Assembly (NCBI GenBank): GCA_903642325.1
Contig: CAHJWM010000035.1
Span: 1 to 58,698, forward strand
Direction of reading: 5' to 3'
Origin: Myxococcales bacterium
Lineage (GTDB): Bacteria; Myxococcota_A; Polyangia; Polyangiales; Polyangiaceae
DNA length: 58,698 bases
Under the pieces are notes generated by a model that was not told the DNA's origin, did not search any database, and saw only the letters and a list, made by a program, of their open reading frames with translations. Position 1 is the first letter of the stretch. The number at the start of each line of letters is the position of its first letter. The position numbers were made by a program, and so were the translations under genes. Below are positions 1-58,698 of this stretch, piece after piece.

Positions 1-90
1 CGGTTCCACCGATGCCTGCGGTTCCACCGATGCCTGCGGTTCCACCGATGCCTGCGGTTCCACCGATGCCTGCGGTTCCACCGATGCCTG
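1..90. repeat. 18-bp tandem repeat, five perfect copies
   Basis: Five identical 18-bp units (cggttccaccgatgcctg) fill bases 1-90 and continue out of the window. On the minus strand each unit encodes Ala-Gly-Ile-Gly-Gly-Thr in the lipoprotein frame. The period is a multiple of three, so changes in copy number would lengthen or shorten the linker without a frameshift. Confidence 0.95.
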
Positions 91-328
91 CGGTTGCGGC
101 CGCCCCTGCTTCACCGCCCTCACCAGCGTCCCCGCCTACCAGTACCGGCGCGCGGCCGGCGCTGCCAGAACCGCCCTTGCCGGCATCTCCTCCGCGTCCG
201 CCCTCGGGTCGCGCGCCAGCCTCGCCGGCGTCTCCCAAGACGCTTTTCAACGCGTCTTCGTCGCTACAAGCGAACGCCGTTACTGCCGCTGCGACCACAA
301 GGAATCCAGATAGACTAAGGTACCGCAC
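1..328 (-). CDS. Gly-rich lipoprotein, N-terminal part (runs off the left edge)
   Basis: The minus strand opens with a GTG at 328-326, preceded by a GGGAGA ribosome-binding site about 8 bases upstream. It encodes a short N-region, a hydrophobic core (LVVAAAVTAFA) and Cys21, a convincing type II signal peptide/lipobox, so the product should be an outer-membrane-directed lipoprotein. After Cys21 comes an acidic segment and then Gly/Ala-rich sequence ending in the hexapeptide AGIGGT repeated in perfect 18-bp units up to the window edge. Such Gly-rich linkers after a lipobox are familiar in myxobacterial surface lipoproteins. The functional domain lies outside the window, so no activity can be assigned. 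It is divergent from the methyltransferase at 650. Confidence 0.8.
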   Translation of the reverse strand, partial: MRYLSLSGFLVVAAAVTAFACSDEDALKSVLGDAGEAGARPEGGRGGDAGKGGSGSAGRAPVLVGGDAGEGGEAGAAATAGIGGTAGIGGTAGIGGTAGIGGTAGIGGT

Positions 329-649
329 TGCCTATTCTCCCTGCAGGAAGTAACCCTGCTTAAACCGCTGAAACTACTTTCCGACACATAGCATCTCTTC
401 ACTCTGTGTCCACTAGGCCGAATGCCGCTTTTCGGCGAAATCCGTGCGATTCGCCGCTCGGCATCGACGAATTCTATACGCGACACCGATCGGCCGACCA
501 CCCCTGCACGCAGAAAATCCAAGAGTGCAATGAGCGGCAACGCCGCCAAGTTTGGGCGGTCGTTGCTCCACGATTCACCGTGTCAAAAATGCGGACTGCA
601 GGGCCGCCCTCGACTTGACGCAAGTGCGGCCAAAGGGGAAGAGCGGACG
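329..649. other. Divergent intergenic region with an extended inverted repeat
   Basis: About 320 bases separate the divergently read lipoprotein and methyltransferase genes. The open frame upstream of the methyltransferase start (422-649) has no recognisable protein character. The region should hold both promoters; no clear -35/-10 pair was identified. Its one clear structure is the nested palindrome at 422-464. Confidence 0.6.
422..464. repeat. Nested inverted repeat (possible operator or RNA hairpin)
   Basis: Inner arms CGGCGAA (433-439) and TTCGCCG (450-456) are perfectly complementary around a 10-base loop. Outer arms ATGCCG (422-427) and CGGCAT (459-464) also pair perfectly, separated from the inner arms by short unpaired stretches (5 and 2 bases). 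That gives 13 base pairs in a 43-base element midway between two divergent genes. There is no T-tract, so it is not an obvious terminator. Confidence 0.6.
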
Positions 650-1498
650 ATGAACGCTCCTTTGTGGTCCCGGCTCCTTTACAGGGCCAGCCGAGCGTTG
701 ACCGCTCTCGATGTGGGCCAACAGATCGTGCGTGACGAGCTGCTCTTCGCGTTTTTGGAACCGCGCGCCCGTAGTGGCCTGACCTTCGACGCCTATACCC
801 GCAGCCGGGGATACGTGGATGGTGGCGAGCATTTCGTCCAGGGACTCTTCGCGTGGGAATTAGCCCTTCTCAACGATGATCGCGTTCCGCATTCCGGGCG
901 GGTGCTCCTCGGAGCCGCCGGCGGCGGACGCGAGCTTCATGGGCTTATACAGCGCGGTTACGAGGTGTTCGCGTTTGAGCCCGTCGCGCCGCTATTAAAA
1001 AGCGCGCGAGCCGTTGCTGGCGGTTCCAACGCGGTGCTGGTCCAAGCGAGCTACCAAGACCTTGTGTCCAGAGCCCTGGGCAAGCCGGGGGCTCTGGACA
1101 GCTTGAACGGCCACATCGACCTATGTCTATTGGGATGGGGCAGCATTTCGCATTTGACCGAGCCAAACGCGGCCCTTGAAACGTTCAGAGCGTTACGTGC
1201 GATCGCACCTGAAGCGCCGGTCATCGTGAGCTTCATTCTTCTGCGTACCGGGACTCCAGATGTGAAGGGGGGCGCGCGTAAGCTGCGGCGTGGACTTAGG
1301 CGAATACTCGAAGCTGCGGGGAAACCGCGGGTTCAAACGGGACTCAGGTTTGTCACGAGCTGTGGTTTTTTTTATGAATTCTCGCGCAGCGAGTTAACCG
1401 AAATCTGCGCGCTTGCAGGCTATGAGGTCGCGCGCTTCAGCGAGCTGCCACACCCTCATGCGTTGCTGCTTCCGATTGCCGCAGCTCCTAACGGCTGA
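650..1498 (+). CDS. Class I SAM-dependent methyltransferase
   Basis: This 282-residue protein has a class I methyltransferase fold signature: motif I is VLLGAAGGGREL at residues 85-96, followed by an acidic residue closing beta-2 (FAFEP, Glu110). The substrate cannot be read from the sequence. I place the start at the ATG at 650 because GGGGAAGAG lies just upstream; the longer open frame back to 422 would cross the palindrome and has no domain content. The 3' end overlaps the convergent ABC-transporter gene by 43 bases. Its position beside a kinase/ABC/peptide module makes a tailoring role there possible, but it may equally serve the polysaccharide locus. Confidence 0.75.
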   Translation: MNAPLWSRLLYRASRALTALDVGQQIVRDELLFAFLEPRARSGLTFDAYTRSRGYVDGGEHFVQGLFAWELALLNDDRVPHSGRVLLGAAGGGRELHGLIQRGYEVFAFEPVAPLLKSARAVAGGSNAVLVQASYQDLVSRALGKPGALDSLNGHIDLCLLGWGSISHLTEPNAALETFRALRAIAPEAPVIVSFILLRTGTPDVKGGARKLRRGLRRILEAAGKPRVQTGLRFVTSCGFFYEFSRSELTEICALAGYEVARFSELPHPHALLLPIAAAPNG

Positions 1499-3039
1499 CG
1501 CTCCAGGTCGATCACTTGGCCGTCGCTCGGCAACCAGTCTTCTCGGTGAGAAACCACGATCACGGCACGTTCGGACAGCTGTCGCTCCAAGACGCGCGCC
1601 AAGCCCCTGCGTCCTTCAGTGTCGAGCCAGACGTCGGGCTCGTCCAATAGTAGTACGCGCGGCGCCTTCAAGATGGCTCGAGCAATGGCGACGCGTCGCT
1701 GCTCACCCCGAGAAAGCGCCCCGGCGATCGTATCTAGCGGGCGCGAAAGACCAATCTCCTGCAGGGCCTCCGTGATCGCCTTGGCGGTCGAATGGGGCGA
1801 AATCAGGCGAACATTTTCCTCGATCGTGAGAGCTTCGATGATCAAGGGGTTCTGCGGTACGAGCCCGAAGTCGTCGCGGGCAACATCGCTGCAGTCGACG
1901 CCGTCGATTCGGAGCGTACCGCCGTCCGCGGTCAACACGCCACAAATCAGGCGAGCGAGCGTTGTTTTGCCGGTGCCATTTGGAGCAACGATCAGCGTTA
2001 ATCTACGAAGGTCCACGCGGAAACTAAGCGGCCGCAGTCCCGAGCGTCGTGGCGAGCCGGGGTAGGAAAAGAAGACGCCCTCCGCGACGAGGGTCTCGGG
2101 GCGTTTCGACAGAGCCACGGATTGCTCGACGCGGGCCGAGGCGGGCGAAACGAGTATTGTTAGGGAACCGTAGGCGGTTAGCAGTGAATCGGCATGCTCC
2201 GCCAACACGTAAAATACGGGAAGCCCTGTGCTCAGCAAAAGCCAAGCCGAAACACTACCAACGCGCAAAGCGCGATTGGATTGCGAATCGAAGGGATCGA
2301 ATTGTTGTGACCTCATGACGGCGAAGAAAGCAATCGCCAATACGGTTCCGATCAGCAGCCGTTGCTTCAGTCGCCCGAGGTCTAGCCGCTCCTCGGCCAG
2401 AGACCACTCTCGCACATTGCGGTCCAAGGTGGCGAGGAACGGTCCTCTGGCGCGGGTACCGTATATTTCGCCGCTATCCCGCTCGGCAGTCGCGACCCAA
2501 GCTGCTGCACGTTGTCGATGCGCGACAACGGCGTTTATCGCAGACTGGCGCCAGCGGTTGGTCCAAACCGTCAGGCAGACGATGAAGAGTAACAGTGCGC
2601 CCAATGAAAACACTGCTCGTGCGCCCGCCGTTGGCACGGCAAGCACGAGAATGCTCGCGCCGGCTAGGCTCGCGGCGACGAGTGCGGGCACGTCGTTGGT
2701 GATGGCGCGTTCGAGCCAATATGCTGCCCAAAACGCAGACTCGACATCCGCCTCTGGCACGAGGGCACGCTTATCGAGTGCCCGGCGCGCCGTTTCATGA
2801 ATGAATCGGGCCCGGACGCGGCTCTTTAGCTTGCGTCGGACCGCCGTCCTCACCACCTCGAGCCCGACACCGCCGAAGATAGGTAGCGCCGCGAAACCGC
2901 TTCCAAGCTTTAAAACCGTCAGCGGCAATGCCATCAGTGTTGCGAATTGAAAAGCCGCGATCATCACTAGCGTCGGTAGCCAGTGTCGCGCTTCGCCGAG
3001 CCAGCGCTGATGTTCGCGCGGTGGCTTAGTCGCCGTCAG
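1456..3039 (-). CDS. ABC transporter, fused membrane and ATPase domains (exporter-like)
   Basis: The N-terminal 300 or so residues contain several hydrophobic segments (the first is LVMIAAFQFATLMALPLTVL), as in exporter half-transporters. The C-terminal ATPase has Walker A PNGTGKTT (about 353-360 counting from 3039), a Q-loop (LVPQNPL), signature LSRGEQ (about 442), Walker B VLLLDEPD (about 462-469) and H-loop SHRED. The start is uncertain: the open frame runs back to 3555 inside the upstream kinase gene with no protein character. Options are a CTG at 3039 overlapping the kinase stop, or GTG/ATG at 2967/2964. It is the last gene of the peptide-kinase-transporter operon, the position of the D exporter in lasso-peptide clusters. 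The cargo is unknown. Confidence 0.8.
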   Translation of the reverse strand: MTATKPPREHQRWLGEARHWLPTLVMIAAFQFATLMALPLTVLKLGSGFAALPIFGGVGLEVVRTAVRRKLKSRVRARFIHETARRALDKRALVPEADVESAFWAAYWLERAITNDVPALVAASLAGASILVLAVPTAGARAVFSLGALLLFIVCLTVWTNRWRQSAINAVVAHRQRAAAWVATAERDSGEIYGTRARGPFLATLDRNVREWSLAEERLDLGRLKQRLLIGTVLAIAFFAVMRSQQFDPFDSQSNRALRVGSVSAWLLLSTGLPVFYVLAEHADSLLTAYGSLTILVSPASARVEQSVALSKRPETLVAEGVFFSYPGSPRRSGLRPLSFRVDLRRLTLIVAPNGTGKTTLARLICGVLTADGGTLRIDGVDCSDVARDDFGLVPQNPLIIEALTIEENVRLISPHSTAKAITEALQEIGLSRPLDTIAGALSRGEQRRVAIARAILKAPRVLLLDEPDVWLDTEGRRGLARVLERQLSERAVIVVSHREDWLPSDGQVIDLERQPLGAAAIGSSNA

Positions 3040-4007
3040 GAAGCCTCGCTGCGCGACCCGCCAGGTTGACCAAGGGACCGTGCCAGGAAGACCAACCGGT
3101 CTACGGCGCCGAGTGGATCGGTGAGAAAGTCGGTGCCCAGCTGAAGCCGCGCGATGCGTGAAACGGTGACCAATCGCGCGAGCAGGTCCAGATGCCCGCG
3201 CGGATTCGGGTGGCACCTTAGGCTCAATGCATTGGACTGAGCAATGACAAGACCCACCGCCTCGGCCTGCGAAAGTGGCTGTAAGCACGAGCTGTCGGCC
3301 CCCGAGCGTTCCAGAAACAGCAACGTTTTCCGCCCGAGCCAGTGACTGAGACGGCGCTCCGGGAACGCAGCGAAAACATCTAACTTCCATTTCTGCTCGC
3401 TGGCGAGCTTGGAAGTGTGTGCGCTCAGCGCGCTGAAAGAGGCGAGGGAATGGTTGGTGAGACGGAACGACGACCCAATGGGCAGCAGCTCCACATCCCC
3501 CGATCGCTCCCGGATCAAGCAGCCGTCGTCTCCGAGATAGCGAGCGCCTGCGCACACGAGCGCGGTTGCAGTAGTGCTCTTTCCGGTGCCCGAGTTGCCA
3601 ACGAGTAGCAGCATCTGCTCTTCAAAGCACACGGCTGCCGCATGAATGCCGTACACACCCATCGACCGAAGCGCAACAATCAGCGCTCCTAAGAGTAGCT
3701 CACGTGTCGCTTCGCTGAATCCTAAGATCCCGCGAATCTTTGGGGGCGACCCTTCGATCGTAAACCAAGCGTGCTCGTGGTTACCGACCAACAGCCCGCT
3801 GGACGTACGGCCCAACCAGCCACCTGGTTCTTCTAGGAACAGTTCGAGCACGGTTGGCGCACGCTGAGTCCCGTCCGTGAGGACCTCGACTTCGACGATC
3901 GGCCCACTTGCTACATCTGAGATTGGGTCTAGCCAGGGCGCGAGGGCGCCGGCGGAAGCGCTATCCAGAGACAAGCGGACGCCGTGCAAAGTGGCCGGGG
4001 GGTTCAC
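3036..4007 (-). CDS. HPr kinase-like P-loop protein (RiPP/EPS-associated type)
   Basis: The 323-residue product has the central P-loop of HPr Ser kinase C-terminal domains: VGNSGTGKST at 136-145, preceded by a His in a beta-rich run (GIHAAAV) and followed by LGDDG at 158-162, the acidic pair expected to bind metal. No phosphotransferase-system partner is nearby. Homologues of this class occur in lasso-peptide clusters, where PadeK-type enzymes phosphorylate the precursor, and in exopolysaccharide loci. It starts with GTG 13 bases after the stop of the small peptide gene and overlaps or abuts the transporter gene, so the three are almost certainly one operon. A peptide kinase role is an inference from that context. 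Confidence 0.8.
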   Translation of the reverse strand: MNPPATLHGVRLSLDSASAGALAPWLDPISDVASGPIVEVEVLTDGTQRAPTVLELFLEEPGGWLGRTSSGLLVGNHEHAWFTIEGSPPKIRGILGFSEATRELLLGALIVALRSMGVYGIHAAAVCFEEQMLLLVGNSGTGKSTTATALVCAGARYLGDDGCLIRERSGDVELLPIGSSFRLTNHSLASFSALSAHTSKLASEQKWKLDVFAAFPERRLSHWLGRKTLLFLERSGADSSCLQPLSQAEAVGLVIAQSNALSLRCHPNPRGHLDLLARLVTVSRIARLQLGTDFLTDPLGAVDRLVFLARSLGQPGGSRSEAS

Positions 4008-4020
4008 CTAACAGTTGGAG

Positions 4021-4170
4021 TCAGTGCTGACTCGGCGAGAAAAGCGTCGCACTCTGAACTGAGCGGCCGCGCGTGACCTTGGGCGGTTCGTATGCTCGAC
4101 CTAAAGCAGCCGGCTCAGCGGTGGTTTCCGCGGGTTGTTCGCTTGTTGGCTCAGGCGGTTTTGAACTCAT
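4021..4170 (-). CDS. Candidate RiPP precursor peptide with lasso-leader-like motif
   Basis: A 49-residue protein starting at ATG 4170-4168, preceded by GAGAG; the frame continues to a TTG at 4209, which I consider less likely. The N-terminal half is Pro/Glu/Thr-rich and disordered-looking. The C-terminal half reads AYEPPKVTRG then RSVQSATLFSPSQH. The Tyr-x-Pro-Pro-x-Val-x3-Gly-x6-Thr spacing resembles the leader signature (Tyr, Pro, Leu/Val, Gly, penultimate Thr) recognised by RRE domains in lasso-peptide systems. The seven residues after Thr (LFSPSQH) contain two Ser and no Asp/Glu ring acceptor, so a lasso fold is not expected. It is immediately followed by the kinase gene. If real, the kinase target may be one of those Ser residues. 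Confidence 0.5.
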   Translation of the reverse strand: MSSKPPEPTSEQPAETTAEPAALGRAYEPPKVTRGRSVQSATLFSPSQH

Positions 4171-4401
4171 GACTCTCGGGACTATACGCTCAGTCAGGCA
4201 TGCCAGCAAGGCTCAGACCCTCCGAACAGCTTCCCTATTGCGCAAAGGCGCAGCGTTTTTGGCGCGCCGCGATACGGGAGGCTGGTGCGCTCCGGCTGTC
4301 CCTTGTAGAGATCTTATCCGTTTCCCTGATCGATGAAGGGCCGGGAGCGGCTGCCGGCGCCACCTGCGAGCTAGTCAGTACGCCTGGCTGGTCGGTCCTC
4401 G

Positions 4402-5586
4402 GTGCCGCGCGAGGCTAACCTGAAGCCGAACAGCCCACATCCCTTCACGCCTCCTCGTGTCCGAATCGACGCGGACCTCGCTTGGTTGCTCCGGGCAGCG
4501 TTTGCGAGCGATGTGAACCGAGTACCGTCGAATCGCTCGGAGCACGCGTTGCAGCTGGCTCGTGCGACTCAGCTCTCTGGCCGGGTAGCCGCGAGATTGG
4601 GTGCTTGGCGCGCGCTGTCGCTTAGGACCCTCTCGCCGGGTTTCAGCGAGGATTATTACGCGAACGTCGCCAAGGAGACTCTGCTGATGCAGGCGGAGCA
4701 GAGGATCTCGGAGCTTGCTGCGCGGCTCCGCATCCCCGTGGTCGCTGTGAAGTTTGGAGGGCTACGCCTCGCTGGCGCCATTCTCCTTGGCGTACGGGTC
4801 GCCGCCGACCTCGATATCCTGCTACCCAAGTCATACGCTCGTACATTTTGGTGCGCACTCCTCGACGCCGGATTTCGGAGAACCAACTCCCGCGAGTATT
4901 CGCACCAATTGGAGGCGCTCGTCGATCCGCACGGCGCGGTCATCGATGTGCATACTCATCTGCCCGGTGTGGTCGTGGAAAAAGGCGGCTTCGCAACGGC
5001 CGATCAGCTGGTCGCTCACCGGTTGGTAACTCCGGCGCATGGGGCCATGCTCGTCCCGAGCACTTACGTGCTGGCGGCTCATGCAGTCGCTCACGCGTTG
5101 GTTCAGAATCGCTCGACGCCGCAGACTTATTCGCCGCTCCGCATGCTTGCGGACATAATGGATTTGCGGCAGACGGACCTTCGGGTAGTGGAGCACGCCG
5201 CGCGCTATCTTGCACCGGAGCTTAGCCTGACTTGCGCGAGTCTAGAGCGCCTGTGCGGCGTACTCGCCGACGGGGGTTTCGACGGGCCGGGCTTTGATGG
5301 GACGAGCGAACAGACGTTGCTTTCACACTGCCTCGCGGCTCGACTCGACTTCGACTATTCGGAGCAATTGAGGGCAGGCGGCCTTGCCGACAAGTTCAGG
5401 GACGGCTCGAGTACCACCGAGATTGTACGGTACGTCGCCGACTTGATTTACCCATCGGAATCAGCGCTTGACGTCTTGTACGGCCCTGCGGTGGGAGTCC
5501 TGCGGCGCGCTCGTCGGCGCTTGCTCCGCCCACTCGACCTCTTCATTCGCGGATCGCGTCGCTTGGCGCGCTCGGTTACCAGATAG
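4402..5586 (+). CDS. NTP_transf_5-type nucleotidyltransferase family protein
   Basis: The 394-residue protein carries the hallmark of the uncharacterised nucleotidyltransferase family found in RiPP and exopolysaccharide loci: a Lys-containing strand (VVAVKFGGLRL, Lys117), then R-x3-DLD (Arg132, Asp136, Asp138; VAADLDILLP), which in this fold binds the metal-NTP. Its partner could be a peptide or a sugar; the family reaction is not established here. The start is a GTG at 4402, divergent from the peptide-kinase-ABC operon across a gap of about 230 bases. It precedes the large polymerase-like gene by 45 bases. In the paeninodin lasso-peptide cluster an equivalent nucleotidyltransferase accompanies the kinase. 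Confidence 0.8.
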   Translation: MPREANLKPNSPHPFTPPRVRIDADLAWLLRAAFASDVNRVPSNRSEHALQLARATQLSGRVAARLGAWRALSLRTLSPGFSEDYYANVAKETLLMQAEQRISELAARLRIPVVAVKFGGLRLAGAILLGVRVAADLDILLPKSYARTFWCALLDAGFRRTNSREYSHQLEALVDPHGAVIDVHTHLPGVVVEKGGFATADQLVAHRLVTPAHGAMLVPSTYVLAAHAVAHALVQNRSTPQTYSPLRMLADIMDLRQTDLRVVEHAARYLAPELSLTCASLERLCGVLADGGFDGPGFDGTSEQTLLSHCLAARLDFDYSEQLRAGGLADKFRDGSSTTEIVRYVADLIYPSESALDVLYGPAVGVLRRARRRLLRPLDLFIRGSRRLARSVTR

Positions 5587-5631
5587 AGAGCTTCAGCGAT
5601 TCTGCGGTCGCGATCGATCCGCCGAGGTAGG

Positions 5632-8229
5632 TTGTACAGAGCGCAAGTGATGCAAGACATAGAAACGAACCCCGGCCCTCTTAAGCAAAGACGGCGCCCA
5701 CGGAGGCGGCGTCAGACGAACGGTTGGAATACAATCGCCGACGCGTTGCTCGCCACGGTGGTCGTTGGCTCGGCGCTCGCGATCGGTTCGGTTCACGTTG
5801 CAGCTCAGCTGGTGATTGCAGCCCTTGCCCTGATTGGCACGACGCTCGAGACGTCGGCATTACGGCGCCTACCGCGGCCGGCGTTGGTACTGGCCGCCCT
5901 CGCGCTATTCTCCGCCGCGCAGGCAATCCCGTTGCCGGCGGCTTGGGTCGTTACCCTGTCACCAGCTTCCGCGGACATCTGGTTACGGTGCCTAGTACCA
6001 TTTGGCGAGCAGTCGTTGCGACGCTTTCCTGTGTCGCTCGACGGCGGTGCGTCCATCGCAGAGGCGCTAAAGTGGCTGACGTACGCCTGCGTCTACCTCA
6101 TGGCGATGCGGATGCGATTGCGTCGCGGTTCTGCATGGCTTGCGCTCTTGATGTTTGGCTCTGCCGTACTCGTAACGCTCGTCACTTTGCTCCATGGCGT
6201 CGCCGACCTAGCCGTGCTGTACGGCATATACCATCCGAATTTCGCTGTTGGGCGCTGGAGCGTGGGGCCGCTCTTGAATTCCAACAACCTGGGTGGGTAC
6301 GCGATCCTGGGATTGTTTTCAGGCGGAGGGCTGTTGCTCAGCGGCCGCTCCCCCTTGGCGCGTTGGCCGTTGATTATCGGCCTTGGTGTCATGTCGGCTG
6401 CGCTCTGTCTTTCCGGGTCGCGCGGAGCCGTTCTCAGCACGCTCGGCGCTGGGTGCATGGTCATCCTGTGGTTAGCGCGGAGGCAGCGGTCGCAATTTTC
6501 TTTTCGTGGACTCGCGGTTGTGTTCGCTCCGATTGCAATCGGCATCGTGATCGCCATTGCGCTGGGAACGGCGAGGGAAGCTGCTGATCTTACAACCCTC
6601 GACGTAAGACGAAAGGTCTCCGTCTGGCTATGGGCTTTGCCCATGGTCCGCGACCACGCCCTCTTCGGAGTCGGACGCGGCGCATTCGAAACGGCGTTTT
6701 CGCCATATCAGCAGGCGCTCGACTACGATTGGGCTGCCGTAGTTAGTCATGCAGAAAATTTCGTCGTCCAGTGGGTCGCAGAGTGGGGCATTCCAGTTGG
6801 CTTGAGCGCGGTCGTGATGATCGTCGGATATGTGTTGCGCGAGTGGTACGGCAACAGGAGCGACCGGCTGCGGTTCATGGTGATGACCGGTCTAGTGGCC
6901 CTGCTGGTGCAAAATCTTGCTGATCTTGGGCTCGAGGTTCCGGCCTTAGCAATTGCGGCCGTTCTGACCCTAGCTGCTGGTCAACGCCCCACTGCGGCTC
7001 CCGCGGCTGAATCCGGCGGGCGTCCGAGGTGGCCGTCGTTGGCCATAGCAGTTCCCGCGGCTGCGCTGTGGGTTGCGACCGTCGCGTGGTCACGCTTCCC
7101 CGTCGAGGCGCAACGCCGCGAGCTGTCTGTCGCCTATCGCGAGCTTTCGCTCAAAAGCGCGCGTGAGATGACGCAGTTTCGCACTGGGCTTCGCCTCGCC
7201 GTGCTGCGGCACCCGGCGGAGCCATTTTTTCCATTGCTCGGCTCCTTGGTCGCAATGCGAACGAGCGACCCGACTGCTCTGGCTTGGATAGCCCGCGCCC
7301 TGGAGCTTTCGCCGACGAACGGTCGCGCGCATCTGGTGCTGGCCGATCTCCTGCACGCGCGCGGAGCGACTACCCAAGCGATGTTGCACCTGCGGTTGGC
7401 GGCGCAATACGACCGGACCCTCATGGGTGCGGTCAGCACTCGGGCACCACGCTGGGCTTCCTCTGTTGACCTGCTGATGCAAGCGATTCCTGAAGGTCCT
7501 TACGGACAAAGCGTGCTTCTCGACGCGTGCGCAAGAGAGCGAAAAGTTGAGTTGAAGGTCGATTGTTTTCGGCGAGCCGCCGCGCTCAATCTCCATTCTC
7601 CTCAGGCCCAGCAGCAGCTCGCGGAGTGTTTGCTGATCGCGATTCAAGCGGGGCAGGCCCCATGCGACGATACTCGGGTCGAATCATGCACCGCGGAGGC
7701 GGACAGAGCGACGCGCTTAGCGGAAAAACTCGAGCCGAAATCGTGGCGCCCGAGCTACCTAATGTCGAAGGTGCTACTTGCCCGCGGCGACACCGTTGGC
7801 GCTGCCCTTCTGTTGACGGGGATCTGTCCGGCGAGCGCAGAGGGGAATGAGTGCTGGCGCGATGCTGTGACGCTCGCTGTCAAAAGCGGCTCGAACGACG
7901 CAATCTCGAAAGCGGCGAACGCCTTTGCCGCACGCCCTTGCGATGACAGCGAGTCGTGCTCGGACATGTTTACTTCAATCGCAGGTTATCTCGAGTCTGG
8001 CCAACAGCCCGCTCTCGCGAGCGTATTTTTCAGCAAAGCGGCCGAGGCCGACCCTTCAGCTGCACGATGGCTCAAAGTAGCAGAGCAGGCGCTGCAAGCT
8101 CGCCTATACGGCGTTGCGCGCGCTGGATTGGAACGGGCGGATCGCAGCCCGGATGCCTCTGTCCTCAGCCGAGCTCGCGCCGAGCTGTTGAGGCAACGCC
8201 TTGCGCGAGATTCGGAGACCCAGCCCTAA
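5632..8229 (+). CDS. O-antigen ligase/Wzy-like membrane protein with TPR-like C-terminal half
   Basis: This 865-residue protein begins with a basic N-terminus (KQRRRPRRRR) and about a dozen hydrophobic segments up to about residue 460, including LSGSRGAVLS and GVGRGAFETAF, typical of the WaaL/Wzy family. The second half is Ala/Leu-rich helical sequence reading like TPR repeats (ALELSPTNGRAHLVLADLL). It is likely an inner-membrane polymerase or ligase acting on undecaprenyl-linked sugar chains. The start may be TTG 5632 (GAGG upstream) or ATG 5650. The start region encodes DIETNPGP (5656-5679), a perfect match to the eukaryotic-virus 2A motif, presumably chance. Its 3' end overlaps the convergent Wzc gene by 4 bases. 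Confidence 0.8.
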   Translation: MYRAQVMQDIETNPGPLKQRRRPRRRRQTNGWNTIADALLATVVVGSALAIGSVHVAAQLVIAALALIGTTLETSALRRLPRPALVLAALALFSAAQAIPLPAAWVVTLSPASADIWLRCLVPFGEQSLRRFPVSLDGGASIAEALKWLTYACVYLMAMRMRLRRGSAWLALLMFGSAVLVTLVTLLHGVADLAVLYGIYHPNFAVGRWSVGPLLNSNNLGGYAILGLFSGGGLLLSGRSPLARWPLIIGLGVMSAALCLSGSRGAVLSTLGAGCMVILWLARRQRSQFSFRGLAVVFAPIAIGIVIAIALGTAREAADLTTLDVRRKVSVWLWALPMVRDHALFGVGRGAFETAFSPYQQALDYDWAAVVSHAENFVVQWVAEWGIPVGLSAVVMIVGYVLREWYGNRSDRLRFMVMTGLVALLVQNLADLGLEVPALAIAAVLTLAAGQRPTAAPAAESGGRPRWPSLAIAVPAAALWVATVAWSRFPVEAQRRELSVAYRELSLKSAREMTQFRTGLRLAVLRHPAEPFFPLLGSLVAMRTSDPTALAWIARALELSPTNGRAHLVLADLLHARGATTQAMLHLRLAAQYDRTLMGAVSTRAPRWASSVDLLMQAIPEGPYGQSVLLDACARERKVELKVDCFRRAAALNLHSPQAQQQLAECLLIAIQAGQAPCDDTRVESCTAEADRATRLAEKLEPKSWRPSYLMSKVLLARGDTVGAALLLTGICPASAEGNECWRDAVTLAVKSGSNDAISKAANAFAARPCDDSESCSDMFTSIAGYLESGQQPALASVFFSKAAEADPSAARWLKVAEQALQARLYGVARAGLERADRSPDASVLSRARAELLRQRLARDSETQP

Positions 8230-10466
8230 GTAGCCTGCGTTTCCGTGTGATCGGCAGCGTAAGGCGCGTAGTAACCGGAGTAGTAATTGCGGTCGCGCGA
8301 CTCGACCGCGTTCAGCACGAAGCCGGCGCAATTGGCGCCTACGTCCCGCAGCGAGCGCATCGCTCGCTTGGCAGCGTCCCGCCGCGTCGCCAGCGCCCTC
8401 ACGACGAGCACGGTTGCATCTGCTCGCGTCGATAAAATAACGCCGTCGGTCACAAGACCAATCGGCGGGCTGTCGATGACCACTCGATCGAATTCGGTGC
8501 GCAGTTCTTGCAGAACACGACCGAAGGCCTCGCTGTGCATAAGGTCGGCGGGGTTGGGAGGCGTGGGTCCTGCGAGCAGAACTTTTAGATTTGGTATTTG
8601 CGTTTCGACGACGAGAGACGCGAGCCGGCCTGGCTCTAGCAGCGCTGTCGTAACGCCCTTATCGTTGCGCTCGCCGAACACGGCATGCACGCGCGGCTTT
8701 CGTAGATCACAATCAACTAGGCATACGGACTGTCCCGTTTGAGCAATTGCGATGGCGATGCTCGTCGCGACGGTCGTCTTGCCTTCTGCTGGCCCCGCGC
8801 TCGTTACCAATAGACAGCGGTAGGGATTGTCTGGGGACATGAACATTAAGTTCGTCCGGATCGCTCTTGCGGCTTCGGCCACGACACTCTTGGGGTGAGT
8901 GTGTACGAGCAACTCAGGGCGGGCGTCGGGACCTGCACCGATCAAACTAGTCCGTTCATCTCGACGTGAGCGCTTGCGGCCGTAATAACCGAGATTCCTC
9001 GTGCTGGCCTCCCGGTTAACGTCTGGGAGTGAGCCCAATACCGCCAGGCCGAGCTCCCGCTCGATGTCCTCGGATGTGCGTACGGTTCGATCCAGCATCT
9101 CCCGACCCGTCGCGCCAGCGAAACCAAGCAACAGGCCGAGTGCGATGCCCACCGCAAAGTTCGTCGAAGTCCTTGGGAATATTGGCGCCATCGGCTTCAA
9201 GGGGCGGTCCAGCACGCGCACGTTGTTGAACGGCGCCATCTTCGAGAGACCGCTCTCGGTCGACCGTTCGAGCACCATCCCGAAAAGTTTCTCCGTGCTT
9301 TCTTTGGAGCGTTGCAGCCGGCTGTACTCCAACTCCTTGAGATTTAGCTGCAAGGCTTCCTTCCTCGAGGTCTCGTACAACGAAGACAATCCCGCTAACT
9401 GGCGGTTGACGTTCGCGAGCTCGATCTCGGCGCCGTTTTTAATGTTCTGCAGCTCTTGCGCAATGGCCTTGCGCGTGTTCTCCACCTGCGCATTGAGCTT
9501 CTGGACTTCCGGGTGGTTCTCGTCTTTGCCTCCGGCTTTGATCATCACCAAATCACGCTTTGCTATGATGTAAGCGCTCCGCAGCAGGCCCAGCGCTTCG
9601 TTGCCGACCAGCTCGGTGGCAGGTATCTCGCCCGGATCTTGGGGATCCACTGCCTGCACCACAGCAAGCCGCGCCGCGACGGCTTCCTTCTTCGTCTTCA
9701 AATCCGTCAGGTTGGTGTTGAGCTGCTGAATCTCGGCACGGACCATATTGGACTGGTCGTCGTACGAAACGGAAAGCAGGTTGTACTTGAGCTTGAAATC
9801 ATGGAGGCTCATCTCCTGTGACTCGAGATCCCCTTTCAGCCGCTTCAGCTGGATGTCTAGCCACTCCACCGTCTTATTGGTGGCGTCCATGCTCGTGTCG
9901 AGGTTTTGCTCGACGTAAGTGTCCACAAGCGCCGACAGGATGCGCTGGGCGCGCCCTGGGTCCGCGTCGCTGTACTTAACTCGCGCCAAGCGGCTGTCTT
10001 GAATCGGTTCAACCTTGACCCGAGCGCGTAGCGCCTCGGAAGCATCTTCGATCGAGACCCGTGAGTCGCCCGATTCCCGGGATGAGTCGGCGGTGGCGGG
10101 CTGATTGGCGAGGAAAGCCTTGTCCACGTTCAAGCCCAGCCTCTTGACGACTAACTCCGCAACCCGACGTGACGTGAGCACCTGATACTGGGTTGCAAAA
10201 TATTCCTGGTTGCTCCAATAGCTATCCGACCCGGACTCGACGTTTTGATGGCCGAGGGGGGTTAGTGGCTGGGGGTCGAGCTGGACAGTCGCAACCGCTT
10301 CATAAACCCTGACCTGGTGAGATGTGTAGACCGAGGTCCCAACCACGCACACCACGAAGATAAGCAGCATGATCGGCCAATTCTTGCGCACCGCTCGAAG
10401 GACCAATGCGGGTGAAAAGCCGTGTTCAGGCTCACCGTGCGCGCTAGAAGATTGCGATGGAATCAT
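8226..10466 (-). CDS. wzc: Wzc-type polysaccharide co-polymerase with tyrosine autokinase domain
   Basis: The 746-residue protein has a first membrane helix near residue 31 (WPIMLLIFVVCVVGTSVY), a periplasmic Wzz-like domain with long coiled-coil character, and a second membrane helix (FAVGIALGLLLGFAG). A cytoplasmic BY-kinase domain follows: Walker A SAGPAEGKTT (556-565), Walker A' CLVDCDLRKPR (582-592) and Walker B VVIDSPP (662-668). The tail carries a tyrosine cluster (Tyr728, 729, 732, 733, 736), the usual autophosphorylation site. It should control chain length and export of the polysaccharide by phosphorylation cycling. It lies 12 bases after the WecA-type gene in the same operon. No Wza outer-membrane channel or Wzb phosphatase gene is visible in the window. 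Confidence 0.93.
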   Translation of the reverse strand: MIPSQSSSAHGEPEHGFSPALVLRAVRKNWPIMLLIFVVCVVGTSVYTSHQVRVYEAVATVQLDPQPLTPLGHQNVESGSDSYWSNQEYFATQYQVLTSRRVAELVVKRLGLNVDKAFLANQPATADSSRESGDSRVSIEDASEALRARVKVEPIQDSRLARVKYSDADPGRAQRILSALVDTYVEQNLDTSMDATNKTVEWLDIQLKRLKGDLESQEMSLHDFKLKYNLLSVSYDDQSNMVRAEIQQLNTNLTDLKTKKEAVAARLAVVQAVDPQDPGEIPATELVGNEALGLLRSAYIIAKRDLVMIKAGGKDENHPEVQKLNAQVENTRKAIAQELQNIKNGAEIELANVNRQLAGLSSLYETSRKEALQLNLKELEYSRLQRSKESTEKLFGMVLERSTESGLSKMAPFNNVRVLDRPLKPMAPIFPRTSTNFAVGIALGLLLGFAGATGREMLDRTVRTSEDIERELGLAVLGSLPDVNREASTRNLGYYGRKRSRRDERTSLIGAGPDARPELLVHTHPKSVVAEAARAIRTNLMFMSPDNPYRCLLVTSAGPAEGKTTVATSIAIAIAQTGQSVCLVDCDLRKPRVHAVFGERNDKGVTTALLEPGRLASLVVETQIPNLKVLLAGPTPPNPADLMHSEAFGRVLQELRTEFDRVVIDSPPIGLVTDGVILSTRADATVLVVRALATRRDAAKRAMRSLRDVGANCAGFVLNAVESRDRNYYSGYYAPYAADHTETQAT

Positions 10467-10478
10467 GATAGTTCGCCT

Positions 10479-11996
10479 TCAGCTGGGTACAGCCACGGAC
10501 GTATCCGGCATATCGCTTTCGGCGCGCTCCGCAATTGGCACAAGGTCACTGCCGAATGCGAGCAGCACGCTCGAGAGCTCGTCGACCAAAATCTGCAGCA
10601 ATATATCGACCTGTGGAGCAGGGTCCTCCATCTCACAGCTCCAACGAAAGCGCAGGCTCGCGACAGAGCCGGACTCCCTTCCGAGCGGGAATATCAACTC
10701 GACCAAATCACGCCTCATGCTATCTTCGCCCGGGGCACTCCAGCGGCGCGCAGGGTTCGCCTCGCCAGCGCGCGCCAGCACTTCGACGCAGGAAATCGTC
10801 GTTTCGGTCGTTAACCGTCGGAGAACATCGAGCGCGTCGCACTCGCCCGGCGCCTTCGATAGGGCGATGATCAGGCGCGGGATCACCCGTCGCAGATTCT
10901 CGGTAAACGGATCGCGGAGCCGAGCCCGCTGGCGCTTCCGGAAGTGGAGATACTCAAAGTAGCCAAGGAACTTTACGAAGCCGACGAATACCAGCGATAC
11001 CGAAAGCAATGCCACGCCCACGTGCCAACTGCGCCCGAGCGATACGGCGATTGCGCCTGCGGCGAGCAGGCTCGAGATACCGTAGAGAAAAATGACCGCG
11101 CGTCGATGAGTGAGCCCCAGATCCAGCAAGCGATGATGAACATGCCCCCGGTCCGCCGAGAAAATCGGGCGCCGTTCCAGTACTCGCCGGAACATCGAAA
11201 AGAACGTGTCGAAGATCGGCACGCCCAGCGCGAGCACCGGCACGAGCAAAGACACGGCCGTGGACGCCTTTTGCTGCAGTCCTCCTCCCGCGAGGGCGGT
11301 GGTAGCCAGCACGAAGCCTAGAAAGTAACTCCCGGAGTCGCCCATGAAGATGCGCGCCGGATTGAAATTGAAGAACAGGAAGCCAACTAAGGCCCCCATC
11401 AACGCAGCCATGGTCAGCGCAACGAACGCCGGGCCGGAGATGCTTGCTATGACAAAGCTGGTGAACGCTGCAAAAAAAGTTACACCGGCCGCGAGCCCAT
11501 CCAGCCCGTCGATTAAGTTCACTGCGTTGGTAACACCAACAATCCAAAGAACGGTCACGGGTAGCGCGAACGCACCCATCTCGAGTGCACCGAACAGGGG
11601 CAGCTGAATCGCTTGAATTTGGAAGCCGCACACGAAAGCAAAAATCGCAACGACGACCTGGGCGGCCAACTTGTATATCGACCGAATCCCTCGTACGTCG
11701 TCCAAAGCGCCGACCAGGCAGATGGCGGAGCCTCCACCCACTACCGTTACGATCGGTAACCACTTACCACCGAGCGCCCTCATCACCATGCCGTCGCGAA
11801 GCGCCAGCACAACGACCGGAACTGCCCAAGCGATCGCCAGGCCAATGCCACCTAGCCGGGGAATCAGGCGACCGTGCACATGCCGGCCTCCCGGCATGCT
11901 GACCGCGCCGATACGCAATGCAAACCGCCGGACGAGGGGGGTAATGAGGACGCTCAGGACGAGTGAACTCAGACAGGCTACGACGTAACTCTTCAT
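10479..11996 (-). CDS. WecA/MraY-family undecaprenyl-phosphate sugar-1-phosphate transferase
   Basis: From ATG 11996 the product has 505 residues and about eleven membrane segments. It shows the family landmarks: MPGGRHVHG, GALDDVRG (catalytic Asp pair), NAVNLIDGLDG, FNFNPARIFMGDSGS, and the cytoplasmic His motif RGHVHHRL. It should transfer a HexNAc-1-phosphate or similar sugar phosphate to undecaprenyl phosphate, the first step of the repeat unit. A C-terminal extension of about 160 residues beyond the last membrane segment is soluble and unrecognised. The open frame extends to 12233, but the preceding 79 codons are not protein-like and would overlap the divergent glycosyltransferase. It is first in the operon with wzc. 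Confidence 0.9.
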   Translation of the reverse strand: MKSYVVACLSSLVLSVLITPLVRRFALRIGAVSMPGGRHVHGRLIPRLGGIGLAIAWAVPVVVLALRDGMVMRALGGKWLPIVTVVGGGSAICLVGALDDVRGIRSIYKLAAQVVVAIFAFVCGFQIQAIQLPLFGALEMGAFALPVTVLWIVGVTNAVNLIDGLDGLAAGVTFFAAFTSFVIASISGPAFVALTMAALMGALVGFLFFNFNPARIFMGDSGSYFLGFVLATTALAGGGLQQKASTAVSLLVPVLALGVPIFDTFFSMFRRVLERRPIFSADRGHVHHRLLDLGLTHRRAVIFLYGISSLLAAGAIAVSLGRSWHVGVALLSVSLVFVGFVKFLGYFEYLHFRKRQRARLRDPFTENLRRVIPRLIIALSKAPGECDALDVLRRLTTETTISCVEVLARAGEANPARRWSAPGEDSMRRDLVELIFPLGRESGSVASLRFRWSCEMEDPAPQVDILLQILVDELSSVLLAFGSDLVPIAERAESDMPDTSVAVPS

Positions 11997-12152
11997 GAAG
12001 ATCGAGACCGTAACGTTCGTTGCCCCTGTAAGCGTCAACGTTCGACCCGGTAGGAGTAACTCAAAAGGAGAAAAGCGTCTAGTTGAAATCCTAAATTCCC
12101 GCGGTACTGCATGAGTGACGGCGTGACTTGATGCATGTATATGCAGGCCGGA

Positions 12153-13280
12153 ATGAACCGTGTAACGATCGTTTCGGGGGATTTCGTGCGGACCGGCGGT
12201 ATGGACATGCCGAATTTCGCCGTCGCGGAGCACCTAGCTGACTGCGGCGTTTCTGTGCAGTTGGTCGCCTTCAGAGTCGCAAAGGAGCTCGTTGCGCGTT
12301 CGAACGTCCGCTGGCACAAGGTGCCGAAACCGCTGCGCTCGTACACCCTAGGTCTGCCGCTCCTCGATTTTGCGGGGCGAAACGTCGCAAAAAAATGCCT
12401 CGAGCGTGGCGGACGCGTAATCGTCAACGGTGGAAACTGTCAAGTCGGTGACGTGAACTGGGTGCATTATGTGCACGCAGCTTACGTAGCTTTACCGTCC
12501 AGCTCGAGACTAAGACGCGCGCAACATTTAGTAACGCACCGCCTGAACCTAATTCAGGAGCGGTCAGCGCTGCTCAAGGCTCGAACGATTATCGTCAATT
12601 CGGAACGCACGCGACGAGACCTCACGGAACGCTTAAGGGTAGACGATTTGCGGATCCGCACAGTCTACTATGGGATCGACGCCGAGCGATTTTTCCCGCC
12701 CTGTGCGGAACGCCGCCGACGCCTGCGCCAACAGTTGGGTTATCCCGATGGACCGCAGGTGGCGTTCGTTGGGGCGCTGGGCGATCGTCGAAAGGGCTTC
12801 GACACCTTGTTTTCTGCTTGGTGCATTCTATGTCGGGATCGCGGTTGGGATTGTGATCTCGTCGTCGTTGGGCGAGGTGCGGAACTTCCGCTTTGGCAGC
12901 GGCGAGCACATGACGCGGGTATCCAGGCGCGGATTCGGTTCTTCGGCTTTCGCAACGACGTGCCTGACGTGCTCGCAGCGTGCGATGCGCTCGTCGCTCC
13001 GACACGCTACGAGGCGTATGGGCTCGGCGTCCAAGAGGCGCTTTGCACTGGGCTTCCCTCGATTGTTAGCGCCAGCGCCGGTGTCGCGGAACGTTATCCG
13101 TCAGCGCTTCAGGAGTTATTACTTGACGACCCTGATGACGCCGTGCGGCTGGTAGCGAGTTTGAGGAACTGGCGACGGCACCACGAGCGCCTTCTCGGTG
13201 CCGTGGGCGATTTGTCCGCGAAGCTGAGGCGGCGAACCTGGCAGGTGATGGCCGAGGACGTCCGTTCTTTGATCGGTTGA
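12153..13280 (+). CDS. GT4-family glycosyltransferase
   Basis: About 375 residues with GT-B architecture. The N-domain starts MNRVTIVSGDF; the C-domain has VAFVGALGDRRKGFDTL and the GT4 nucleotide-sugar site around APTRYEAYGLGVQEALCTGLP, with the E-x7-E pair. It is expected to add one sugar to the lipid-linked repeat unit at the cytoplasmic face. I prefer the ATG at 12153 (preceded by AGGCCGGA); ATGs at 12135 and 12141 are alternatives. It is divergent from the WecA-type gene across about 150 bases and is followed by an FkbM methyltransferase on the same strand. Confidence 0.88.
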   Translation: MNRVTIVSGDFVRTGGMDMPNFAVAEHLADCGVSVQLVAFRVAKELVARSNVRWHKVPKPLRSYTLGLPLLDFAGRNVAKKCLERGGRVIVNGGNCQVGDVNWVHYVHAAYVALPSSSRLRRAQHLVTHRLNLIQERSALLKARTIIVNSERTRRDLTERLRVDDLRIRTVYYGIDAERFFPPCAERRRRLRQQLGYPDGPQVAFVGALGDRRKGFDTLFSAWCILCRDRGWDCDLVVVGRGAELPLWQRRAHDAGIQARIRFFGFRNDVPDVLAACDALVAPTRYEAYGLGVQEALCTGLPSIVSASAGVAERYPSALQELLLDDPDDAVRLVASLRNWRRHHERLLGAVGDLSAKLRRRTWQVMAEDVRSLIG

Positions 13281-13371
13281 CGAATTGCCGCAGCTTCGAG
13301 TTTTCAGTAGACCGCCCACGACTGCTCATTCTAAATTGCAGGGGCCTATCGCGCAATCACCGGGAATCACT

Positions 13372-14166
13372 ATGAACGCTCGTGCCACTCGAATTCTCTC
13401 ACAATGGCGGCGAGCGCCGGAAGTTCTAGCCAGCCTGCGGGAGACAACGGACGCTGCGGCCCTTACGCTAGGATACCTGGGACTGCGCTCCCCCTCATAT
13501 CCGTTTGTCGTGCACTTTCGTAGCGGCGAACGAATAAGCGTCGAAACTCATCACGATCTCGTTACTCTTTGGATCATATTCTTACGCAACGAGTACCGGC
13601 TACCTCAAACCTGCTCCACAATAGTGGACGCGGGCGCCAACATCGGTGCGTTCTCAGTCTACGCGGCGAGGCGTGCGCCACGAGCAACAATTCACGCCCT
13701 CGAGCCGTTCCCCTCGACGCGGGAGCGCCTAGTAGCGACGCTCAACCAAAACGACCTCACCTCGCGCGTCAAGGTGTACGAGGTTGCACTCGCTAACGTC
13801 ACTTCGGAGGGTTCGAGCCGACACATGTCCAATTGGGGACCCAGTCAGTCTCGTGGCACTATACCGGAGCCGGTCGCCGGCAGCGTCGCAGTTCAGGTCA
13901 GCACGCTCGAGCATTTCCTTGACGAAGCGAACATCGACCAGGTCGATTTTTTGAAGATGGATATCGAGGGTGCAGAACACGAAGTGCTCCACGCAACATC
14001 GCCCGCCGTCATGCGCAGGTTTCGCGAAATTGCTCTTGAGTATCACCCGAATGGGTCGGCCGACGCGCTATTTCAGAAGCTCAGTTCTTGCGGTTTCGCC
14101 TGCAAGCACGATGCTCGCGTAGGCCCGGACTCTGGCGTTGCTCACTTTACTCGTGTGTCGACATAG
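13372..14166 (+). CDS. FkbM-family methyltransferase
   Basis: The 264-residue protein has the FkbM layout: SAM motif I VDAGANIGAFSVYA (85-98), Glu111 closing beta-2 (ALEPFP), and the diagnostic FLKMDIEGAEHEVL (193-206). FkbM-type enzymes O-methylate sugars or polyketides; here a sugar of the repeat unit is the likely acceptor. The start at ATG 13372 follows CGGGAAT; the frame open since 13285 lacks protein character. It forms a pair with the upstream glycosyltransferase, 91 bases away. Confidence 0.88.
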   Translation: MNARATRILSQWRRAPEVLASLRETTDAAALTLGYLGLRSPSYPFVVHFRSGERISVETHHDLVTLWIIFLRNEYRLPQTCSTIVDAGANIGAFSVYAARRAPRATIHALEPFPSTRERLVATLNQNDLTSRVKVYEVALANVTSEGSSRHMSNWGPSQSRGTIPEPVAGSVAVQVSTLEHFLDEANIDQVDFLKMDIEGAEHEVLHATSPAVMRRFREIALEYHPNGSADALFQKLSSCGFACKHDARVGPDSGVAHFTRVST

Positions 14167-14181
14167 TTATTAAAAGTCATT

Positions 14182-14205
14182 GGTAGCTCCGTTTATTTAG
14201 CTGCC
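14182..14205. terminator. Weak stem-loop between convergent genes
   Basis: GGTAGCT (14182-14188) can pair with AGCTGCC (14199-14205), one G-T wobble, across a T-rich 10-base loop. It sits between the convergent FkbM gene and the acyltransferase. There is no run of T after the stem, so termination is only a guess. Confidence 0.2.
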
Positions 14206-14289
14206 GCACGCATTCGTGAAGTGACCAAATATTGAGTGGCGCTCGTCAATCGAGCCGGCGCACGCGATGCGTTATCATTGGTCGACATT

Positions 14290-15537
14290 TTAACTGTTGA
14301 CGAGACGCACGGGCGTGTTCTTGCGGACAAAAAAGTGCCGCTCCACCGCCCAAAAATAAAGCCCACCAAACGCCACACAGGCGGGAACGAGCACTCCATA
14401 GCGGATCGCAATACCTGCGAGCGATCTTGCTGATGGCAGTAAGGGCTCTAGCAACATCAAGACCGGGACGTGGGTCAGGTACAAGGAGTACGACATGCGC
14501 CCAATCTTGGCGAAACGATGCCAGTACGCGCTAACCGCTCGGCTGCGTTCCTCGCGAACAAGGTAATTGATACATACGAAAAAACAGGCCGCAAAGGCCA
14601 GATCCGAACACTGAGGCAGCATTTGAAAAACGACCAGCCAAGTCGCAGAGTGCCCGAGTTCGCTCTGAATGAAGCGACTATAACCAAGCTGGCCGAGCGT
14701 GAGTTGGCTGAAGAGTACGCCAACTACCGCGAACAGTGCGGCCACGCGAAGACTGAAGCAGCCGCGTGGCAAACGAACGCCACCTACGTAAGCCTCCGCC
14801 GCTACGGCGCCGACAATCCAGCTAAACCACCAACCAAACGGCCATGTCCACCAAGAACCGAGTGAGAGCGGACCGGACCCGAGCCCCCGTGAGCCAAACG
14901 GCACTACTATGGCGAAGCGCCAAAGCAGCGAAATCGCCAAGGCTAGGGATGCCAAGGTCACCGCCGAGTGTCTGCGCCGGAACACGACATATATGGCGTA
15001 TAAAGCGTAGAGTTGCTCTTCCAGGCCCAAGGTCCAAAATACACCGTTTCCGAGTGAAAAGGGGAAGCGCTCGAAGAGATTATGAAACATCAACGCGTGG
15101 GTCGCAGCGTCGTAACCGATCGAATGAACCTGATTGATCGAGGAGTATCGAGAGGGCGGAAGGCAACGGTAAACCGCGTAAGACAGTGATGCGGCCGCGA
15201 TATACGCTGGGTATAGCCGATACATTCGCCGCTTCCAAAACGTGCCCCAGTTCGGTTGTATTCGAATTCCTCCCGGACGCGCCGATGCAGCGAGGTGGAT
15301 GCAGAATCCGGATATGACGAGGAAACAGGGCACGCCCACGTATCCAAAGTCGAAGGGCAACAGCAGTAGCCGCCGCGCTTTGCTTTCGACCGCGTCGTGG
15401 TGGCCAATGTGAGTCAGCACGACTCCAATGGCAGCGAACGCGCGGAGTCCGTCGACTGTGTCGAGGCGGCCGGCACGCGTACGTGACTGCGACGCAGCAC
15501 CGTTGCGATTGGGAACTGAGGTTTGGGGGAGCGGCAT
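14290..15537 (-). CDS. Acyltransferase-3 (OafA-like) membrane O-acylase
   Basis: This 415-residue integral membrane protein has the acyltransferase-3 pattern: a conserved N-terminal start (TVDGLRAFAAIGVVLTHIGHH with catalytic-type His), FLVISGFCI, the Arg-rich loop RRMYRLYPAYI, and about ten membrane segments ending at IGRMSYSLYLTHVPVLMLLEP. Such proteins usually O-acetylate surface sugars at the membrane. It is the last gene of the operon that starts with the FnlA-type gene. The 5' leader of the ATG (15535-15537) consists of 7-bp tandem repeats and has no Shine-Dalgarno sequence, so translation may depend on coupling to the flippase gene ending 25 bases upstream. Confidence 0.88.
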   Translation of the reverse strand: MPLPQTSVPNRNGAASQSRTRAGRLDTVDGLRAFAAIGVVLTHIGHHDAVESKARRLLLLPFDFGYVGVPCFLVISGFCIHLAASARPGGIRIQPNWGTFWKRRMYRLYPAYIAAASLSYAVYRCLPPSRYSSINQVHSIGYDAATHALMFHNLFERFPFSLGNGVFWTLGLEEQLYALYAIYVVFRRRHSAVTLASLALAISLLWRFAIVVPFGSRGLGSGPLSLGSWWTWPFGWWFSWIVGAVAAEAYVGGVRLPRGCFSLRVAALFAVVGVLFSQLTLGQLGYSRFIQSELGHSATWLVVFQMLPQCSDLAFAACFFVCINYLVREERSRAVSAYWHRFAKIGRMSYSLYLTHVPVLMLLEPLLPSARSLAGIAIRYGVLVPACVAFGGLYFWAVERHFFVRKNTPVRLVNS

Positions 15538-15551
15538 GTATTCACACTACA

Positions 15552-15572
15552 CGCACTACGCACTACGCACTA
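15552..15572. repeat. 7-bp tandem repeat spanning a stop codon and the next gene's leader
   Basis: Three perfect copies of cgcacta (15552-15572), with a degenerate copy before them, cover the flippase stop codon (15563-15565) and end 14 bases before the acyltransferase start. The unit is not a multiple of three, so copy-number change would alter the flippase C-terminus and the distance to the acyltransferase start. Confidence 0.8.
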
Positions 15573-17086
15573 CGCGTTCGCAAACGCGAAGCGAGCGTAG
15601 CAAGATGCGGGCGGACGTAGTCACCGAGCGTAATTTTAAGTGATAGCATGACTGCCAAAGTTACATATGCAATCGAGACCGCCGCGCTCATGCACACAAC
15701 CGCCGGAAATCCACCTTTGGGAAAAGAGAGTCCGATCCAAATAGAAACGAAGCCAGTGACCCCGACGAAGGCCATACACGGCACGATCTTGCTCAAAATT
15801 CGCACACGACTTATGGACAAATCCGCTGCTAAGGCGAGAATATTCGATGGTAGGCTGGTAAGACACACGCCGACCACGGAACCGAGTGGTGCGCCCATAG
15901 GTCCAAACAGCTTTGCGAGTAAAACGGATGAACAGACCGTAAGAATGCCGTCTACGACGCCAACGATCGTGAGTCTTCGCTCGTATCCAAAAAAGAGCAA
16001 TGCGGAGGCCAACGCCATATTAACGTGCCTCGTGAACATGTCTGCGAGTTGGGCAAGAGTGACTCCGTAGCCAGAGAAATTGTCTGGACCGACCCAGCGC
16101 GTCACGAACGCCGAGTTTACGGCTAATACCAAACAGATAACATAGCCGCTGGCCAGCGTCATTGCCTGCACGACCGCAATCGAGGCGCGCAGCATAGCCG
16201 CGCGATTGCCCGCCCCGCGCAACTCGCCGAGGCCTGGACCCGCCAGCATAACCATCATCTTTGGATATGCATCGAGCGCATTTGTAAGTTTTCCTGTAAA
16301 CGAGAACGGCACGATCGCCGCGGCGCCCAACACGCCGCCGATAATCAGATAGTCGGTGCCGAAAATGAAGACCTGCAACAGCTGATTCACCGCAATCCAA
16401 AGGGCACTCCCCAGGAGCATTCGTGTCTGTGTCCACGTCAAGGGGACACGAAAAGATGGCATGACATCAGTGTGTCGGCCGGCGACTCGAAGCGCAGCGC
16501 CGAGATAAATGGTTCCCTGCGTGGCAGCCCAAGAAATGACTAGGCCATAGAGGCCCCAACCGCGAAGGACTAGCAAGATCGTGAGTGCACTCCCCACCAC
16601 CGTGGAGAGTACTGCGGTAATGCCGGCGAAGCCAAGGTCCTGAAGGCCCTGCAATGTCGCCGGGAAAATCCGCAGAGGAAATAGCAGAACGAGAAAGGCT
16701 AACAATAGCGCTATCGGCCCGCCGGCGTCTGGTACGCTCGACCTCGCCCAGCACCAAGCCACAACGGCAACTAATGCAAGACCTGGTAGCTGGTAGAGTA
16801 CAATTCGAGCGGTACGGCTGACTAGGATCCGCAGAGCGGAACGGTCGCCGACTTCTGACGCGCGGCCCGCGGCCAGCGCCAATTCTCGCGGCAAAAGTGA
16901 GACAACGCCGAGATCAACTAGCCCTAAGTATTGAACTACCTGAGTGGCGATCAACCACTTGCCCAGCTCGCTTTTACCCAAATGATGAACGAGGAACGGG
17001 CCCAGCCAAAAGCTTATGCCTACGCCGATAATTTGCGCCACGTAGCCGATACTGAGACCCGAGGCGAGACGTCGGGTTCGGCTCAT
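15563..17086 (-). CDS. wzx: Wzx-type polysaccharide flippase (MOP superfamily)
   Basis: The 507-residue product has about 12-14 hydrophobic helices throughout and begins with a basic stretch (MSRTRRLASGLSIGY) as in PST/MOP flippases. It should turn the undecaprenyl-linked repeat unit to the periplasmic side. The start is set at ATG 17086 because it overlaps the upstream glycosyltransferase stop by 4 bases (ATGA), a pattern repeated in this operon; the frame is open to 17149. The last codons lie in the 7-bp repeat. It is the only flippase-like gene in the window. Confidence 0.88.
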   Translation of the reverse strand: MSRTRRLASGLSIGYVAQIIGVGISFWLGPFLVHHLGKSELGKWLIATQVVQYLGLVDLGVVSLLPRELALAAGRASEVGDRSALRILVSRTARIVLYQLPGLALVAVVAWCWARSSVPDAGGPIALLLAFLVLLFPLRIFPATLQGLQDLGFAGITAVLSTVVGSALTILLVLRGWGLYGLVISWAATQGTIYLGAALRVAGRHTDVMPSFRVPLTWTQTRMLLGSALWIAVNQLLQVFIFGTDYLIIGGVLGAAAIVPFSFTGKLTNALDAYPKMMVMLAGPGLGELRGAGNRAAMLRASIAVVQAMTLASGYVICLVLAVNSAFVTRWVGPDNFSGYGVTLAQLADMFTRHVNMALASALLFFGYERRLTIVGVVDGILTVCSSVLLAKLFGPMGAPLGSVVGVCLTSLPSNILALAADLSISRVRILSKIVPCMAFVGVTGFVSIWIGLSFPKGGFPAVVCMSAAVSIAYVTLAVMLSLKITLGDYVRPHLATLASRLRTRSA

Positions 17087-18051
17087 AGACTCGTCCGCAT
17101 GGCGCTTACCACTCGAAGCAGATACGCTGCGGAAGTTCGCGGCAGACAAGCGAAGGCTGCCGAAGCCGCGAGTGACAGAACATGACGGTTAGAAGATAGC
17201 GATCTCGCGTCCTTGAAGTATTCGAGAATAGTACTCAAGCATTCCAGGCGATCCGTATTCCGTAATAGAACCGCGTAACTGACGCGCGCAGATTGAAGCA
17301 TCTCGAGCCGTAGTGCCTCACAGGAGCGCTCCTCGAAGTGATGCTTGGATAGCGCCCGGATTAGACCACTGACCATATAACGTGCACGCAGGGCCGAGGC
17401 GCGCGCGGGATGGACGCGGACCTCGCCAAGCCGTAGGGGGACGTACACAAGGCTTCCGAACGACGCAATTCGTACTCCGAAATCGATGTCTGCGGCGCCT
17501 CCGCACGCGACATCGAAACGTTCTCGGTCAATGCTCGATGTTCTGTACAAAGTGAGCCCTAACACCATCCTGTTGCGAAGTGCCGCAGGCACTGGTTCCG
17601 CAACGATCCCCGAGCGTAGGTCGGCGCGTCCCGTGTGCATCGCTTCATTTCGCGACTCGTCAGGAAGAACCCGCCCGTTTGCGTCAATCTGCCAAAAATC
17701 CGCGAAGCTTGCGACGGCGTTGGGCCAGCGGTGCATCGGCTCCAGCAATCGTTCAGCGAACTCTGGATGTAAGCGGTCGTCGTCGGCTAAAATGCAAAAG
17801 GCATCTCCACGCCGATGGTCGAGCAGGTGGTTTATGTTCTCGAAAAGTCCCGGGCAGGGGTTCGGAGGGGTAAGCCGAACTCGACTATCGAGCGCCGTGA
17901 GCTCCGCCAACCAAGCGCGAGTTTCATCGCTCGAACCGTCATCGGAGATCACAATTTCGATGTTACGATGAGTTTGCTCGCGCGCAGAGCTGATGGCCTC
18001 TTTCAGTAGTGTAAGTCTGTCCTTAGTCGGTATCAAAATAGAGAGCTTCAT
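17083..18051 (-). CDS. GT2-family glycosyltransferase (GT-A fold)
   Basis: The 322-residue protein starts MKLSILIPTKDRLTLLKEAI and has VISDDGSSDET and the metal-binding ILADDDRLHP (D-x-D type) in the first 110 residues, the classic GT-A catalytic site. The acceptor and sugar are unknown. It is joined by 4-bp overlaps to the RmlD-like gene before it and the flippase after it, so it is part of one translated unit and most likely builds the same repeat unit. Confidence 0.9.
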   Translation of the reverse strand: MKLSILIPTKDRLTLLKEAISSAREQTHRNIEIVISDDGSSDETRAWLAELTALDSRVRLTPPNPCPGLFENINHLLDHRRGDAFCILADDDRLHPEFAERLLEPMHRWPNAVASFADFWQIDANGRVLPDESRNEAMHTGRADLRSGIVAEPVPAALRNRMVLGLTLYRTSSIDRERFDVACGGAADIDFGVRIASFGSLVYVPLRLGEVRVHPARASALRARYMVSGLIRALSKHHFEERSCEALRLEMLQSARVSYAVLLRNTDRLECLSTILEYFKDARSLSSNRHVLSLAASAAFACLPRTSAAYLLRVVSAMRTSL

Positions 18052-18857
18052 TTATGTGAACCCGAGCAGTACCAGTCGCGTAGCTCTTCGAGTTGATCGC
18101 CAATCGGTGGACAAATCATAGTCGGTATAAGACGACGGTCGATGGATTTCCCGCTTGCGGTTCGTCGAACCGTCACCGACAAGCCGAAGATTTTTGCGAT
18201 TAGCTCGAGCAAGCCGAATTTAGTTATTGCAGCAACTGGCGCTAGCTGATGGACGCCCTCACCGAGCCCGCCCTCGCCGCGCACAGTCCTCAGCGCGGCC
18301 CGCGCCCATTCAAGGGTGGTAATGCCGTTCCAAAGGTGGTCATCATATCCAGCCGCGTTGTCGCGAGCCGAAATGAGCCATCCGAGCAGACTGCGCGGCG
18401 GAGAAATAAGCTCGGGGCCAACGATCGAAGTACGTACGACCACGACAGATGCACCGTGGGGACCGGTGCGGCAAGACAACTCTCCCGCCCTCTTGGAAAG
18501 ACCGTAGGGGTCCAACGCATCCGGCGCTGTCTCCACACTATACGGTCCTTGAGCTCCGCTAAAAACACCGTCGCTGCTAGCGTGAATGAGGCGTCGCCGC
18601 GGACCCAGCGTGACCGCGAGGTGCTGCGGCAACAGTCCATTGATCAGATAGATTTGCTCACCACCACGGACGCCGATGCAATTGATCACATTCTGGGCGG
18701 ACGAGGCGGCGCAGGCGTGAACGAGCGCGTCGTGTGGAGAGCCGCTATATCGGGCATCAGATGTGACAACCTCGTAGCCTTGCTCAGCGAACAGTCTGGC
18801 AACGACGTGTCCGAGCATGCCACGGTGGCCGAGAACGAAGACCGGTTCCCTCGACAC
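18048..18857 (-). CDS. RmlD-like NAD(P)-dependent nucleotide-sugar reductase
   Basis: The 269-residue short-chain dehydrogenase has the dinucleotide motif GHRGMLG, an RmlD-like active-site strand (HASSDGVFSG) and YGLSK (Y-x3-K). RmlD-type enzymes reduce a 4-keto nucleotide sugar. Here the 4-keto substrate could come from the FnlA-type dehydratase three genes upstream or from the C-methyltransferase just before it. It starts with GTG, 4 bases after the methyltransferase stop, and overlaps the GT2 gene by 4 bases. Confidence 0.82.
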   Translation of the reverse strand: MSREPVFVLGHRGMLGHVVARLFAEQGYEVVTSDARYSGSPHDALVHACAASSAQNVINCIGVRGGEQIYLINGLLPQHLAVTLGPRRRLIHASSDGVFSGAQGPYSVETAPDALDPYGLSKRAGELSCRTGPHGASVVVVRTSIVGPELISPPRSLLGWLISARDNAAGYDDHLWNGITTLEWARAALRTVRGEGGLGEGVHQLAPVAAITKFGLLELIAKIFGLSVTVRRTASGKSIDRRLIPTMICPPIGDQLEELRDWYCSGSHK

Positions 18858-18861
18858 CTAC

Positions 18862-20037
18862 TTATCCGTCCGCGAAAGATTGCACCCATTCACCGTGAAA
18901 ATCTAGATTTTTCAGTCGGATATCGGCGGCGTAGTTCCATGCCGTGATCGCGCAAATGTCGACGGGGTCTTCAAGCAACCGTGATCGCTCGACCACCGGA
19001 ATGCTTACGACTGGAATCCATTTCCCTGCACGGAGCGGCGATTCATCCACTACATAGCGAAACGGGAGCTCTGGGAGTTGATTCAGCCAAACGTTGGCGC
19101 GACCGGCAGCACCGTAAGCCGCGATCGAACCGCCAGCGGCGGACGCGGCAAGCAGTTGCCTATAAACCACAGTGTCACGGCGTCTGCCATACGCACGATT
19201 GAGATGATCGAAGCGGTTCGTGTCAGATGACACCGAGTTCTGAAATGCGGGTCTGTCTTTCCGGAACACAGCGCGGAGAAGGCCCCCGTGGAGAGATAAG
19301 CGCTCTCGAGCCTGCAGGGTGAAGCCCAGCGGCGCCAAGCACTGAACAAGGGATCGATCCGACCATTCCGCTTTGTGCTCGTGATAGATGGTGTCCCATT
19401 GTGCGGTGGCGAGCGTTATATCGAGGTCGTGGACTTCGACGATGAACTCGCCACCGTCACGCAGCGCCGCATGAACTCCCCGGAAAACATCCAACAGGTC
19501 AGATATATGACCGAGACAATTCGAGCCCGTGACGATGTCGAAGGTCCCCGCAAAACCAGAGCCACGTCCAGTAACCTCGCTAAACGGCTCGTTGATTAAC
19601 TCATACGAGTGATCACGCGCGTTCAAGCGCGCCACGTCGCTCGGGTCTACACCGACGCATTCCCAAGTAGAAGGCAGACGACGCAGAAGTACTCCATCGT
19701 TGCAACCGATCTCGAGAACCTTGCGGCGTCCGTCACCATAGCGGGTGTGAAGCCACTTCGCATAGCCTTCGAAGTGCCTGACGAGTGCGGGAATTGTGGA
19801 CGATGCGTAGTTATAGAGGCGGAAAAGAGAATCGTCCGAAACATCCTCGAGCACCTGTACCAACTTGCACACCGAGCATTCGACCCAGGTAAGCGGATAG
19901 CGAGCGGCCGAGCGTGAAGTTGCCTCTGTCACCGAAAACTCGCCGGCTAAAGGCATCTGATCCATGCGGAATACCTCGCGCAGTGCAGGATCGGGAGCGT
20001 GACAGCCTCGACATCGCGAAACGATCTGGAACGTCAA
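18862..20037 (-). CDS. Sugar C-methyltransferase with N-terminal zinc site (TylC3/NovU-like)
   Basis: The 391-residue protein has four Cys in two pairs (Cys9/12 and Cys54/57) forming the family's zinc-binding domain. SAM motif I is VLEIGCNDGVL (107-117), the catalytic-type IYHEH motif is around 217-221, and the C-terminal half carries the GAAGRANVWLNQL motif. Homologues C-methylate a 4-keto deoxy nucleotide sugar, giving a branched-chain sugar. The start is a TTG at 20037 overlapping the upstream stop (TTGA), with GGAG about 8 bases before it. It sits between the FnlA-type dehydratase and the RmlD-like reductase, the right context for dehydrate, methylate, reduce. Confidence 0.87.
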   Translation of the reverse strand: MTFQIVSRCRGCHAPDPALREVFRMDQMPLAGEFSVTEATSRSAARYPLTWVECSVCKLVQVLEDVSDDSLFRLYNYASSTIPALVRHFEGYAKWLHTRYGDGRRKVLEIGCNDGVLLRRLPSTWECVGVDPSDVARLNARDHSYELINEPFSEVTGRGSGFAGTFDIVTGSNCLGHISDLLDVFRGVHAALRDGGEFIVEVHDLDITLATAQWDTIYHEHKAEWSDRSLVQCLAPLGFTLQARERLSLHGGLLRAVFRKDRPAFQNSVSSDTNRFDHLNRAYGRRRDTVVYRQLLAASAAGGSIAAYGAAGRANVWLNQLPELPFRYVVDESPLRAGKWIPVVSIPVVERSRLLEDPVDICAITAWNYAADIRLKNLDFHGEWVQSFADG

Positions 20038-21020
20038 AGAAACGACTCCACGTCATCGACTGCGTCGAGGAGTGCGGAAATTGACTCGTATGCGTCGAGG
20101 CGTGTCGTATTCTGCGAAGTGTACTCCTCGCCGGCTGGTCGCGGGACAACGCCCTTTGGCAGGCGGTACTCTGGATGAATCGTGAAGAACGTGGCATCCT
20201 CGGTAGCGCGCTGCAGCTCGTACTCATTGACCAATACCTCGTGAATTTTTTCCCCAGGGCGAATACCGACAACGTTGATCGGCGAATCATGCTCGGGAAC
20301 CGCATACTTTTTAGCCATCACGCGCGCCAAATCGATCACGGTGCACGCGGGGGCCTTACGCACGAAAATTTCGCCGCCAGTTGCCTTGGTCATGGCGTGA
20401 TGAACCAGATCTACTGATTGGTCGAGCGTCATGAGAAAGCGCGTCATCTCCGGCACGGTAACGGTCAGCGGCTTACCGCGAGCGATCAACTCTCGAAAAA
20501 GAGGGATAACGGAACCGCGGCTGCCCATCACGTTGCCGTACCGTACGCAGCAGAAGACCGTTCCATTCGCAAAGAGGTTTTGCGAGCAGACGATTTTCTC
20601 CATCATTGCCTTGCTGATGCCCATCGCGTTGACCGGCTTCACTGCTTTGTCCGTACTAAGGGCGACGACGGTCCGTACCCCGGCTGAGGCGGCAGCAGCA
20701 CAAACGTTCTGCGAGCCAATCGTGTTTGTCTTCACGGCCTCCCACGGATAGTTCTCACACGATGGAACCTGTTTCAGCGCGGCCGCGTGAAACACGAAGT
20801 CTACGCCCTTCATCGCTTCCGCAAGCCGCGAGGGGTCGCGGACGTCGCCAATGATGTATCGGAAATCGGGAAACGTCCGTTGCATCTCCCATTGCTTTTT
20901 CTCGTCTCGACTATAAATCCTAAGCTGTTTGGGGCCAAATCTCGCGAGCTGCGCGGCGACACGATTACCAAACGAACCGGTTCCTCCGGTTACAAGGATC
21001 GTAGATGCAGTGAGTTCCAC
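20034..21020 (-). CDS. FnlA/CapE/WbjB-type UDP-GlcNAc 4,6-dehydratase (5-inverting group)
   Basis: This 328-residue extended SDR has GGTGSFG (12-18) for NAD(P), STDKA (122-126), and NAMGISKAMMEK in which Met133 replaces the usual catalytic Tyr, with Lys137 kept. That Met is the mark of the CapE/WbjB/FnlA branch, which starts UDP-L-FucNAc-type pathways from UDP-GlcNAc. The FnlC/CapG 2-epimerase is not visible here, so the end product is open. It starts with GTG 21020 behind a perfect AAGGAGG (complement of 21025-21031). It heads a six-gene operon running to the acyltransferase at 14290. Confidence 0.87.
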   Translation of the reverse strand: MELTASTILVTGGTGSFGNRVAAQLARFGPKQLRIYSRDEKKQWEMQRTFPDFRYIIGDVRDPSRLAEAMKGVDFVFHAAALKQVPSCENYPWEAVKTNTIGSQNVCAAAASAGVRTVVALSTDKAVKPVNAMGISKAMMEKIVCSQNLFANGTVFCCVRYGNVMGSRGSVIPLFRELIARGKPLTVTVPEMTRFLMTLDQSVDLVHHAMTKATGGEIFVRKAPACTVIDLARVMAKKYAVPEHDSPINVVGIRPGEKIHEVLVNEYELQRATEDATFFTIHPEYRLPKGVVPRPAGEEYTSQNTTRLDAYESISALLDAVDDVESFL

Positions 21021-21661
21021 GCTGCCTCCTTCAGCTAAAGGTAGGGCCGTCCGCCCAAGGGTGACTATGGTGCATATCTTCGTTCGCGTCGGCGCGGTTT
21101 TGTTGGCGTTGGTAGTTCAGGTTCGGAGGAATCGATTGTCCTAACGTCCAGTGTAACGGCCGCGCCGTCAAGTGCCTCGGCGGCCTTCGGCTGCTCGACA
21201 AGACTGCTCTACCAATCCGTACGCGCGCCGGCGTCTCACCCGCGACTCGCGCGATACACCTTTCATTCGGGCGATTGAGCGCGCGGGAGTCGCGTGGAAC
21301 CGAATCACCGGACGCCTCCGGGGGCCGCGCGGTCTTCTTCTCTTCCAAGCCGGCGCGAGGGCGATGGTCAAATGTTTGCGTCCGTTCTATGGTCGATGAA
21401 TGCAACAGGTCATGAAATGGTGCCGCGACTGTACGCAGAACGAGGCGAAGCCGCGCGCCCAGAGCTCGGTCGTGATTCTCGTGGAGCAACGCTTGCCTCT
21501 TGATTATTGGCCGCGGGATTGGCGGGGCATGCCGGTGTTCATGGGGCCGGAGATGAACTTTTTAGGCGCTTTGGGCAACGCCCCTTCATTACACGTTTCA
21601 TCGGCGCGATCGTCGGCTATATCGAACGGGAATGCCGACACTGGCGGCACGAACAATTAGC
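21021..21661. other. Long divergent intergenic region with a possible GT4 remnant
   Basis: About 640 bases lie between the FnlA-type gene and the divergent sugar dehydrogenase and should contain both promoters. No full gene is present. On the plus strand from 21400, a stretch with high G/C at third positions reads SSVVILVEQRLPLD, like the first strand of a GT4 glycosyltransferase (the usual continuation being RRVW), but resemblance stops there and no further GT domain follows. It may be a remnant left by recombination. Confidence 0.4.
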
Positions 21662-22858
21662 ATGGCCTCAGCGCAGTTTCATTACCAGCTCGGCGTCATT
21701 GGCGGATGCGGACACGTGGGGCTCCCACTGGCACTTCTCGTCGCGAGCAAGGGCAAGAGCACCCTTATTTACGACATCAACTCTCAGGCGGTGGGCTCCG
21801 TCCGCGCGGGCCGTATGCCGTTCGAAGAGGATGGCGCAGCGGCGTTGCTCGAACGTGATTTGGCAGCAGGGACTTTGAGCTGCACCGACGATCCAAGCGA
21901 GCTCGCCCGATGCCAAATCCTGATTCTGATAGTCGGCACGCCGGTAGATGAGCATCTGAACCCGTCCTTCGATGCGATTCCTAGAGCGCTGGAAAAATGC
22001 CTGCCATTCTTAAGCGACGAACAAATCATCATTCTGCGTAGCACTGTGTACCCGGGCACTAGCGCCAAGGTCCGGGACTGGCTTCGTGAGCGAGGTCTCG
22101 AGACGAGCGTTGCTTTCTGTCCGGAACGTGTTGCTCAAGGGCATAGCCTGCGGGAGTTTTCCGAGCTTCCTCAGATCGTGAGCGCGTTCGACGAGCGCGG
22201 GCTCGAGGCCGCTAAGGAGCTGTTTGGCTGCCTGACGACCGACCTAGTGGAGATGCAGCCGATGGAGGCGGAGCTCGCAAAGCTTATCACGAACGCATGG
22301 CGCTATATCCAATTCGCGACGGTGAATCAGTTCTACATGATTGCCGAAAAGAATGGCCTCGACTTCGATCGGATCCTCGAAGGTAGCAAACACAATTACC
22401 CGCGGTTAGCTTCCATACCGGCCCCCGGTTTTGCTGCTGGCCCGTGCTTGTTCAAAGATACGATGCAACTTGCTGCGTTCAGTCAAAATCAGTTCTTCAT
22501 CGGTCATTCTGCAATGCTCGTGAACGAGGGTTTACCTGCGTTCGTAGTGGAACAACTGGAGAAAAAAACGCCGCTCGCGGGGAAGACTGTCGGCGTGATT
22601 GGAATGGGCTTCAAGGCGGAGACGGATGACCCGCGGAGCAGCCTTTCCTACAAGGTGAAAAAGATTTTGAACATGAAAGCGCGGCGCGTTCTGACCACTG
22701 ATCCTTTCGTCAAAGATTCGACACTCGTGCCGCTCGAACAGGTGCTTCTTGAAGCCGACGCGCTGATTATCGGCACGCCGCATAAGCAGTATCGAGGTTT
22801 GAAAGGGAAGCTCCGGCCCGGTGTTGTCTTCATGGACATCTGGAACATTTTGGGATAG
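21662..22858 (+). CDS. UDP-sugar dehydrogenase (uronate-forming, WecC/Ugd superfamily)
   Basis: About 398 residues: N-terminal NAD motif GVIGGCGHVGLP, the substrate strand RSTVYPGT (126-133), PERVAQG (154-160), Lys207/Asn211 in AELAKLITNAWR, and the catalytic Cys262 in GFAAGPCLFKD. These enzymes oxidise the C6 hydroxyl of a UDP-sugar to a carboxylate in two NAD-dependent steps. Whether the substrate is UDP-Glc, UDP-GlcNAc or UDP-ManNAc cannot be told by eye. The start is ATG 21662; ATG 21632 in frame is the alternative. It is first in a three-gene plus-strand operon with an SDR and a GT2. Confidence 0.88.
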   Translation: MASAQFHYQLGVIGGCGHVGLPLALLVASKGKSTLIYDINSQAVGSVRAGRMPFEEDGAAALLERDLAAGTLSCTDDPSELARCQILILIVGTPVDEHLNPSFDAIPRALEKCLPFLSDEQIIILRSTVYPGTSAKVRDWLRERGLETSVAFCPERVAQGHSLREFSELPQIVSAFDERGLEAAKELFGCLTTDLVEMQPMEAELAKLITNAWRYIQFATVNQFYMIAEKNGLDFDRILEGSKHNYPRLASIPAPGFAAGPCLFKDTMQLAAFSQNQFFIGHSAMLVNEGLPAFVVEQLEKKTPLAGKTVGVIGMGFKAETDDPRSSLSYKVKKILNMKARRVLTTDPFVKDSTLVPLEQVLLEADALIIGTPHKQYRGLKGKLRPGVVFMDIWNILG

Positions 22859-22870
22859 GCGTTGACGCAA

Positions 22871-23908
22871 ATGACCGGTAACGGCGCGAAGATTTTGGTC
22901 ACGGGTTCCGCAGGGTTCATTGCAGGTTATCTTGTCGAGGAGCTTCTCGAAAACGGCTATACTGTCGTTGGCATCGACAACTACTCCAAGTACGGTCGCG
23001 TCACGAAAAGTTACGATCAGCATCCTCGTTACAGCTTCACGGAGGGGGACTGTCGCGACGTTTCATTGATGAAGGACCTCGTGAAAGGCTGCGACCATTT
23101 CGTTGCATGCGCCGCCCGCATCGGGGGCATCTCCTATTTTCACGAGTACGCGTACGATCTACTGGCCGACAACGAACGGATTCTTGCATCCAGCTTTGAT
23201 GCCGGAATTTGGGCATTCCGGGAAAGTCAGCTCAAAAAGATCACCGTGCTTTCGAGCAGCATGGTTTTTGAAAACGCAACCGTGTTTCCGACACCCGAGG
23301 GCCACGAGCGCACTTGCCCGCCGCCGAGCAGCACGTATGGCTTCCAGAAGCTAGCTTGCGAATATTTTGCACGCGGAGCTTTCGAGCAATACAAGCTTCC
23401 GTACACCATTGTTCGCCCATTCAATTGTGTAGGAACAGGCGAGCGGAGAGCGCTTGGCGGAGCCGAGATCATGAGCGGCAACGTCAAGCTAGCCATGAGC
23501 CACGTAGTGCCGGATCTAGTGCAAAAGGTGCTCAAAGGGCAGGATCCGCTGCATATCCTTGGAGAAGGCGATCAGGTGCGCCACTACACCTACGGGGGCG
23601 ATCTAGCCAAGGGTATCCGCGCTTGCGTGGAGCACCCTATGGCGTTGAACCAGGACTTCAACGTTTCGACTGCAGAGTCCAGTAGCGTGCTCGAGCTCGC
23701 GAGAGCAATTTGGAACAAGGTTCATCAAGGACGGAAAAATTTCAACTTCGTGAGCGACGCTCCATATGAATATGACGTCCAGCGTCGCGTTCCCGACATA
23801 ACTAAGACGACCCAGTTGCTGGGCTTCGAGGCTACAACATCACTGGATACCATGTTGGACGAAGTGATCCCGTGGATCAAAAACGAGATTACCGAAGGCA
23901 CGATTTAA
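22871..23908 (+). CDS. NAD-dependent epimerase/dehydratase (extended SDR)
   Basis: The 345-residue protein begins with a Rossmann motif TGSAGFIAG and has LSSSMVF, then YGFQK (Tyr156, Lys160), so the Ser/Tyr/Lys triad is present. IVRPFNCVGTGE and the C-terminal nucleotide-sugar pocket (VRHYTYGGDLAKGI) fit GalE/UXS-like enzymes. It lies 12 bases after the sugar dehydrogenase, so it may epimerise or decarboxylate the resulting uronate; that is inference. An in-frame TTG lies at 22862, and I prefer ATG 22871 because GGGATAGG is better spaced from it. The gene is 11 bases before the next GT start. Confidence 0.85.
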   Translation: MTGNGAKILVTGSAGFIAGYLVEELLENGYTVVGIDNYSKYGRVTKSYDQHPRYSFTEGDCRDVSLMKDLVKGCDHFVACAARIGGISYFHEYAYDLLADNERILASSFDAGIWAFRESQLKKITVLSSSMVFENATVFPTPEGHERTCPPPSSTYGFQKLACEYFARGAFEQYKLPYTIVRPFNCVGTGERRALGGAEIMSGNVKLAMSHVVPDLVQKVLKGQDPLHILGEGDQVRHYTYGGDLAKGIRACVEHPMALNQDFNVSTAESSSVLELARAIWNKVHQGRKNFNFVSDAPYEYDVQRRVPDITKTTQLLGFEATTSLDTMLDEVIPWIKNEITEGTI

Positions 23909-23919
23909 GCGCAGCGGAC

Positions 23920-24846
23920 ATGGCGATAGAAATCCCCGCGCTCTCCGTCATCATCCCTACTTTCAACAATCTAGAGGTGCTCAAACGCTGCCTTTCGAGT
24001 TGGGAGAGGTGGGCGTCTGATCAGCCTATTGAGCTGATAGTGATTGAAGACGGCTGTAAGGACGGCACTGTAGATTACTTGCGCATGGTCAGCGAGACTT
24101 CATGGGGCAAAGAGTTCCTGCGATGGGTTCACGAAGACGACGTCAATCAGCTGAGGTGCAATAATCGGGGATTTGCCGAGGCTCGTGCGCCGCTTTTCTT
24201 AGTCTGGGACGACGACATGTTCCTCGAAGTCGAATGGTTTGTGCCTGAGTTGCTTCGCACTTTCGAGGCATATCCGGAAATCGGCTTGCTCAGTCTTATT
24301 CGCGGTCTCAATCTTTTCCCGCTGACGTATCCGATCGAGCGTTGGGAGGATCTTCACGACCCGAATCACATGATCAGCAGCATCGGGAAGGGGCCACTCA
24401 ATTGGTTGCGACTGACTGAAGTCGATATCGTGATTCGCCCCTGGGTAGTGCGGCGCGCCTGCGTCGAGCGGGTTGGGCCTCTGGACGAGGCTTTCTGCCC
24501 GATAGAGTGGGATGAGGCGGATTTTGCATATCGGATCCGCGAATCAGGTTTCAAGGTAGCCACGCACTGTTATGAGCGCCTTGGTGCATTCACGCACCTT
24601 GGAAGCAGTACACTAGGCAAGATGCCGTCCGACAAGCACAAGGCGATGGTGCTGCCGCTCGGTAAGCTCTTCCACGCCCGCTGGGCCGAGACCGTGCGCA
24701 AGCAGTATCCGCGCCTTAGAAGCACATGGCTTCGGCGCATCTCACCCGGTAGCTTGCCACTGATGGCAAAGCGGGCGTCGTACTTTGCTTTGCTCAAGGC
24801 AAAGACTAGAATTATGGCTGGGCGAACCCAGAGCAGTTCCCGGTGA
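23920..24846 (+). CDS. GT2-family glycosyltransferase (GT-A fold)
   Basis: The 308-residue protein begins MAIEIPALSVIIPTFNNLEV and has VIEDGCKDGT, the D-x-D type VWDDDMFLEVEWF and later IEWDEADFAYRI, the usual order in GT2 enzymes. It should transfer a sugar from the nucleotide sugar made by the two genes before it. The start at ATG 23920 leaves 11 bases after the SDR stop, whereas the open frame from 23872 would overlap it. Last gene of its operon; a convergent gene follows. Confidence 0.88.
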   Translation: MAIEIPALSVIIPTFNNLEVLKRCLSSWERWASDQPIELIVIEDGCKDGTVDYLRMVSETSWGKEFLRWVHEDDVNQLRCNNRGFAEARAPLFLVWDDDMFLEVEWFVPELLRTFEAYPEIGLLSLIRGLNLFPLTYPIERWEDLHDPNHMISSIGKGPLNWLRLTEVDIVIRPWVVRRACVERVGPLDEAFCPIEWDEADFAYRIRESGFKVATHCYERLGAFTHLGSSTLGKMPSDKHKAMVLPLGKLFHARWAETVRKQYPRLRSTWLRRISPGSLPLMAKRASYFALLKAKTRIMAGRTQSSSR

Positions 24847-24956
24847 CCTGTGGATGGCCCACATTGGTATCCATGTGTGCTCTCGACTTTCACGCCGTGC
24901 TAATCGTGAAAATCTTGCTGCGTGACGCTCATCAACCTTGAAGCAGTAGCGCAGTA

Positions 24957-24983
24957 GCCGGCACGCCGTAGGCGAGAACCGGC
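24957..24983. terminator. Two-level hairpin between convergent genes
   Basis: Outer arms GCCGG (24957-24961) and CCGGC (24979-24983) enclose an inner stem CGCC/GGCG (24964-24967/24971-24974) with a 3-base loop. It lies in the 176-base gap between the GT2 gene and the convergent methyltransferase at 25023. No T-tract follows on either strand, so the terminator role is tentative. Confidence 0.35.
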
Positions 24984-25022
24984 GACAATTAAGTGTGAGT
25001 GGCCGAGTAAGCGGCCGAGAGT

Positions 25023-25820
25023 TCAGCAACCGGTTCCGTAATTACGGTAGTCGAGAAAGCAGCGCCAGTAAGAACGGAGCACAGAGCGCAAGCTGATCGT
25101 CGGTAGAGGTGCTGGGCTGGGTGTGGACACGCAGCGAAGCACCGCCAATCCGTGCGAGTTTTCGTCAATCGGCGTGATCGCGAAACATTGAGCCAACTGC
25201 CGCGGAAGCGTGTCAAGCATTTCGCCGATCGAGTAAGAGCGAAGATCATCAATGACGACAATGGCTCCTACGTGACATCGGCACAGAACGAAGTAAAGGA
25301 CGTCCTCGCGGCCACTGACGTGCGGCCCATCGAGTAAAAAAAAGTCAGCCCGTCGAATTTCGAGGACGAGTTGATTCAGAGCGTCGTACGTAAAGAATTC
25401 GCGGAGGCCATGTCGCTTCAAGTGCAACGGCGCGTGCACCAACGTCACCACGCTGCGAAGAGGAGCGGGGAGATCCTGATCGACCTTATTTATCCAGTCT
25501 CGGTCGTGCTCGACCGAGATCAACCGCTTCCCATTGCGCGCCGCCCAGCTCGAAAAAAGTTGGGTGGATTGCCCGCTTCCGAACTCGACGATCAGTTCCG
25601 GGAGTGTACGTGTGAGTAGCGCTTCTAGAAATGCCAGAGTGTCCGGCATAAGCGCGTAAGGATTGTTGGACGCAGCGAACGGCGCACAATCTTTCGATTG
25701 TTCGAAAACTTCTTTGACGAGAGCAACCAAGTCATCGTTGGCGGCGAAGGGCAGTTTTGTTAAGCGAGAATGATCGTAAGGGCGCCCTGTATGAAACCGC
25801 GGCGGCTGAAACTCCGACAT
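25023..25820 (-). CDS. Class I SAM-dependent methyltransferase
   Basis: The 265-residue protein has motif I LIVEFGSGQSTQLF (76-89), Glu104 at the end of beta-2 (ISVEHD) and a post-I strand FFLLDGPH, resembling the small O-methyltransferases near glycan loci in which Asp of the LDG motif binds a metal or substrate. The substrate is unknown. It ends in a convergent arrangement with the GT2 gene. Upstream on the same strand, 441 bases away, is another methyltransferase, so operon membership is uncertain. Confidence 0.75.
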   Translation of the reverse strand: MSEFQPPRFHTGRPYDHSRLTKLPFAANDDLVALVKEVFEQSKDCAPFAASNNPYALMPDTLAFLEALLTRTLPELIVEFGSGQSTQLFSSWAARNGKRLISVEHDRDWINKVDQDLPAPLRSVVTLVHAPLHLKRHGLREFFTYDALNQLVLEIRRADFFLLDGPHVSGREDVLYFVLCRCHVGAIVVIDDLRSYSIGEMLDTLPRQLAQCFAITPIDENSHGLAVLRCVSTPSPAPLPTISLRSVLRSYWRCFLDYRNYGTGC

Positions 25821-26261
25821 GTTTGCGATCTATCACGGCTGATCAGCGACACTTACACTTGGAGCGAGAGACCATTAGATTTTGCAGGGGCCGGGCGGCG
25901 TGTCGACAGTCTTGCGTGCTCGCGCCCCAAAAAAGAATCGGCCAGGTAGCCGGTGTTCCAGTGTCGAGAATCCAAGATGACCTTGGCCGTTCAAGTTGAT
26001 CGTGATTGAGCGCCGAGGACGGTGCAGAGCCTTCGCCGTAGCTGCGAGCGTCGGTTTTGAATCGTGCTCGGCTTCGGTTAGCTCGCCAGCACTCGTGTAG
26101 CGCCTCCACGTGGGGGCGCTTTCCGACTTCTTGAATAGCCGCCACCCGAATACGCGGGGGTATCGGTCGATGATGACTTCCAGTCAAAGGGACACGCAAT
26201 TGGCAGGTACGTGAGCAGGCTGCTTGCCTACCCGAGCATTGCGCCAGCGGCCCTCCGTTGG
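25821..26261. other. Non-coding spacer of 441 bases
   Basis: Two minus-strand methyltransferase genes flank this stretch. A 189-codon open frame (25843-26412, minus) crosses it and runs into the next gene, but it has no recognisable motif and an unstable composition. I see no gene, repeat or clear promoter here; it could be a degraded gene. Confidence 0.5.
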
Positions 26262-27104
26262 CTAAAGCTTTTCGAGCACAATCCACGTGCCACCGGTGAC
26301 CGGCCAAATCACACGCGACATGACTCGGTCCATCGACCACCACCGAACTGGCCTTGCCACCGCCGTGTCTTTCGCCCAGTTGACTAGGTCCATGGGATTG
26401 CAGAAGTAGCAAGCGTCGTTGTCGGCGTGAAAGGGCGGCCGTGTATCGGGTTCGCGCATCAGGAACCTAGGTGACCGTTCTGTCGTCAGCTTTTGAAGCG
26501 TCTGCTTGGCGAATCGCCAGGTCTGGAGCCATGTTTCAGGCATCGTGTTGCCGCCTGGGTGGCGCGGCATCTCTGCAGTCCTGGCCTCCCACAGCTTGCC
26601 TTCCTGCAGGCAGCGCAGGGTGTGGCGTATGGCCCAGTAGAGGGTAACTCCCGCGCCGAGCAGGTTAGGACCTACGACAAACAGCCGACCGCCGCGACGC
26701 AGCACGCGCATGCCCTCGCGTAGCGCCATCTCCGGCTCCGGGACGTGCTCGAGCACCTGGTACATAGCCACTGCGTCGAACGTCGCATCCGCAAAAGGCA
26801 AATGTTGCGCGTCCCCTTGGGTGTAAGGAACGTCTGCGAAGGCCCGTACCTCGACACGATCGCGAGGATAGAGATCCAGGCCGTCCGCGTCATGACCCTC
26901 TTCTCGCATCATAAGCGTGCTCCAGCCCGCGCCGCAACCGATGTCTAGAATTCGCGCGGGCTGATTCGGCAACTGCTGTGTCACGAAATGAACGTAGCGG
27001 CGATAATATGCTCGAGCTCGTGCTGACTCGTTGCCGAAACCTGGTCGCACTGCGCCGTCGGATTCCGCGTACAAACGTTGCACGGTCTCTGGAGGCGCGG
27101 ACAT
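26262..27104 (-). CDS. Methyltransferase, UbiE/Methyltransf_11 type
   Basis: From ATG 27104 the product has 280 residues with a textbook SAM site: ARILDIGCGAGW (50-61), Asp77 (GLDLYP), GDAQHLPFADATFDAV, and LRRGGRLFVVGPN. C-terminal sequence (CYFCNPMDLVNWAKD) is unlike standard members and may bind the acceptor. No good ribosome-binding site precedes the ATG. A perfect AAGGAGG lies 40 bases upstream (complement of 27145-27151) but points to another frame, and the open frame extends to 27224, so the start is unsure. The gene follows a probable gene fragment (27130-27358) on the same strand. Confidence 0.82.
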   Translation of the reverse strand: MSAPPETVQRLYAESDGAVRPGFGNESARARAYYRRYVHFVTQQLPNQPARILDIGCGAGWSTLMMREEGHDADGLDLYPRDRVEVRAFADVPYTQGDAQHLPFADATFDAVAMYQVLEHVPEPEMALREGMRVLRRGGRLFVVGPNLLGAGVTLYWAIRHTLRCLQEGKLWEARTAEMPRHPGGNTMPETWLQTWRFAKQTLQKLTTERSPRFLMREPDTRPPFHADNDACYFCNPMDLVNWAKDTAVARPVRWWSMDRVMSRVIWPVTGGTWIVLEKL

Positions 27105-27129
27105 CTGGAAAGTGTAGTCCGGCTGACTG

Positions 27130-27358
27130 GATCTAACAACTGTGCCTCCTTGGTGGAGCCGATTCGGTTGCGGCTCTCCTGCTTGTAGATGAGCCCCAGG
27201 TCCTGCACCGGGGGTACCTGACACAAGAGGCTCGGCACGTCTTTCGATCCCGTGTTGGTCGAAGCGGGCAAGTCCTGCTCGTCGAGCGCCAGCTCCCGTA
27301 CCGAGCGCCGAGCGACGCTTAGGGCAGCACCGGCGGCGTTAAAGAACCGGACGTCCAT
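27130..27358 (-). pseudogene. Probable 5' fragment of an unidentified gene
   Basis: From ATG 27358 a frame encodes MDVRFFNAAGAALSVARR and continues for about 75 codons with strongly G/C-biased third positions and protein-like composition (LCQVPPVQDLGLIYKQES). The bias fades near 27130, and the frame then runs on into the methyltransferase gene in a different frame, stopping at 26981. This looks like the beginning of a real gene whose remainder was replaced or deleted. I recognise no family. It could instead be a short intact gene of 125 codons overlapping the methyltransferase. Confidence 0.4.
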
Positions 27359-27400
27359 CGATGCCCACGGTGCCGGCGCTCGACGAAGTCGATGTATCAG

Positions 27401-28627
27401 TTACACAATCTGAACCGACGGGATAGTCAGGATGAACAGAGCCCCACGATCGCGCAGGCTTTGTTCTTTCTGCAAGATTGCGTCTTTATAGTTCCAAGCA
27501 AGCAGTAACAAATAATCAGGGGTATCGGTCTCGAGTAAGGCTTCATCTTTTATTGGAATCTTCATTCCCGGGCTGTACAACCCATGCTTGAGCGGCGTCG
27601 AATCGGTCAGATAGTCGAGTGTTTCGGTGCCGATCCCGTAATAATTCAGGAGCGTGTTTCCTTTGGCGGGCGCGCCATAGCCGACGATCTTTTTACCGGA
27701 AGCTTTCAGCCCAGAAAGCAAAGTCAGAAGTTCAGCCTTATTCCGTTCGACTACTTCTGAAAACGACCGGTACGTTTCTTCTCGGGTGAGGCCAGCATCC
27801 TGTTCTTCTTTTAGAATTGCCGCCACGGATGCCTTCGGCTCTCGGTCTTTTGCCGCATAGACGCGCAATGATTGACCTTGCATCGGTACGATTTCGACAT
27901 CGAATATCTTCATGCCGCTTGACTCGACAAGATGCTTCAGCGCGTGTAGTGAATGGAAACACAAGTGCTCGTGATAGATCTGATCAAAGCAGCCGGTTTC
28001 AAGCAGATGTTTGACCCAATGCACCTCAAATATGAACACGCCATCATGCCGGATCAGTTTTGAAACGCCCGCAAAGACATCGCGTAACGGATCAGTATGC
28101 GCGAATACATTGTTTGCCGTTACAACGTTTGCGTGGCCGTATTTCCGCAACAGCTCGTCTGAGGTCTTCGAGTTAAAGAAAGCGGTGTAAAATGGCACCC
28201 CCTTCGCTTCTGAAACCGCCGCGAGATTATCGGCTGGATCAACGTTCAGAACACGCGCAAAGTCTTTTACGAAGTCCAGTAAGACGCCGTCGTTGCCGCC
28301 GATATCGATGACGAGGTCATCGGCAGATGAGATAAACCGTTTGATAGCATCTTCGGCATACCGCCTAAAATGCTCGGTCGCCGGGAAATTGGCGCCGGTC
28401 ATGTAGTGATAGTTCTTGAAGAGCATATCCGGGTCTACAACATCAAGCTGTTGAACCAATGAACACCCTCGGCAGAAATAGATTGCCAAAGGATATGTGG
28501 GTTGTTGTTTGTCGAGATCACCGAACTGCACATAAGCATTGGCCGGCGGCGTTTTGCCTAAGTCTAAGACTTGCATTAAGTCGGCACTGCCGCATATGCG
28601 GCACGTCGAATGGTGTGTGTAGTGCAT
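27401..28627 (-). CDS. Sugar C-methyltransferase with N-terminal zinc site (second copy)
   Basis: The 408-residue protein has Cys9/12 and Cys52/55 (zinc domain), motif I VIDIGGNDGVLL (106-117), IYHEH (217-221) and the C-terminal GYGAPAKGNTLLNY motif, all typical of sugar C-methyltransferases acting on 4-keto deoxy nucleotide sugars. It shares its layout with the gene at 18862 but is a diverged homologue. Base composition is clearly lower in G+C than most of the locus (30 of 60 in 27541-27600). GTG 28648 is an alternative to ATG 28627. An RmlD-like reductase precedes it on the same strand, 52 bases away. Confidence 0.9.
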   Translation of the reverse strand: MHYTHHSTCRICGSADLMQVLDLGKTPPANAYVQFGDLDKQQPTYPLAIYFCRGCSLVQQLDVVDPDMLFKNYHYMTGANFPATEHFRRYAEDAIKRFISSADDLVIDIGGNDGVLLDFVKDFARVLNVDPADNLAAVSEAKGVPFYTAFFNSKTSDELLRKYGHANVVTANNVFAHTDPLRDVFAGVSKLIRHDGVFIFEVHWVKHLLETGCFDQIYHEHLCFHSLHALKHLVESSGMKIFDVEIVPMQGQSLRVYAAKDREPKASVAAILKEEQDAGLTREETYRSFSEVVERNKAELLTLLSGLKASGKKIVGYGAPAKGNTLLNYYGIGTETLDYLTDSTPLKHGLYSPGMKIPIKDEALLETDTPDYLLLLAWNYKDAILQKEQSLRDRGALFILTIPSVQIV

Positions 28628-28679
28628 CCTATCACCCTGTACAGTCACGATTTGGCCAAAACTGCGCTATTGCCGCTTG

Positions 28680-29510
28680 TTAGGTGGCCCTCATTTCTTG
28701 CTGCCACTCGTAGCTTACATATTCGCTCAGCGCTTCCTCCCATCTACGCATTATGGGTATCGAATACATGCTTTCGTTCGTTCCAGTCTTATAACTTGAC
28801 TGGAATGCCGAACTGGCCGATGCGATAACCTGTGCTGATGAGTTGGTCAGCGCCACGATCTCTGTCGCTATAGCGAGCCTGGTCGCGGCCCCCTGGTTGC
28901 CAATGTGGTAGAGCCCGCGCCTCCCGCTCAAAATCAAGGACTCGATCGCGGCGACTGCGTCTTTACCGTACGTTGGCGATCCCCGCTTATCATCTACGAC
29001 GGTGATTGATGGAGTTTGCAACTGCTTTAGGATCTTGCCGACAAACTTAGTGTCCTTGGCTGGGCCTCCGCCAAACACCCATGATACGCGCACGATAAGA
29101 TAATCAGTGAGCATGCCGGCGACAGCTAGTTCGCCAAGGTATTTCGAATGTCCGTAGTGGTTTTGAGGATTCGGAATATCCGACTCTGTGTAACGATCGG
29201 ATTTAGACCCGTCGAACACTCCGGACGTAGAAACGTATACGAGCTTTGCGCCCAGCTCTCTTGCGACAAGCGCGATGTTGTATGTGCCGAGTGCATTGAC
29301 GCGATGCGCATGGGCGGGATCAGCTTCACATCGGTTCAGATCCGTCTCCGCAGCGAGATGAATGATAACGTCCGGCTGATGCACCGCGCATACATGTCTC
29401 GTCTGCTGGAGATCGGTCACATCCAGCGATTCACGCGTTGTCCTAATGCCACCCCGTATGTAGGTGCCGATCATCCCACATGAACCGGTAATAAGCGTCT
29501 TGTCGTGCAT
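28680..29510 (-). CDS. RmlD-like NAD(P)-dependent nucleotide-sugar reductase (second copy)
   Basis: The 276-residue short SDR has TLITGSCGMIGTYI at the N-terminus, IIHLAAETD, the RmlD-type strand VYVSTSGVFDG and HYGHSK (Y-x3-K), then a C-terminal part matching dTDP-4-dehydrorhamnose reductases. It should reduce a 4-keto sugar, probably the product of the C-methyltransferase that follows it. It belongs to the same low-GC block as that gene, suggesting both arrived together. It is first in its transcription unit. Confidence 0.85.
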   Translation of the reverse strand: MHDKTLITGSCGMIGTYIRGGIRTTRESLDVTDLQQTRHVCAVHQPDVIIHLAAETDLNRCEADPAHAHRVNALGTYNIALVARELGAKLVYVSTSGVFDGSKSDRYTESDIPNPQNHYGHSKYLGELAVAGMLTDYLIVRVSWVFGGGPAKDTKFVGKILKQLQTPSITVVDDKRGSPTYGKDAVAAIESLILSGRRGLYHIGNQGAATRLAIATEIVALTNSSAQVIASASSAFQSSYKTGTNESMYSIPIMRRWEEALSEYVSYEWQQEMRAT

Positions 29511-29533
29511 GGGGAATGATAGGAATACGTCGA

Positions 29534-29659
29534 ATGGACAGTACCTCGCTTATATTCCAGGATCAAATCTATCAAGCGTTGTTTCCACAACGGGCAAAGG
29601 CTATCCGCATTCCGGATGACCAGTCGCGCAACTTCTACGCGTACGAGCTGTCGGTCTAG
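29534..29659 (+). pseudogene. Short truncated reading frame
   Basis: The frame of 41 sense codons from ATG 29534 to TAG at 29657-29659 has a protein-like sequence ending RNFYAYELSV but no continuation in frame. I do not recognise the family. It may be the N-terminal stub of a deleted gene, or a small gene; the former seems likelier given the scrambled sequence that follows. Confidence 0.3.
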
Positions 29660-30063
29660 GCGCTGTCGATCCAGAGGCCCGATTCAAACAATGTGCCTGT
29701 GGGCGTGGCGGGACTGCGGCGGGCACTGGCCAGGCCTTCATGAAGGCCCGCTGGAGGCGTTCTGGGATCTCCTCCTGCAGTTGGTCGCGTACGAGTGGTG
29801 GCGGGTTCACGATAGACGCCGCGCAAGCGGCCGAGCTCCCGGCCACCCAGCGCTAAACGCTCGATTTGCTCCGCAGGATGCCACCGGCCTCAATTCATCG
29901 ACGCTCGGTCGTCGCTCGCGCTCCATCCCTCGTGAAAGAGCTAGTGCGAGCGAACGATTTCTGCCGTGCCGTTCCCAGATCACTTTGAGCAGTCACTGCT
30001 TAGCTCGTTGAGATGTATACCGCATCGAAGGATTCGGCGCTCACGAAGCCGTGAAGGCTCCTT

Positions 30064-30088
30064 CGGCCGGCCCCCGCCGTGCCGGCCG
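30064..30088 (-). terminator. GC-rich hairpin downstream of the lipoprotein gene
   Basis: CGGCCGGC (30064-30071) and GCCGGCCG (30081-30088) form a perfect 8-bp, all-GC stem with a 9-base loop, starting 8 bases beyond the stop codon of the minus-strand lipoprotein gene. Position and stability fit a transcription terminator, but no U-tract follows on that strand. Confidence 0.45.
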
Positions 30089-30096
30089 TGAGGTCG

Positions 30097-31812
30097 TCAC
30101 AAAAGGCCTTTGACGGCCGTTCGATACACTTTCTCAAGCAAAGCGTGCCCTACTGCATTGGGGTGAATTTTGTCGGGCGAGTAGTACTCACTGTTGTCCG
30201 AGTCGCCCGCGGCGCCTAAGCGTGCGATCGCTGTCACGTCCGCGAGCGCGTCCGCGTGCGCTGCCCAGTTCTTCACGATGTCTGTATTGAACGCAGTGCG
30301 TACCATCTCGAAGCCGCCGGCCCCCACGAACGACGCATCCGATCTGGGAAGAACGGTACATGCGACGACCTTCCAACCCGCAGCATGCGCGGCATCGAGT
30401 AGGCCGTAATACCTATCCAGAAGGTCCGAAAGATTGTTGCCGTTTGCCAGGTCGTTCGTGCCCGTGGCAACGACCAAAATATTCTTCGCGCGGCTGGCCG
30501 AGTACCGCGGCAACACGACGTTGGAATAGTCAGAATCTTTTACTTTGGGGATACCAGAGCCATTCGTTGCGGCGTTCAGCAATTGTATGTCTGGGTTGGT
30601 TTCGGACAGGTTGGTGTCGGACAGATCGGACAACATTCGAAAAGCCCAAGATTGGTAGGTCGGGACCTGGTCGCCGTTGGCGATCGAGTCACCGAGGATC
30701 GCCACCAACGGCTTCGTCACGGGAAAGGCCTCCGGAATGGGCTGGGCGGTGAGCCAGTTCATCAACTTTTTTCCCTCCGCATCCGAGACCGCTCGATCGA
30801 TGCCGACCGCTTGCGAAACATAGCCATAGATATCTGAGATATGGCCCGGGTCGTATCCGAGGTAAAAATTCGACGCTGTCTCGTGCGCGATTGTGGCGCA
30901 CGAGGGGTCGGTAGCGGGACAGTCGAGCCCGCCGAGGGCTATATTCTCGGATGCGCGGAGGCCATCGATGTCGTATTGAACGTCGATGGCCGTGGCCGTG
31001 AAACGAACGATTATCGTCGTGTGCGCGCCCCGAGACAACCGCCTGCTCAGGTATCTTCCGGTGTGGTTGAAGTAGAGGCCGACTTGGTTACCGATAAAGT
31101 ACAGCCCGAGGGACTCGAAGCTACCGTCGATCGGCGCTGAAATTCCACCCTGTGCCGGTCCGCCGGCACCGAGCAGTGGGCGAAATGAAATAGCCAGCGT
31201 CGAGCCATCCGTATGGAGCGTTGCGGCCATGTTGTGGAGATAAAAGCCCGTATAGGTGTCAATCGGCTTGAGACTTAAAGCTCCAAGCTCCCGAACCGGC
31301 CGCTCAGCGCTGCCGGGCGCCTGCCACGAGCCGGTCAGGGGTGGCGCTTCAGGGATGCTCCGAATCCTGCCACTGTCGGGCGGTGTCAGATAATTTTCAT
31401 CGGCGTCGGAATACGAGGGCGCGTTTCCGTCCATCCAGAAGGCGAGCCCCGAGATCGCTGCCGGGCTCAAAGGTCCGTCTTCGGAAGCCCCTGGGCTGCC
31501 TCCTGCGCCGCCGTCAGCGTCGGTGCTTCCGCCGTCGCCGCCAGCGCTCCCACCAGCGCCCGCACGATCGTGTGAGTCGGGAGCGCCTGAGGCTCCGGCA
31601 CCGCGGTCGGCTCCGGCGGTACCGCCAGCGCCAGCTTCCGAGCTACCACCGGCCTCCGATCTGCCACTAGTCCCCGCGTCGCCGCCGGCTTCCGCGTTGC
31701 CACCAAAACCGGAGCCGCCGCCACTTTCGCCGCCATCGCTGCTTCCGCAGCTGATCGCGAGCGCGATGACGACCGACGCACAGGGTAATAAGCCAATCCA
31801 ACTTCTGGTCAT
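30097..31812 (-). CDS. Surface lipoprotein: Gly-rich linker, lectin-like domain and SGNH hydrolase domain
   Basis: The 571-residue product starts MTRSWIGLLP with a type II signal peptide and lipobox LAISC (Cys22), followed by about 100 residues of Gly/Ala/Ser/Asp low complexity. Residues about 130-340 look like a concanavalin A/LamG-type beta domain (ISGLAFWMDG, FYLHNMAATL). The C-terminus is an SGNH/GDSL hydrolase: GDSIANG with Ser376, GTND with Asn453, and DKIHPN with Asp547/His550. It is probably exported and lipid-anchored, and may de-esterify acylated glycans; the locus encodes four O-acylases. The longer frame to 31875 would bury the signal peptide. Divergent from the asnB-like gene. 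Confidence 0.85.
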   Translation of the reverse strand: MTRSWIGLLPCASVVIALAISCGSSDGGESGGGSGFGGNAEAGGDAGTSGRSEAGGSSEAGAGGTAGADRGAGASGAPDSHDRAGAGGSAGGDGGSTDADGGAGGSPGASEDGPLSPAAISGLAFWMDGNAPSYSDADENYLTPPDSGRIRSIPEAPPLTGSWQAPGSAERPVRELGALSLKPIDTYTGFYLHNMAATLHTDGSTLAISFRPLLGAGGPAQGGISAPIDGSFESLGLYFIGNQVGLYFNHTGRYLSRRLSRGAHTTIIVRFTATAIDVQYDIDGLRASENIALGGLDCPATDPSCATIAHETASNFYLGYDPGHISDIYGYVSQAVGIDRAVSDAEGKKLMNWLTAQPIPEAFPVTKPLVAILGDSIANGDQVPTYQSWAFRMLSDLSDTNLSETNPDIQLLNAATNGSGIPKVKDSDYSNVVLPRYSASRAKNILVVATGTNDLANGNNLSDLLDRYYGLLDAAHAAGWKVVACTVLPRSDASFVGAGGFEMVRTAFNTDIVKNWAAHADALADVTAIARLGAAGDSDNSEYYSPDKIHPNAVGHALLEKVYRTAVKGLL

Positions 31813-32298
31813 GTTGATTATTTCGTCCGTAGCACGTTCATGGCAGAGACCGTTAGGTAGAGCTGACAGCGGCACCCGCTGTCTGATCGCGAACGCGTCG
31901 TTTAGTCAATGCCGCCAGGACAACCCGGCGCGTAAAATCCTTCAGCCCGGCGCATATTGCAAGGGCAAGCACCCTTGAAAGATGAGTGGGCGGCAAATGC
32001 CGATACTTTGTGGCGGATTCCGTTGCTATGCTCAGCGCGCGCAATTTTCGCGCCTAGCGATACAGGGGCGAGGAGCTGGCAAAACCCGTCCGAGTGAAAC
32101 GAGGAGTGGCATGGAACGGCCAGCAAGTGATGTGACGAGGCGCTGCATACGAACCGCTCCGGCTACCGGTTGCTTTGAGATGGACAGTTTCGCTCCAAGA
32201 ACGTCAAACGCTGCTCGCCGAATGCTCGACATGCTCTCTGACGCGATACAGTGGGCTGAGCTGAGGCGCTGCGTTAGGAAGGCTGGCGGAGCTCGTTG
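31813..32298. other. Divergent intergenic region with small hairpins
   Basis: The 486 bases between the lipoprotein and amidotransferase genes contain no convincing gene. A perfect inverted repeat CAAGGG/CCCTTG lies at 31960-31965/31972-31977 with a 6-base loop, and a second one, GCGCG/CGCGC around CAATTTT, spans about 32037-32053. These may mark leader RNA structure or operators for either gene. Confidence 0.45.
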
Positions 32299-34239
32299 AT
32301 GTGCGGGATTGCAGGACTAATAGGTGTCGATCCCGACATCGGGCGTGATGTGTCGAAGCGCATGATGGCGGCGCTCCGTCATCGTGGCCCGAACGACCAA
32401 GGTATCGGGTCCGTTGTGTCTCGGGACGGCACTGTTCCCCCCGCCGTGCTTGTGCACACACGGCTCTCGATCATCGATTTATCGCCGGCGGGTCACCAGC
32501 CGATGGCTGATCGACCTCTTGGCTCCCAACGTCCGAACCACGTGGTTTTCAACGGGGAGATCTACAATCACGAGTCACTGCGCGCCGAGCTAGAGGCCGC
32601 GGGCCAACCTAGCCATCGGCGCTGCGATACCGAGGTGATCCTCCAGGGTTATCGCGCATGGGGCGAAGCCGCTGTGGAGCGCTTCGAGGGCATGTTCGCT
32701 TTTTGCTTGCTCGACGCCGAACGCGACCGAGTTTGGCTTTGCCGTGACCGCATGGGCATCAAGCCGCTCTACCTATTCCGTCCTCGTACGGGGGGGCTGG
32801 TCTTCGCGTCAGAGGTCCGAGGCATCCTCGCAGCGCGCCCAGAGCTCGTGGAGGGCCGCCTGAACCGTGCTGCGCTGGAGAGCTTTCTCGCCCAAGGCGC
32901 AGTCATCGGCCGCGACAGCATCGTCGAAGGGATAACAATGCTTCCCGCGGGCGAATCCATGCTCTGTGACTTCTCGGGCCGTTCCGTTCGATCGAGGACA
33001 TATTGGCTGGCTCCGTTCGCGGAGACCAAGCCGCGGTCTGGCGGCACGTCACGACTAGAGTGCGTAGCTGAGCTCAATAAGGCCCTGCGAACGTCAGTTA
33101 AGGATTCACTCGTCGCAGACGTTCCAGTGGGCCTATTCTTATCGGGGGGCATCGACTCTGCTGCAATCGCTACGATCGCCACCGAGGTTGAAACGGCTCG
33201 TGTGCATACGCTGAGCATCGGCTTCGATGTGGCTGCATACGACGAGACGGCAGAGGCAGACCAGGTCGCGCGGAAGCTTGGTACCGAGCACCGTACGGTG
33301 AAGCTGAGCGGTTTAGATGCAGTTGCTGCCTTCGATGATGTATTTGCGAGCGCCGACCAGCCCACCGTCGACGGCTTTAATACATATTTCGTGTCGCGGG
33401 CCGCTCACGACAGTGGGCTCACCGTCGCGCTCAGTGGGCTCGGCGGTGACGAACTGTTTGGAGGTTACGCCACGTTTCGAGATTTGCCGAAGGCGTTGGG
33501 GCTGGCGAAACTGACTAGCCTGTTGCCTGCGGTGTCGCGTCGAATCGCGCCGTTTGCTCGCCATCTCCCTAACCGCAGCGGGCTGAAATTATCGTCATTG
33601 CTGGAGCACCCTGCCGATCTGCTCCGTCTCTATCTGCTTCGACGTGAGCTCCTACTTAAACCGGAAAGGCGGGCGCTTCAGCAGCTGCCCTCGCGGTCCG
33701 ATCCTTGGTCCGGTGTAAGCGAAAAAGTACTCGAGGACGCGAGATCCGTCGTGCAGGGAATTCCGGACACTCTCGATCGCGTCTCATGGCTCGAATGCTC
33801 CATCTACATGGCAAACATGCTGCTGCGCGACTCGGATGTCTTCAGCATGGCAAATGCGATCGAACTGCGGGTGCCGTTGCTCGAGCGGGCAGTAGTCGAA
33901 AGCGCCGCCCGCGCACGTGCCGAGTGGCGTCGCGCGGACCCACGTTCAAAACCGCTCTTGCTCGATGCCGTCGGAAGCCGACTACCACCCGAAGTTTGGT
34001 CCAGGAAAAAGCGCGGCTTTACATTTCCGTGGTCGGAATGGTTGCGCGGTCCGCTAGCCGCCCGGTGCGAGGCTGCCGTAGTCGACACGCGAAAGTGGCA
34101 GTCGCTCGGTTTTGATACGGCCGAACCACGGCGGCTTTGGAAGCGATTCAAGAACGCAGACCCAGCTGTTGGTGGCCTGCAGATGCTCGCCCTGCTCGCA
34201 TTGTCGGATTATGCGGAGCGAAACCAGCTTAGTATCTAA
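32299..34239 (+). CDS. asnB: Glutamine-hydrolysing asparagine synthase-like amidotransferase
   Basis: The 646-residue protein starts MCGIAGLIGV; the Cys exposed after Met removal is the Ntn-type glutaminase nucleophile, so ATG 32299 must be the start, not the TTG 3 bases before. RHRGPNDQG and FNGEIYNH belong to the glutaminase domain. The synthase domain has the PPi loop SGGIDS (282-287) and later SGLGGDELFGGY. Family members make Asn, but those in glycan loci are thought to amidate sugar carboxylates, and a relative closes the ring in lasso peptides. Here a uronate-forming dehydrogenase is in the same locus, so uronamide formation is plausible. It is followed by a GT4 gene after 10 bases. 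Confidence 0.92.
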   Translation: MCGIAGLIGVDPDIGRDVSKRMMAALRHRGPNDQGIGSVVSRDGTVPPAVLVHTRLSIIDLSPAGHQPMADRPLGSQRPNHVVFNGEIYNHESLRAELEAAGQPSHRRCDTEVILQGYRAWGEAAVERFEGMFAFCLLDAERDRVWLCRDRMGIKPLYLFRPRTGGLVFASEVRGILAARPELVEGRLNRAALESFLAQGAVIGRDSIVEGITMLPAGESMLCDFSGRSVRSRTYWLAPFAETKPRSGGTSRLECVAELNKALRTSVKDSLVADVPVGLFLSGGIDSAAIATIATEVETARVHTLSIGFDVAAYDETAEADQVARKLGTEHRTVKLSGLDAVAAFDDVFASADQPTVDGFNTYFVSRAAHDSGLTVALSGLGGDELFGGYATFRDLPKALGLAKLTSLLPAVSRRIAPFARHLPNRSGLKLSSLLEHPADLLRLYLLRRELLLKPERRALQQLPSRSDPWSGVSEKVLEDARSVVQGIPDTLDRVSWLECSIYMANMLLRDSDVFSMANAIELRVPLLERAVVESAARARAEWRRADPRSKPLLLDAVGSRLPPEVWSRKKRGFTFPWSEWLRGPLAARCEAAVVDTRKWQSLGFDTAEPRRLWKRFKNADPAVGGLQMLALLALSDYAERNQLSI

Positions 34240-34249
34240 CTAGTAACCC

Positions 34250-35476
34250 ATGCGCGTCCTATTCGTGAACCCGGCAGCCGAACTTGGGGGCGCGGAACGC
34301 AGCCTTCTGGATTGCGTTTTCGCTTTGCGCCAAACTGACCCGGACGGCGCGATCGGTCTGATTGCGTTCGCCGACGGTCCGCTAGTCGCACGTGCTCGCG
34401 CTCTCGGCGCAACGGTTATGGTGATCGAGCCGCCGCTAGCTCTGGCTACCCTGGGTGAGAGCGGGCAGTCGGACTCTCACCTGAGAACGTGGCTGCGCCG
34501 TATTCACGGCCTACCTGGCGTGGCGATTTTTTTGGCTCGTCTTCGCCGGGCAATCGAAGACTACGCGCCGGACGTGTTGCACACCAACGGGATGAAGGCG
34601 CACGTCTTCGCGGGGATCATCGCGCCGGGTGGAATTGGGTTAGTCGCACACCTCCGCGACTTTGTTGGCTCGCGTCAGGCCTCGAAGCATGTCTTGCCGC
34701 TCATTGCGGGGTTGCGAGATCGCGTTGCCTTTGTCGCAAACTCACAAGCTGTTGCAGACGACTTCTTGTGCCTGGCCCCGCACGCTTCTGTGCGTGTCGT
34801 TTACAACGTTGTTGACACAGAATATCTTCGCCCCGGACTGCCTGAGCCGGAATGGCTATCAGCCGCAGCTGGTATGAATGCACCTGAGCGGCAGTTGATA
34901 TTTGGGCTCGTGGCGACGTATGCGCGCTGGAAAGGCCACGGCTTGTTCATCGAGGCCGCAGCACGCCTAAGAACGACCTTCCCAAATGTTCCATTACGGT
35001 TCTACATCGTCGGCGGACCGATTTATCAAACGGCCGGATCGCAGGTTACGGCATCCGAACTGACTCAACACGCCGAAGCAGCAGGAGTGGGCGACTGCCT
35101 CGGTCTCGTGCCGTTTCAGCAGGATATTGCTCGTGTCTACCGGTCACTAGATGTCGTCGTAAATGCGAGTACAACCCCAGAGCCCTTTGGCCGCACGATT
35201 GTCGAGGCCATGGCGTGCGAGCGTGCCGTCATAGTAGCAAACGCCGGCGGTTCAGCCGAACTTTTCACGCACGGCGAGAATGCGCTTGGCTTCATGCCGG
35301 GCAGCTCCGAAAGTCTGGCTGCGACAATGGCGGAAACGATCGACCCCGAGGTCCGATCCGGCCTCGGACGGTCGGCTCGCGCGCATGCTCTGAAAAATTT
35401 TGGACGTGGCCGCCTAGGCCCAGAATTACTCCGAGCCTACCAGGAGCTCCCAAAACGATGGCAAGGCCGATCTTGA
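34250..35476 (+). CDS. GT4-family glycosyltransferase
   Basis: The 408-residue GT-B protein begins MRVLFVNPAAELGGAERSLL, the common N-terminal Gly-rich loop, then has a Rossmann C-domain (FGLVATYARWKGHGLFIEAA) and the donor site NASTTPEPFGRTIVEAMACER with both Glu of the E-x7-E motif. It should extend the lipid-linked glycan. It is 10 bases after the amidotransferase and probably co-translated with it. The next gene is convergent. Confidence 0.9.
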   Translation: MRVLFVNPAAELGGAERSLLDCVFALRQTDPDGAIGLIAFADGPLVARARALGATVMVIEPPLALATLGESGQSDSHLRTWLRRIHGLPGVAIFLARLRRAIEDYAPDVLHTNGMKAHVFAGIIAPGGIGLVAHLRDFVGSRQASKHVLPLIAGLRDRVAFVANSQAVADDFLCLAPHASVRVVYNVVDTEYLRPGLPEPEWLSAAAGMNAPERQLIFGLVATYARWKGHGLFIEAAARLRTTFPNVPLRFYIVGGPIYQTAGSQVTASELTQHAEAAGVGDCLGLVPFQQDIARVYRSLDVVVNASTTPEPFGRTIVEAMACERAVIVANAGGSAELFTHGENALGFMPGSSESLAATMAETIDPEVRSGLGRSARAHALKNFGRGRLGPELLRAYQELPKRWQGRS

Positions 35477-35554
35477 TCGCCCTACCCCGTTCTTGTGATC
35501 GCGGCGTCGTGAGCAAGCGTGGGTCGCGGTGAGCACAGCCGCACTGCGCCGCCG

Positions 35555-36715
35555 CTACAGGATCTCACTCGCGCACTCCAAAATTCGCAACGCTGTGACT
35601 TGCGCCGAAGCGTGTGTCTCGTATTCGGCCCGAGCAGCGCGGCCGATGGAAGCGCACAATTCGGGATCTCGAAGTGCGGCGACTGCCTTCGCGGCAAACG
35701 ACTCGCGATCAAGCGGCGCGAGCAGGCAAATGTCATCCCAGGCGATGTCATCGAGCGTGTTAGCGCCACGCGTCGTGACCACGGCTCGCCCATGCTGCAG
35801 AGCAGCCATCACGGTGCCCTTGCGCGCATTGATTCCGTCCACAATCGGCGCCAGGACCAGCCTCGCGACTTGCAGCCAAAGCGAAACTTCGCGCGCGGGG
35901 ACATAGCCAAGCGCTTGAACGCGATGCCCCAAATTTGCCAAGCTGGGGTGAATTTCTCGAAGCTTATCAAGAGTCATGCCGACGATTACGAGCCTAGCGT
36001 CGGGTTCAATTTCGATGAGTGCGCGGAACGCCGCATCCAAGTAGTCGAAGAGCACCGCCTCGTGGCCGGTTCCGAAAAACAAGATGGTGGGCGAGGGGAC
36101 TGAATATCCCGCCGCCCTCAATTCTGCCGCAGCGTCCGAGGTGGCCTCATGTGCGATGTTCGAACAAATGCGGATAACGTGAAATTGCTTCATTAATCGA
36201 GGCAGCCGTCGCGCCCACTCGCGCTGCGCGCCCATGTTCGAAAATATAACTGCATTGAAGCCCTTTACCAGGGTAGCGAATTGGGCAACCTGCGTCACAC
36301 CAAGCGCCGCCAGCTTGTACTCACGACGTTGCCAAAGATAGGCCACCGAAAGGCTAGTTTCATGTGCGAGCAGGATGGCGCGGCAGCCGAATCGTTTTCG
36401 TAGCTGAACGCTCCACAGCATGAACGCTGGCGAGAGGCCGAAAGTGCGCGGTGCGTAGCCGAGCGGCGTATATGCTACCACCACCAGCTCGGGCCCATAC
36501 GCGGCGAGTTCCGAATTCAAGCAACTGAACCCTCTTTCGTGTGGCTTCGAACAGATCAGCACGTGGTGTCCAGCCGCGCGCAAGATGCCCACCATGACGC
36601 TGGAGTGATCGCTCACCCCGCCGCGGTCCGGCGGATAATCGGGCGTGATCCAGGCGATGCGCCTGCGCGTCCCGCAAACCGAGATGACGTGCGGAACAGA
36701 GGGGTTCGAATCCAT
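35555..36715 (-). CDS. GT4-like glycosyltransferase
   Basis: From ATG 36715 the product has 386 residues: RRRIAWITPDYPPDRGGVSDHS (N-terminal GT-B loop, residues about 15-36), ILFFGTGHEAVLFDYLDAA, and a donor-binding area VLAPIVDGINARKGTVMAAL. The second Glu of the classical motif is not obvious (Gly-Ile-Asn-Ala-Arg-Lys-Gly stands at that place), so it is a divergent member. The frame opens at 36820 but that would overlap the upstream acyltransferase; ATG 36715 leaves a 41-base gap. It forms an operon with that acyltransferase. Confidence 0.8.
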   Translation of the reverse strand: MDSNPSVPHVISVCGTRRRIAWITPDYPPDRGGVSDHSSVMVGILRAAGHHVLICSKPHERGFSCLNSELAAYGPELVVVAYTPLGYAPRTFGLSPAFMLWSVQLRKRFGCRAILLAHETSLSVAYLWQRREYKLAALGVTQVAQFATLVKGFNAVIFSNMGAQREWARRLPRLMKQFHVIRICSNIAHEATSDAAAELRAAGYSVPSPTILFFGTGHEAVLFDYLDAAFRALIEIEPDARLVIVGMTLDKLREIHPSLANLGHRVQALGYVPAREVSLWLQVARLVLAPIVDGINARKGTVMAALQHGRAVVTTRGANTLDDIAWDDICLLAPLDRESFAAKAVAALRDPELCASIGRAARAEYETHASAQVTALRILECASEIL

Positions 36716-36756
36716 GAACGAGTCGTAGGCTGGAGATGTCGAACTCACCGGGCGAG

Positions 36757-37887
36757 CTAATACGCGCGAGAGCGCTCGAGAGACCGAGGCTGCTTCAACC
36801 GCTGAGAAAGCCGCATGCAAGGAACCTCAACGATCACGTGAAGTATAGACGCAAGAGCAATCGTGCAAATATACGTGCCCGCGAGGCAGAAAAGGGAAAC
36901 GAGCTCAGAGTTAGGTGAGATGCGTGTTCGTAATCCTAGGAAGAACACGGCCAACGGCGCATGCACCAAGTAAATCGAATACGAGATGCGCCCGAGGCCT
37001 TGCGCTGAACGTGCCGAAAGCCAGCGATGTAACGCTTCGCGACGGATGGCGACGTACAGCGCGACCGTAGTGAGAAAGCCGAGCACTCGCGCGAGCTCTG
37101 GCCGGAAGAGCAGCGCGAGACCCATTGCCAATAGGCATAACTGAAAGAGCCGGTCGGAGATGCGGCCTAGTGACAGCCACGCCGCCAGCGAGCCGGACAA
37201 GAACAGATAGAAATACGGAACGAACCAACCGGGGCGCATCGGCCAAATAGTGTGACTGACCACCAGCGACATGAAAAACGCGGTCACCATCATCCAGCCA
37301 TACTTGTCGGTTTCGGCCAAAATGCCTGATCCCACGCCGCCGGAAACACCGCCGAACACAGACGCCAAACGAATCATGGCGGCGAACACGAAGTAGAGTT
37401 GGAACTCCAGGCACAAGGTCCAGAACACGATGTTGAACTGGCCGAGCCCCAGGATGTCCTGAAGGTAGAAAACGTGCGCGACAACCTTTGCCAATGTCGG
37501 TGTGAAAAGCGGCTGGCGAGTAGCTCGAGCCCGGATAGCTATGACCAGGCCGTTCCAGAGCAAACCAACCCAGTAGGGCGGGTCGAGGCGAACTGCTCGA
37601 CGTAGAATGAAGCGCCGCAAGCTGAATCCGTCGATTGCTGCCTCCCGCAATGAATAGGCAATCGCAAACCCGCTGACGACGAAGAAAACTTCGACACTTG
37701 CTCTGCCGTAGTCCGCCAGGCGGAGGAAAAATTGAGACAGCCAGCTCTCGTGGTCGTAAGCGAAGAGGCCGACGGTGTGCGGTAGAACGACCATCAAGGC
37801 CGCGAACCCGCGAAGCGCATCTACGAACTCGAAGCGTCTGCCTTGTCCTCTGACCGTTACATCGCTCACGCCTAGCTCTGGTATCAT
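36757..37887 (-). CDS. Acyltransferase-3 (OafA-like) membrane O-acylase
   Basis: This 376-residue membrane protein has the family start FVDALRGFAALMVVLPHTVGL, EVFFVVSGFAIAYSLRE, the Arg-containing loop LRRAVRLDPPYWVGLL, FWTLCLEFQLYFVFA and the late LGRISYSIYLVHAPL. It is expected to acylate a sugar during assembly. The gene is first in a two-gene minus-strand operon with the GT4-like gene. The 434 bases upstream separate it from a divergent glycosyltransferase. Confidence 0.9.
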   Translation of the reverse strand: MIPELGVSDVTVRGQGRRFEFVDALRGFAALMVVLPHTVGLFAYDHESWLSQFFLRLADYGRASVEVFFVVSGFAIAYSLREAAIDGFSLRRFILRRAVRLDPPYWVGLLWNGLVIAIRARATRQPLFTPTLAKVVAHVFYLQDILGLGQFNIVFWTLCLEFQLYFVFAAMIRLASVFGGVSGGVGSGILAETDKYGWMMVTAFFMSLVVSHTIWPMRPGWFVPYFYLFLSGSLAAWLSLGRISDRLFQLCLLAMGLALLFRPELARVLGFLTTVALYVAIRREALHRWLSARSAQGLGRISYSIYLVHAPLAVFFLGLRTRISPNSELVSLFCLAGTYICTIALASILHVIVEVPCMRLSQRLKQPRSLERSRAY

Positions 37888-38321
37888 GGCAAGCCGAACG
37901 AGGAAATGCGCTAACTACGCGCGTCTTTTAAACGGGTCGGGGGTATCCGCGGCGAACTTGCCGGGGCCAGCTCAGAGACCCCATAACCGCAAGAAGTTAC
38001 GAGGCTGGGAGCCAGTGAGCCAACCTGAAAAACGTGTACGGCGCCCGTGCCGTAGCGTCGGCGCGCGCCTTATGGCCCCAGCACGGCTACGACATCACGA
38101 GCCCATGCTGACCTGCTCTGACGCCGTCGTAGACGAGCTCGCGGCGCCGGCGCAGGTGAGGGGCGTTTATAGCGGCGGGTTGTCGGCAAGTGCTAGGTAG
38201 GATCTGAATGTGCCCACCGTGTTCGTGGAACACTGCCACTAAACGGAGCCGCATGATGCTACCCCATCTCTGACGCCCGCTAACCAAAATTCTTTTTGAG
38301 GATACATCGACCGAGGCTCGG
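37888..38321. other. Divergent intergenic region, 434 bases
   Basis: This lies between the acyltransferase (minus) and a GT4 gene (plus). Overlapping short frames are present on both strands, but none has a ribosome-binding site with protein-like sequence. It must hold at least two promoters; no specific motif could be fixed by eye. Confidence 0.5.
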
Positions 38322-39452
38322 ATGCACATTTTACACGTCGGTAAATACTACCCCCCGTATCGAGGCGGAATCGAAACCGTCGTCGAGCAACTATGCCGAG
38401 GTTTAGCGAGGCGAGGGCTTGCGATAACGGCGGTAGTGTCGAACGACGGAATCGCCACGGTCGATGAGAACGTGGATGGCGTGCGTGTTCTCCGGCTTGG
38501 CAGAACCGCGGAGCTCAAATCGCAGCCGCTGAATATGCGCTTGGTACCGACGCTTCGGCGGTTGCGTTTTGACGCATTGCATTTCCATACGCCGAATCCG
38601 CTTGGGGCCCTGGCAGTATTGGCGGCAGGCCGGACAGAGCCGATAGTTGTCACGCATCACAGCGACATCGTGCGGCAGCGTCTGCTTGGCGTGCCGGCAA
38701 ACCTTGCCCAGGGATTGCTTTATCGTCGCGCGGCGGCGCTCGTCGCAGCAACTCCGAACCATATTGAGCATTCATCAGTGCTGCGCAGATATGAGTCGCG
38801 ATGCCGAGTCATTCACTTTCCTATCGACGCCCGTCCGTACCTTGACGCCCCGTCCCCGTGGGACGAGCGACTCCCGCTCGAATGGCAGAACGAGCCGCTG
38901 CTACTGTTCGTCGGTCGCCTCGTTTATTACAAAGGCGTTGACGTGTTGCTCGAGGCGTTGCGACTCACCGAGCGCGCAAACCTTGCTATCGTCGGGATCG
39001 GCCCGCTTTCGACCCGACTAGTCGAGCAGGCTGCGCGGCTCGGCCTCAGCGACCGAATCCGGTTCTTAGGAGCGGTGTCCGACGACCGCCTCCGCTCCTT
39101 GTACAAGCGAACGCGGTTCTTGGTCCTGCCGTCGGTTGAGCCGAGCGAGGCGTTTGGAATGGTTCAACTCGAGGCGATGGCCTCGGGGCGGCCAGTCATT
39201 TCAACCGATCTCAAATCCGGCGTGCCGTACGTGAACCAACATGGGGTGACCGGCCTAATCGTGCCGCCGAGAGATCCGCAAGCCCTGGCCGCAGCCATGA
39301 ACGAGTTGTTGGAGGACGAGCCCCGTGCGTTAGCTATGGGCCAGGCTGCGCAGCGCCGAGTGCTTGCCGAGTTTCACGTCGACAGAATTATCGAGGCGCA
39401 TATTGAACTTTACGCGAGCGTACTCCGTGCCGGCTCGCGTTCGACGTTTTGA
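38322..39452 (+). CDS. GT4-family glycosyltransferase
   Basis: The 376-residue protein is a typical GT4: MHILHVGKYYPPYRGGIETVV (first loop), VVTHHSDIVRQ, LLFVGRLVYYKGVDVLLEAL, and the donor site PSVEPSEAFGMVQLEAMASG with the two Glu. It closely fits mannosyl/hexosyltransferases of exopolysaccharide loci. ATG 38322 follows GAGG by 5 bases. Its end overlaps the convergent polymerase-like gene by 43 bases, leaving no room for a terminator between them. Confidence 0.92.
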   Translation: MHILHVGKYYPPYRGGIETVVEQLCRGLARRGLAITAVVSNDGIATVDENVDGVRVLRLGRTAELKSQPLNMRLVPTLRRLRFDALHFHTPNPLGALAVLAAGRTEPIVVTHHSDIVRQRLLGVPANLAQGLLYRRAAALVAATPNHIEHSSVLRRYESRCRVIHFPIDARPYLDAPSPWDERLPLEWQNEPLLLFVGRLVYYKGVDVLLEALRLTERANLAIVGIGPLSTRLVEQAARLGLSDRIRFLGAVSDDRLRSLYKRTRFLVLPSVEPSEAFGMVQLEAMASGRPVISTDLKSGVPYVNQHGVTGLIVPPRDPQALAAAMNELLEDEPRALAMGQAAQRRVLAEFHVDRIIEAHIELYASVLRAGSRSTF

Positions 39453-40726
39453 GCGGCGCACAATACCGCCATATTGAGCAACCAGAACTCCACGCCACCG
39501 GTTGCATTGAAGAGCGGAAAGTTGAAGCAAATCGCCAGGGCGCCAACGTTGTATGCGACAATCACCGATCCCCAAAGGCTCAGTGACGCCTCGCCGCCGC
39601 CAACGCGACCAAGCGAAACCTTTAGGCACCCCCAGCTAGCCATCAGGATCGCCGCGACGTAGAGCACGATCATTCCGACGCCGCCGTCGAAGAGCCATGC
39701 GGTCCACTGGATCTCAACCCATAGAGAATTCGCAGTGCTCCCGAAGTAGGAGTAAACCATTCCCCAGCGACCCAGACCGGCGCCGAGCGGATATTGCGGC
39801 AGGTACTGATACAAAGTGGTTTCGAGAAAACGGCCACGGTTAGCATAGTAGACCGTACCGGGAGTTGCCTCGACAAGCGTGGACAGTCGGTCCGTCATCG
39901 CCTTGCCGCCGATGCTGAGGGCCAGAACAAACGCGGCCGGAATGATCGCGCCAACGGCGCCAAGCAGGCCGACGAGCCGCGAGATTCGCCCCGTGAGCAG
40001 CAACAGCCCGAGCAGCGTGATAGTGCACACCCCCGCCATCACCAGAACTGACCGCACTTGGCATAGGTACATGCACATTAGGCCTGCCATCATGCTTCCT
40101 GCCGCAACGAGCCGCGTTCCTCTGAATGGAGGCCTCGCTGACAACAACATGCCAGTGCCCAAAAGCACCGCGTATAGGCCAGCAAAAGCGGCGCCGCCCG
40201 GAGTGTCCGTGAGGCCCATCGGGCGGAACACGCGCATGCCGGAAGCGAGCTGGATCTCGAAGGCAGCAAGGTGGTTGCGGCTGTTCGCGGCCAACACGGC
40301 CGAAAGTGGCGGTTGGAACTGACCCGGAAAGTAGGCTTGTAGCACTCCGAGGACTGCGCTTACGGTATAAAATAGCCAAAGCGTCGTTACCAGCGATTGC
40401 AAGTTGGCAGTGCTCGTCCCGGTCCTCGGCACCCAGAAGATTGGAGCGAGCACGGCAAGGTTGAGCATGATGCTCGCCAGCGCCGCCAGTGGACCGCTGC
40501 TCTCGGGATGCAAAAATTCGAAGGCAAGCACTCCTACGATACAAAGCGCGCACGTTCTGAGCGGCGTGCGCTGAGCACGTGCACTCGGAATAAGCACCAA
40601 AAAACTCAGGCTTACTCCGAACGCGGCTATGCGAAGGACGAGGCGAATGCTGGACAGGCCCGGCACCAACAGCAATAACTGACAGCCCAGGTGAAACAAC
40701 GCGAATCTGACGAGCCAGGGACGCAT
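39410..40726 (-). CDS. O-antigen ligase/Wzy-like membrane protein (second)
   Basis: From ATG 40726 (GGGGGGAAAG directly upstream) the product has 438 residues and about eleven membrane segments. The central part includes LMCMYLCQVRSVLVMAG and a periplasmic loop (ATPGTVYYANRGRFLETTLY) before GAGLGRWGMVYSY, in the order expected for Wzy/WaaL proteins. One of the two such proteins in this locus is presumably the polymerase; which cannot be decided by eye. It is a single-gene unit, convergent with the GT4 at 38322 and divergent from the GT2 at 40950. Confidence 0.82.
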   Translation of the reverse strand: MRPWLVRFALFHLGCQLLLLVPGLSSIRLVLRIAAFGVSLSFLVLIPSARAQRTPLRTCALCIVGVLAFEFLHPESSGPLAALASIMLNLAVLAPIFWVPRTGTSTANLQSLVTTLWLFYTVSAVLGVLQAYFPGQFQPPLSAVLAANSRNHLAAFEIQLASGMRVFRPMGLTDTPGGAAFAGLYAVLLGTGMLLSARPPFRGTRLVAAGSMMAGLMCMYLCQVRSVLVMAGVCTITLLGLLLLTGRISRLVGLLGAVGAIIPAAFVLALSIGGKAMTDRLSTLVEATPGTVYYANRGRFLETTLYQYLPQYPLGAGLGRWGMVYSYFGSTANSLWVEIQWTAWLFDGGVGMIVLYVAAILMASWGCLKVSLGRVGGGEASLSLWGSVIVAYNVGALAICFNFPLFNATGGVEFWLLNMAVLCAAQNVEREPARSTLA

Positions 40727-40949
40727 CTTTCCCCCCGGCTTGGCTTCGATGTTGCGTGCCTCTAGTGAAACGCTACTGTGGGCTGCTCCAACCACGGTGG
40801 TCTAGCTACTCCTGAACCGGCCACCGAACAAGGCACCATCGCTGCGGTCTTTCGATCATGTCCGCAGCCGGTTTTTTGCCCCCCCGTTGATGGCCAAACT
40901 CTTCCGCGGGCCAAACCTGAGAAAAAGCCCGAATGCCAACTTGGAGTTC

Positions 40950-41924
40950 ATGACACCCACCGTTACCGTTTGTATCCCGACCTTCCGGCGCCTGAATTAC
41001 CTCAAAGAAGCAGTCGCAGCGGCTCTCGCGCAGACGCTCCGCGAGGTCGAGGTCCTGATCAGCGACGACGGCACCTCCGAAGAGCTGAGGCGTTGGTCTG
41101 AGGCGGCAGCCCAAGCGGACTCGCGCGTGCGCTACCGCCGAAACGAGACGAATTTGGGTCTGGGCGGCAATTGTAACGAGTGTGTGTCAGCTGCGCGCGG
41201 GCAATGGCTAGTGATCCAAGGCGACGACGATCGATTGTTGCCGTCTTTCTGCGAGCAGTTGTTGCGGGTAGCAGCCAGCGATTCAGTCGTACTGTTTTCA
41301 AATCATTACGTGATCGACGAACACGGCAACCGGCTCGAAAAAGAGTCGGTAGAGTGGACGGTGCGCTACGGCAGAAACATCTTGCCTCGAGGCAGGGTCG
41401 AACACACCGCTCGCTGTGTTTGGAGCAACGCGGTGCCAATGACCTCTGCGTTGGTTCGCGCGGACGCGATTAAACGGCTAGGCATCAAGACCGACGTCAA
41501 TACGCCGGAGATCGAGCTTTTTGCTCGGCTCGCAAGCGAGGGCGCGCGATTCGATCACGAGCCCGCTTATCTGGCTGAGTTTCGTACGCACGCCGGATCT
41601 TCGACGAGTAGCGGTCTCTTCTCCGAACGGCTGGTAAAGTATCTCGAGCCGATCGCCGTGCCGGCGGCGGCCGAAGACGCGAAGCGGGCATTCATGGCAC
41701 CTCTCACGCGGAGTGCGGTCGATCGATTGCTTCGAGCCGGTGATCAGAAACAGGCCCTTCAAGTGATGCGATCCCCCTATTACCCACACACTCTTACGGA
41801 CCCGACGTTGATCGCTCAGGCGCTTGCCGTCCGCGCGCCTCTCCAATTGGGCGCTCGTGCCTATAGGCTCGCCCGCCGGATTCATGAGGTTCGGAGCAGG
41901 TGGGTCAACCGTCACTCGTCATGA
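40950..41924 (+). CDS. GT2-family glycosyltransferase (GT-A fold)
   Basis: About 324 residues beginning MTPTVTVCIPTFRRLNYLKEA, with VLISDDGTSEE and the D-x-D-type IQGDDDRLLPSF. The later part (EFRTHAGSSTS) is like GT2 enzymes acting on amino or deoxy sugars. I take ATG 40950, preceded by TTGGAG, because the 21 codons before it in the open frame are not conserved-looking. First of four glycosyltransferase genes in a row on the plus strand; a 271-base gap with no recognisable content follows. Confidence 0.88.
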   Translation: MTPTVTVCIPTFRRLNYLKEAVAAALAQTLREVEVLISDDGTSEELRRWSEAAAQADSRVRYRRNETNLGLGGNCNECVSAARGQWLVIQGDDDRLLPSFCEQLLRVAASDSVVLFSNHYVIDEHGNRLEKESVEWTVRYGRNILPRGRVEHTARCVWSNAVPMTSALVRADAIKRLGIKTDVNTPEIELFARLASEGARFDHEPAYLAEFRTHAGSSTSSGLFSERLVKYLEPIAVPAAAEDAKRAFMAPLTRSAVDRLLRAGDQKQALQVMRSPYYPHTLTDPTLIAQALAVRAPLQLGARAYRLARRIHEVRSRWVNRHSS

Positions 41925-42195
41925 AGCGCGCGCAACCCAACATCAGAGCGCGGCGACGTTTTGCTTAGCCATCGCGCGCCTCCGTGAGCTTTTCAACGCT
42001 TTCGGCAGCCTTTTCGACGGGCCCTGGGGGCGCTCGCCGAGCGCGGTGTCACCGTAGTAAACCAGGCCGGACGAACGCGCGCCCGAGCCACAGCGTCGAA
42101 GGGCCAAGTATTCAGTGCCCCTTTCCCCGCTCGGCCAGGCATCGCATTGAACGCGGCCGCTCGTATCGGACCAGTGTTCGTGGCAAGGTCACATC

Positions 42196-43419
42196 GTGCG
42201 CATCGCAGTCGTGGCCGCCAATCAAAGTACGGTCGGAGGAGTAGAGACCTACCTTGACTGGCTGCTAGCGGCGCTCGTGAAGCGCGGCCATCAAGTAGCA
42301 TTTGCCTTCGAACACGCTTCGAGCGGAGCCGAGCGCGCCGTCGCTTTCGGCGTCGAGCCGCTCGTTCGTTGGAATCTGAAAACAATGCCTCATGACACCT
42401 TTCTTCAGCAACTAACGAGCTTTCGAGCTGACGTTGTCTTCCTGCACGCTTTGGAAGACGAAGCCCTTGACTTAGAGCTAACGCGGCGCTTCCGGACAGT
42501 GCTATTCGCTCACGCTTTCTATGCGGCGTGCGCCACAGGAAGGCGCGTCCGCCGCATCCCCTCGCGCCAGGTATGTCCGCGCCGCTTTGGACCCGCTTGC
42601 GTGCCTATCAACTACCTGCGGGGTTGCGGCTATCGGAACCCAGTGCCGCTCTTACAGCTTTATTCGAAGCAGCGCGCGAGGTCGCAGGTACTGCGGGGGA
42701 TAGCGGCACTGGTGGTAGCGAGCGAATATATGCGAGCCGTTTACGTCCAGCACGGCGTCCCTGAGAGCGATATACACGTGATTCCGCCACCTGCAGCGTT
42801 TGCTCCGGATGAGGATCCGCCCGTCGCTCTTAAGCCGCGTAACCGGGTACTCTTTCTGGGACGCCTCACTTCGAACAAAGGCGCGGTTCGAGCGATACAA
42901 GCCGCGGCACTTTGCCAACGATCACTGCGGCGGCCCTTGCAGCTAACGATAGCAGGTGATGGCCCCGACTTTGCCCGATGCAAGGAGCTAGCCACCAAGC
43001 TCGCTGTCACGACCGAATTCTGCGGCTGGGTGAATTCAGAACAACGCATCGAGCTCCTCCGCAGCGCGGATGTTTTGATTGTTCCGAGTATGTGGCCGGA
43101 GCCGTTTGGGATAGTCGGTGTAGAAGCCGCCTCCGTTGGGGTGCCGGCGGTCGCGTACCCGGCGGGGGGAATTGTGGATTGGCTCCGTGCCGGCGAAAGC
43201 GGGGAGCTCGCGGAGGGCACCGGCTTCGGGAAGCGCTCGCTTGCCAAAGCGCTCGCTCGGGTCCTTCAAAACGAGGAGCATTACCGCGTCTTGCAGCTCG
43301 GGGCGTGGCGCATGGCTCTAAAATTCGGGGGCGAACGACATCTGAGCAAGCTTGAAGCGCTGTTTCACGATGTCGGTCAAGCCTCCCCGTTTGCGGAGCC
43401 AGAGATGCGCGTCACCTGA
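42196..43419 (+). CDS. GT4-family glycosyltransferase
   Basis: This 407-residue GT-B enzyme has MRIAVVAANQSTVGGVETYL, then a Cys-rich insertion in the N-domain (CPRRFGPACVPINYLRGCGY, about residues 127-146), which is seen in some GT4 subgroups and may be structural. The C-domain has VLFLGRLTSNKGAVRAIQA and the donor motif PSMWPEPFGIVGVEAASVGVP. It starts with GTG. It is part of a run of plus-strand glycosyltransferases (40.9-45.8 kb) likely to assemble a longer oligosaccharide. Confidence 0.9.
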   Translation: MRIAVVAANQSTVGGVETYLDWLLAALVKRGHQVAFAFEHASSGAERAVAFGVEPLVRWNLKTMPHDTFLQQLTSFRADVVFLHALEDEALDLELTRRFRTVLFAHAFYAACATGRRVRRIPSRQVCPRRFGPACVPINYLRGCGYRNPVPLLQLYSKQRARSQVLRGIAALVVASEYMRAVYVQHGVPESDIHVIPPPAAFAPDEDPPVALKPRNRVLFLGRLTSNKGAVRAIQAAALCQRSLRRPLQLTIAGDGPDFARCKELATKLAVTTEFCGWVNSEQRIELLRSADVLIVPSMWPEPFGIVGVEAASVGVPAVAYPAGGIVDWLRAGESGELAEGTGFGKRSLAKALARVLQNEEHYRVLQLGAWRMALKFGGERHLSKLEALFHDVGQASPFAEPEMRVT

Positions 43420-43508
43420 GTGAATCTTCCTCGATGCCGCCGAGTGCTGTTACAATTGCGCGAGCGTCGTGAATTACAAAGCGCAAGATTGATATTGCAT
43501 CCACGAAG

Positions 43509-44681
43509 ATGACCGCGAAAAAAATCCTCGTCCTCTCCCACGCTGGCGTTCTCGAGGTCAACCGAGCCGTTTTTCAAGAGTTCGCACAACTAAACGCGGA
43601 CGTCAGGATGGTCGTCCCGCGCAATTGGAAAGGAGACCTCATCCGCGGCCTTCGCTTCGAGCGGCGGGAGGGCGACCAACCGTTGCGAGTCATTCCACTT
43701 CCCGTTGTGTTCTCCGGGAAAGGGTCGTTGTTTTTTTATCGCGCGTCGTTGCGCGCCGCGCTCGCGGGCTGGGAGCCCGAATTCGTGTTCTTGGATGAAG
43801 AGCCGTGGAGTTTGGCTGCCCTGCAGACGTGTGTCGAGTTTCCGCGGGCGGAGATCTGGTTCTTCACCAAGGAGAACCTGCGTAAGCACATTCCATGGCC
43901 CTTCTCGGGCCTCGAACAATGGGTGTACCGGCGTGCTGCGGGAGCGTTCGTGGTCTCCGACGAAGTCGAGCACGTACTTCGAGCCAAGGGCTTCCGACGC
44001 GTCATCCAGCAGCTTCACCATTCGTATGATCCCCGGCTATTCCGGGTGCGTTCAGAACACGAAAAGCAGCGTATCCGCGCCGACTTCGCGATCCCTAGCA
44101 GCGCAATCGTAATTGGTTACTTCGGACGGTTGACGGTCGAGAAGGGATTGCTCGACCTCGCGCAGGCGCTTCGGGACGTCGCCGAGCAAGCGGAACTTCC
44201 GCCCTGGTTTTTTTGCTGCGTGGGCAACGGCGAGGCTGAGCGGGACACCAAGCAGGCGCTCTCGGCCCTTCCGCCAGGTCATCACATCATGCTCGGCGCC
44301 ATCAGTCATGATCGTGTGGGCGCTCTGCTGTCAGCCATCGACGTGCTCGTGCTGCCATCGCGCACGACGCCCCGTTGGAAGGAGCAGTTCGGCCGCATCC
44401 TCGTAGAAGCGATGGCCTGCGGCGCGGCGGTGGTGGGCTCGGACTCCGGTGAAATCCCACATTTGATCGCCCGATCTGACGGCGGTTTGATATTTCGGGA
44501 GGGGCGGGCGAGCGATCTCGCTACCTGTTTGGTTCGGTTATTGAAGGAACCGGAGCTGCTAAAAAAATGCCGGACTCAAGGCCACAGATACGTTGAGCAA
44601 ACGCTCACACACGCGACGGTCGCGCGGGACCTCGCTGAAAAATTACGTGTTGGTGCCGCGCTTGAAGCGCTCGAAGCGTAG
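43509..44681 (+). CDS. GT4-family glycosyltransferase
   Basis: The 390-residue protein begins MTAKKILVLSHAGVLEVNRAVF, has VIGYFGRLTVEKGLLDLAQAL and the donor motif PSRTTPRWKEQFGRILVEAMACG (both Glu present). The N-domain motif differs from its neighbours, suggesting a different acceptor. No strong ribosome-binding site precedes ATG 43509. It lies 89 bases after the previous GT and 27 bases before the next. Confidence 0.9.
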   Translation: MTAKKILVLSHAGVLEVNRAVFQEFAQLNADVRMVVPRNWKGDLIRGLRFERREGDQPLRVIPLPVVFSGKGSLFFYRASLRAALAGWEPEFVFLDEEPWSLAALQTCVEFPRAEIWFFTKENLRKHIPWPFSGLEQWVYRRAAGAFVVSDEVEHVLRAKGFRRVIQQLHHSYDPRLFRVRSEHEKQRIRADFAIPSSAIVIGYFGRLTVEKGLLDLAQALRDVAEQAELPPWFFCCVGNGEAERDTKQALSALPPGHHIMLGAISHDRVGALLSAIDVLVLPSRTTPRWKEQFGRILVEAMACGAAVVGSDSGEIPHLIARSDGGLIFREGRASDLATCLVRLLKEPELLKKCRTQGHRYVEQTLTHATVARDLAEKLRVGAALEALEA

Positions 44682-44708
44682 TGGTTACATGGTGAGCGTG
44701 GAGAGTCA

Positions 44709-45788
44709 GTGACTCGGATTGCCGTCATTGCCGACCTAATAGAGGAAAAGTGGCCGAGCATGGATCTCGCCGCCGAGCAGCTCGCTACGCACCTCTCGAG
44801 ACTCGACGGCGTCGAGAGCGTGCTCATTCGGCCACCGCTGCGAGTCACCCGACACGGACGCCCAGCGAGCACCGTACAACGCGCGCTCGGCCGCTTCGTG
44901 CAGCTTCCAATTGAGCTTTCTGCAAAGAGCGTCCGAGCTGACTATTTTCACGTCGCTGACCACAGCTATGGGCATTTGGCACTTCTGTTCCCTCGGGACC
45001 GCGTCGGGGTGTACTGCCACGACATCGACGCGTATCGCGCGCTCTTGCCCGGATCGGGTGCGTCGCTGTCACGAGTGATGCTGTCGCGCCTTTTGCTCCG
45101 GGGGTTACGGCATGCACGGGTTGTTTTTCACAGTACGGCCACCGTGCGCGAAGAGATCCTGCAACATCGCCTCGTGCCCGAGTCACGGCTAGTGCAAGCT
45201 CCTTTGGGCATTGCCACAGAATTTATCGGCCTTTCCGTTGAACGCGCGACGAATCCGCCATACTTGCTGCACGTTGGCACATGCATTCCGCGCAAGAATA
45301 TCGAGCTACTACTCGAGGTATTTGCACACGTCCGCCGGCGCTTTCCGCGGCTACAGCTGGTGCAGATAGGCGGCCAATGGACCGACACGCAGCGTGATTA
45401 CGTCAAAGCGCGCGGGCTGGCTCCTCACATACATCAGAAAAGAGGCATCTCGCGCGACGAGCTGGCGAGCTTATACGCGGGGGCTTCGGCGATGATCCTG
45501 CCTAGCCTAGCGGAGGGCTTTGGCGTTCCGGTGATCGAGGCGCTTGCGTGCGGAGCACCCGTCATCGCCAGCGACATTCCCGTGTTCCGCGAGGTCGGTT
45601 TCGAAGGGGTACAATTCTGTTCACTAAATGACGTAGGTGAATGGACTCGAGCTATCGAAAGCCTTCTCGCGACGGGTGCACGCCCGAGCAACGAAACCCG
45701 CGCCCGGATCCGCGCCCGCTACAGTTGGGACTGGCAAGCTCAGACGATTCGTGATGCATATCTGAAAGCGAAGCGGGCAAGAGAATGA
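44709..45788 (+). CDS. GT4-family glycosyltransferase
   Basis: The 359-residue protein has a short GT-B N-domain (MTRIAVIADLIEEKWPSMDL), CHDIDAYRAL, LLHVGTCIPRKNIELLLEVF and the strong donor site PSLAEGFGVPVIEALACGAPV, closest to the WbaZ/mannosyltransferase style of GT4. It starts at GTG 44709. Last of the four-gene plus-strand glycosyltransferase run; a convergent FkbM gene follows after 53 bases. Confidence 0.9.
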   Translation: MTRIAVIADLIEEKWPSMDLAAEQLATHLSRLDGVESVLIRPPLRVTRHGRPASTVQRALGRFVQLPIELSAKSVRADYFHVADHSYGHLALLFPRDRVGVYCHDIDAYRALLPGSGASLSRVMLSRLLLRGLRHARVVFHSTATVREEILQHRLVPESRLVQAPLGIATEFIGLSVERATNPPYLLHVGTCIPRKNIELLLEVFAHVRRRFPRLQLVQIGGQWTDTQRDYVKARGLAPHIHQKRGISRDELASLYAGASAMILPSLAEGFGVPVIEALACGAPVIASDIPVFREVGFEGVQFCSLNDVGEWTRAIESLLATGARPSNETRARIRARYSWDWQAQTIRDAYLKAKRARE

Positions 45789-45841
45789 ATGAAACCGATT
45801 GATGGGCGTCACGTGGGCGCACCGCTTCGAAAGTAACGCGA

Positions 45842-46618
45842 CTACAGGTCAGTTCGCTCCGCTAGCGTTGCTTCAAGCTCTGGGCTGATGAAGATGGCGT
45901 CGCCTCCTCCGACGACGGCGTTTCTACGGAAATAAGCCATGTTGTACAATCCGTACAGGCGGTAGCCCCGAGCCTCGAGGTGACTGAATAGGTCGTAATA
46001 ACGGGCCGCCCCTGCGTACGTCTCGGCATAATTGACCTCTGTGTAAATGAGGTCGATTGCACGCCTGCGAAGGAGTTCCTCCGCACCGGCCATGACAAGC
46101 AACTCCCCGCCCTGCACGTCCAACTTGAGGAGGTCGATCTTGTCGATCTTTTGCTCCGCGGCAAATGCGTCGGCTGTGGTGCACTGAACGGTCATCGACC
46201 CCGTGGGCACCACCCATTCCGTCGGCAGGTGCTTCGTAATCTCTGGCGCGTTTGGCAAAAGAGAATTTGTCGCGCCGTCGCGATTTGAATGAAAGGTTCG
46301 TGGCCCGACCTGCTCCGCGAGTGCCAAGTTGATGGGCTTGATGCGAGGGGTCTGACTCACCGCACGCTGCACGTTGGCAAAACTCTGAGGAAAAGGCTCG
46401 AAACTGTAGACCGTCGCTTGCGGAAACCGAGATGCATACTCCAGCGCCGTCCCACCGTCGAAGGCGCCGCCGTCGAAGATGACCTTGACCTCTCGTCCGC
46501 GCAGTAATGCCGTCTGGTCGTAAAACGCGTCGCTATGAAAACTGCCAACGCGACGAAGCTCGTAACCGAAGCGCCGGACCGTCTCGAAGACGAACGCTTT
46601 CAAGCCAGTTTGTTTCAT
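45842..46618 (-). CDS. FkbM-family methyltransferase
   Basis: The 258-residue protein has SAM motif I VIFDGGAFDGGTALEY (46-61), Glu74 (YSFEPFP), and the FkbM signature DLLKLDVQGGELLVM. ATG 46618 follows a strong GGAGGAAG. It lies 21 bases after the glycosyltransferase gene on the same strand, so it likely O-methylates a sugar added by that enzyme or in the same repeat unit. Confidence 0.88.
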   Translation of the reverse strand: MKQTGLKAFVFETVRRFGYELRRVGSFHSDAFYDQTALLRGREVKVIFDGGAFDGGTALEYASRFPQATVYSFEPFPQSFANVQRAVSQTPRIKPINLALAEQVGPRTFHSNRDGATNSLLPNAPEITKHLPTEWVVPTGSMTVQCTTADAFAAEQKIDKIDLLKLDVQGGELLVMAGAEELLRRRAIDLIYTEVNYAETYAGAARYYDLFSHLEARGYRLYGLYNMAYFRRNAVVGGGDAIFISPELEATLAERTDL

Positions 46619-46639
46619 GAATCTTCCTCCAACCGCGAC

Positions 46640-47848
46640 TCACGCGAGATTGTTCAGTAGCTGCCCTATCATCGAACGGTTGCGCTCCGGGTCGAAGTAT
46701 TTCAGACGCGTGCGCTCGGCTGCAGCGTGGAAGCTCTTCTCGATGTCGGGTGCCTTCCAGAAATCGGTCAGCGCATTTGCGCCGCTAAGCGAGCTCATGT
46801 CGGTCCAGGCTCGTGCGAATTCCGGCTCGTCCTTGCAGAGTTCACTGGTCGACGAATTTAGCGGCGCGTGAACGAGAATAGGCCGGGCGCTCAATACGTA
46901 TGTACTCAGCTTGGTTGGGAAGGAAGTCTCTCGCAGTACTCTCTCTGCCTCGGCGAAGGGATAATTGAGATACAGCACCAACGCTTCGCGCGACAATTGG
47001 GCGGCCGCCTCAGCCTCGTCGACGTGGCCGCGCACTACGACTTCGACTTCGGCGTTGACGTCGGCGCGAAGACGAGCACCAAAACTTTGACCGTACACGA
47101 TGACTCGCCCTTTTGCACCGACGCGCAATGCAGCCAACCTTACAGCTTCAGCGAGCAAGGGCAATTGCTGATAACGATAAGTGTTGCCAAGGATGCCGAC
47201 GCTCAACCCGACTGTTTCTCGCTCTAGAGGCAGTTTTTGCTCGACGACGCCGTCGACGGCACGATGAATGATTTCTGAATCGACCCCATACCGTTCGCGG
47301 TAACGCATCTGCATGCCCTTGCCGATGACGTCCACGCTGCGCGCCGCGTGGAGAACCTTTGCGAACTGTCGTTCCGTCCGGCCCACTAACAGGCGAAGTT
47401 TCTTCGACATGGCTGCAACTGCAAAGGCCGGGTCATCGTGAACGGTGACGTGCATCGGCAGGGGGCTATCACGGCAGAGCCGCAAGAACTCGTCGGTGAT
47501 AGGCAGCGCGGACCCGTGAGCGACGATCCAAAGCGCCTTGGCATTCTTCTGGCGCACGATCTCGAGCAGCTCCCTCGCCATGCCCGTGGAAAGAAGCGTG
47601 GAATCCAAAACAGGGGCAAGTCGCATCGGCCAGCCGCGCGCGCCGGTGCTCTTACGCAGCGAAATCACGGGCGGATAGGTACGATCGACATCACGGGGCG
47701 GCGCGGTCGTGACCCAGAGCAGTCGATCGCGGTCGGCGGGCTCGATCAGTGTGCGCAAGATGGCCAGGCCGCCTCCAGCGTGATACGGATGGTACTCCGT
47801 CAAGACGAGGAGCGGCGCGTCAGCCGCAAATGTAGTGAGCCGTTCCAC
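46640..47848 (-). CDS. Glycosyltransferase-like protein (GT-B, divergent GT4)
   Basis: The 402-residue protein begins near MERLTTFAADAPLLVLTEYH with the small loop HPYHAGGGLAILRTL, has MHVTVHDDPAFA, VGLSVGILGNTYRYQQLPLLAEA and VVRGHVDEAEAAAQLSREA, the order of a GT-B enzyme, but the usual donor E-x7-E motif is replaced by PFAEAERVLRETSFPTKLST. A transferase for a modified sugar is likely but unproven. It starts with GTG 47848 and is followed by the FkbM gene. Confidence 0.72.
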   Translation of the reverse strand: MERLTTFAADAPLLVLTEYHPYHAGGGLAILRTLIEPADRDRLLWVTTAPPRDVDRTYPPVISLRKSTGARGWPMRLAPVLDSTLLSTGMARELLEIVRQKNAKALWIVAHGSALPITDEFLRLCRDSPLPMHVTVHDDPAFAVAAMSKKLRLLVGRTERQFAKVLHAARSVDVIGKGMQMRYRERYGVDSEIIHRAVDGVVEQKLPLERETVGLSVGILGNTYRYQQLPLLAEAVRLAALRVGAKGRVIVYGQSFGARLRADVNAEVEVVVRGHVDEAEAAAQLSREALVLYLNYPFAEAERVLRETSFPTKLSTYVLSARPILVHAPLNSSTSELCKDEPEFARAWTDMSSLSGANALTDFWKAPDIEKSFHAAAERTRLKYFDPERNRSMIGQLLNNLA

Positions 47849-47990
47849 GGCTAGCGTCTAGCGCGAGGGGGAGCCGCATACAACAATTCCGCACGATGAA
47901 CGCGCTGTGCAGAAACGCGCCGATTTTGCCAAAGCCATATCCACTTGGTTGCAACGTACCAGTGTGCGGGGGGCGCCCAACTGAAATCAG

Positions 47991-49064
47991 TCACGTCGAA
48001 CCTTGGCGTTCCTGCGTCGCTTCCACGATTTCTCGAATAATCGTCTGAAGATCATATCGAAAGTTCCACGCGGGATAGTCGGCTTTATATCGTCGAACGT
48101 CACTAATCCACCAAACGTGATCGCCAGATCTGTTCTGATCCGATAGGGCGTACTCCAATTTCTTTCCGGACGCGCGTTCGGCTATGTCGATCGCTTCGAG
48201 CATCGAGCAGTTGCTATGTCGAGCCCCGCCCATATTGTATACTGCTCCAACTTGCGGCTTCTGAAAGAAATGCCAAAAGGCATTCACTAGATCATAGGCA
48301 TGAATATTGTCGCGAACCTGCTTACCTTTGTAACCGTGGATCGTGTACTTTTTACCGGTAACCACGCATTTCACAAGGTACGCCAGGAACCCGTGCAGCT
48401 CTGCACCTGAATGGGCCGGCCCTGTCAGGCACCCTCCACGAAATGTGCCGGTCTTTAAGTTAAAGTAGCGTCCGTACTCCTGAGCCATTACGTCAGCGGC
48501 AACCTTGCTTGCGCCGAAAACGCTATGTTTGGATTGATCAATGCTCATGGATTCGTCAATGCCATGCTCGAAGTACGGATGCGCTGAGTCCAGCTCCCAT
48601 CGAGTCGGTAGTTCGACTAGAGGCAGAGCATTGGGCAAATCCCCATAGACCTTGTTCGTAGATGTGAACACGAACACCGCATCCGGGCTGAATTTACGGG
48701 TCGCCTCTAGCATCACGAGAGTTCCGTACGAGTTTACGCTGAAGTCTGTAAGCGGCTCTCTCGCGGCCCAATCATGGCTCGGTTGCGCAGCGGTGTGAAC
48801 GACCAGGGCGATGTTCTTTCCGAATTTCTCGAATAGCTGGAAAACGGCATTCTCGTCGCGTATGTCGATCGCGTGATGGGTAAAGCGCTTTAGTGAGCCC
48901 TTAAGTTGGTGGGTGTTCCACTCGGTCGACCCATCATCACCAAAAAAATACCTGCGAAGATTATTGTCAATGCCAATCACTTCCATGCCTTGTTCGTGGA
49001 CGAACTTTGTAGTTTCGCTTCCGATTAAACCGGAGGAACCAGTGATGAGGGCGATCGACGACAT
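47991..49064 (-). CDS. CDP-paratose/tyvelose 2-epimerase-like SDR
   Basis: The 357-residue extended SDR has [51 protein letters not shown] and [17 protein letters not shown], a set I associate with CDP-paratose 2-epimerase-like enzymes. In the triad position it reads SVFGASK: Phe replaces the usual Tyr while Lys is kept, which I believe is normal for this branch. It is behind a strong AAGGAG. Base composition is low in G+C (29 of 60 in 48001-48060), unlike its neighbours, suggesting recent acquisition. No CDP-glucose pathway genes are visible, so the substrate is open. Confidence 0.85.
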
Positions 49065-49386
49065 AAGGTGCTCTCCTTAAGGGCGCTGCTTCGGCCAAGT
49101 TAGTCGCAAAAGGGTACGAAAAAAACCTCTCGTCCAGATGCCGCCAGCTTTCAACCACTAATGGCCGCCGATGCGGCAATTCTCATGCGCCCAACGAGAC
49201 CGCGTTGTTTTAGGGCCGGTTGTGACTTATTCCGTTGCATTTCGTGTCGATGCTCGCCCGACGGTAGGTTGACGCGCAGCTGCGTCCGACGAATTCTTCA
49301 AGCTTAAAATGACGATCTTGAAATCGGAGCGACCACCCGCGGGCGAGCCGCCTCCAGATCCCATTGCAAAAGGAACGGAGGGGCTA
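49065..49386. other. Divergent intergenic region, 322 bases
   Basis: This region lies between the epimerase (minus) and an acyltransferase (plus). It includes the strong AAGGAG ribosome-binding site of the epimerase (complement, about 49073-49079). The upstream part of the acyltransferase frame (49309-49386) is open but Pro-rich and probably untranslated. No repeat or other gene is evident. Confidence 0.5.
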
Positions 49387-50541
49387 ATGGGGACGGCAAT
49401 GCTTCGAGGTAACCGAGACGATGCTCTCGACGGGTTGCGCGCCATCGCCGCGCTCATGGTCGTGTTCTTTCACTGTGGTGTGGAGCTTCGTGTGCGGCGA
49501 TTCGTGCTGCCGGGCTTTTCAGGCGTGCACTTGTTCTTCGTGCTCAGTGGCTACCTGATTTCGCGGCCTTTCTTGGCACGTCTGTTGAACAAGCAATCAC
49601 TGCCGTCATGGCGGAACTACGCCGCACGGCGGTTCTGCAGAATTTACCCCACGTATTTTGTTGCGCTCGTTGTGTTTGTCGCGATGCGCCTCGCTGCACG
49701 TCTCCATCCACCGACCTTCGGCGACGTTTTGCTGCACGCTCTACTCATCTTCAACTGGGGTGAGCCGGCTCAGTTCCTTGCGATCAATATCGTAATGTGG
49801 ACGCTAGCCATCGAGGTGCAATTCTATGTCATTTTGCCGGCTGCGGCAGCGATCGCGAGAAAGCTTGCGCCGGGCGGCGGCCGCGTGGCGGCATTACTGA
49901 TTCCGCTCGCTTTCGTGATGGTCGGACTGGTCTCTCGCGGGACAGAATACGTCTCCACGTCTCCTGGCGGGTCGCGATTTCGCTTGCCATTTTCCTTCCT
50001 CGATCTGTTTGCGATGGGCATATTTGTCGCATACCTCGACCTCACTCAAGCGTCGTTCCTGCGCGCGCGTTTGCGGCTCCGGCAATTGCTAGCGCTGTTC
50101 GCCGCTGCGGTGCTGTTCGGAACGAACTACTGGCTCGTTACGGCGGGAGGCGGCGACTGGTTGAGCCCCCCGACACTAGCGCTGTGTTGCCTGTACCCCG
50201 CGTTCGTCTGCATGGGGTTTGCACTGATCCTGCTCGTCGTGGTCACTCGCACGCGCTCGTCAGTCGCTTTTCTGACGTCGCCTCCGCTCACGTTCGTAGG
50301 TCGGATCTCTTATAGCATTTACCTTTTCCACGTCGGCGTAGGGTACTTCCTCTTGACTCGTTTGCCGCGCGGTCTTGGAGACTGGCTCGGGTCGCGTCCG
50401 CCGATATACGCGCTCGCCCAGCTGGCTCCTGTCCTGGTTGTTTCGTATTTGGTTTACCGTGCGGTCGAGCTTCCGTCGTTGCGTTGGGTAGAAAGCTTTT
50501 CGCTGCGTGCGCGCGAGCAAAAACCGGTGAGCTCCGCATGA
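49387..50541 (+). CDS. Acyltransferase-3 (OafA-like) membrane O-acylase
   Basis: About 384 residues with the family pattern: LDGLRAIAALMVVFFHCGVE (His of the catalytic motif), HLFFVLSGYLISRPF, the loop ARRFCRIYPTYFVALV, MWTLAIEVQFYVILP and VGRISYSIYLFHVGVGYFLL. About ten membrane helices. I prefer ATG 49387 because GGAGGGG lies just upstream; ATG 49309 would add 26 residues. It is followed after about 320 bases by another acyltransferase of the same family but low similarity by eye. Confidence 0.9.
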   Translation: MGTAMLRGNRDDALDGLRAIAALMVVFFHCGVELRVRRFVLPGFSGVHLFFVLSGYLISRPFLARLLNKQSLPSWRNYAARRFCRIYPTYFVALVVFVAMRLAARLHPPTFGDVLLHALLIFNWGEPAQFLAINIVMWTLAIEVQFYVILPAAAAIARKLAPGGGRVAALLIPLAFVMVGLVSRGTEYVSTSPGGSRFRLPFSFLDLFAMGIFVAYLDLTQASFLRARLRLRQLLALFAAAVLFGTNYWLVTAGGGDWLSPPTLALCCLYPAFVCMGFALILLVVVTRTRSSVAFLTSPPLTFVGRISYSIYLFHVGVGYFLLTRLPRGLGDWLGSRPPIYALAQLAPVLVVSYLVYRAVELPSLRWVESFSLRAREQKPVSSA

Positions 50542-50860
50542 CGTGGTAAGCAGTAACGGGCTAAATAGCCTCGTTATGATAGACCGGAGCTTGGGCAAAG
50601 TCGTGCTTTCGCTTAGACGTCGTTCCTTCCCGCCGCTTTCGGACGAAGAGCACGACCTCGCACGGTCTCGACGCTTCGCGCTCTGTTCCCGCATGCGTTC
50701 GCTCATGCAGGATGCCGAAACGGACATGTATGTCAGATTGATATGTCCGCCCGTGGATAGTTACATCGATGCGGTGCACGCAGCCCCGTTCGATTGCTGA
50801 ACGCACCGAAGGGCAAAGAGCCCGTTGTACAGCTCGCGCACCCCGCCTAGGTTCCGTGCC
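50542..50860. other. Spacer of 319 bases, possible small ORF
   Basis: This separates two plus-strand acyltransferase genes. A frame from ATG 50576 to 50800 would encode 74 residues (MIDRSLGKVVLSLRRRSFPP at its start) with moderately G/C-biased third positions; no ribosome-binding site and no recognised family, so I do not call it a gene. A promoter for the second acyltransferase may lie here. Confidence 0.4.
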
Positions 50861-52042
50861 ATGCATGACTCCGGCGTGCCAACTACCGTCGACGCGCGCT
50901 CTGCGCCCAGCGGACGCGCGCGCCGCCCGGAGATTCGAGCACTGACCAGCATTCGGGCTTTAGCCGCGATCGAAGTCGTGCTCTTGCACACGTTGTTCGA
51001 GCTGGGTGGGAAACCAGCGCAAGCGCTGCCGGCCGTGGTTACCGGGGCCCTCACTCGCGGAGGCATGGCCGTCAGTTTTTTCTTCGTCTTGTCGGGTTTT
51101 ATCCTCGCCTATACGTACTGCGACGAGGGCAGCGCGCTTCGGGGGTCGCCTGGCAATTTCTGGAGAGCGCGCTTTGCTCGCATCTACCCGCTTTATTTTC
51201 TGGGCTTCCTGATGGATGCGCCGCGGGTGATTTCTTTTTTTCTCGCTTCCGCAACTTCGCTCATGAGCGCGCTCGCGAAGATTGGCATTGCTGGCTTTGC
51301 CTACGTCACGCTCCTTCAGTCCTGGCATCCCCGCGTGACCAACACCTGGAACACCCCGGGCTGGTCCCTATCCACCGAAGCCTTCTTTTATGCGGTTTTT
51401 CCCGCGCTTCTCGCCAGTTCGAGGCGCTGGTCGCTGCCACGTTTGCTGCGTGTTGCTATCGCGGCGTGGGCCGTGCCGATCATCGCGTACACGGTCGTCG
51501 CCCGTGCGCGGCTGGTCGATCTGGATGTTCCGGCCTTGCTGACGTTCTGGCGCAGCTTTCCGCCGCTCCGTTTGCCCGAGTTCGTGCTCGGCGTCGCCGC
51601 GGGTCGCCTCTTCTTGTCGGGGCGATTGCCAGCGGACCTTAGATGGCTCCGCTGGTCAGGGGCAGTCGCGCTCGTTCTGATCCTAATACTGCCCGCTTCT
51701 GGCGGCTTCTTGCCGGGATTCATGGTCGAGATGACGCTCGGTGCACCACTTTTTGCGCTCGCAATTGTCGCGGTGGCATCGGGCGCGCTGCCAACGCCGC
51801 GCTGGCTGAGTAGCTCCACGCTCGTCCTATTGGGGCGTGCCAGCTACGCGGTGTACATCGTCCATCAACCGTTCAAGACCGTTTATATGGCCGCCGCCCA
51901 CTGGGCGGGCCTCGATTCGCCGTCGCCCGCTCTGCTCATCGTTTTCTTGGTCTCGCTCGAGCTGTTCTGTATTGCTCTATTCCGCTGGTTCGAGGATCCG
52001 TCGCGACGCGTGATCGCTCGGGCGCCGAAATACGCCGGTTGA
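50861..52042 (+). CDS. Acyltransferase-3 (OafA-like) membrane O-acylase
   Basis: The 393-residue protein (from ATG 50861) has ALTSIRALAAIEVVLLHTLF, AVSFFFVLSGFILAYTY, RARFARIYPLYFLGFL, TPGWSLSTEAFFYAVFPALL and LLGRASYAVYIVHQPFK, the full acyltransferase-3 series. An alternative start at 50825 would add 12 residues. It ends 20 bases before the convergent MlaF-type gene and is the last clear polysaccharide gene on the right side of the locus. Confidence 0.9.
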   Translation: MHDSGVPTTVDARSAPSGRARRPEIRALTSIRALAAIEVVLLHTLFELGGKPAQALPAVVTGALTRGGMAVSFFFVLSGFILAYTYCDEGSALRGSPGNFWRARFARIYPLYFLGFLMDAPRVISFFLASATSLMSALAKIGIAGFAYVTLLQSWHPRVTNTWNTPGWSLSTEAFFYAVFPALLASSRRWSLPRLLRVAIAAWAVPIIAYTVVARARLVDLDVPALLTFWRSFPPLRLPEFVLGVAAGRLFLSGRLPADLRWLRWSGAVALVLILILPASGGFLPGFMVEMTLGAPLFALAIVAVASGALPTPRWLSSSTLVLLGRASYAVYIVHQPFKTVYMAAAHWAGLDSPSPALLIVFLVSLELFCIALFRWFEDPSRRVIARAPKYAG

Positions 52043-52062
52043 GGTCCGCCCGGGCCCCGCAT

Positions 52063-52920
52063 TCATTCGATGTTTTTGGCCTTTGCTGGATTGGCGCTCG
52101 CGGTCTTGATTGCGTCCTCCGACATCGACGTGACGCCGCTCGACTTCAGAAATTCCTGCAAAAGCTCGTTGTTTCCGTGGCGCATCTCGTCGGGGGAGCC
52201 AGATGCCACGATGCTGCCCTTGGACAGCAGGTAGATCTCGTCGGCGATCTGAAGCGCGCCGAGCATGTCGTGAGAAATGATGACGCTCGTGACGCCGAAA
52301 TTTTTTCGGGTCTCGACGATCAGCTCGTCGACCATGCGGCTGGTCACTGGGTCGAGGCCGCTCGTGGGTTCGTCGTACATGATGACCTCGGGCTCGAGCA
52401 TCAAGGCGCGCGCCAAGGCGACGCGCTTTCGCATGCCGCCCGAAAGCTGGCTCGGCATGCGCTGCTCGACGTTGTCGAGGCCCAATGAATTCAGCTTCTC
52501 CGTGACCTTTTGCTTGATCTCTTTTTCGTCCAGCTTCGTGTGCTCGCGCATGGGGAAGGCCACGTTGTCCATCACGTTCATCGAATCCAAGAGCGCGGAG
52601 TATTGAAAGACCATCCCGAATTTTCGGCGCATCTTGTTCAGCTCGCGGTCGTTCAAGTTGGCGATGTCTTGACCGCTTACGATCACCGCGCCCGAGCTGG
52701 GGCGCTCGAGACCGATTAAAATGCGAAGCAGAGTCGTCTTGCCGGCGCCCGAGCCGCCAATGATTACAGCGATGTGCCCGCGCCCAATGCTCATGTTCAC
52801 ATCGGTCAGGACCTTCGTGTCACCGAAGTTTTTTTGCAGTGAGCGCACCTCGATGTGTGGCCCATCGGCGACCGCATCGCCGTTCGCGCCGCGTTTGTCG
52901 GCTGTCTGCTGCTCGCTCAC
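52063..52920 (-). CDS. mlaF: MlaF-type ABC transporter ATPase
   Basis: The 285-residue ATPase has Walker A GGSGAGKT (55-62), Q-loop FQYSALLDS, signature LSGGMRKR (159-166), Walker B VIMYDEPTSGLDP (179-191) and H-loop SHDM. The LSGGMRKR plus YDEPTSGLDP combination is typical of MlaF, the ATPase of the system that moves phospholipids between outer and inner membrane. MlaE and MlaD partners are not adjacent in this window. A Lys/Ala-rich tail follows the fold. It marks the change from the polysaccharide locus to housekeeping-like genes. Confidence 0.9.
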   Translation of the reverse strand: MSEQQTADKRGANGDAVADGPHIEVRSLQKNFGDTKVLTDVNMSIGRGHIAVIIGGSGAGKTTLLRILIGLERPSSGAVIVSGQDIANLNDRELNKMRRKFGMVFQYSALLDSMNVMDNVAFPMREHTKLDEKEIKQKVTEKLNSLGLDNVEQRMPSQLSGGMRKRVALARALMLEPEVIMYDEPTSGLDPVTSRMVDELIVETRKNFGVTSVIISHDMLGALQIADEIYLLSKGSIVASGSPDEMRHGNNELLQEFLKSSGVTSMSEDAIKTASANPAKAKNIE

Positions 52921-53008
52921 CGGGGGACGATAGAGCGACTTGCCCGCACCTCAATCATAAAAGCGTCGGCGCCTTGACTTCGGGCTAGAAAAGAAAAACT
53001 TTAGACAT

Positions 53009-53287
53009 ATGACCGAAGAGCATCTGACCGCGCTGCTCACCGCTGGCGAAGCAAAGAAGGACGACAAGGGTTGGCTAGGCGCCGCCGACGGCCGCCTTTT
53101 CACCTTTTACGTTGCCTCGGGTGGCGCCGCGCTCACCGTCGGCCGCGTCGAGGCCATCCGTGTGGACGGCAAGCTGCTCCATGCGCGCACCAACCGCGGC
53201 GAGCTGTACTTGGTTTCTTTGGCCGACGTGTACGCGGGCGCCATCGAAGGCGCCACCTCGACCTCGCGCAAAGCCGGCTTCGCCTGA
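53009..53287 (+). CDS. Small conserved-looking protein of unknown function
   Basis: The 92-residue protein begins MTEEHLTALLTAGEAKKDDK and has a beta-rich middle (GRLFTFYVASGGAALTVGRV) with alternating hydrophobic residues and a strong G/C third-position bias, so it is very likely coding. It is cytosolic with no signal peptide, membrane segment or known motif. It is divergent from the MlaF gene (88 bases between starts). Confidence 0.65.
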   Translation: MTEEHLTALLTAGEAKKDDKGWLGAADGRLFTFYVASGGAALTVGRVEAIRVDGKLLHARTNRGELYLVSLADVYAGAIEGATSTSRKAGFA

Positions 53288-53326
53288 GGCGGTGGGCGCG
53301 CTCAGCCAACGGGCGCGCGCTCGCGG

Positions 53327-54466
53327 TTACTCCGCGGCCAGGGCTTCGGCGACCGTGCTCACCATCCACCCTTCTAGCTCTGGAAAGATCGGCACGGCCA
53401 GCGATTCACGCGCGGCGGCCTCGGCCTCTGGAAAAGCGCCGGCGCGATAGCCGAGGTCTGCGCATGCTTTCTGCAGATGGATGGGCGTTGGGTAGTAATG
53501 TTCGGTCGCGATGCCGCGCGCGGCAAGGCGAGCTGCCAGCGCCTCGCGCTCGGGCGAGCGGATGACGAATTGGTGGTACACGTGCTGGCGAGCCTCGAGC
53601 TCTCGCGGCAGCCGCAGTGAGCCGCTCGCGCTCTGCAAATAGCGCGCGGCGTGCTCCCGCCGACGCGCGTTGAAGCTGGCCAAGTGAGGCAGTTTCACGC
53701 GCAAAATCGCGGCTTGTAGCGCGTCCAAACGAAAGTTGCCGCCTAGCCGTTGGCTGTGATGTTTCGCGCCAAAGCCATGATTGCGCAGCGAACGCGCTAG
53801 CGCCGCGAGCCGGTCGTCGTTCGTGCTGACCAAGCCGCCGTCACCAAAGGCGCCCAAATTTTTGCTCGGAAAAAAGCTGAAGCAGCCCATGTCGCCCCAG
53901 GTGCCCACGCGCTCACCGTGCAGCGTCGCGCCGAGGGCTTGTGCCGCATCCTCGATCAGGGCGACTGAGTGGTGGCGCGCTAGCGCACGCAGGGCAGTCA
54001 TGTCTGCAGCTTGGCCAAACAAGTGCACCGGCAAGATGGCGCGTGTGCGCTCGCTCATCACTTCGGCCACGCGAGCCGGGTCCAAATTGAAACTGGCGCG
54101 CTCGATGTCCGCGAACACGGGTCGCGCGCCAACGCGCAGGATGGCGCCGGTAGTGGCAAAAAAAGTATAAGGGGTAGTCACCACTTCATCGCCCGGGCCG
54201 ACGCCCAACGCAGTGAGCGCAATCGTGAGCGCATCGGTGCCAGAAGAGACGCCAATCGCATGCCGCACGCCAAGAAACGCGGCAATCTCTCGTTCGAACG
54301 CGGCGACTTCTTCACCCAAAATAAAGCGCTGCGAGCCGATCACCCGTTCTAGCGCGGCCCTGATCTCGACGATCAGCTCCGACGTTTGCGCCGCCAGGTC
54401 GAAAAATGGAATGCGCGCCGGCTGAGCCGAGGCGGGCGAGCTCAGGGCGGGGAGGGGAAGAGTCAC
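53327..54466 (-). CDS. DegT/DnrJ/EryC1-family sugar aminotransferase (WbpE-like)
   Basis: The 379-residue PLP enzyme has the family pattern [15 protein letters not shown], Asp173 in [11 protein letters not shown] (contacts the pyridine nitrogen) and the cofactor Lys202 in [16 protein letters not shown]. It should transfer an amino group to C3 (or C4) of a keto nucleotide sugar. It starts with GTG overlapping the acetyltransferase stop by 4 bases, an arrangement like WbpE-WbpD in the UDP-2,3-diacetamido-sugar pathway. The dehydrogenase/oxidase partners of that pathway are not next to it. Confidence 0.9.
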
Positions 54467-55080
54467 GACAGCGGCAGATCTTCGGGATGATCGAGACAGC
54501 TGAGCGTGCCACTCGCGCTCTCACGGTAGCGAAAGCCACTCTCCGGGCAAAGCAGATTGCCGTGACCATCGCGCGCCTGCAAGCGCTGCCCATGCCGGCT
54601 CACCCAGCCGGCGTGCTGCGCCGGGACGCCCAGCAACAGCGCGTAGTCGGGGTATACGCCGGAGACGACCGCGCCGGCGCCCACGAGCGCGTAGCGCCCC
54701 AAATCAGCGCCGCAAATCACGGTGGCGTTGGCGCCCAGCGTCGCTCCGCGGCGCACGAGCGTGGGCACGAAATCGTTTCGACGAGGCAGCTCGGCGCGCG
54801 GATTCTTGACGTTCGTGAACACGCAGGAAGGTCCGCAGAAGACGTAATCCTCGAGCTCCACGCCGTCGTACACCGAGACGTTGTTTTGAATTTTTACATG
54901 ATTGCCGACCTTGGCGCCGCTGGCGACGAACACGTTCTGCCCGATGGTACAAGCGCGGCCGATGCGCGCGCCCGCCATCACGTGCGAAAAGTGCCAGATC
55001 CGCGTGCCTTCGCCGATAACGCTCCCGGCGTCCACGCACGCGCTCGGATGGATCGACACGTCATTCGGCGAGGCGCTCAT
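54463..55080 (-). CDS. Left-handed beta-helix N-acetyltransferase (WbpD/WlbB-like)
   Basis: The 205-residue protein consists of hexapeptide repeats (for example [44 protein letters not shown]), the left-handed beta-helix that forms trimers and binds acetyl-CoA. [14 protein letters not shown] and [13 protein letters not shown] are characteristic of WbpD/WlbB enzymes that acetylate the 3-amino group of a UDP-sugar. The C-terminal 30 residues carry an unpaired-looking Cys motif ([12 protein letters not shown]). It is translationally coupled to the aminotransferase and divergent from thiG. Confidence 0.88.
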
Positions 55081-55144
55081 GCCGGCGTGAGTCTAGCGCG
55101 CTTTGCCGTTGCCGCGCGCCGGAGGCGGCGCTAACCCACAGCCC

Positions 55145-55924
55145 ATGACCGAGCAAGATAGCCTGAAAATTGGCTCGCACGTGTTCAACTCCCGCCTAAT
55201 CGTGGGCACCGGCAAGTATCAGAGCGTCGAGCAAACCGCCGCCGCGCTCAGCGCTTCCGGTACGGAGCTCATCACCGTGGCGCTCCGGCGTGTCGACCTG
55301 AAAGACCGTAGCCAAGGCTCGCTGATGAGCCTACTCATGAGCAAGCGCTGGACCTTGCTGCCCAACACCGCCGGTTGCTACACGGCGGATGAGGCTGTGC
55401 GGACCCTACGCCTCGCGCGCGAGCTCGGCATCGCTGACCTCGTGAAGCTCGAGGTCATTGGTGATCCTAAAACGCTTTATCCAGACAACGAGCAAACGCT
55501 CGAGGCCGCCAAGATATTGGTGAAGGACGGCTTCACCGTATTGCCGTACTGCATCGATGATCCCATCGTCTGTCGCAAGCTGGAGGATCTCGGTTGCGCC
55601 GCGGTGATGCCATTGGCGGCGCCCATCGGTTCCGGCCTGGGCATCAGAAACCCCCATAATTTGCGGATCATTTTGGAGCGCGCCCAAGTGCCGGTGATCG
55701 TCGACGCGGGCGTGGGCACGGCCAGTGACGCCGCCATTGCCATGGAGCTCGGGTGCCAGGGCATCCTCCTGAACACGGCCATCGCTCATGCCAAAAATCC
55801 GGTGCTCATGGCGGAGGCCATGCGTGAAGGCGTGCTCGCCGGGCGCAAGGCTTTCCTTGCCGGGCGCATGCCCAAGCGCCTGTACGCGAACGCGTCTAGT
55901 CCCGAAGCGGGATTGATCGAATGA
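55145..55924 (+). CDS. thiG: Thiazole synthase ThiG
   Basis: The 259-residue protein matches ThiG along its length: [22 protein letters not shown], the Schiff-base Lys101 in [19 protein letters not shown], and phosphate-binding [18 protein letters not shown]. It joins deoxyxylulose-5-phosphate, dehydroglycine and thiocarboxylated ThiS into the thiazole of thiamine. ThiS and ThiF genes are not adjacent. The start is ATG 55145, because the 14 codons before it are not conserved. The next gene overlaps its stop by 4 bases. Confidence 0.95.
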
Positions 55925-57177
55925 GTGACGCCTCCGGGCCGCGCGCGAGCACTCCCGCCTTACGCGCCTCGAAGCTGTCTAGCTATCAACGTCGGCTCTT
56001 GCTCTTTTTGAGCGTGGCAAGCTTCTTCGAAAGCTATGATTTTTTTGCGCTGACCCAGATTTTACCCAATCTGCGGGCCAATTTGCGGGTTGGCGTAGCC
56101 GGTAGCGGGCTACTCGTCGGCTTCATCAACTTCGGCACCATCCTCGCGTTCGTACTGGCACGGAAGGCGGACCGCTGGGGCCGGAAGCCGGTACTGACCG
56201 CCACCATCGTCGGCTACACGCTGTTCACCTTTCTGTCTGGCCTCTCGCCCAACGTCTACATGTTCGCATTGCTGCAGATGCTGGCGCGCATCTTTCTGAT
56301 CGCCGAGTGGTCGACCAGCATGGTCATCGCCGCCGAGGAATTTCCGGCTCGAGGGCGCGGGACGGTGATCGGGGTCGTGAGCGCGGCGGGTGGCTTCGGT
56401 GCGATCGTGTGCGCGGGTGTCGTGCCGCTCTTGCTTCACACCGCGTACGGCTGGCGCAGTGTGTACTTCATCAGTCTGGTGCCGCTCGTCGTCCTGGCCA
56501 TCGCGCGCCGCGGTCTCCGTGAAACCGGGCGTTTTAGCCAGCAAACGCCAGATGCCAAGCAGGAAAGTCTATTTGCGATCTGGAGCACCCCGCACCGGGC
56601 ACGCGTCATTCAGCTCGCGGTCATTTGGTTCCTCACCTACATCTGCACGCAAAACGCGGTGACCTTTTGGAAAGAATTTGCGGTCGCCGAGCGCGGCATG
56701 AGCGACGCGCAGGTGGGCAACGCCGTCAAGCTCGCGGCTCTGGCCTCGATGCCCCTCGCATTCGCCGCCGGCAAGTTGTTGGACATCATCGGGCGCAAGC
56801 TCGGCGCCACCCTGATTTACGCATCCACGGTCGGCGGCGTAATCGGCGCTTACACGGCGCGTAGCAGCGCCGCGCTGACCGCGTCCTTGGTGTTCGCAGT
56901 GCTTGGCGTCAACACCGTGCTCACCGTGCTCAACGCCTTCACGACCGAGCTATTTCCCACTCGCTATCGAGGCTCGGCCTTCGCTTGGTCCAATAACTTG
57001 ATCGGTCGCATTGGTTATTGCCTATCTCCCACCATCGTCACCGCCTTGGTCCCGCGCTACGGCTGGGGCCGTACACTGAGCACCACCACGCTATTTCCCG
57101 CATTGGCACTGCTCGTGATCTGGCTCGTATTGCCCGAAACCCGCGGTCGCGAGCTGGAAGAAACAGCCACACTCTAA
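55921..57177 (+). CDS. MFS transporter
   Basis: The 418-residue protein has twelve hydrophobic helices and the loop-2 motif [11 protein letters not shown] of major facilitator transporters; [16 protein letters not shown] in helix 1 is like the AAHS/sugar-porter groups. The substrate is unknown; coupling to thiG (ATGA overlap) suggests, but does not show, a link with thiamine or a precursor. A second loop motif [14 protein letters not shown] is also family-typical. The start is fixed by the overlap. Confidence 0.85.
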
Positions 57178-57405
57178 GCCGCCGCCGACCCGAGCCCGCG
57201 AAGTGACGTCATTCGACGACCGCACTTGCTGCCTCGGGCCCGTATACGGAGGCCGAGACGAGCGCGTCAGGGCTCCGGCAAGTCACGAGTTTGTGCAGCG
57301 CCAATGGATCGGCGATCTGACGCTTCCAACCGAATGACGAGCGCGGCGGCTGCGTTTCGCTAAGACAGAAAAAGTGGCAAGCTCCCCGCCGACTGAGCGC
57401 ATCGC

Positions 57406-57822
57406 GTGACCGATTCTTACCAACGTCTCAACCGACCTACAGCGTTCGCAACGCAAGTGGTGCCGGCCGCGGTTTACGTCACGGTGATGTTTTATGGCGG
57501 GCTGATTCGCATGGCGCCGCTTCCCGAGCTGGGACCGGTTCCCGCCGATAAACTTTTACACGTCTTGGCGTTTGGCGTGCTTGCCTGGCTCATGGTGCGC
57601 GCCGCGCGCTTCTTTTTCCCCCACGCGCCGCTCGCGCGCCGCTTGTTGCTGGGCGCACTGGCCTCGTCTGTCGTGGGCGCGGTGCTCGAGCTGTGTCAGG
57701 CCTTCGTCCCTTACCGCAGCGCCGATTTCTGGGACTGGCTCGCGGACAGCGTCGGCGCCGGGCTCGCGGTCATTGCCCTAGGCGTCGTGCTGAATCTTCT
57801 TCCCACGCGCGCGCATGGCTGA
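57406..57822 (+). CDS. VanZ-like membrane protein
   Basis: This 138-residue protein has four membrane segments and the VanZ-family landmarks DKLLHVLAFGVLAWLM, the central Glu in VLELCQAFVPYRSADFWD, and the last helix. VanZ-like proteins are small inner-membrane proteins of mostly unknown role. It starts with GTG 57406 and its stop overlaps the next start by 8 bases. The 228 bases before it contain nothing recognised. Confidence 0.82.
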   Translation: MTDSYQRLNRPTAFATQVVPAAVYVTVMFYGGLIRMAPLPELGPVPADKLLHVLAFGVLAWLMVRAARFFFPHAPLARRLLLGALASSVVGAVLELCQAFVPYRSADFWDWLADSVGAGLAVIALGVVLNLLPTRAHG

Positions 57823-58513
57823 GCCGGGCTTAGCGCCGCGTCTGATCGTGTTCACGGACACGGCTCGTTTCGAGCGCGCAGAAATCCTGATGCGCTTCGC
57901 CGAGCTCGGGCGTCGCGCGACAGCGCGCAGTGTGCTCTTCACGCTGCGCGACTACGCCCTAACCGCCCGCGACCGGTTGGAATTGGGCATTGCCATCTCG
58001 GCTCTAGCCGCGCGCACCGAACAACGTTTCGGCCTCGCCGATCGCGCGGACCTTGCGCTCGCGCTCTCGGCCAGCGCCTTCCACCTGCCCGAAAACGGAC
58101 TCTCCCCCCGCGACGCCCGAAACCTCCTGGGGCCCATCTTCCTCTCCCAAGCCTGCCACGACGCGACTAGTGAAATGCCCCCCGACCTAGACGCCCGCCT
58201 CCTCTCTCCCATCTTCGCGCCCCGCAAAGGCCGGCCCGCGCTGGGCCTCAGCGCGCTCACTCAGTCCGCCCGCGCGACCGCCTGCGAGGCTGCCCGCGCG
58301 CCCGAACCGGCGTCGGATACGACGGGGCGGCGTCCGCGCCCGCCCCCATCCGCCCGTCGCGCCCCGTTGCTCTACGCACTAGGCGCCGTCGATGACCACA
58401 ACGCCGCCGCATGCCTCACCGCCCAAGCCGACGGCATCGCCGTAATCGCTGCCGCCCTCGCTCCCAATCCGGCCCCCTTACTCGAAGCACTAAATATCCT
58501 GCGTTCGCAGTAA
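57815..58513 (+). CDS. ThiE/TenI-like protein (thiamine phosphate synthase superfamily), divergent
   Basis: The 232-residue protein follows the ThiE/TenI barrel order: LIVFTDTARF (strand 1), VLFTLRDYALTARDRLEL (the position of the Q-L-R-x-K motif), RADLALALSASAFHLPEN (the D-V-A-L-A...G-V-H-L-G strand), LLSPIFAPRKG (the G-P-x-F-x-T-x-T-K strand) and LYALGAVDDHNAAACL with ADGIAVIAA at the end. Several expected catalytic residues are replaced, and a Pro/Arg-rich insert sits before the last strands. It may be a TenI-like or non-classical ThiE enzyme supporting thiG 2 kb upstream. Its ATG overlaps the VanZ gene. Confidence 0.65.
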   Translation: MAEPGLAPRLIVFTDTARFERAEILMRFAELGRRATARSVLFTLRDYALTARDRLELGIAISALAARTEQRFGLADRADLALALSASAFHLPENGLSPRDARNLLGPIFLSQACHDATSEMPPDLDARLLSPIFAPRKGRPALGLSALTQSARATACEAARAPEPASDTTGRRPRPPPSARRAPLLYALGAVDDHNAAACLTAQADGIAVIAAALAPNPAPLLEALNILRSQ

Positions 58514-58698
58514 CACGCACCCCAACCGCTCGCGGCGTCGCGCGGACGGCCGACAGCGACGATTCCAGAGTCGTCGCGCCGCGGCACTTGACACGTGCGA
58601 CAGCGCCCACCGCGTCCTCGGCCGGATTCGGCGTGGTGGCGGGGCTCGGCGCGGTGGCGGGGCTCGGCGCGATGGCGGGGCTCGGCGCGATGGCGGGG
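58416..58698 (-). CDS. Possible 3' end of a Pro/Ala-repeat protein (runs off the right edge)
   Basis: On the minus strand an open frame enters from the right edge with PAIAPS hexapeptide repeats (18-bp units), then PATTPNPAEDAVGAVARVKC, and continues to a stop at 58416. The part between 58514 and 58630 has good third-position G/C. The last 98 bases would overlap the ThiE-like gene antisense, so the true end may be different. Opposite frames of the repeat are open too (VAGLGA on the plus strand), so the assignment is tentative. Confidence 0.35.
   Translation of the reverse strand, partial: PAIAPSPAIAPSPATAPSPATTPNPAEDAVGAVARVKCRGATTLESSLSAVRATPRAVGVRVTANAGYLVLRVRGPDWERGRQRLRRCRRLGR
58636..58698. 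repeat. 18-bp tandem repeat, three and a half copies at the right edge
   Basis: Units of (g/a)tggcggggctcggcgcg repeat at 58636, 58654, 58672 and 58690 and leave the window. The first base alternates (g, g, a, a); otherwise copies are identical. The period again encodes a hexapeptide, PAIAPS/PATAPS on the minus strand. The sequence is unrelated to the left-edge repeat. Confidence 0.95.

Follow-up and report, generated by a model that had tools for sequence, protein, structure and literature searches.

The 49-codon reading frame at positions 4021 to 4170 of the window (the whole stretch of DNA analysed, 58,698 nucleotides) is confirmed by sequence comparison as a real gene and a member of a myxobacterial peptide family. 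This linear family, counted at 31 loci in Myxococcota, is, as read from its genes, a group of uncatalogued myxobacterial peptides that carry a lasso-type leader and are predicted to give no lasso product. It is moderately probable that the window encodes a reduced linear phosphopeptide (RiPP) system in which a leader of lasso type is handled without a cyclase. The family itself, its conserved positions, gene content and trees, the kinase and B2 motifs, the missing cyclase and the missing radical SAM gene are all observed features. None of the papers found in a search of the open PubMed Central literature, judged by title or the start of the abstract, describes this peptide family. The genes concerned are as follows; those on contig C88 are numbered in stretch L042.

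4021..4170, minus strand: precursor peptide gene, 49 codons from ATG, MSSKPPEPTSEQPAETTAEPAALGRAYEPPKVTRGRSVQSATLFSPSQH; leader Y27-x-x-P30-x-V32 ... T42-L43, then FSPSQH
4036..4038, minus strand: codon of Ser45, at conserved S/T position 19 (motif Tyr = 1), the proposed phosphorylation site
3036..4007, minus strand: HprK-like peptide kinase gene; the protein has the His, P-loop and Asp-Asp residues described for BsfK, with identical spacing
1456..3555, minus strand: ABC exporter gene (PF00005), open frame
4402..5586, plus strand: NTP_transf_5 nucleotidyltransferase gene (PF14907), 44.1 bits against a cut-off of 31.2, divergently transcribed
650..1498, plus strand: gene for a methyltransferase-like protein, with homologues in 14/31 family stretches, window included
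1..331, minus strand: 5' part of a propeller lipoprotein gene with repeats, which crosses the contig end into C88
L042 10277-10711, contig C88: B2 gene, after the lipoprotein gene
L042 9981-10343, contig C88: RRE (B1) gene, after the lipoprotein gene

The stop codon of the peptide gene lies 13 nt from the start of the kinase gene, both on the minus strand. Tyr27, Pro30, Val32 and Thr42 of the peptide stand in the register of lasso leaders, as the first-pass annotation of this DNA had proposed; the Gly that it had included in the signature, however, sits one residue early relative to lasso-type leaders (L134-L138). The bare leader motif proves nothing for this frame, because a loose pattern of this kind also matches six other short frames in the window. 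A profile built from relatives only (12 peptides, the window left out) recovers the frame at 30.7 bits and E=9.3e-8 among 9,941 frames, and the next-best window frame reaches E=1.1. The 12 peptides were picked by eye from matches to a Y..P pattern near kinase genes, which makes the Y and P of this profile circular; Leu17 and Ser/Thr19 lie outside the selection pattern yet occur in 12/12 of these peptides. A conservation check, which had also been proposed, was run on the relatives, and NG86 dN was below dS in 23/23 close pairs (within five genera, non-independent, 31-35 codons each). A chance reading frame is ruled out by the profile match for the window and by dN<dS for the relatives. Seven genomes of the same genus were searched, and neither kinase nor peptide matches were found in them.

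A search for kinase homologues gave matches in 33/116 genomes, the window's own included. For the 32 others, the surroundings of the homologue were examined over up to 20 kb, together with 20 stretches chosen by peptide matches, and these 52 stretches were sorted into 30 linear (with the window as the 31st), nine lasso and 13 belonging to neither. The linear and lasso labels were assigned by peptide and context; the trees described below test the labels and do not define them. The 13 left out (L058, L063, L066, L067, L068, L070, L072, L073, L075, L137, L139, L144 and L145) have a kinase without a family peptide, a weak peptide without a visible cyclase or, in L139, Asn-synthetase frames only. 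When the 20-row peptide alignment A1 (window included) was searched against the order, 46/183 genomes matched at E<=1e-3, 27 of them, among which the window's, at E<=6.2e-10; in an even draw from the phylum (377 genomes), four genomes of another family matched at E<=2.6e-13. The linear family comprises these 27 and four loci. The weaker A1 matches, in 19/46 genomes (E 4e-8 to 7e-4), are not counted as family. Few of them were examined; among those, L134, L135, L136, L138 and L146 have a cyclase adjoining the kinase, L137 has the leader only, and L139 lacks the kinase. Kinase matches in named taxa fall in Polyangium (four), Byssovorax and Minicystis, the last within Polyangiales. Two cultured strains, Polyangium fumosum DSM 14668 and Minicystis rosea DSM 24000, carry a kinase of the linear family, which makes the chemistry testable.

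Profiles made from the window's own genes find B2 in all 31 linear loci, the RRE in 30, the kinase in 29, the ABC gene in 20 and the methyltransferase-like gene in 14. The kinase is missing from L133 and L143, and the RRE from L133, all of them short stretches at contig ends. L063, which comes from the same genome as L133, begins with a radical SAM fragment followed by RRE, kinase and ABC genes, and is probably the other half of the L133 locus. PF14907 lies within ~13 kb on the peptide's contig in 18/21 family genomes searched, the exceptions being G022, G044 and G070.

The family pattern is Y-x-x-P-x-[VIL]...T-L-x-[ST]. With the motif Tyr as position 1, Tyr1, Pro4 and Leu17 are conserved in all 31 loci and Thr16 in 27; position 19 is Ser or Thr in 29 (20 Ser, nine Thr) and Pro in two. 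In a non-redundant set of 17 loci (<80% identity over positions 1-22), Thr16 occurs in 13 and Ser or Thr at position 19 in 16 (13 Ser, three Thr, with one Pro). The window core after Leu17 has six residues and is the shortest of the 31, the others having 12-30, and the Leu and Ser that are conserved in the family survive in this truncated peptide. Of the two tail Ser residues that had been thought to suit the kinase, Ser45 occupies the conserved position (S/T in 29/31), but Ser47 does not. Cysteine-bearing cores, SGEQCVFDPPPC and SGEECVFAPPPC, occur in L059 (7690-7908) and L064 (3-650) and are unlike the Met/Gly/Thr-rich cores of many members.

In the window, the kinase and ABC exporter genes share the strand of the peptide gene, and the methyltransferase-like and NTP_transf_5 genes lie on the opposite strand. 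The true start of the ABC gene is well inside the open frame 1456..3555, probably near the kinase stop at 3036. The kinase reaches 22.7 bits against Pfam Hpr_kinase_C, under the cut-off of 33.3. A Pfam scan of the methyltransferase-like protein of the window gave no match, with marginal matches in two relatives. Beyond the peptide cluster there is a large polysaccharide locus, whose genes include Wzy-like, Wzc-like and WecA-like ones. Homologues of the polysaccharide genes of the window occur in 9/31 linear stretches (window included) and in 2/9 lasso stretches; thus, the polysaccharide context of the linear family is not general.

A scan of ten window proteins revealed neither an RRE nor a B2. 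A search of the whole genome finds a single lasso-type B1/B2 pair, on contig C88; the second PqqD gene over cut-off is part of a PQQ operon. An exact 77-nt overlap, made of repeat, links the end of C88 to the window start; this repeat is present only at those two contig ends, and one frame is open across the join. For these reasons B2 and B1 are placed near the peptide gene, most likely at ~5.3 kb and ~5.7 kb, respectively, give or take the number of repeats. The lipoprotein gene that is split by the contig break (window 1-331 and L042 10720-12126) contains an 18-nt repeat array and NHL-like propeller repeats, and the array probably explains the break. Moreover, two separate gene trees place the genome's own B1 and kinase on the linear side, which supports their pairing independently of the contig join. 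The genome's B2 scores 46.6 bits against NCBIfam lasso-B2 (cut-off 33), with the Cys and His motifs present. Sequence searches of the PDB gave weak matches for the RRE (TfuB1, E=0.065; TbiB1, E=0.56) and for the kinase (an HPr kinase, E=0.0029), and nothing meaningful for B2; the AlphaFold models were poor, with a mean pLDDT of 48.3 for the kinase and 56.1 for the radical SAM protein. Both the B1/B2 pair and the radical SAM gene of the relatives had escaped the first-pass annotation because they lie outside the window.

In the nine lasso loci, a cyclase gene adjoins the kinase gene, and Gly stands at position 10 in 8/8 of the peptides examined from them. The NCBIfam lasso leader model NF033521 places 0/20 family peptides over its cut-off (one is listed, at E=0.017), whereas all eight lasso-type peptides used as a positive control pass (seven from cyclase loci, plus L137). 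In the kinase tree, 29 linear rows are split from 10 lasso rows, which include BsfK, with support of 100/100; the RRE tree splits 30 linear from nine lasso rows at 97/96. The kinase of the window and the RRE of C88 group with the linear rows of their trees, in keeping with the original suggestion that the adjacent kinase belongs with the peptide. Together with the relatives-only profile, the trees and the leader comparison also uphold the view that the gene encodes a precursor whose leader is of lasso type and which has no lasso core. In L134, L135 and L138, which are kinase-bearing lasso loci, the cyclase overlaps or abuts the precursor; their leaders, such as YAAPRLKHLGSVRDLTLG, are cousins of the linear-family leaders and come from the same bacterial family.

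No lasso cyclase lies beside the family genes, and an Asn-synthetase homologue occurs in 2/31 linear stretches, at 11.4 and 9.5 kb. At E<=1e-5, PF00733 has a match somewhere in 29/30 linear-family genomes searched (G102 left out); G172 (98% complete) has the locus and gave no match in that search. The only PF00733 gene of the window's genome lies at 32296-34239 of the window, ~28 kb from the peptide gene and inside the polysaccharide locus. It scores 154.7 bits against a lasso cyclase cut-off of 525 and passes the asparagine synthase cut-off, as an asparagine-synthase-type amidotransferase. Asp and Glu are absent from core positions 7-9 in 15/17 non-redundant family cores; L059 and L071 have one. 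In the window peptide seven residues follow Thr42, none of them Asp or Glu, which agrees with the earlier remark that no ring can close there. A lasso identity was rejected on the missing cyclase and on FSPSQH, which offers no ring acceptor. Of the features of lasso membership, the discrete RRE and the B2 peptidase are present, on the adjoining contig C88. With the leader motif and this B1/B2 pair being of lasso type, a lasso peptide served by a cyclase encoded elsewhere might be considered; given the core without an acceptor, the low score of the sole PF00733 gene and the failure of family peptides against the lasso leader model, its probability is close to nil, and the lasso reading is already contradicted by the sequence.

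The radical SAM gene played no part in the search for the family. A radical SAM homologue lies near the peptide gene in 30/31 linear loci and in 0/9 lasso loci, and in those 30 it is either the next gene after the peptide gene or the one after that. In 25 loci, its CxxxCxxC motif begins 41-176 nt past the peptide stop; in four loci of one genus, one gene stands between the two, at ~2 kb; and in L062 and L133, the radical SAM gene is cut by the contig edge. Of the four radical SAM proteins scanned, three exceed the PF04055 cut-off and that of L049 is just under it; complete copies show a repeated pattern of late cysteines. In L049 (7266-8354), the radical SAM motif lies outside the open frame of the remaining gene; a frameshift in the sequence or in the gene is possible. 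Since 30/31 loci combine a radical SAM gene with a core of 12-30 residues, the usual family product is probably also modified by the radical SAM enzyme.

The window is the sole counted locus without this gene. No orthologous radical SAM gene was found in a search of the whole 98.97%-complete assembly; the best match to the relatives' protein (28% identity, E=5e-11) is a true PqqE, belonging to the PQQ operon, and an orthologue elsewhere in the genome was accordingly rejected. The PQQ operon lies at L043 6379-9426 in the same genome, with PqqB, PqqC, PqqD and PqqE all over their NCBIfam cut-offs and its PqqD a second PqqD-type RRE. In five relatives (L047, L048, L052, L054 and L055), the peptide, radical SAM, kinase and ABC genes are consecutive on one strand, and the gene order of the window is the same minus the radical SAM gene. 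A frame whose TGA overlaps the GTG of the kinase gene reads ALTPTVR-stop and bears a faint likeness to the ends of the relatives' radical SAM proteins (TLPVVR, SLPIAR); at ~7 residues, it gives only a hint of a relic. In a concatenated tree, the window is nested among radical SAM bearers with support of 98/98 for a 25-row set that includes it. The kinase tree makes the window copy the sister of every other linear row (95/94), and a position outside the radical SAM-bearing rows is not rejected by an AU test (p=0.063). Loss of the radical SAM gene in the window lineage is favoured, and the window copy looks like a reduced, atypical member of the family, the reduction being seen in one draft assembly.

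The chemical steps, the export and the working state of the reduced locus we infer from these genes. The RRE (B1), encoded on the adjoining contig, would bind Tyr27-x-x-Pro30-x-Val32 and present the peptide, and the HprK-like kinase would phosphorylate Ser45, perhaps repeatedly. B2 would then cleave after Leu43, following the lasso rule with Thr as the penultimate residue, to release phosphorylated FSPSQH; alternatively, it may cleave after Thr42, as in LPPs, to give phosphorylated LFSPSQH. The nucleotidyltransferase may cap the phosphate, and the ABC protein would export the product, which is predicted to be six or seven residues long and phosphorylated or capped. Ser45 is Thr+3, the same offset from Thr as Ser3 of the LPP core; it becomes core residue 2 after a lasso-type cut and residue 3 after a cut at Thr42. 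Some points speak against this scheme. BsfK acts strictly on residue 3, but Ser45 would be core residue 2 after a lasso-type cut, and agreement with LPPs would need the cut after Thr42. Position 19 is Thr in nine loci and Pro in two; LppK did not phosphorylate Thr, although BsfK does. Furthermore, if the radical SAM step is indispensable, the locus in the window may no longer function. The kinase's Pfam score under cut-off and the single draft assembly in which the reduction is seen count against the scheme as well.

The window copy may thus be either a working reduced form or a recently crippled one, and the main rival to the former is a decaying locus, in which a deletion took the end of the core and the radical SAM gene while the other enzymes are still intact and the peptide makes nothing. 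The window's standing as the one locus of 31 to lack the radical SAM gene, with the shortest core, its collinearity with five relatives in all other respects, and the ALTPTVR ending are what such decay would leave. On the other side, the reading frames for the kinase, the ABC protein, the nucleotidyltransferase, B1 and B2 are open in every case, the kinase and B2 still have their motifs, the truncated peptide retains the conserved Leu and Ser, and the possible relic is short (~7 residues). We regard decay as unlikely, though it deserves serious weight. The window lineage might instead have diverged at a time when the cluster had not yet gained the radical SAM gene, in which case nothing was lost. 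Its sister position in the kinase tree and the AU test would accommodate this ancestral state; the concatenated tree, which nests it among the radical SAM bearers, and the collinear order and short core, which fit loss better, make it improbable. Finally, the peptide and kinase genes may have been wrongly joined in assembly, the true locus having a radical SAM gene and a full core. The assembly is a draft of 140 contigs, and the other loci regularly have a radical SAM gene after the peptide gene, but the contig is 58 kb long and the nearly complete assembly holds no orthologue of that gene, which leaves such an artefact very improbable.

The preferred reading, a reduced phosphopeptide system, belongs to a wider proposal that is quite possible, though we stop short of calling it probable. 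The family as a whole would combine a lasso-type RRE/B2 pair, a radical SAM maturase and an HprK-like kinase to make linear phosphopeptides that also carry a radical SAM modification, and the window would be a natural experiment: the radical SAM gene would have been lost along with the tail of its substrate, and the phosphorylation branch kept. If true, there would be two separable modules on one core, and the reduced window copy gives an indication of the part of the core that serves the kinase. The three machineries were not found described together in the literature searched.

The closest known systems are LPPs, phosphorylated lasso peptides such as bsf, and radical SAM systems with a PqqD-type RRE. 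LPPs (linear polyphosphorylated peptides), published in 2026, are akin to lasso peptides but phosphorylated and made without a cyclase, and are called restricted to Bacillota (PMC13381572). An RRE presents Y-x-x-P precursors, and in this cyclase-free system the kinase LppK polyphosphorylates Ser at Thr+3 but did not phosphorylate Thr (PMC13381572); the leader is removed after Thr by a SipW-like peptidase, LppS (PMC13381572). Like the locus described here, LPP loci are reported to contain an RRE, an HprK kinase, an NTP transferase and an exporter and no cyclase, and, like the window copy, to sit in a polysaccharide locus. The LPP leader motif, YxxPxVLxHQxIxFETxxS (PMC13381572), agrees with the window leader at Y1, P4, V6, a hydrophobic residue 12, T16 and S19 but disagrees at L7, H9, Q10, F14 and E15, and its LxHQ segment contrasts with a basic K/R-rich segment in the myxobacterial family. 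In contrast to the described LPPs with their LppS, the myxobacterial family has a lasso-type B2 in 31/31 loci; it also has a radical SAM gene in 30/31 and occurs in Myxococcota. If the proposal is true, the LPP-like idea recurs in myxobacteria, which are Gram-negative, with another peptidase and with a radical SAM gene in addition.

In the bsf system of Bradymonas, BsfK phosphorylates Ser3 of the core, strictly at residue 3, and accepts Thr, and a lasso-type B1 (RRE) speeds the kinase and, with B2, removes the leader (PMC10368454). This system (PMC10368454) and the phosphorylated lasso peptides of the paeninodin type share with the family B1, B2, the HprK-like kinase, a related leader and the spacing of the kinase motifs. 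Unlike the family, they are described with a cyclase, and the bsf core has Gly1 and Asp8; in both trees the bsf proteins (kinase and RRE) group with the lasso rows. If the family is as proposed, a lasso-type RRE/B2 pair is no safe sign of a lasso peptide.

The radical SAM systems with a PqqD-type RRE (mycofactocin, PQQ and the SynChlorMet cassette of NCBIfam) resemble the relatives in having a radical SAM protein (the best models include mycofactocin maturase, ScmF, ScmE and PqqE) and a discrete RRE. They differ in that the four family radical SAM proteins scanned score far under every cut-off, the best being mycofactocin's at 85.4 bits against 265, and in that the family has a lasso B2 and an HprK kinase. 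All of the SynChlorMet models ScmC, ScmD, ScmE and ScmF stay under cut-off: the relatives' radical SAM proteins reach up to 84.2 bits for ScmF and 75 for ScmE (cut-off 400), the RRE of L129 reaches 16.7 for ScmD (cut-off 100), and the window kinase reaches 16.9 for ScmC (cut-off 125). With regard to the maturase within the cluster that marks radical SAM RiPPs, it is present in 30/31 family loci and lacking in the window.

In L067, a peptide of similar shape, YVAPTVRDHTEPVMVFGTNAPRLPPPPAK (2363-2575, minus strand; profile E=0.54), lies near ABC, RRE and kinase genes. This 7.6-kb contig, which ends inside the kinase gene, has no cyclase and no radical SAM match, and may represent a further cyclase-free locus that lacks the radical SAM gene, either reduced or divergent. 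In L140-L143, which belong to one genus outside the order and have a peptide of the family's type, an extra gene of ~590 codons lies between the peptide and radical SAM genes, and in L140 this gene contains PD40-like repeats.
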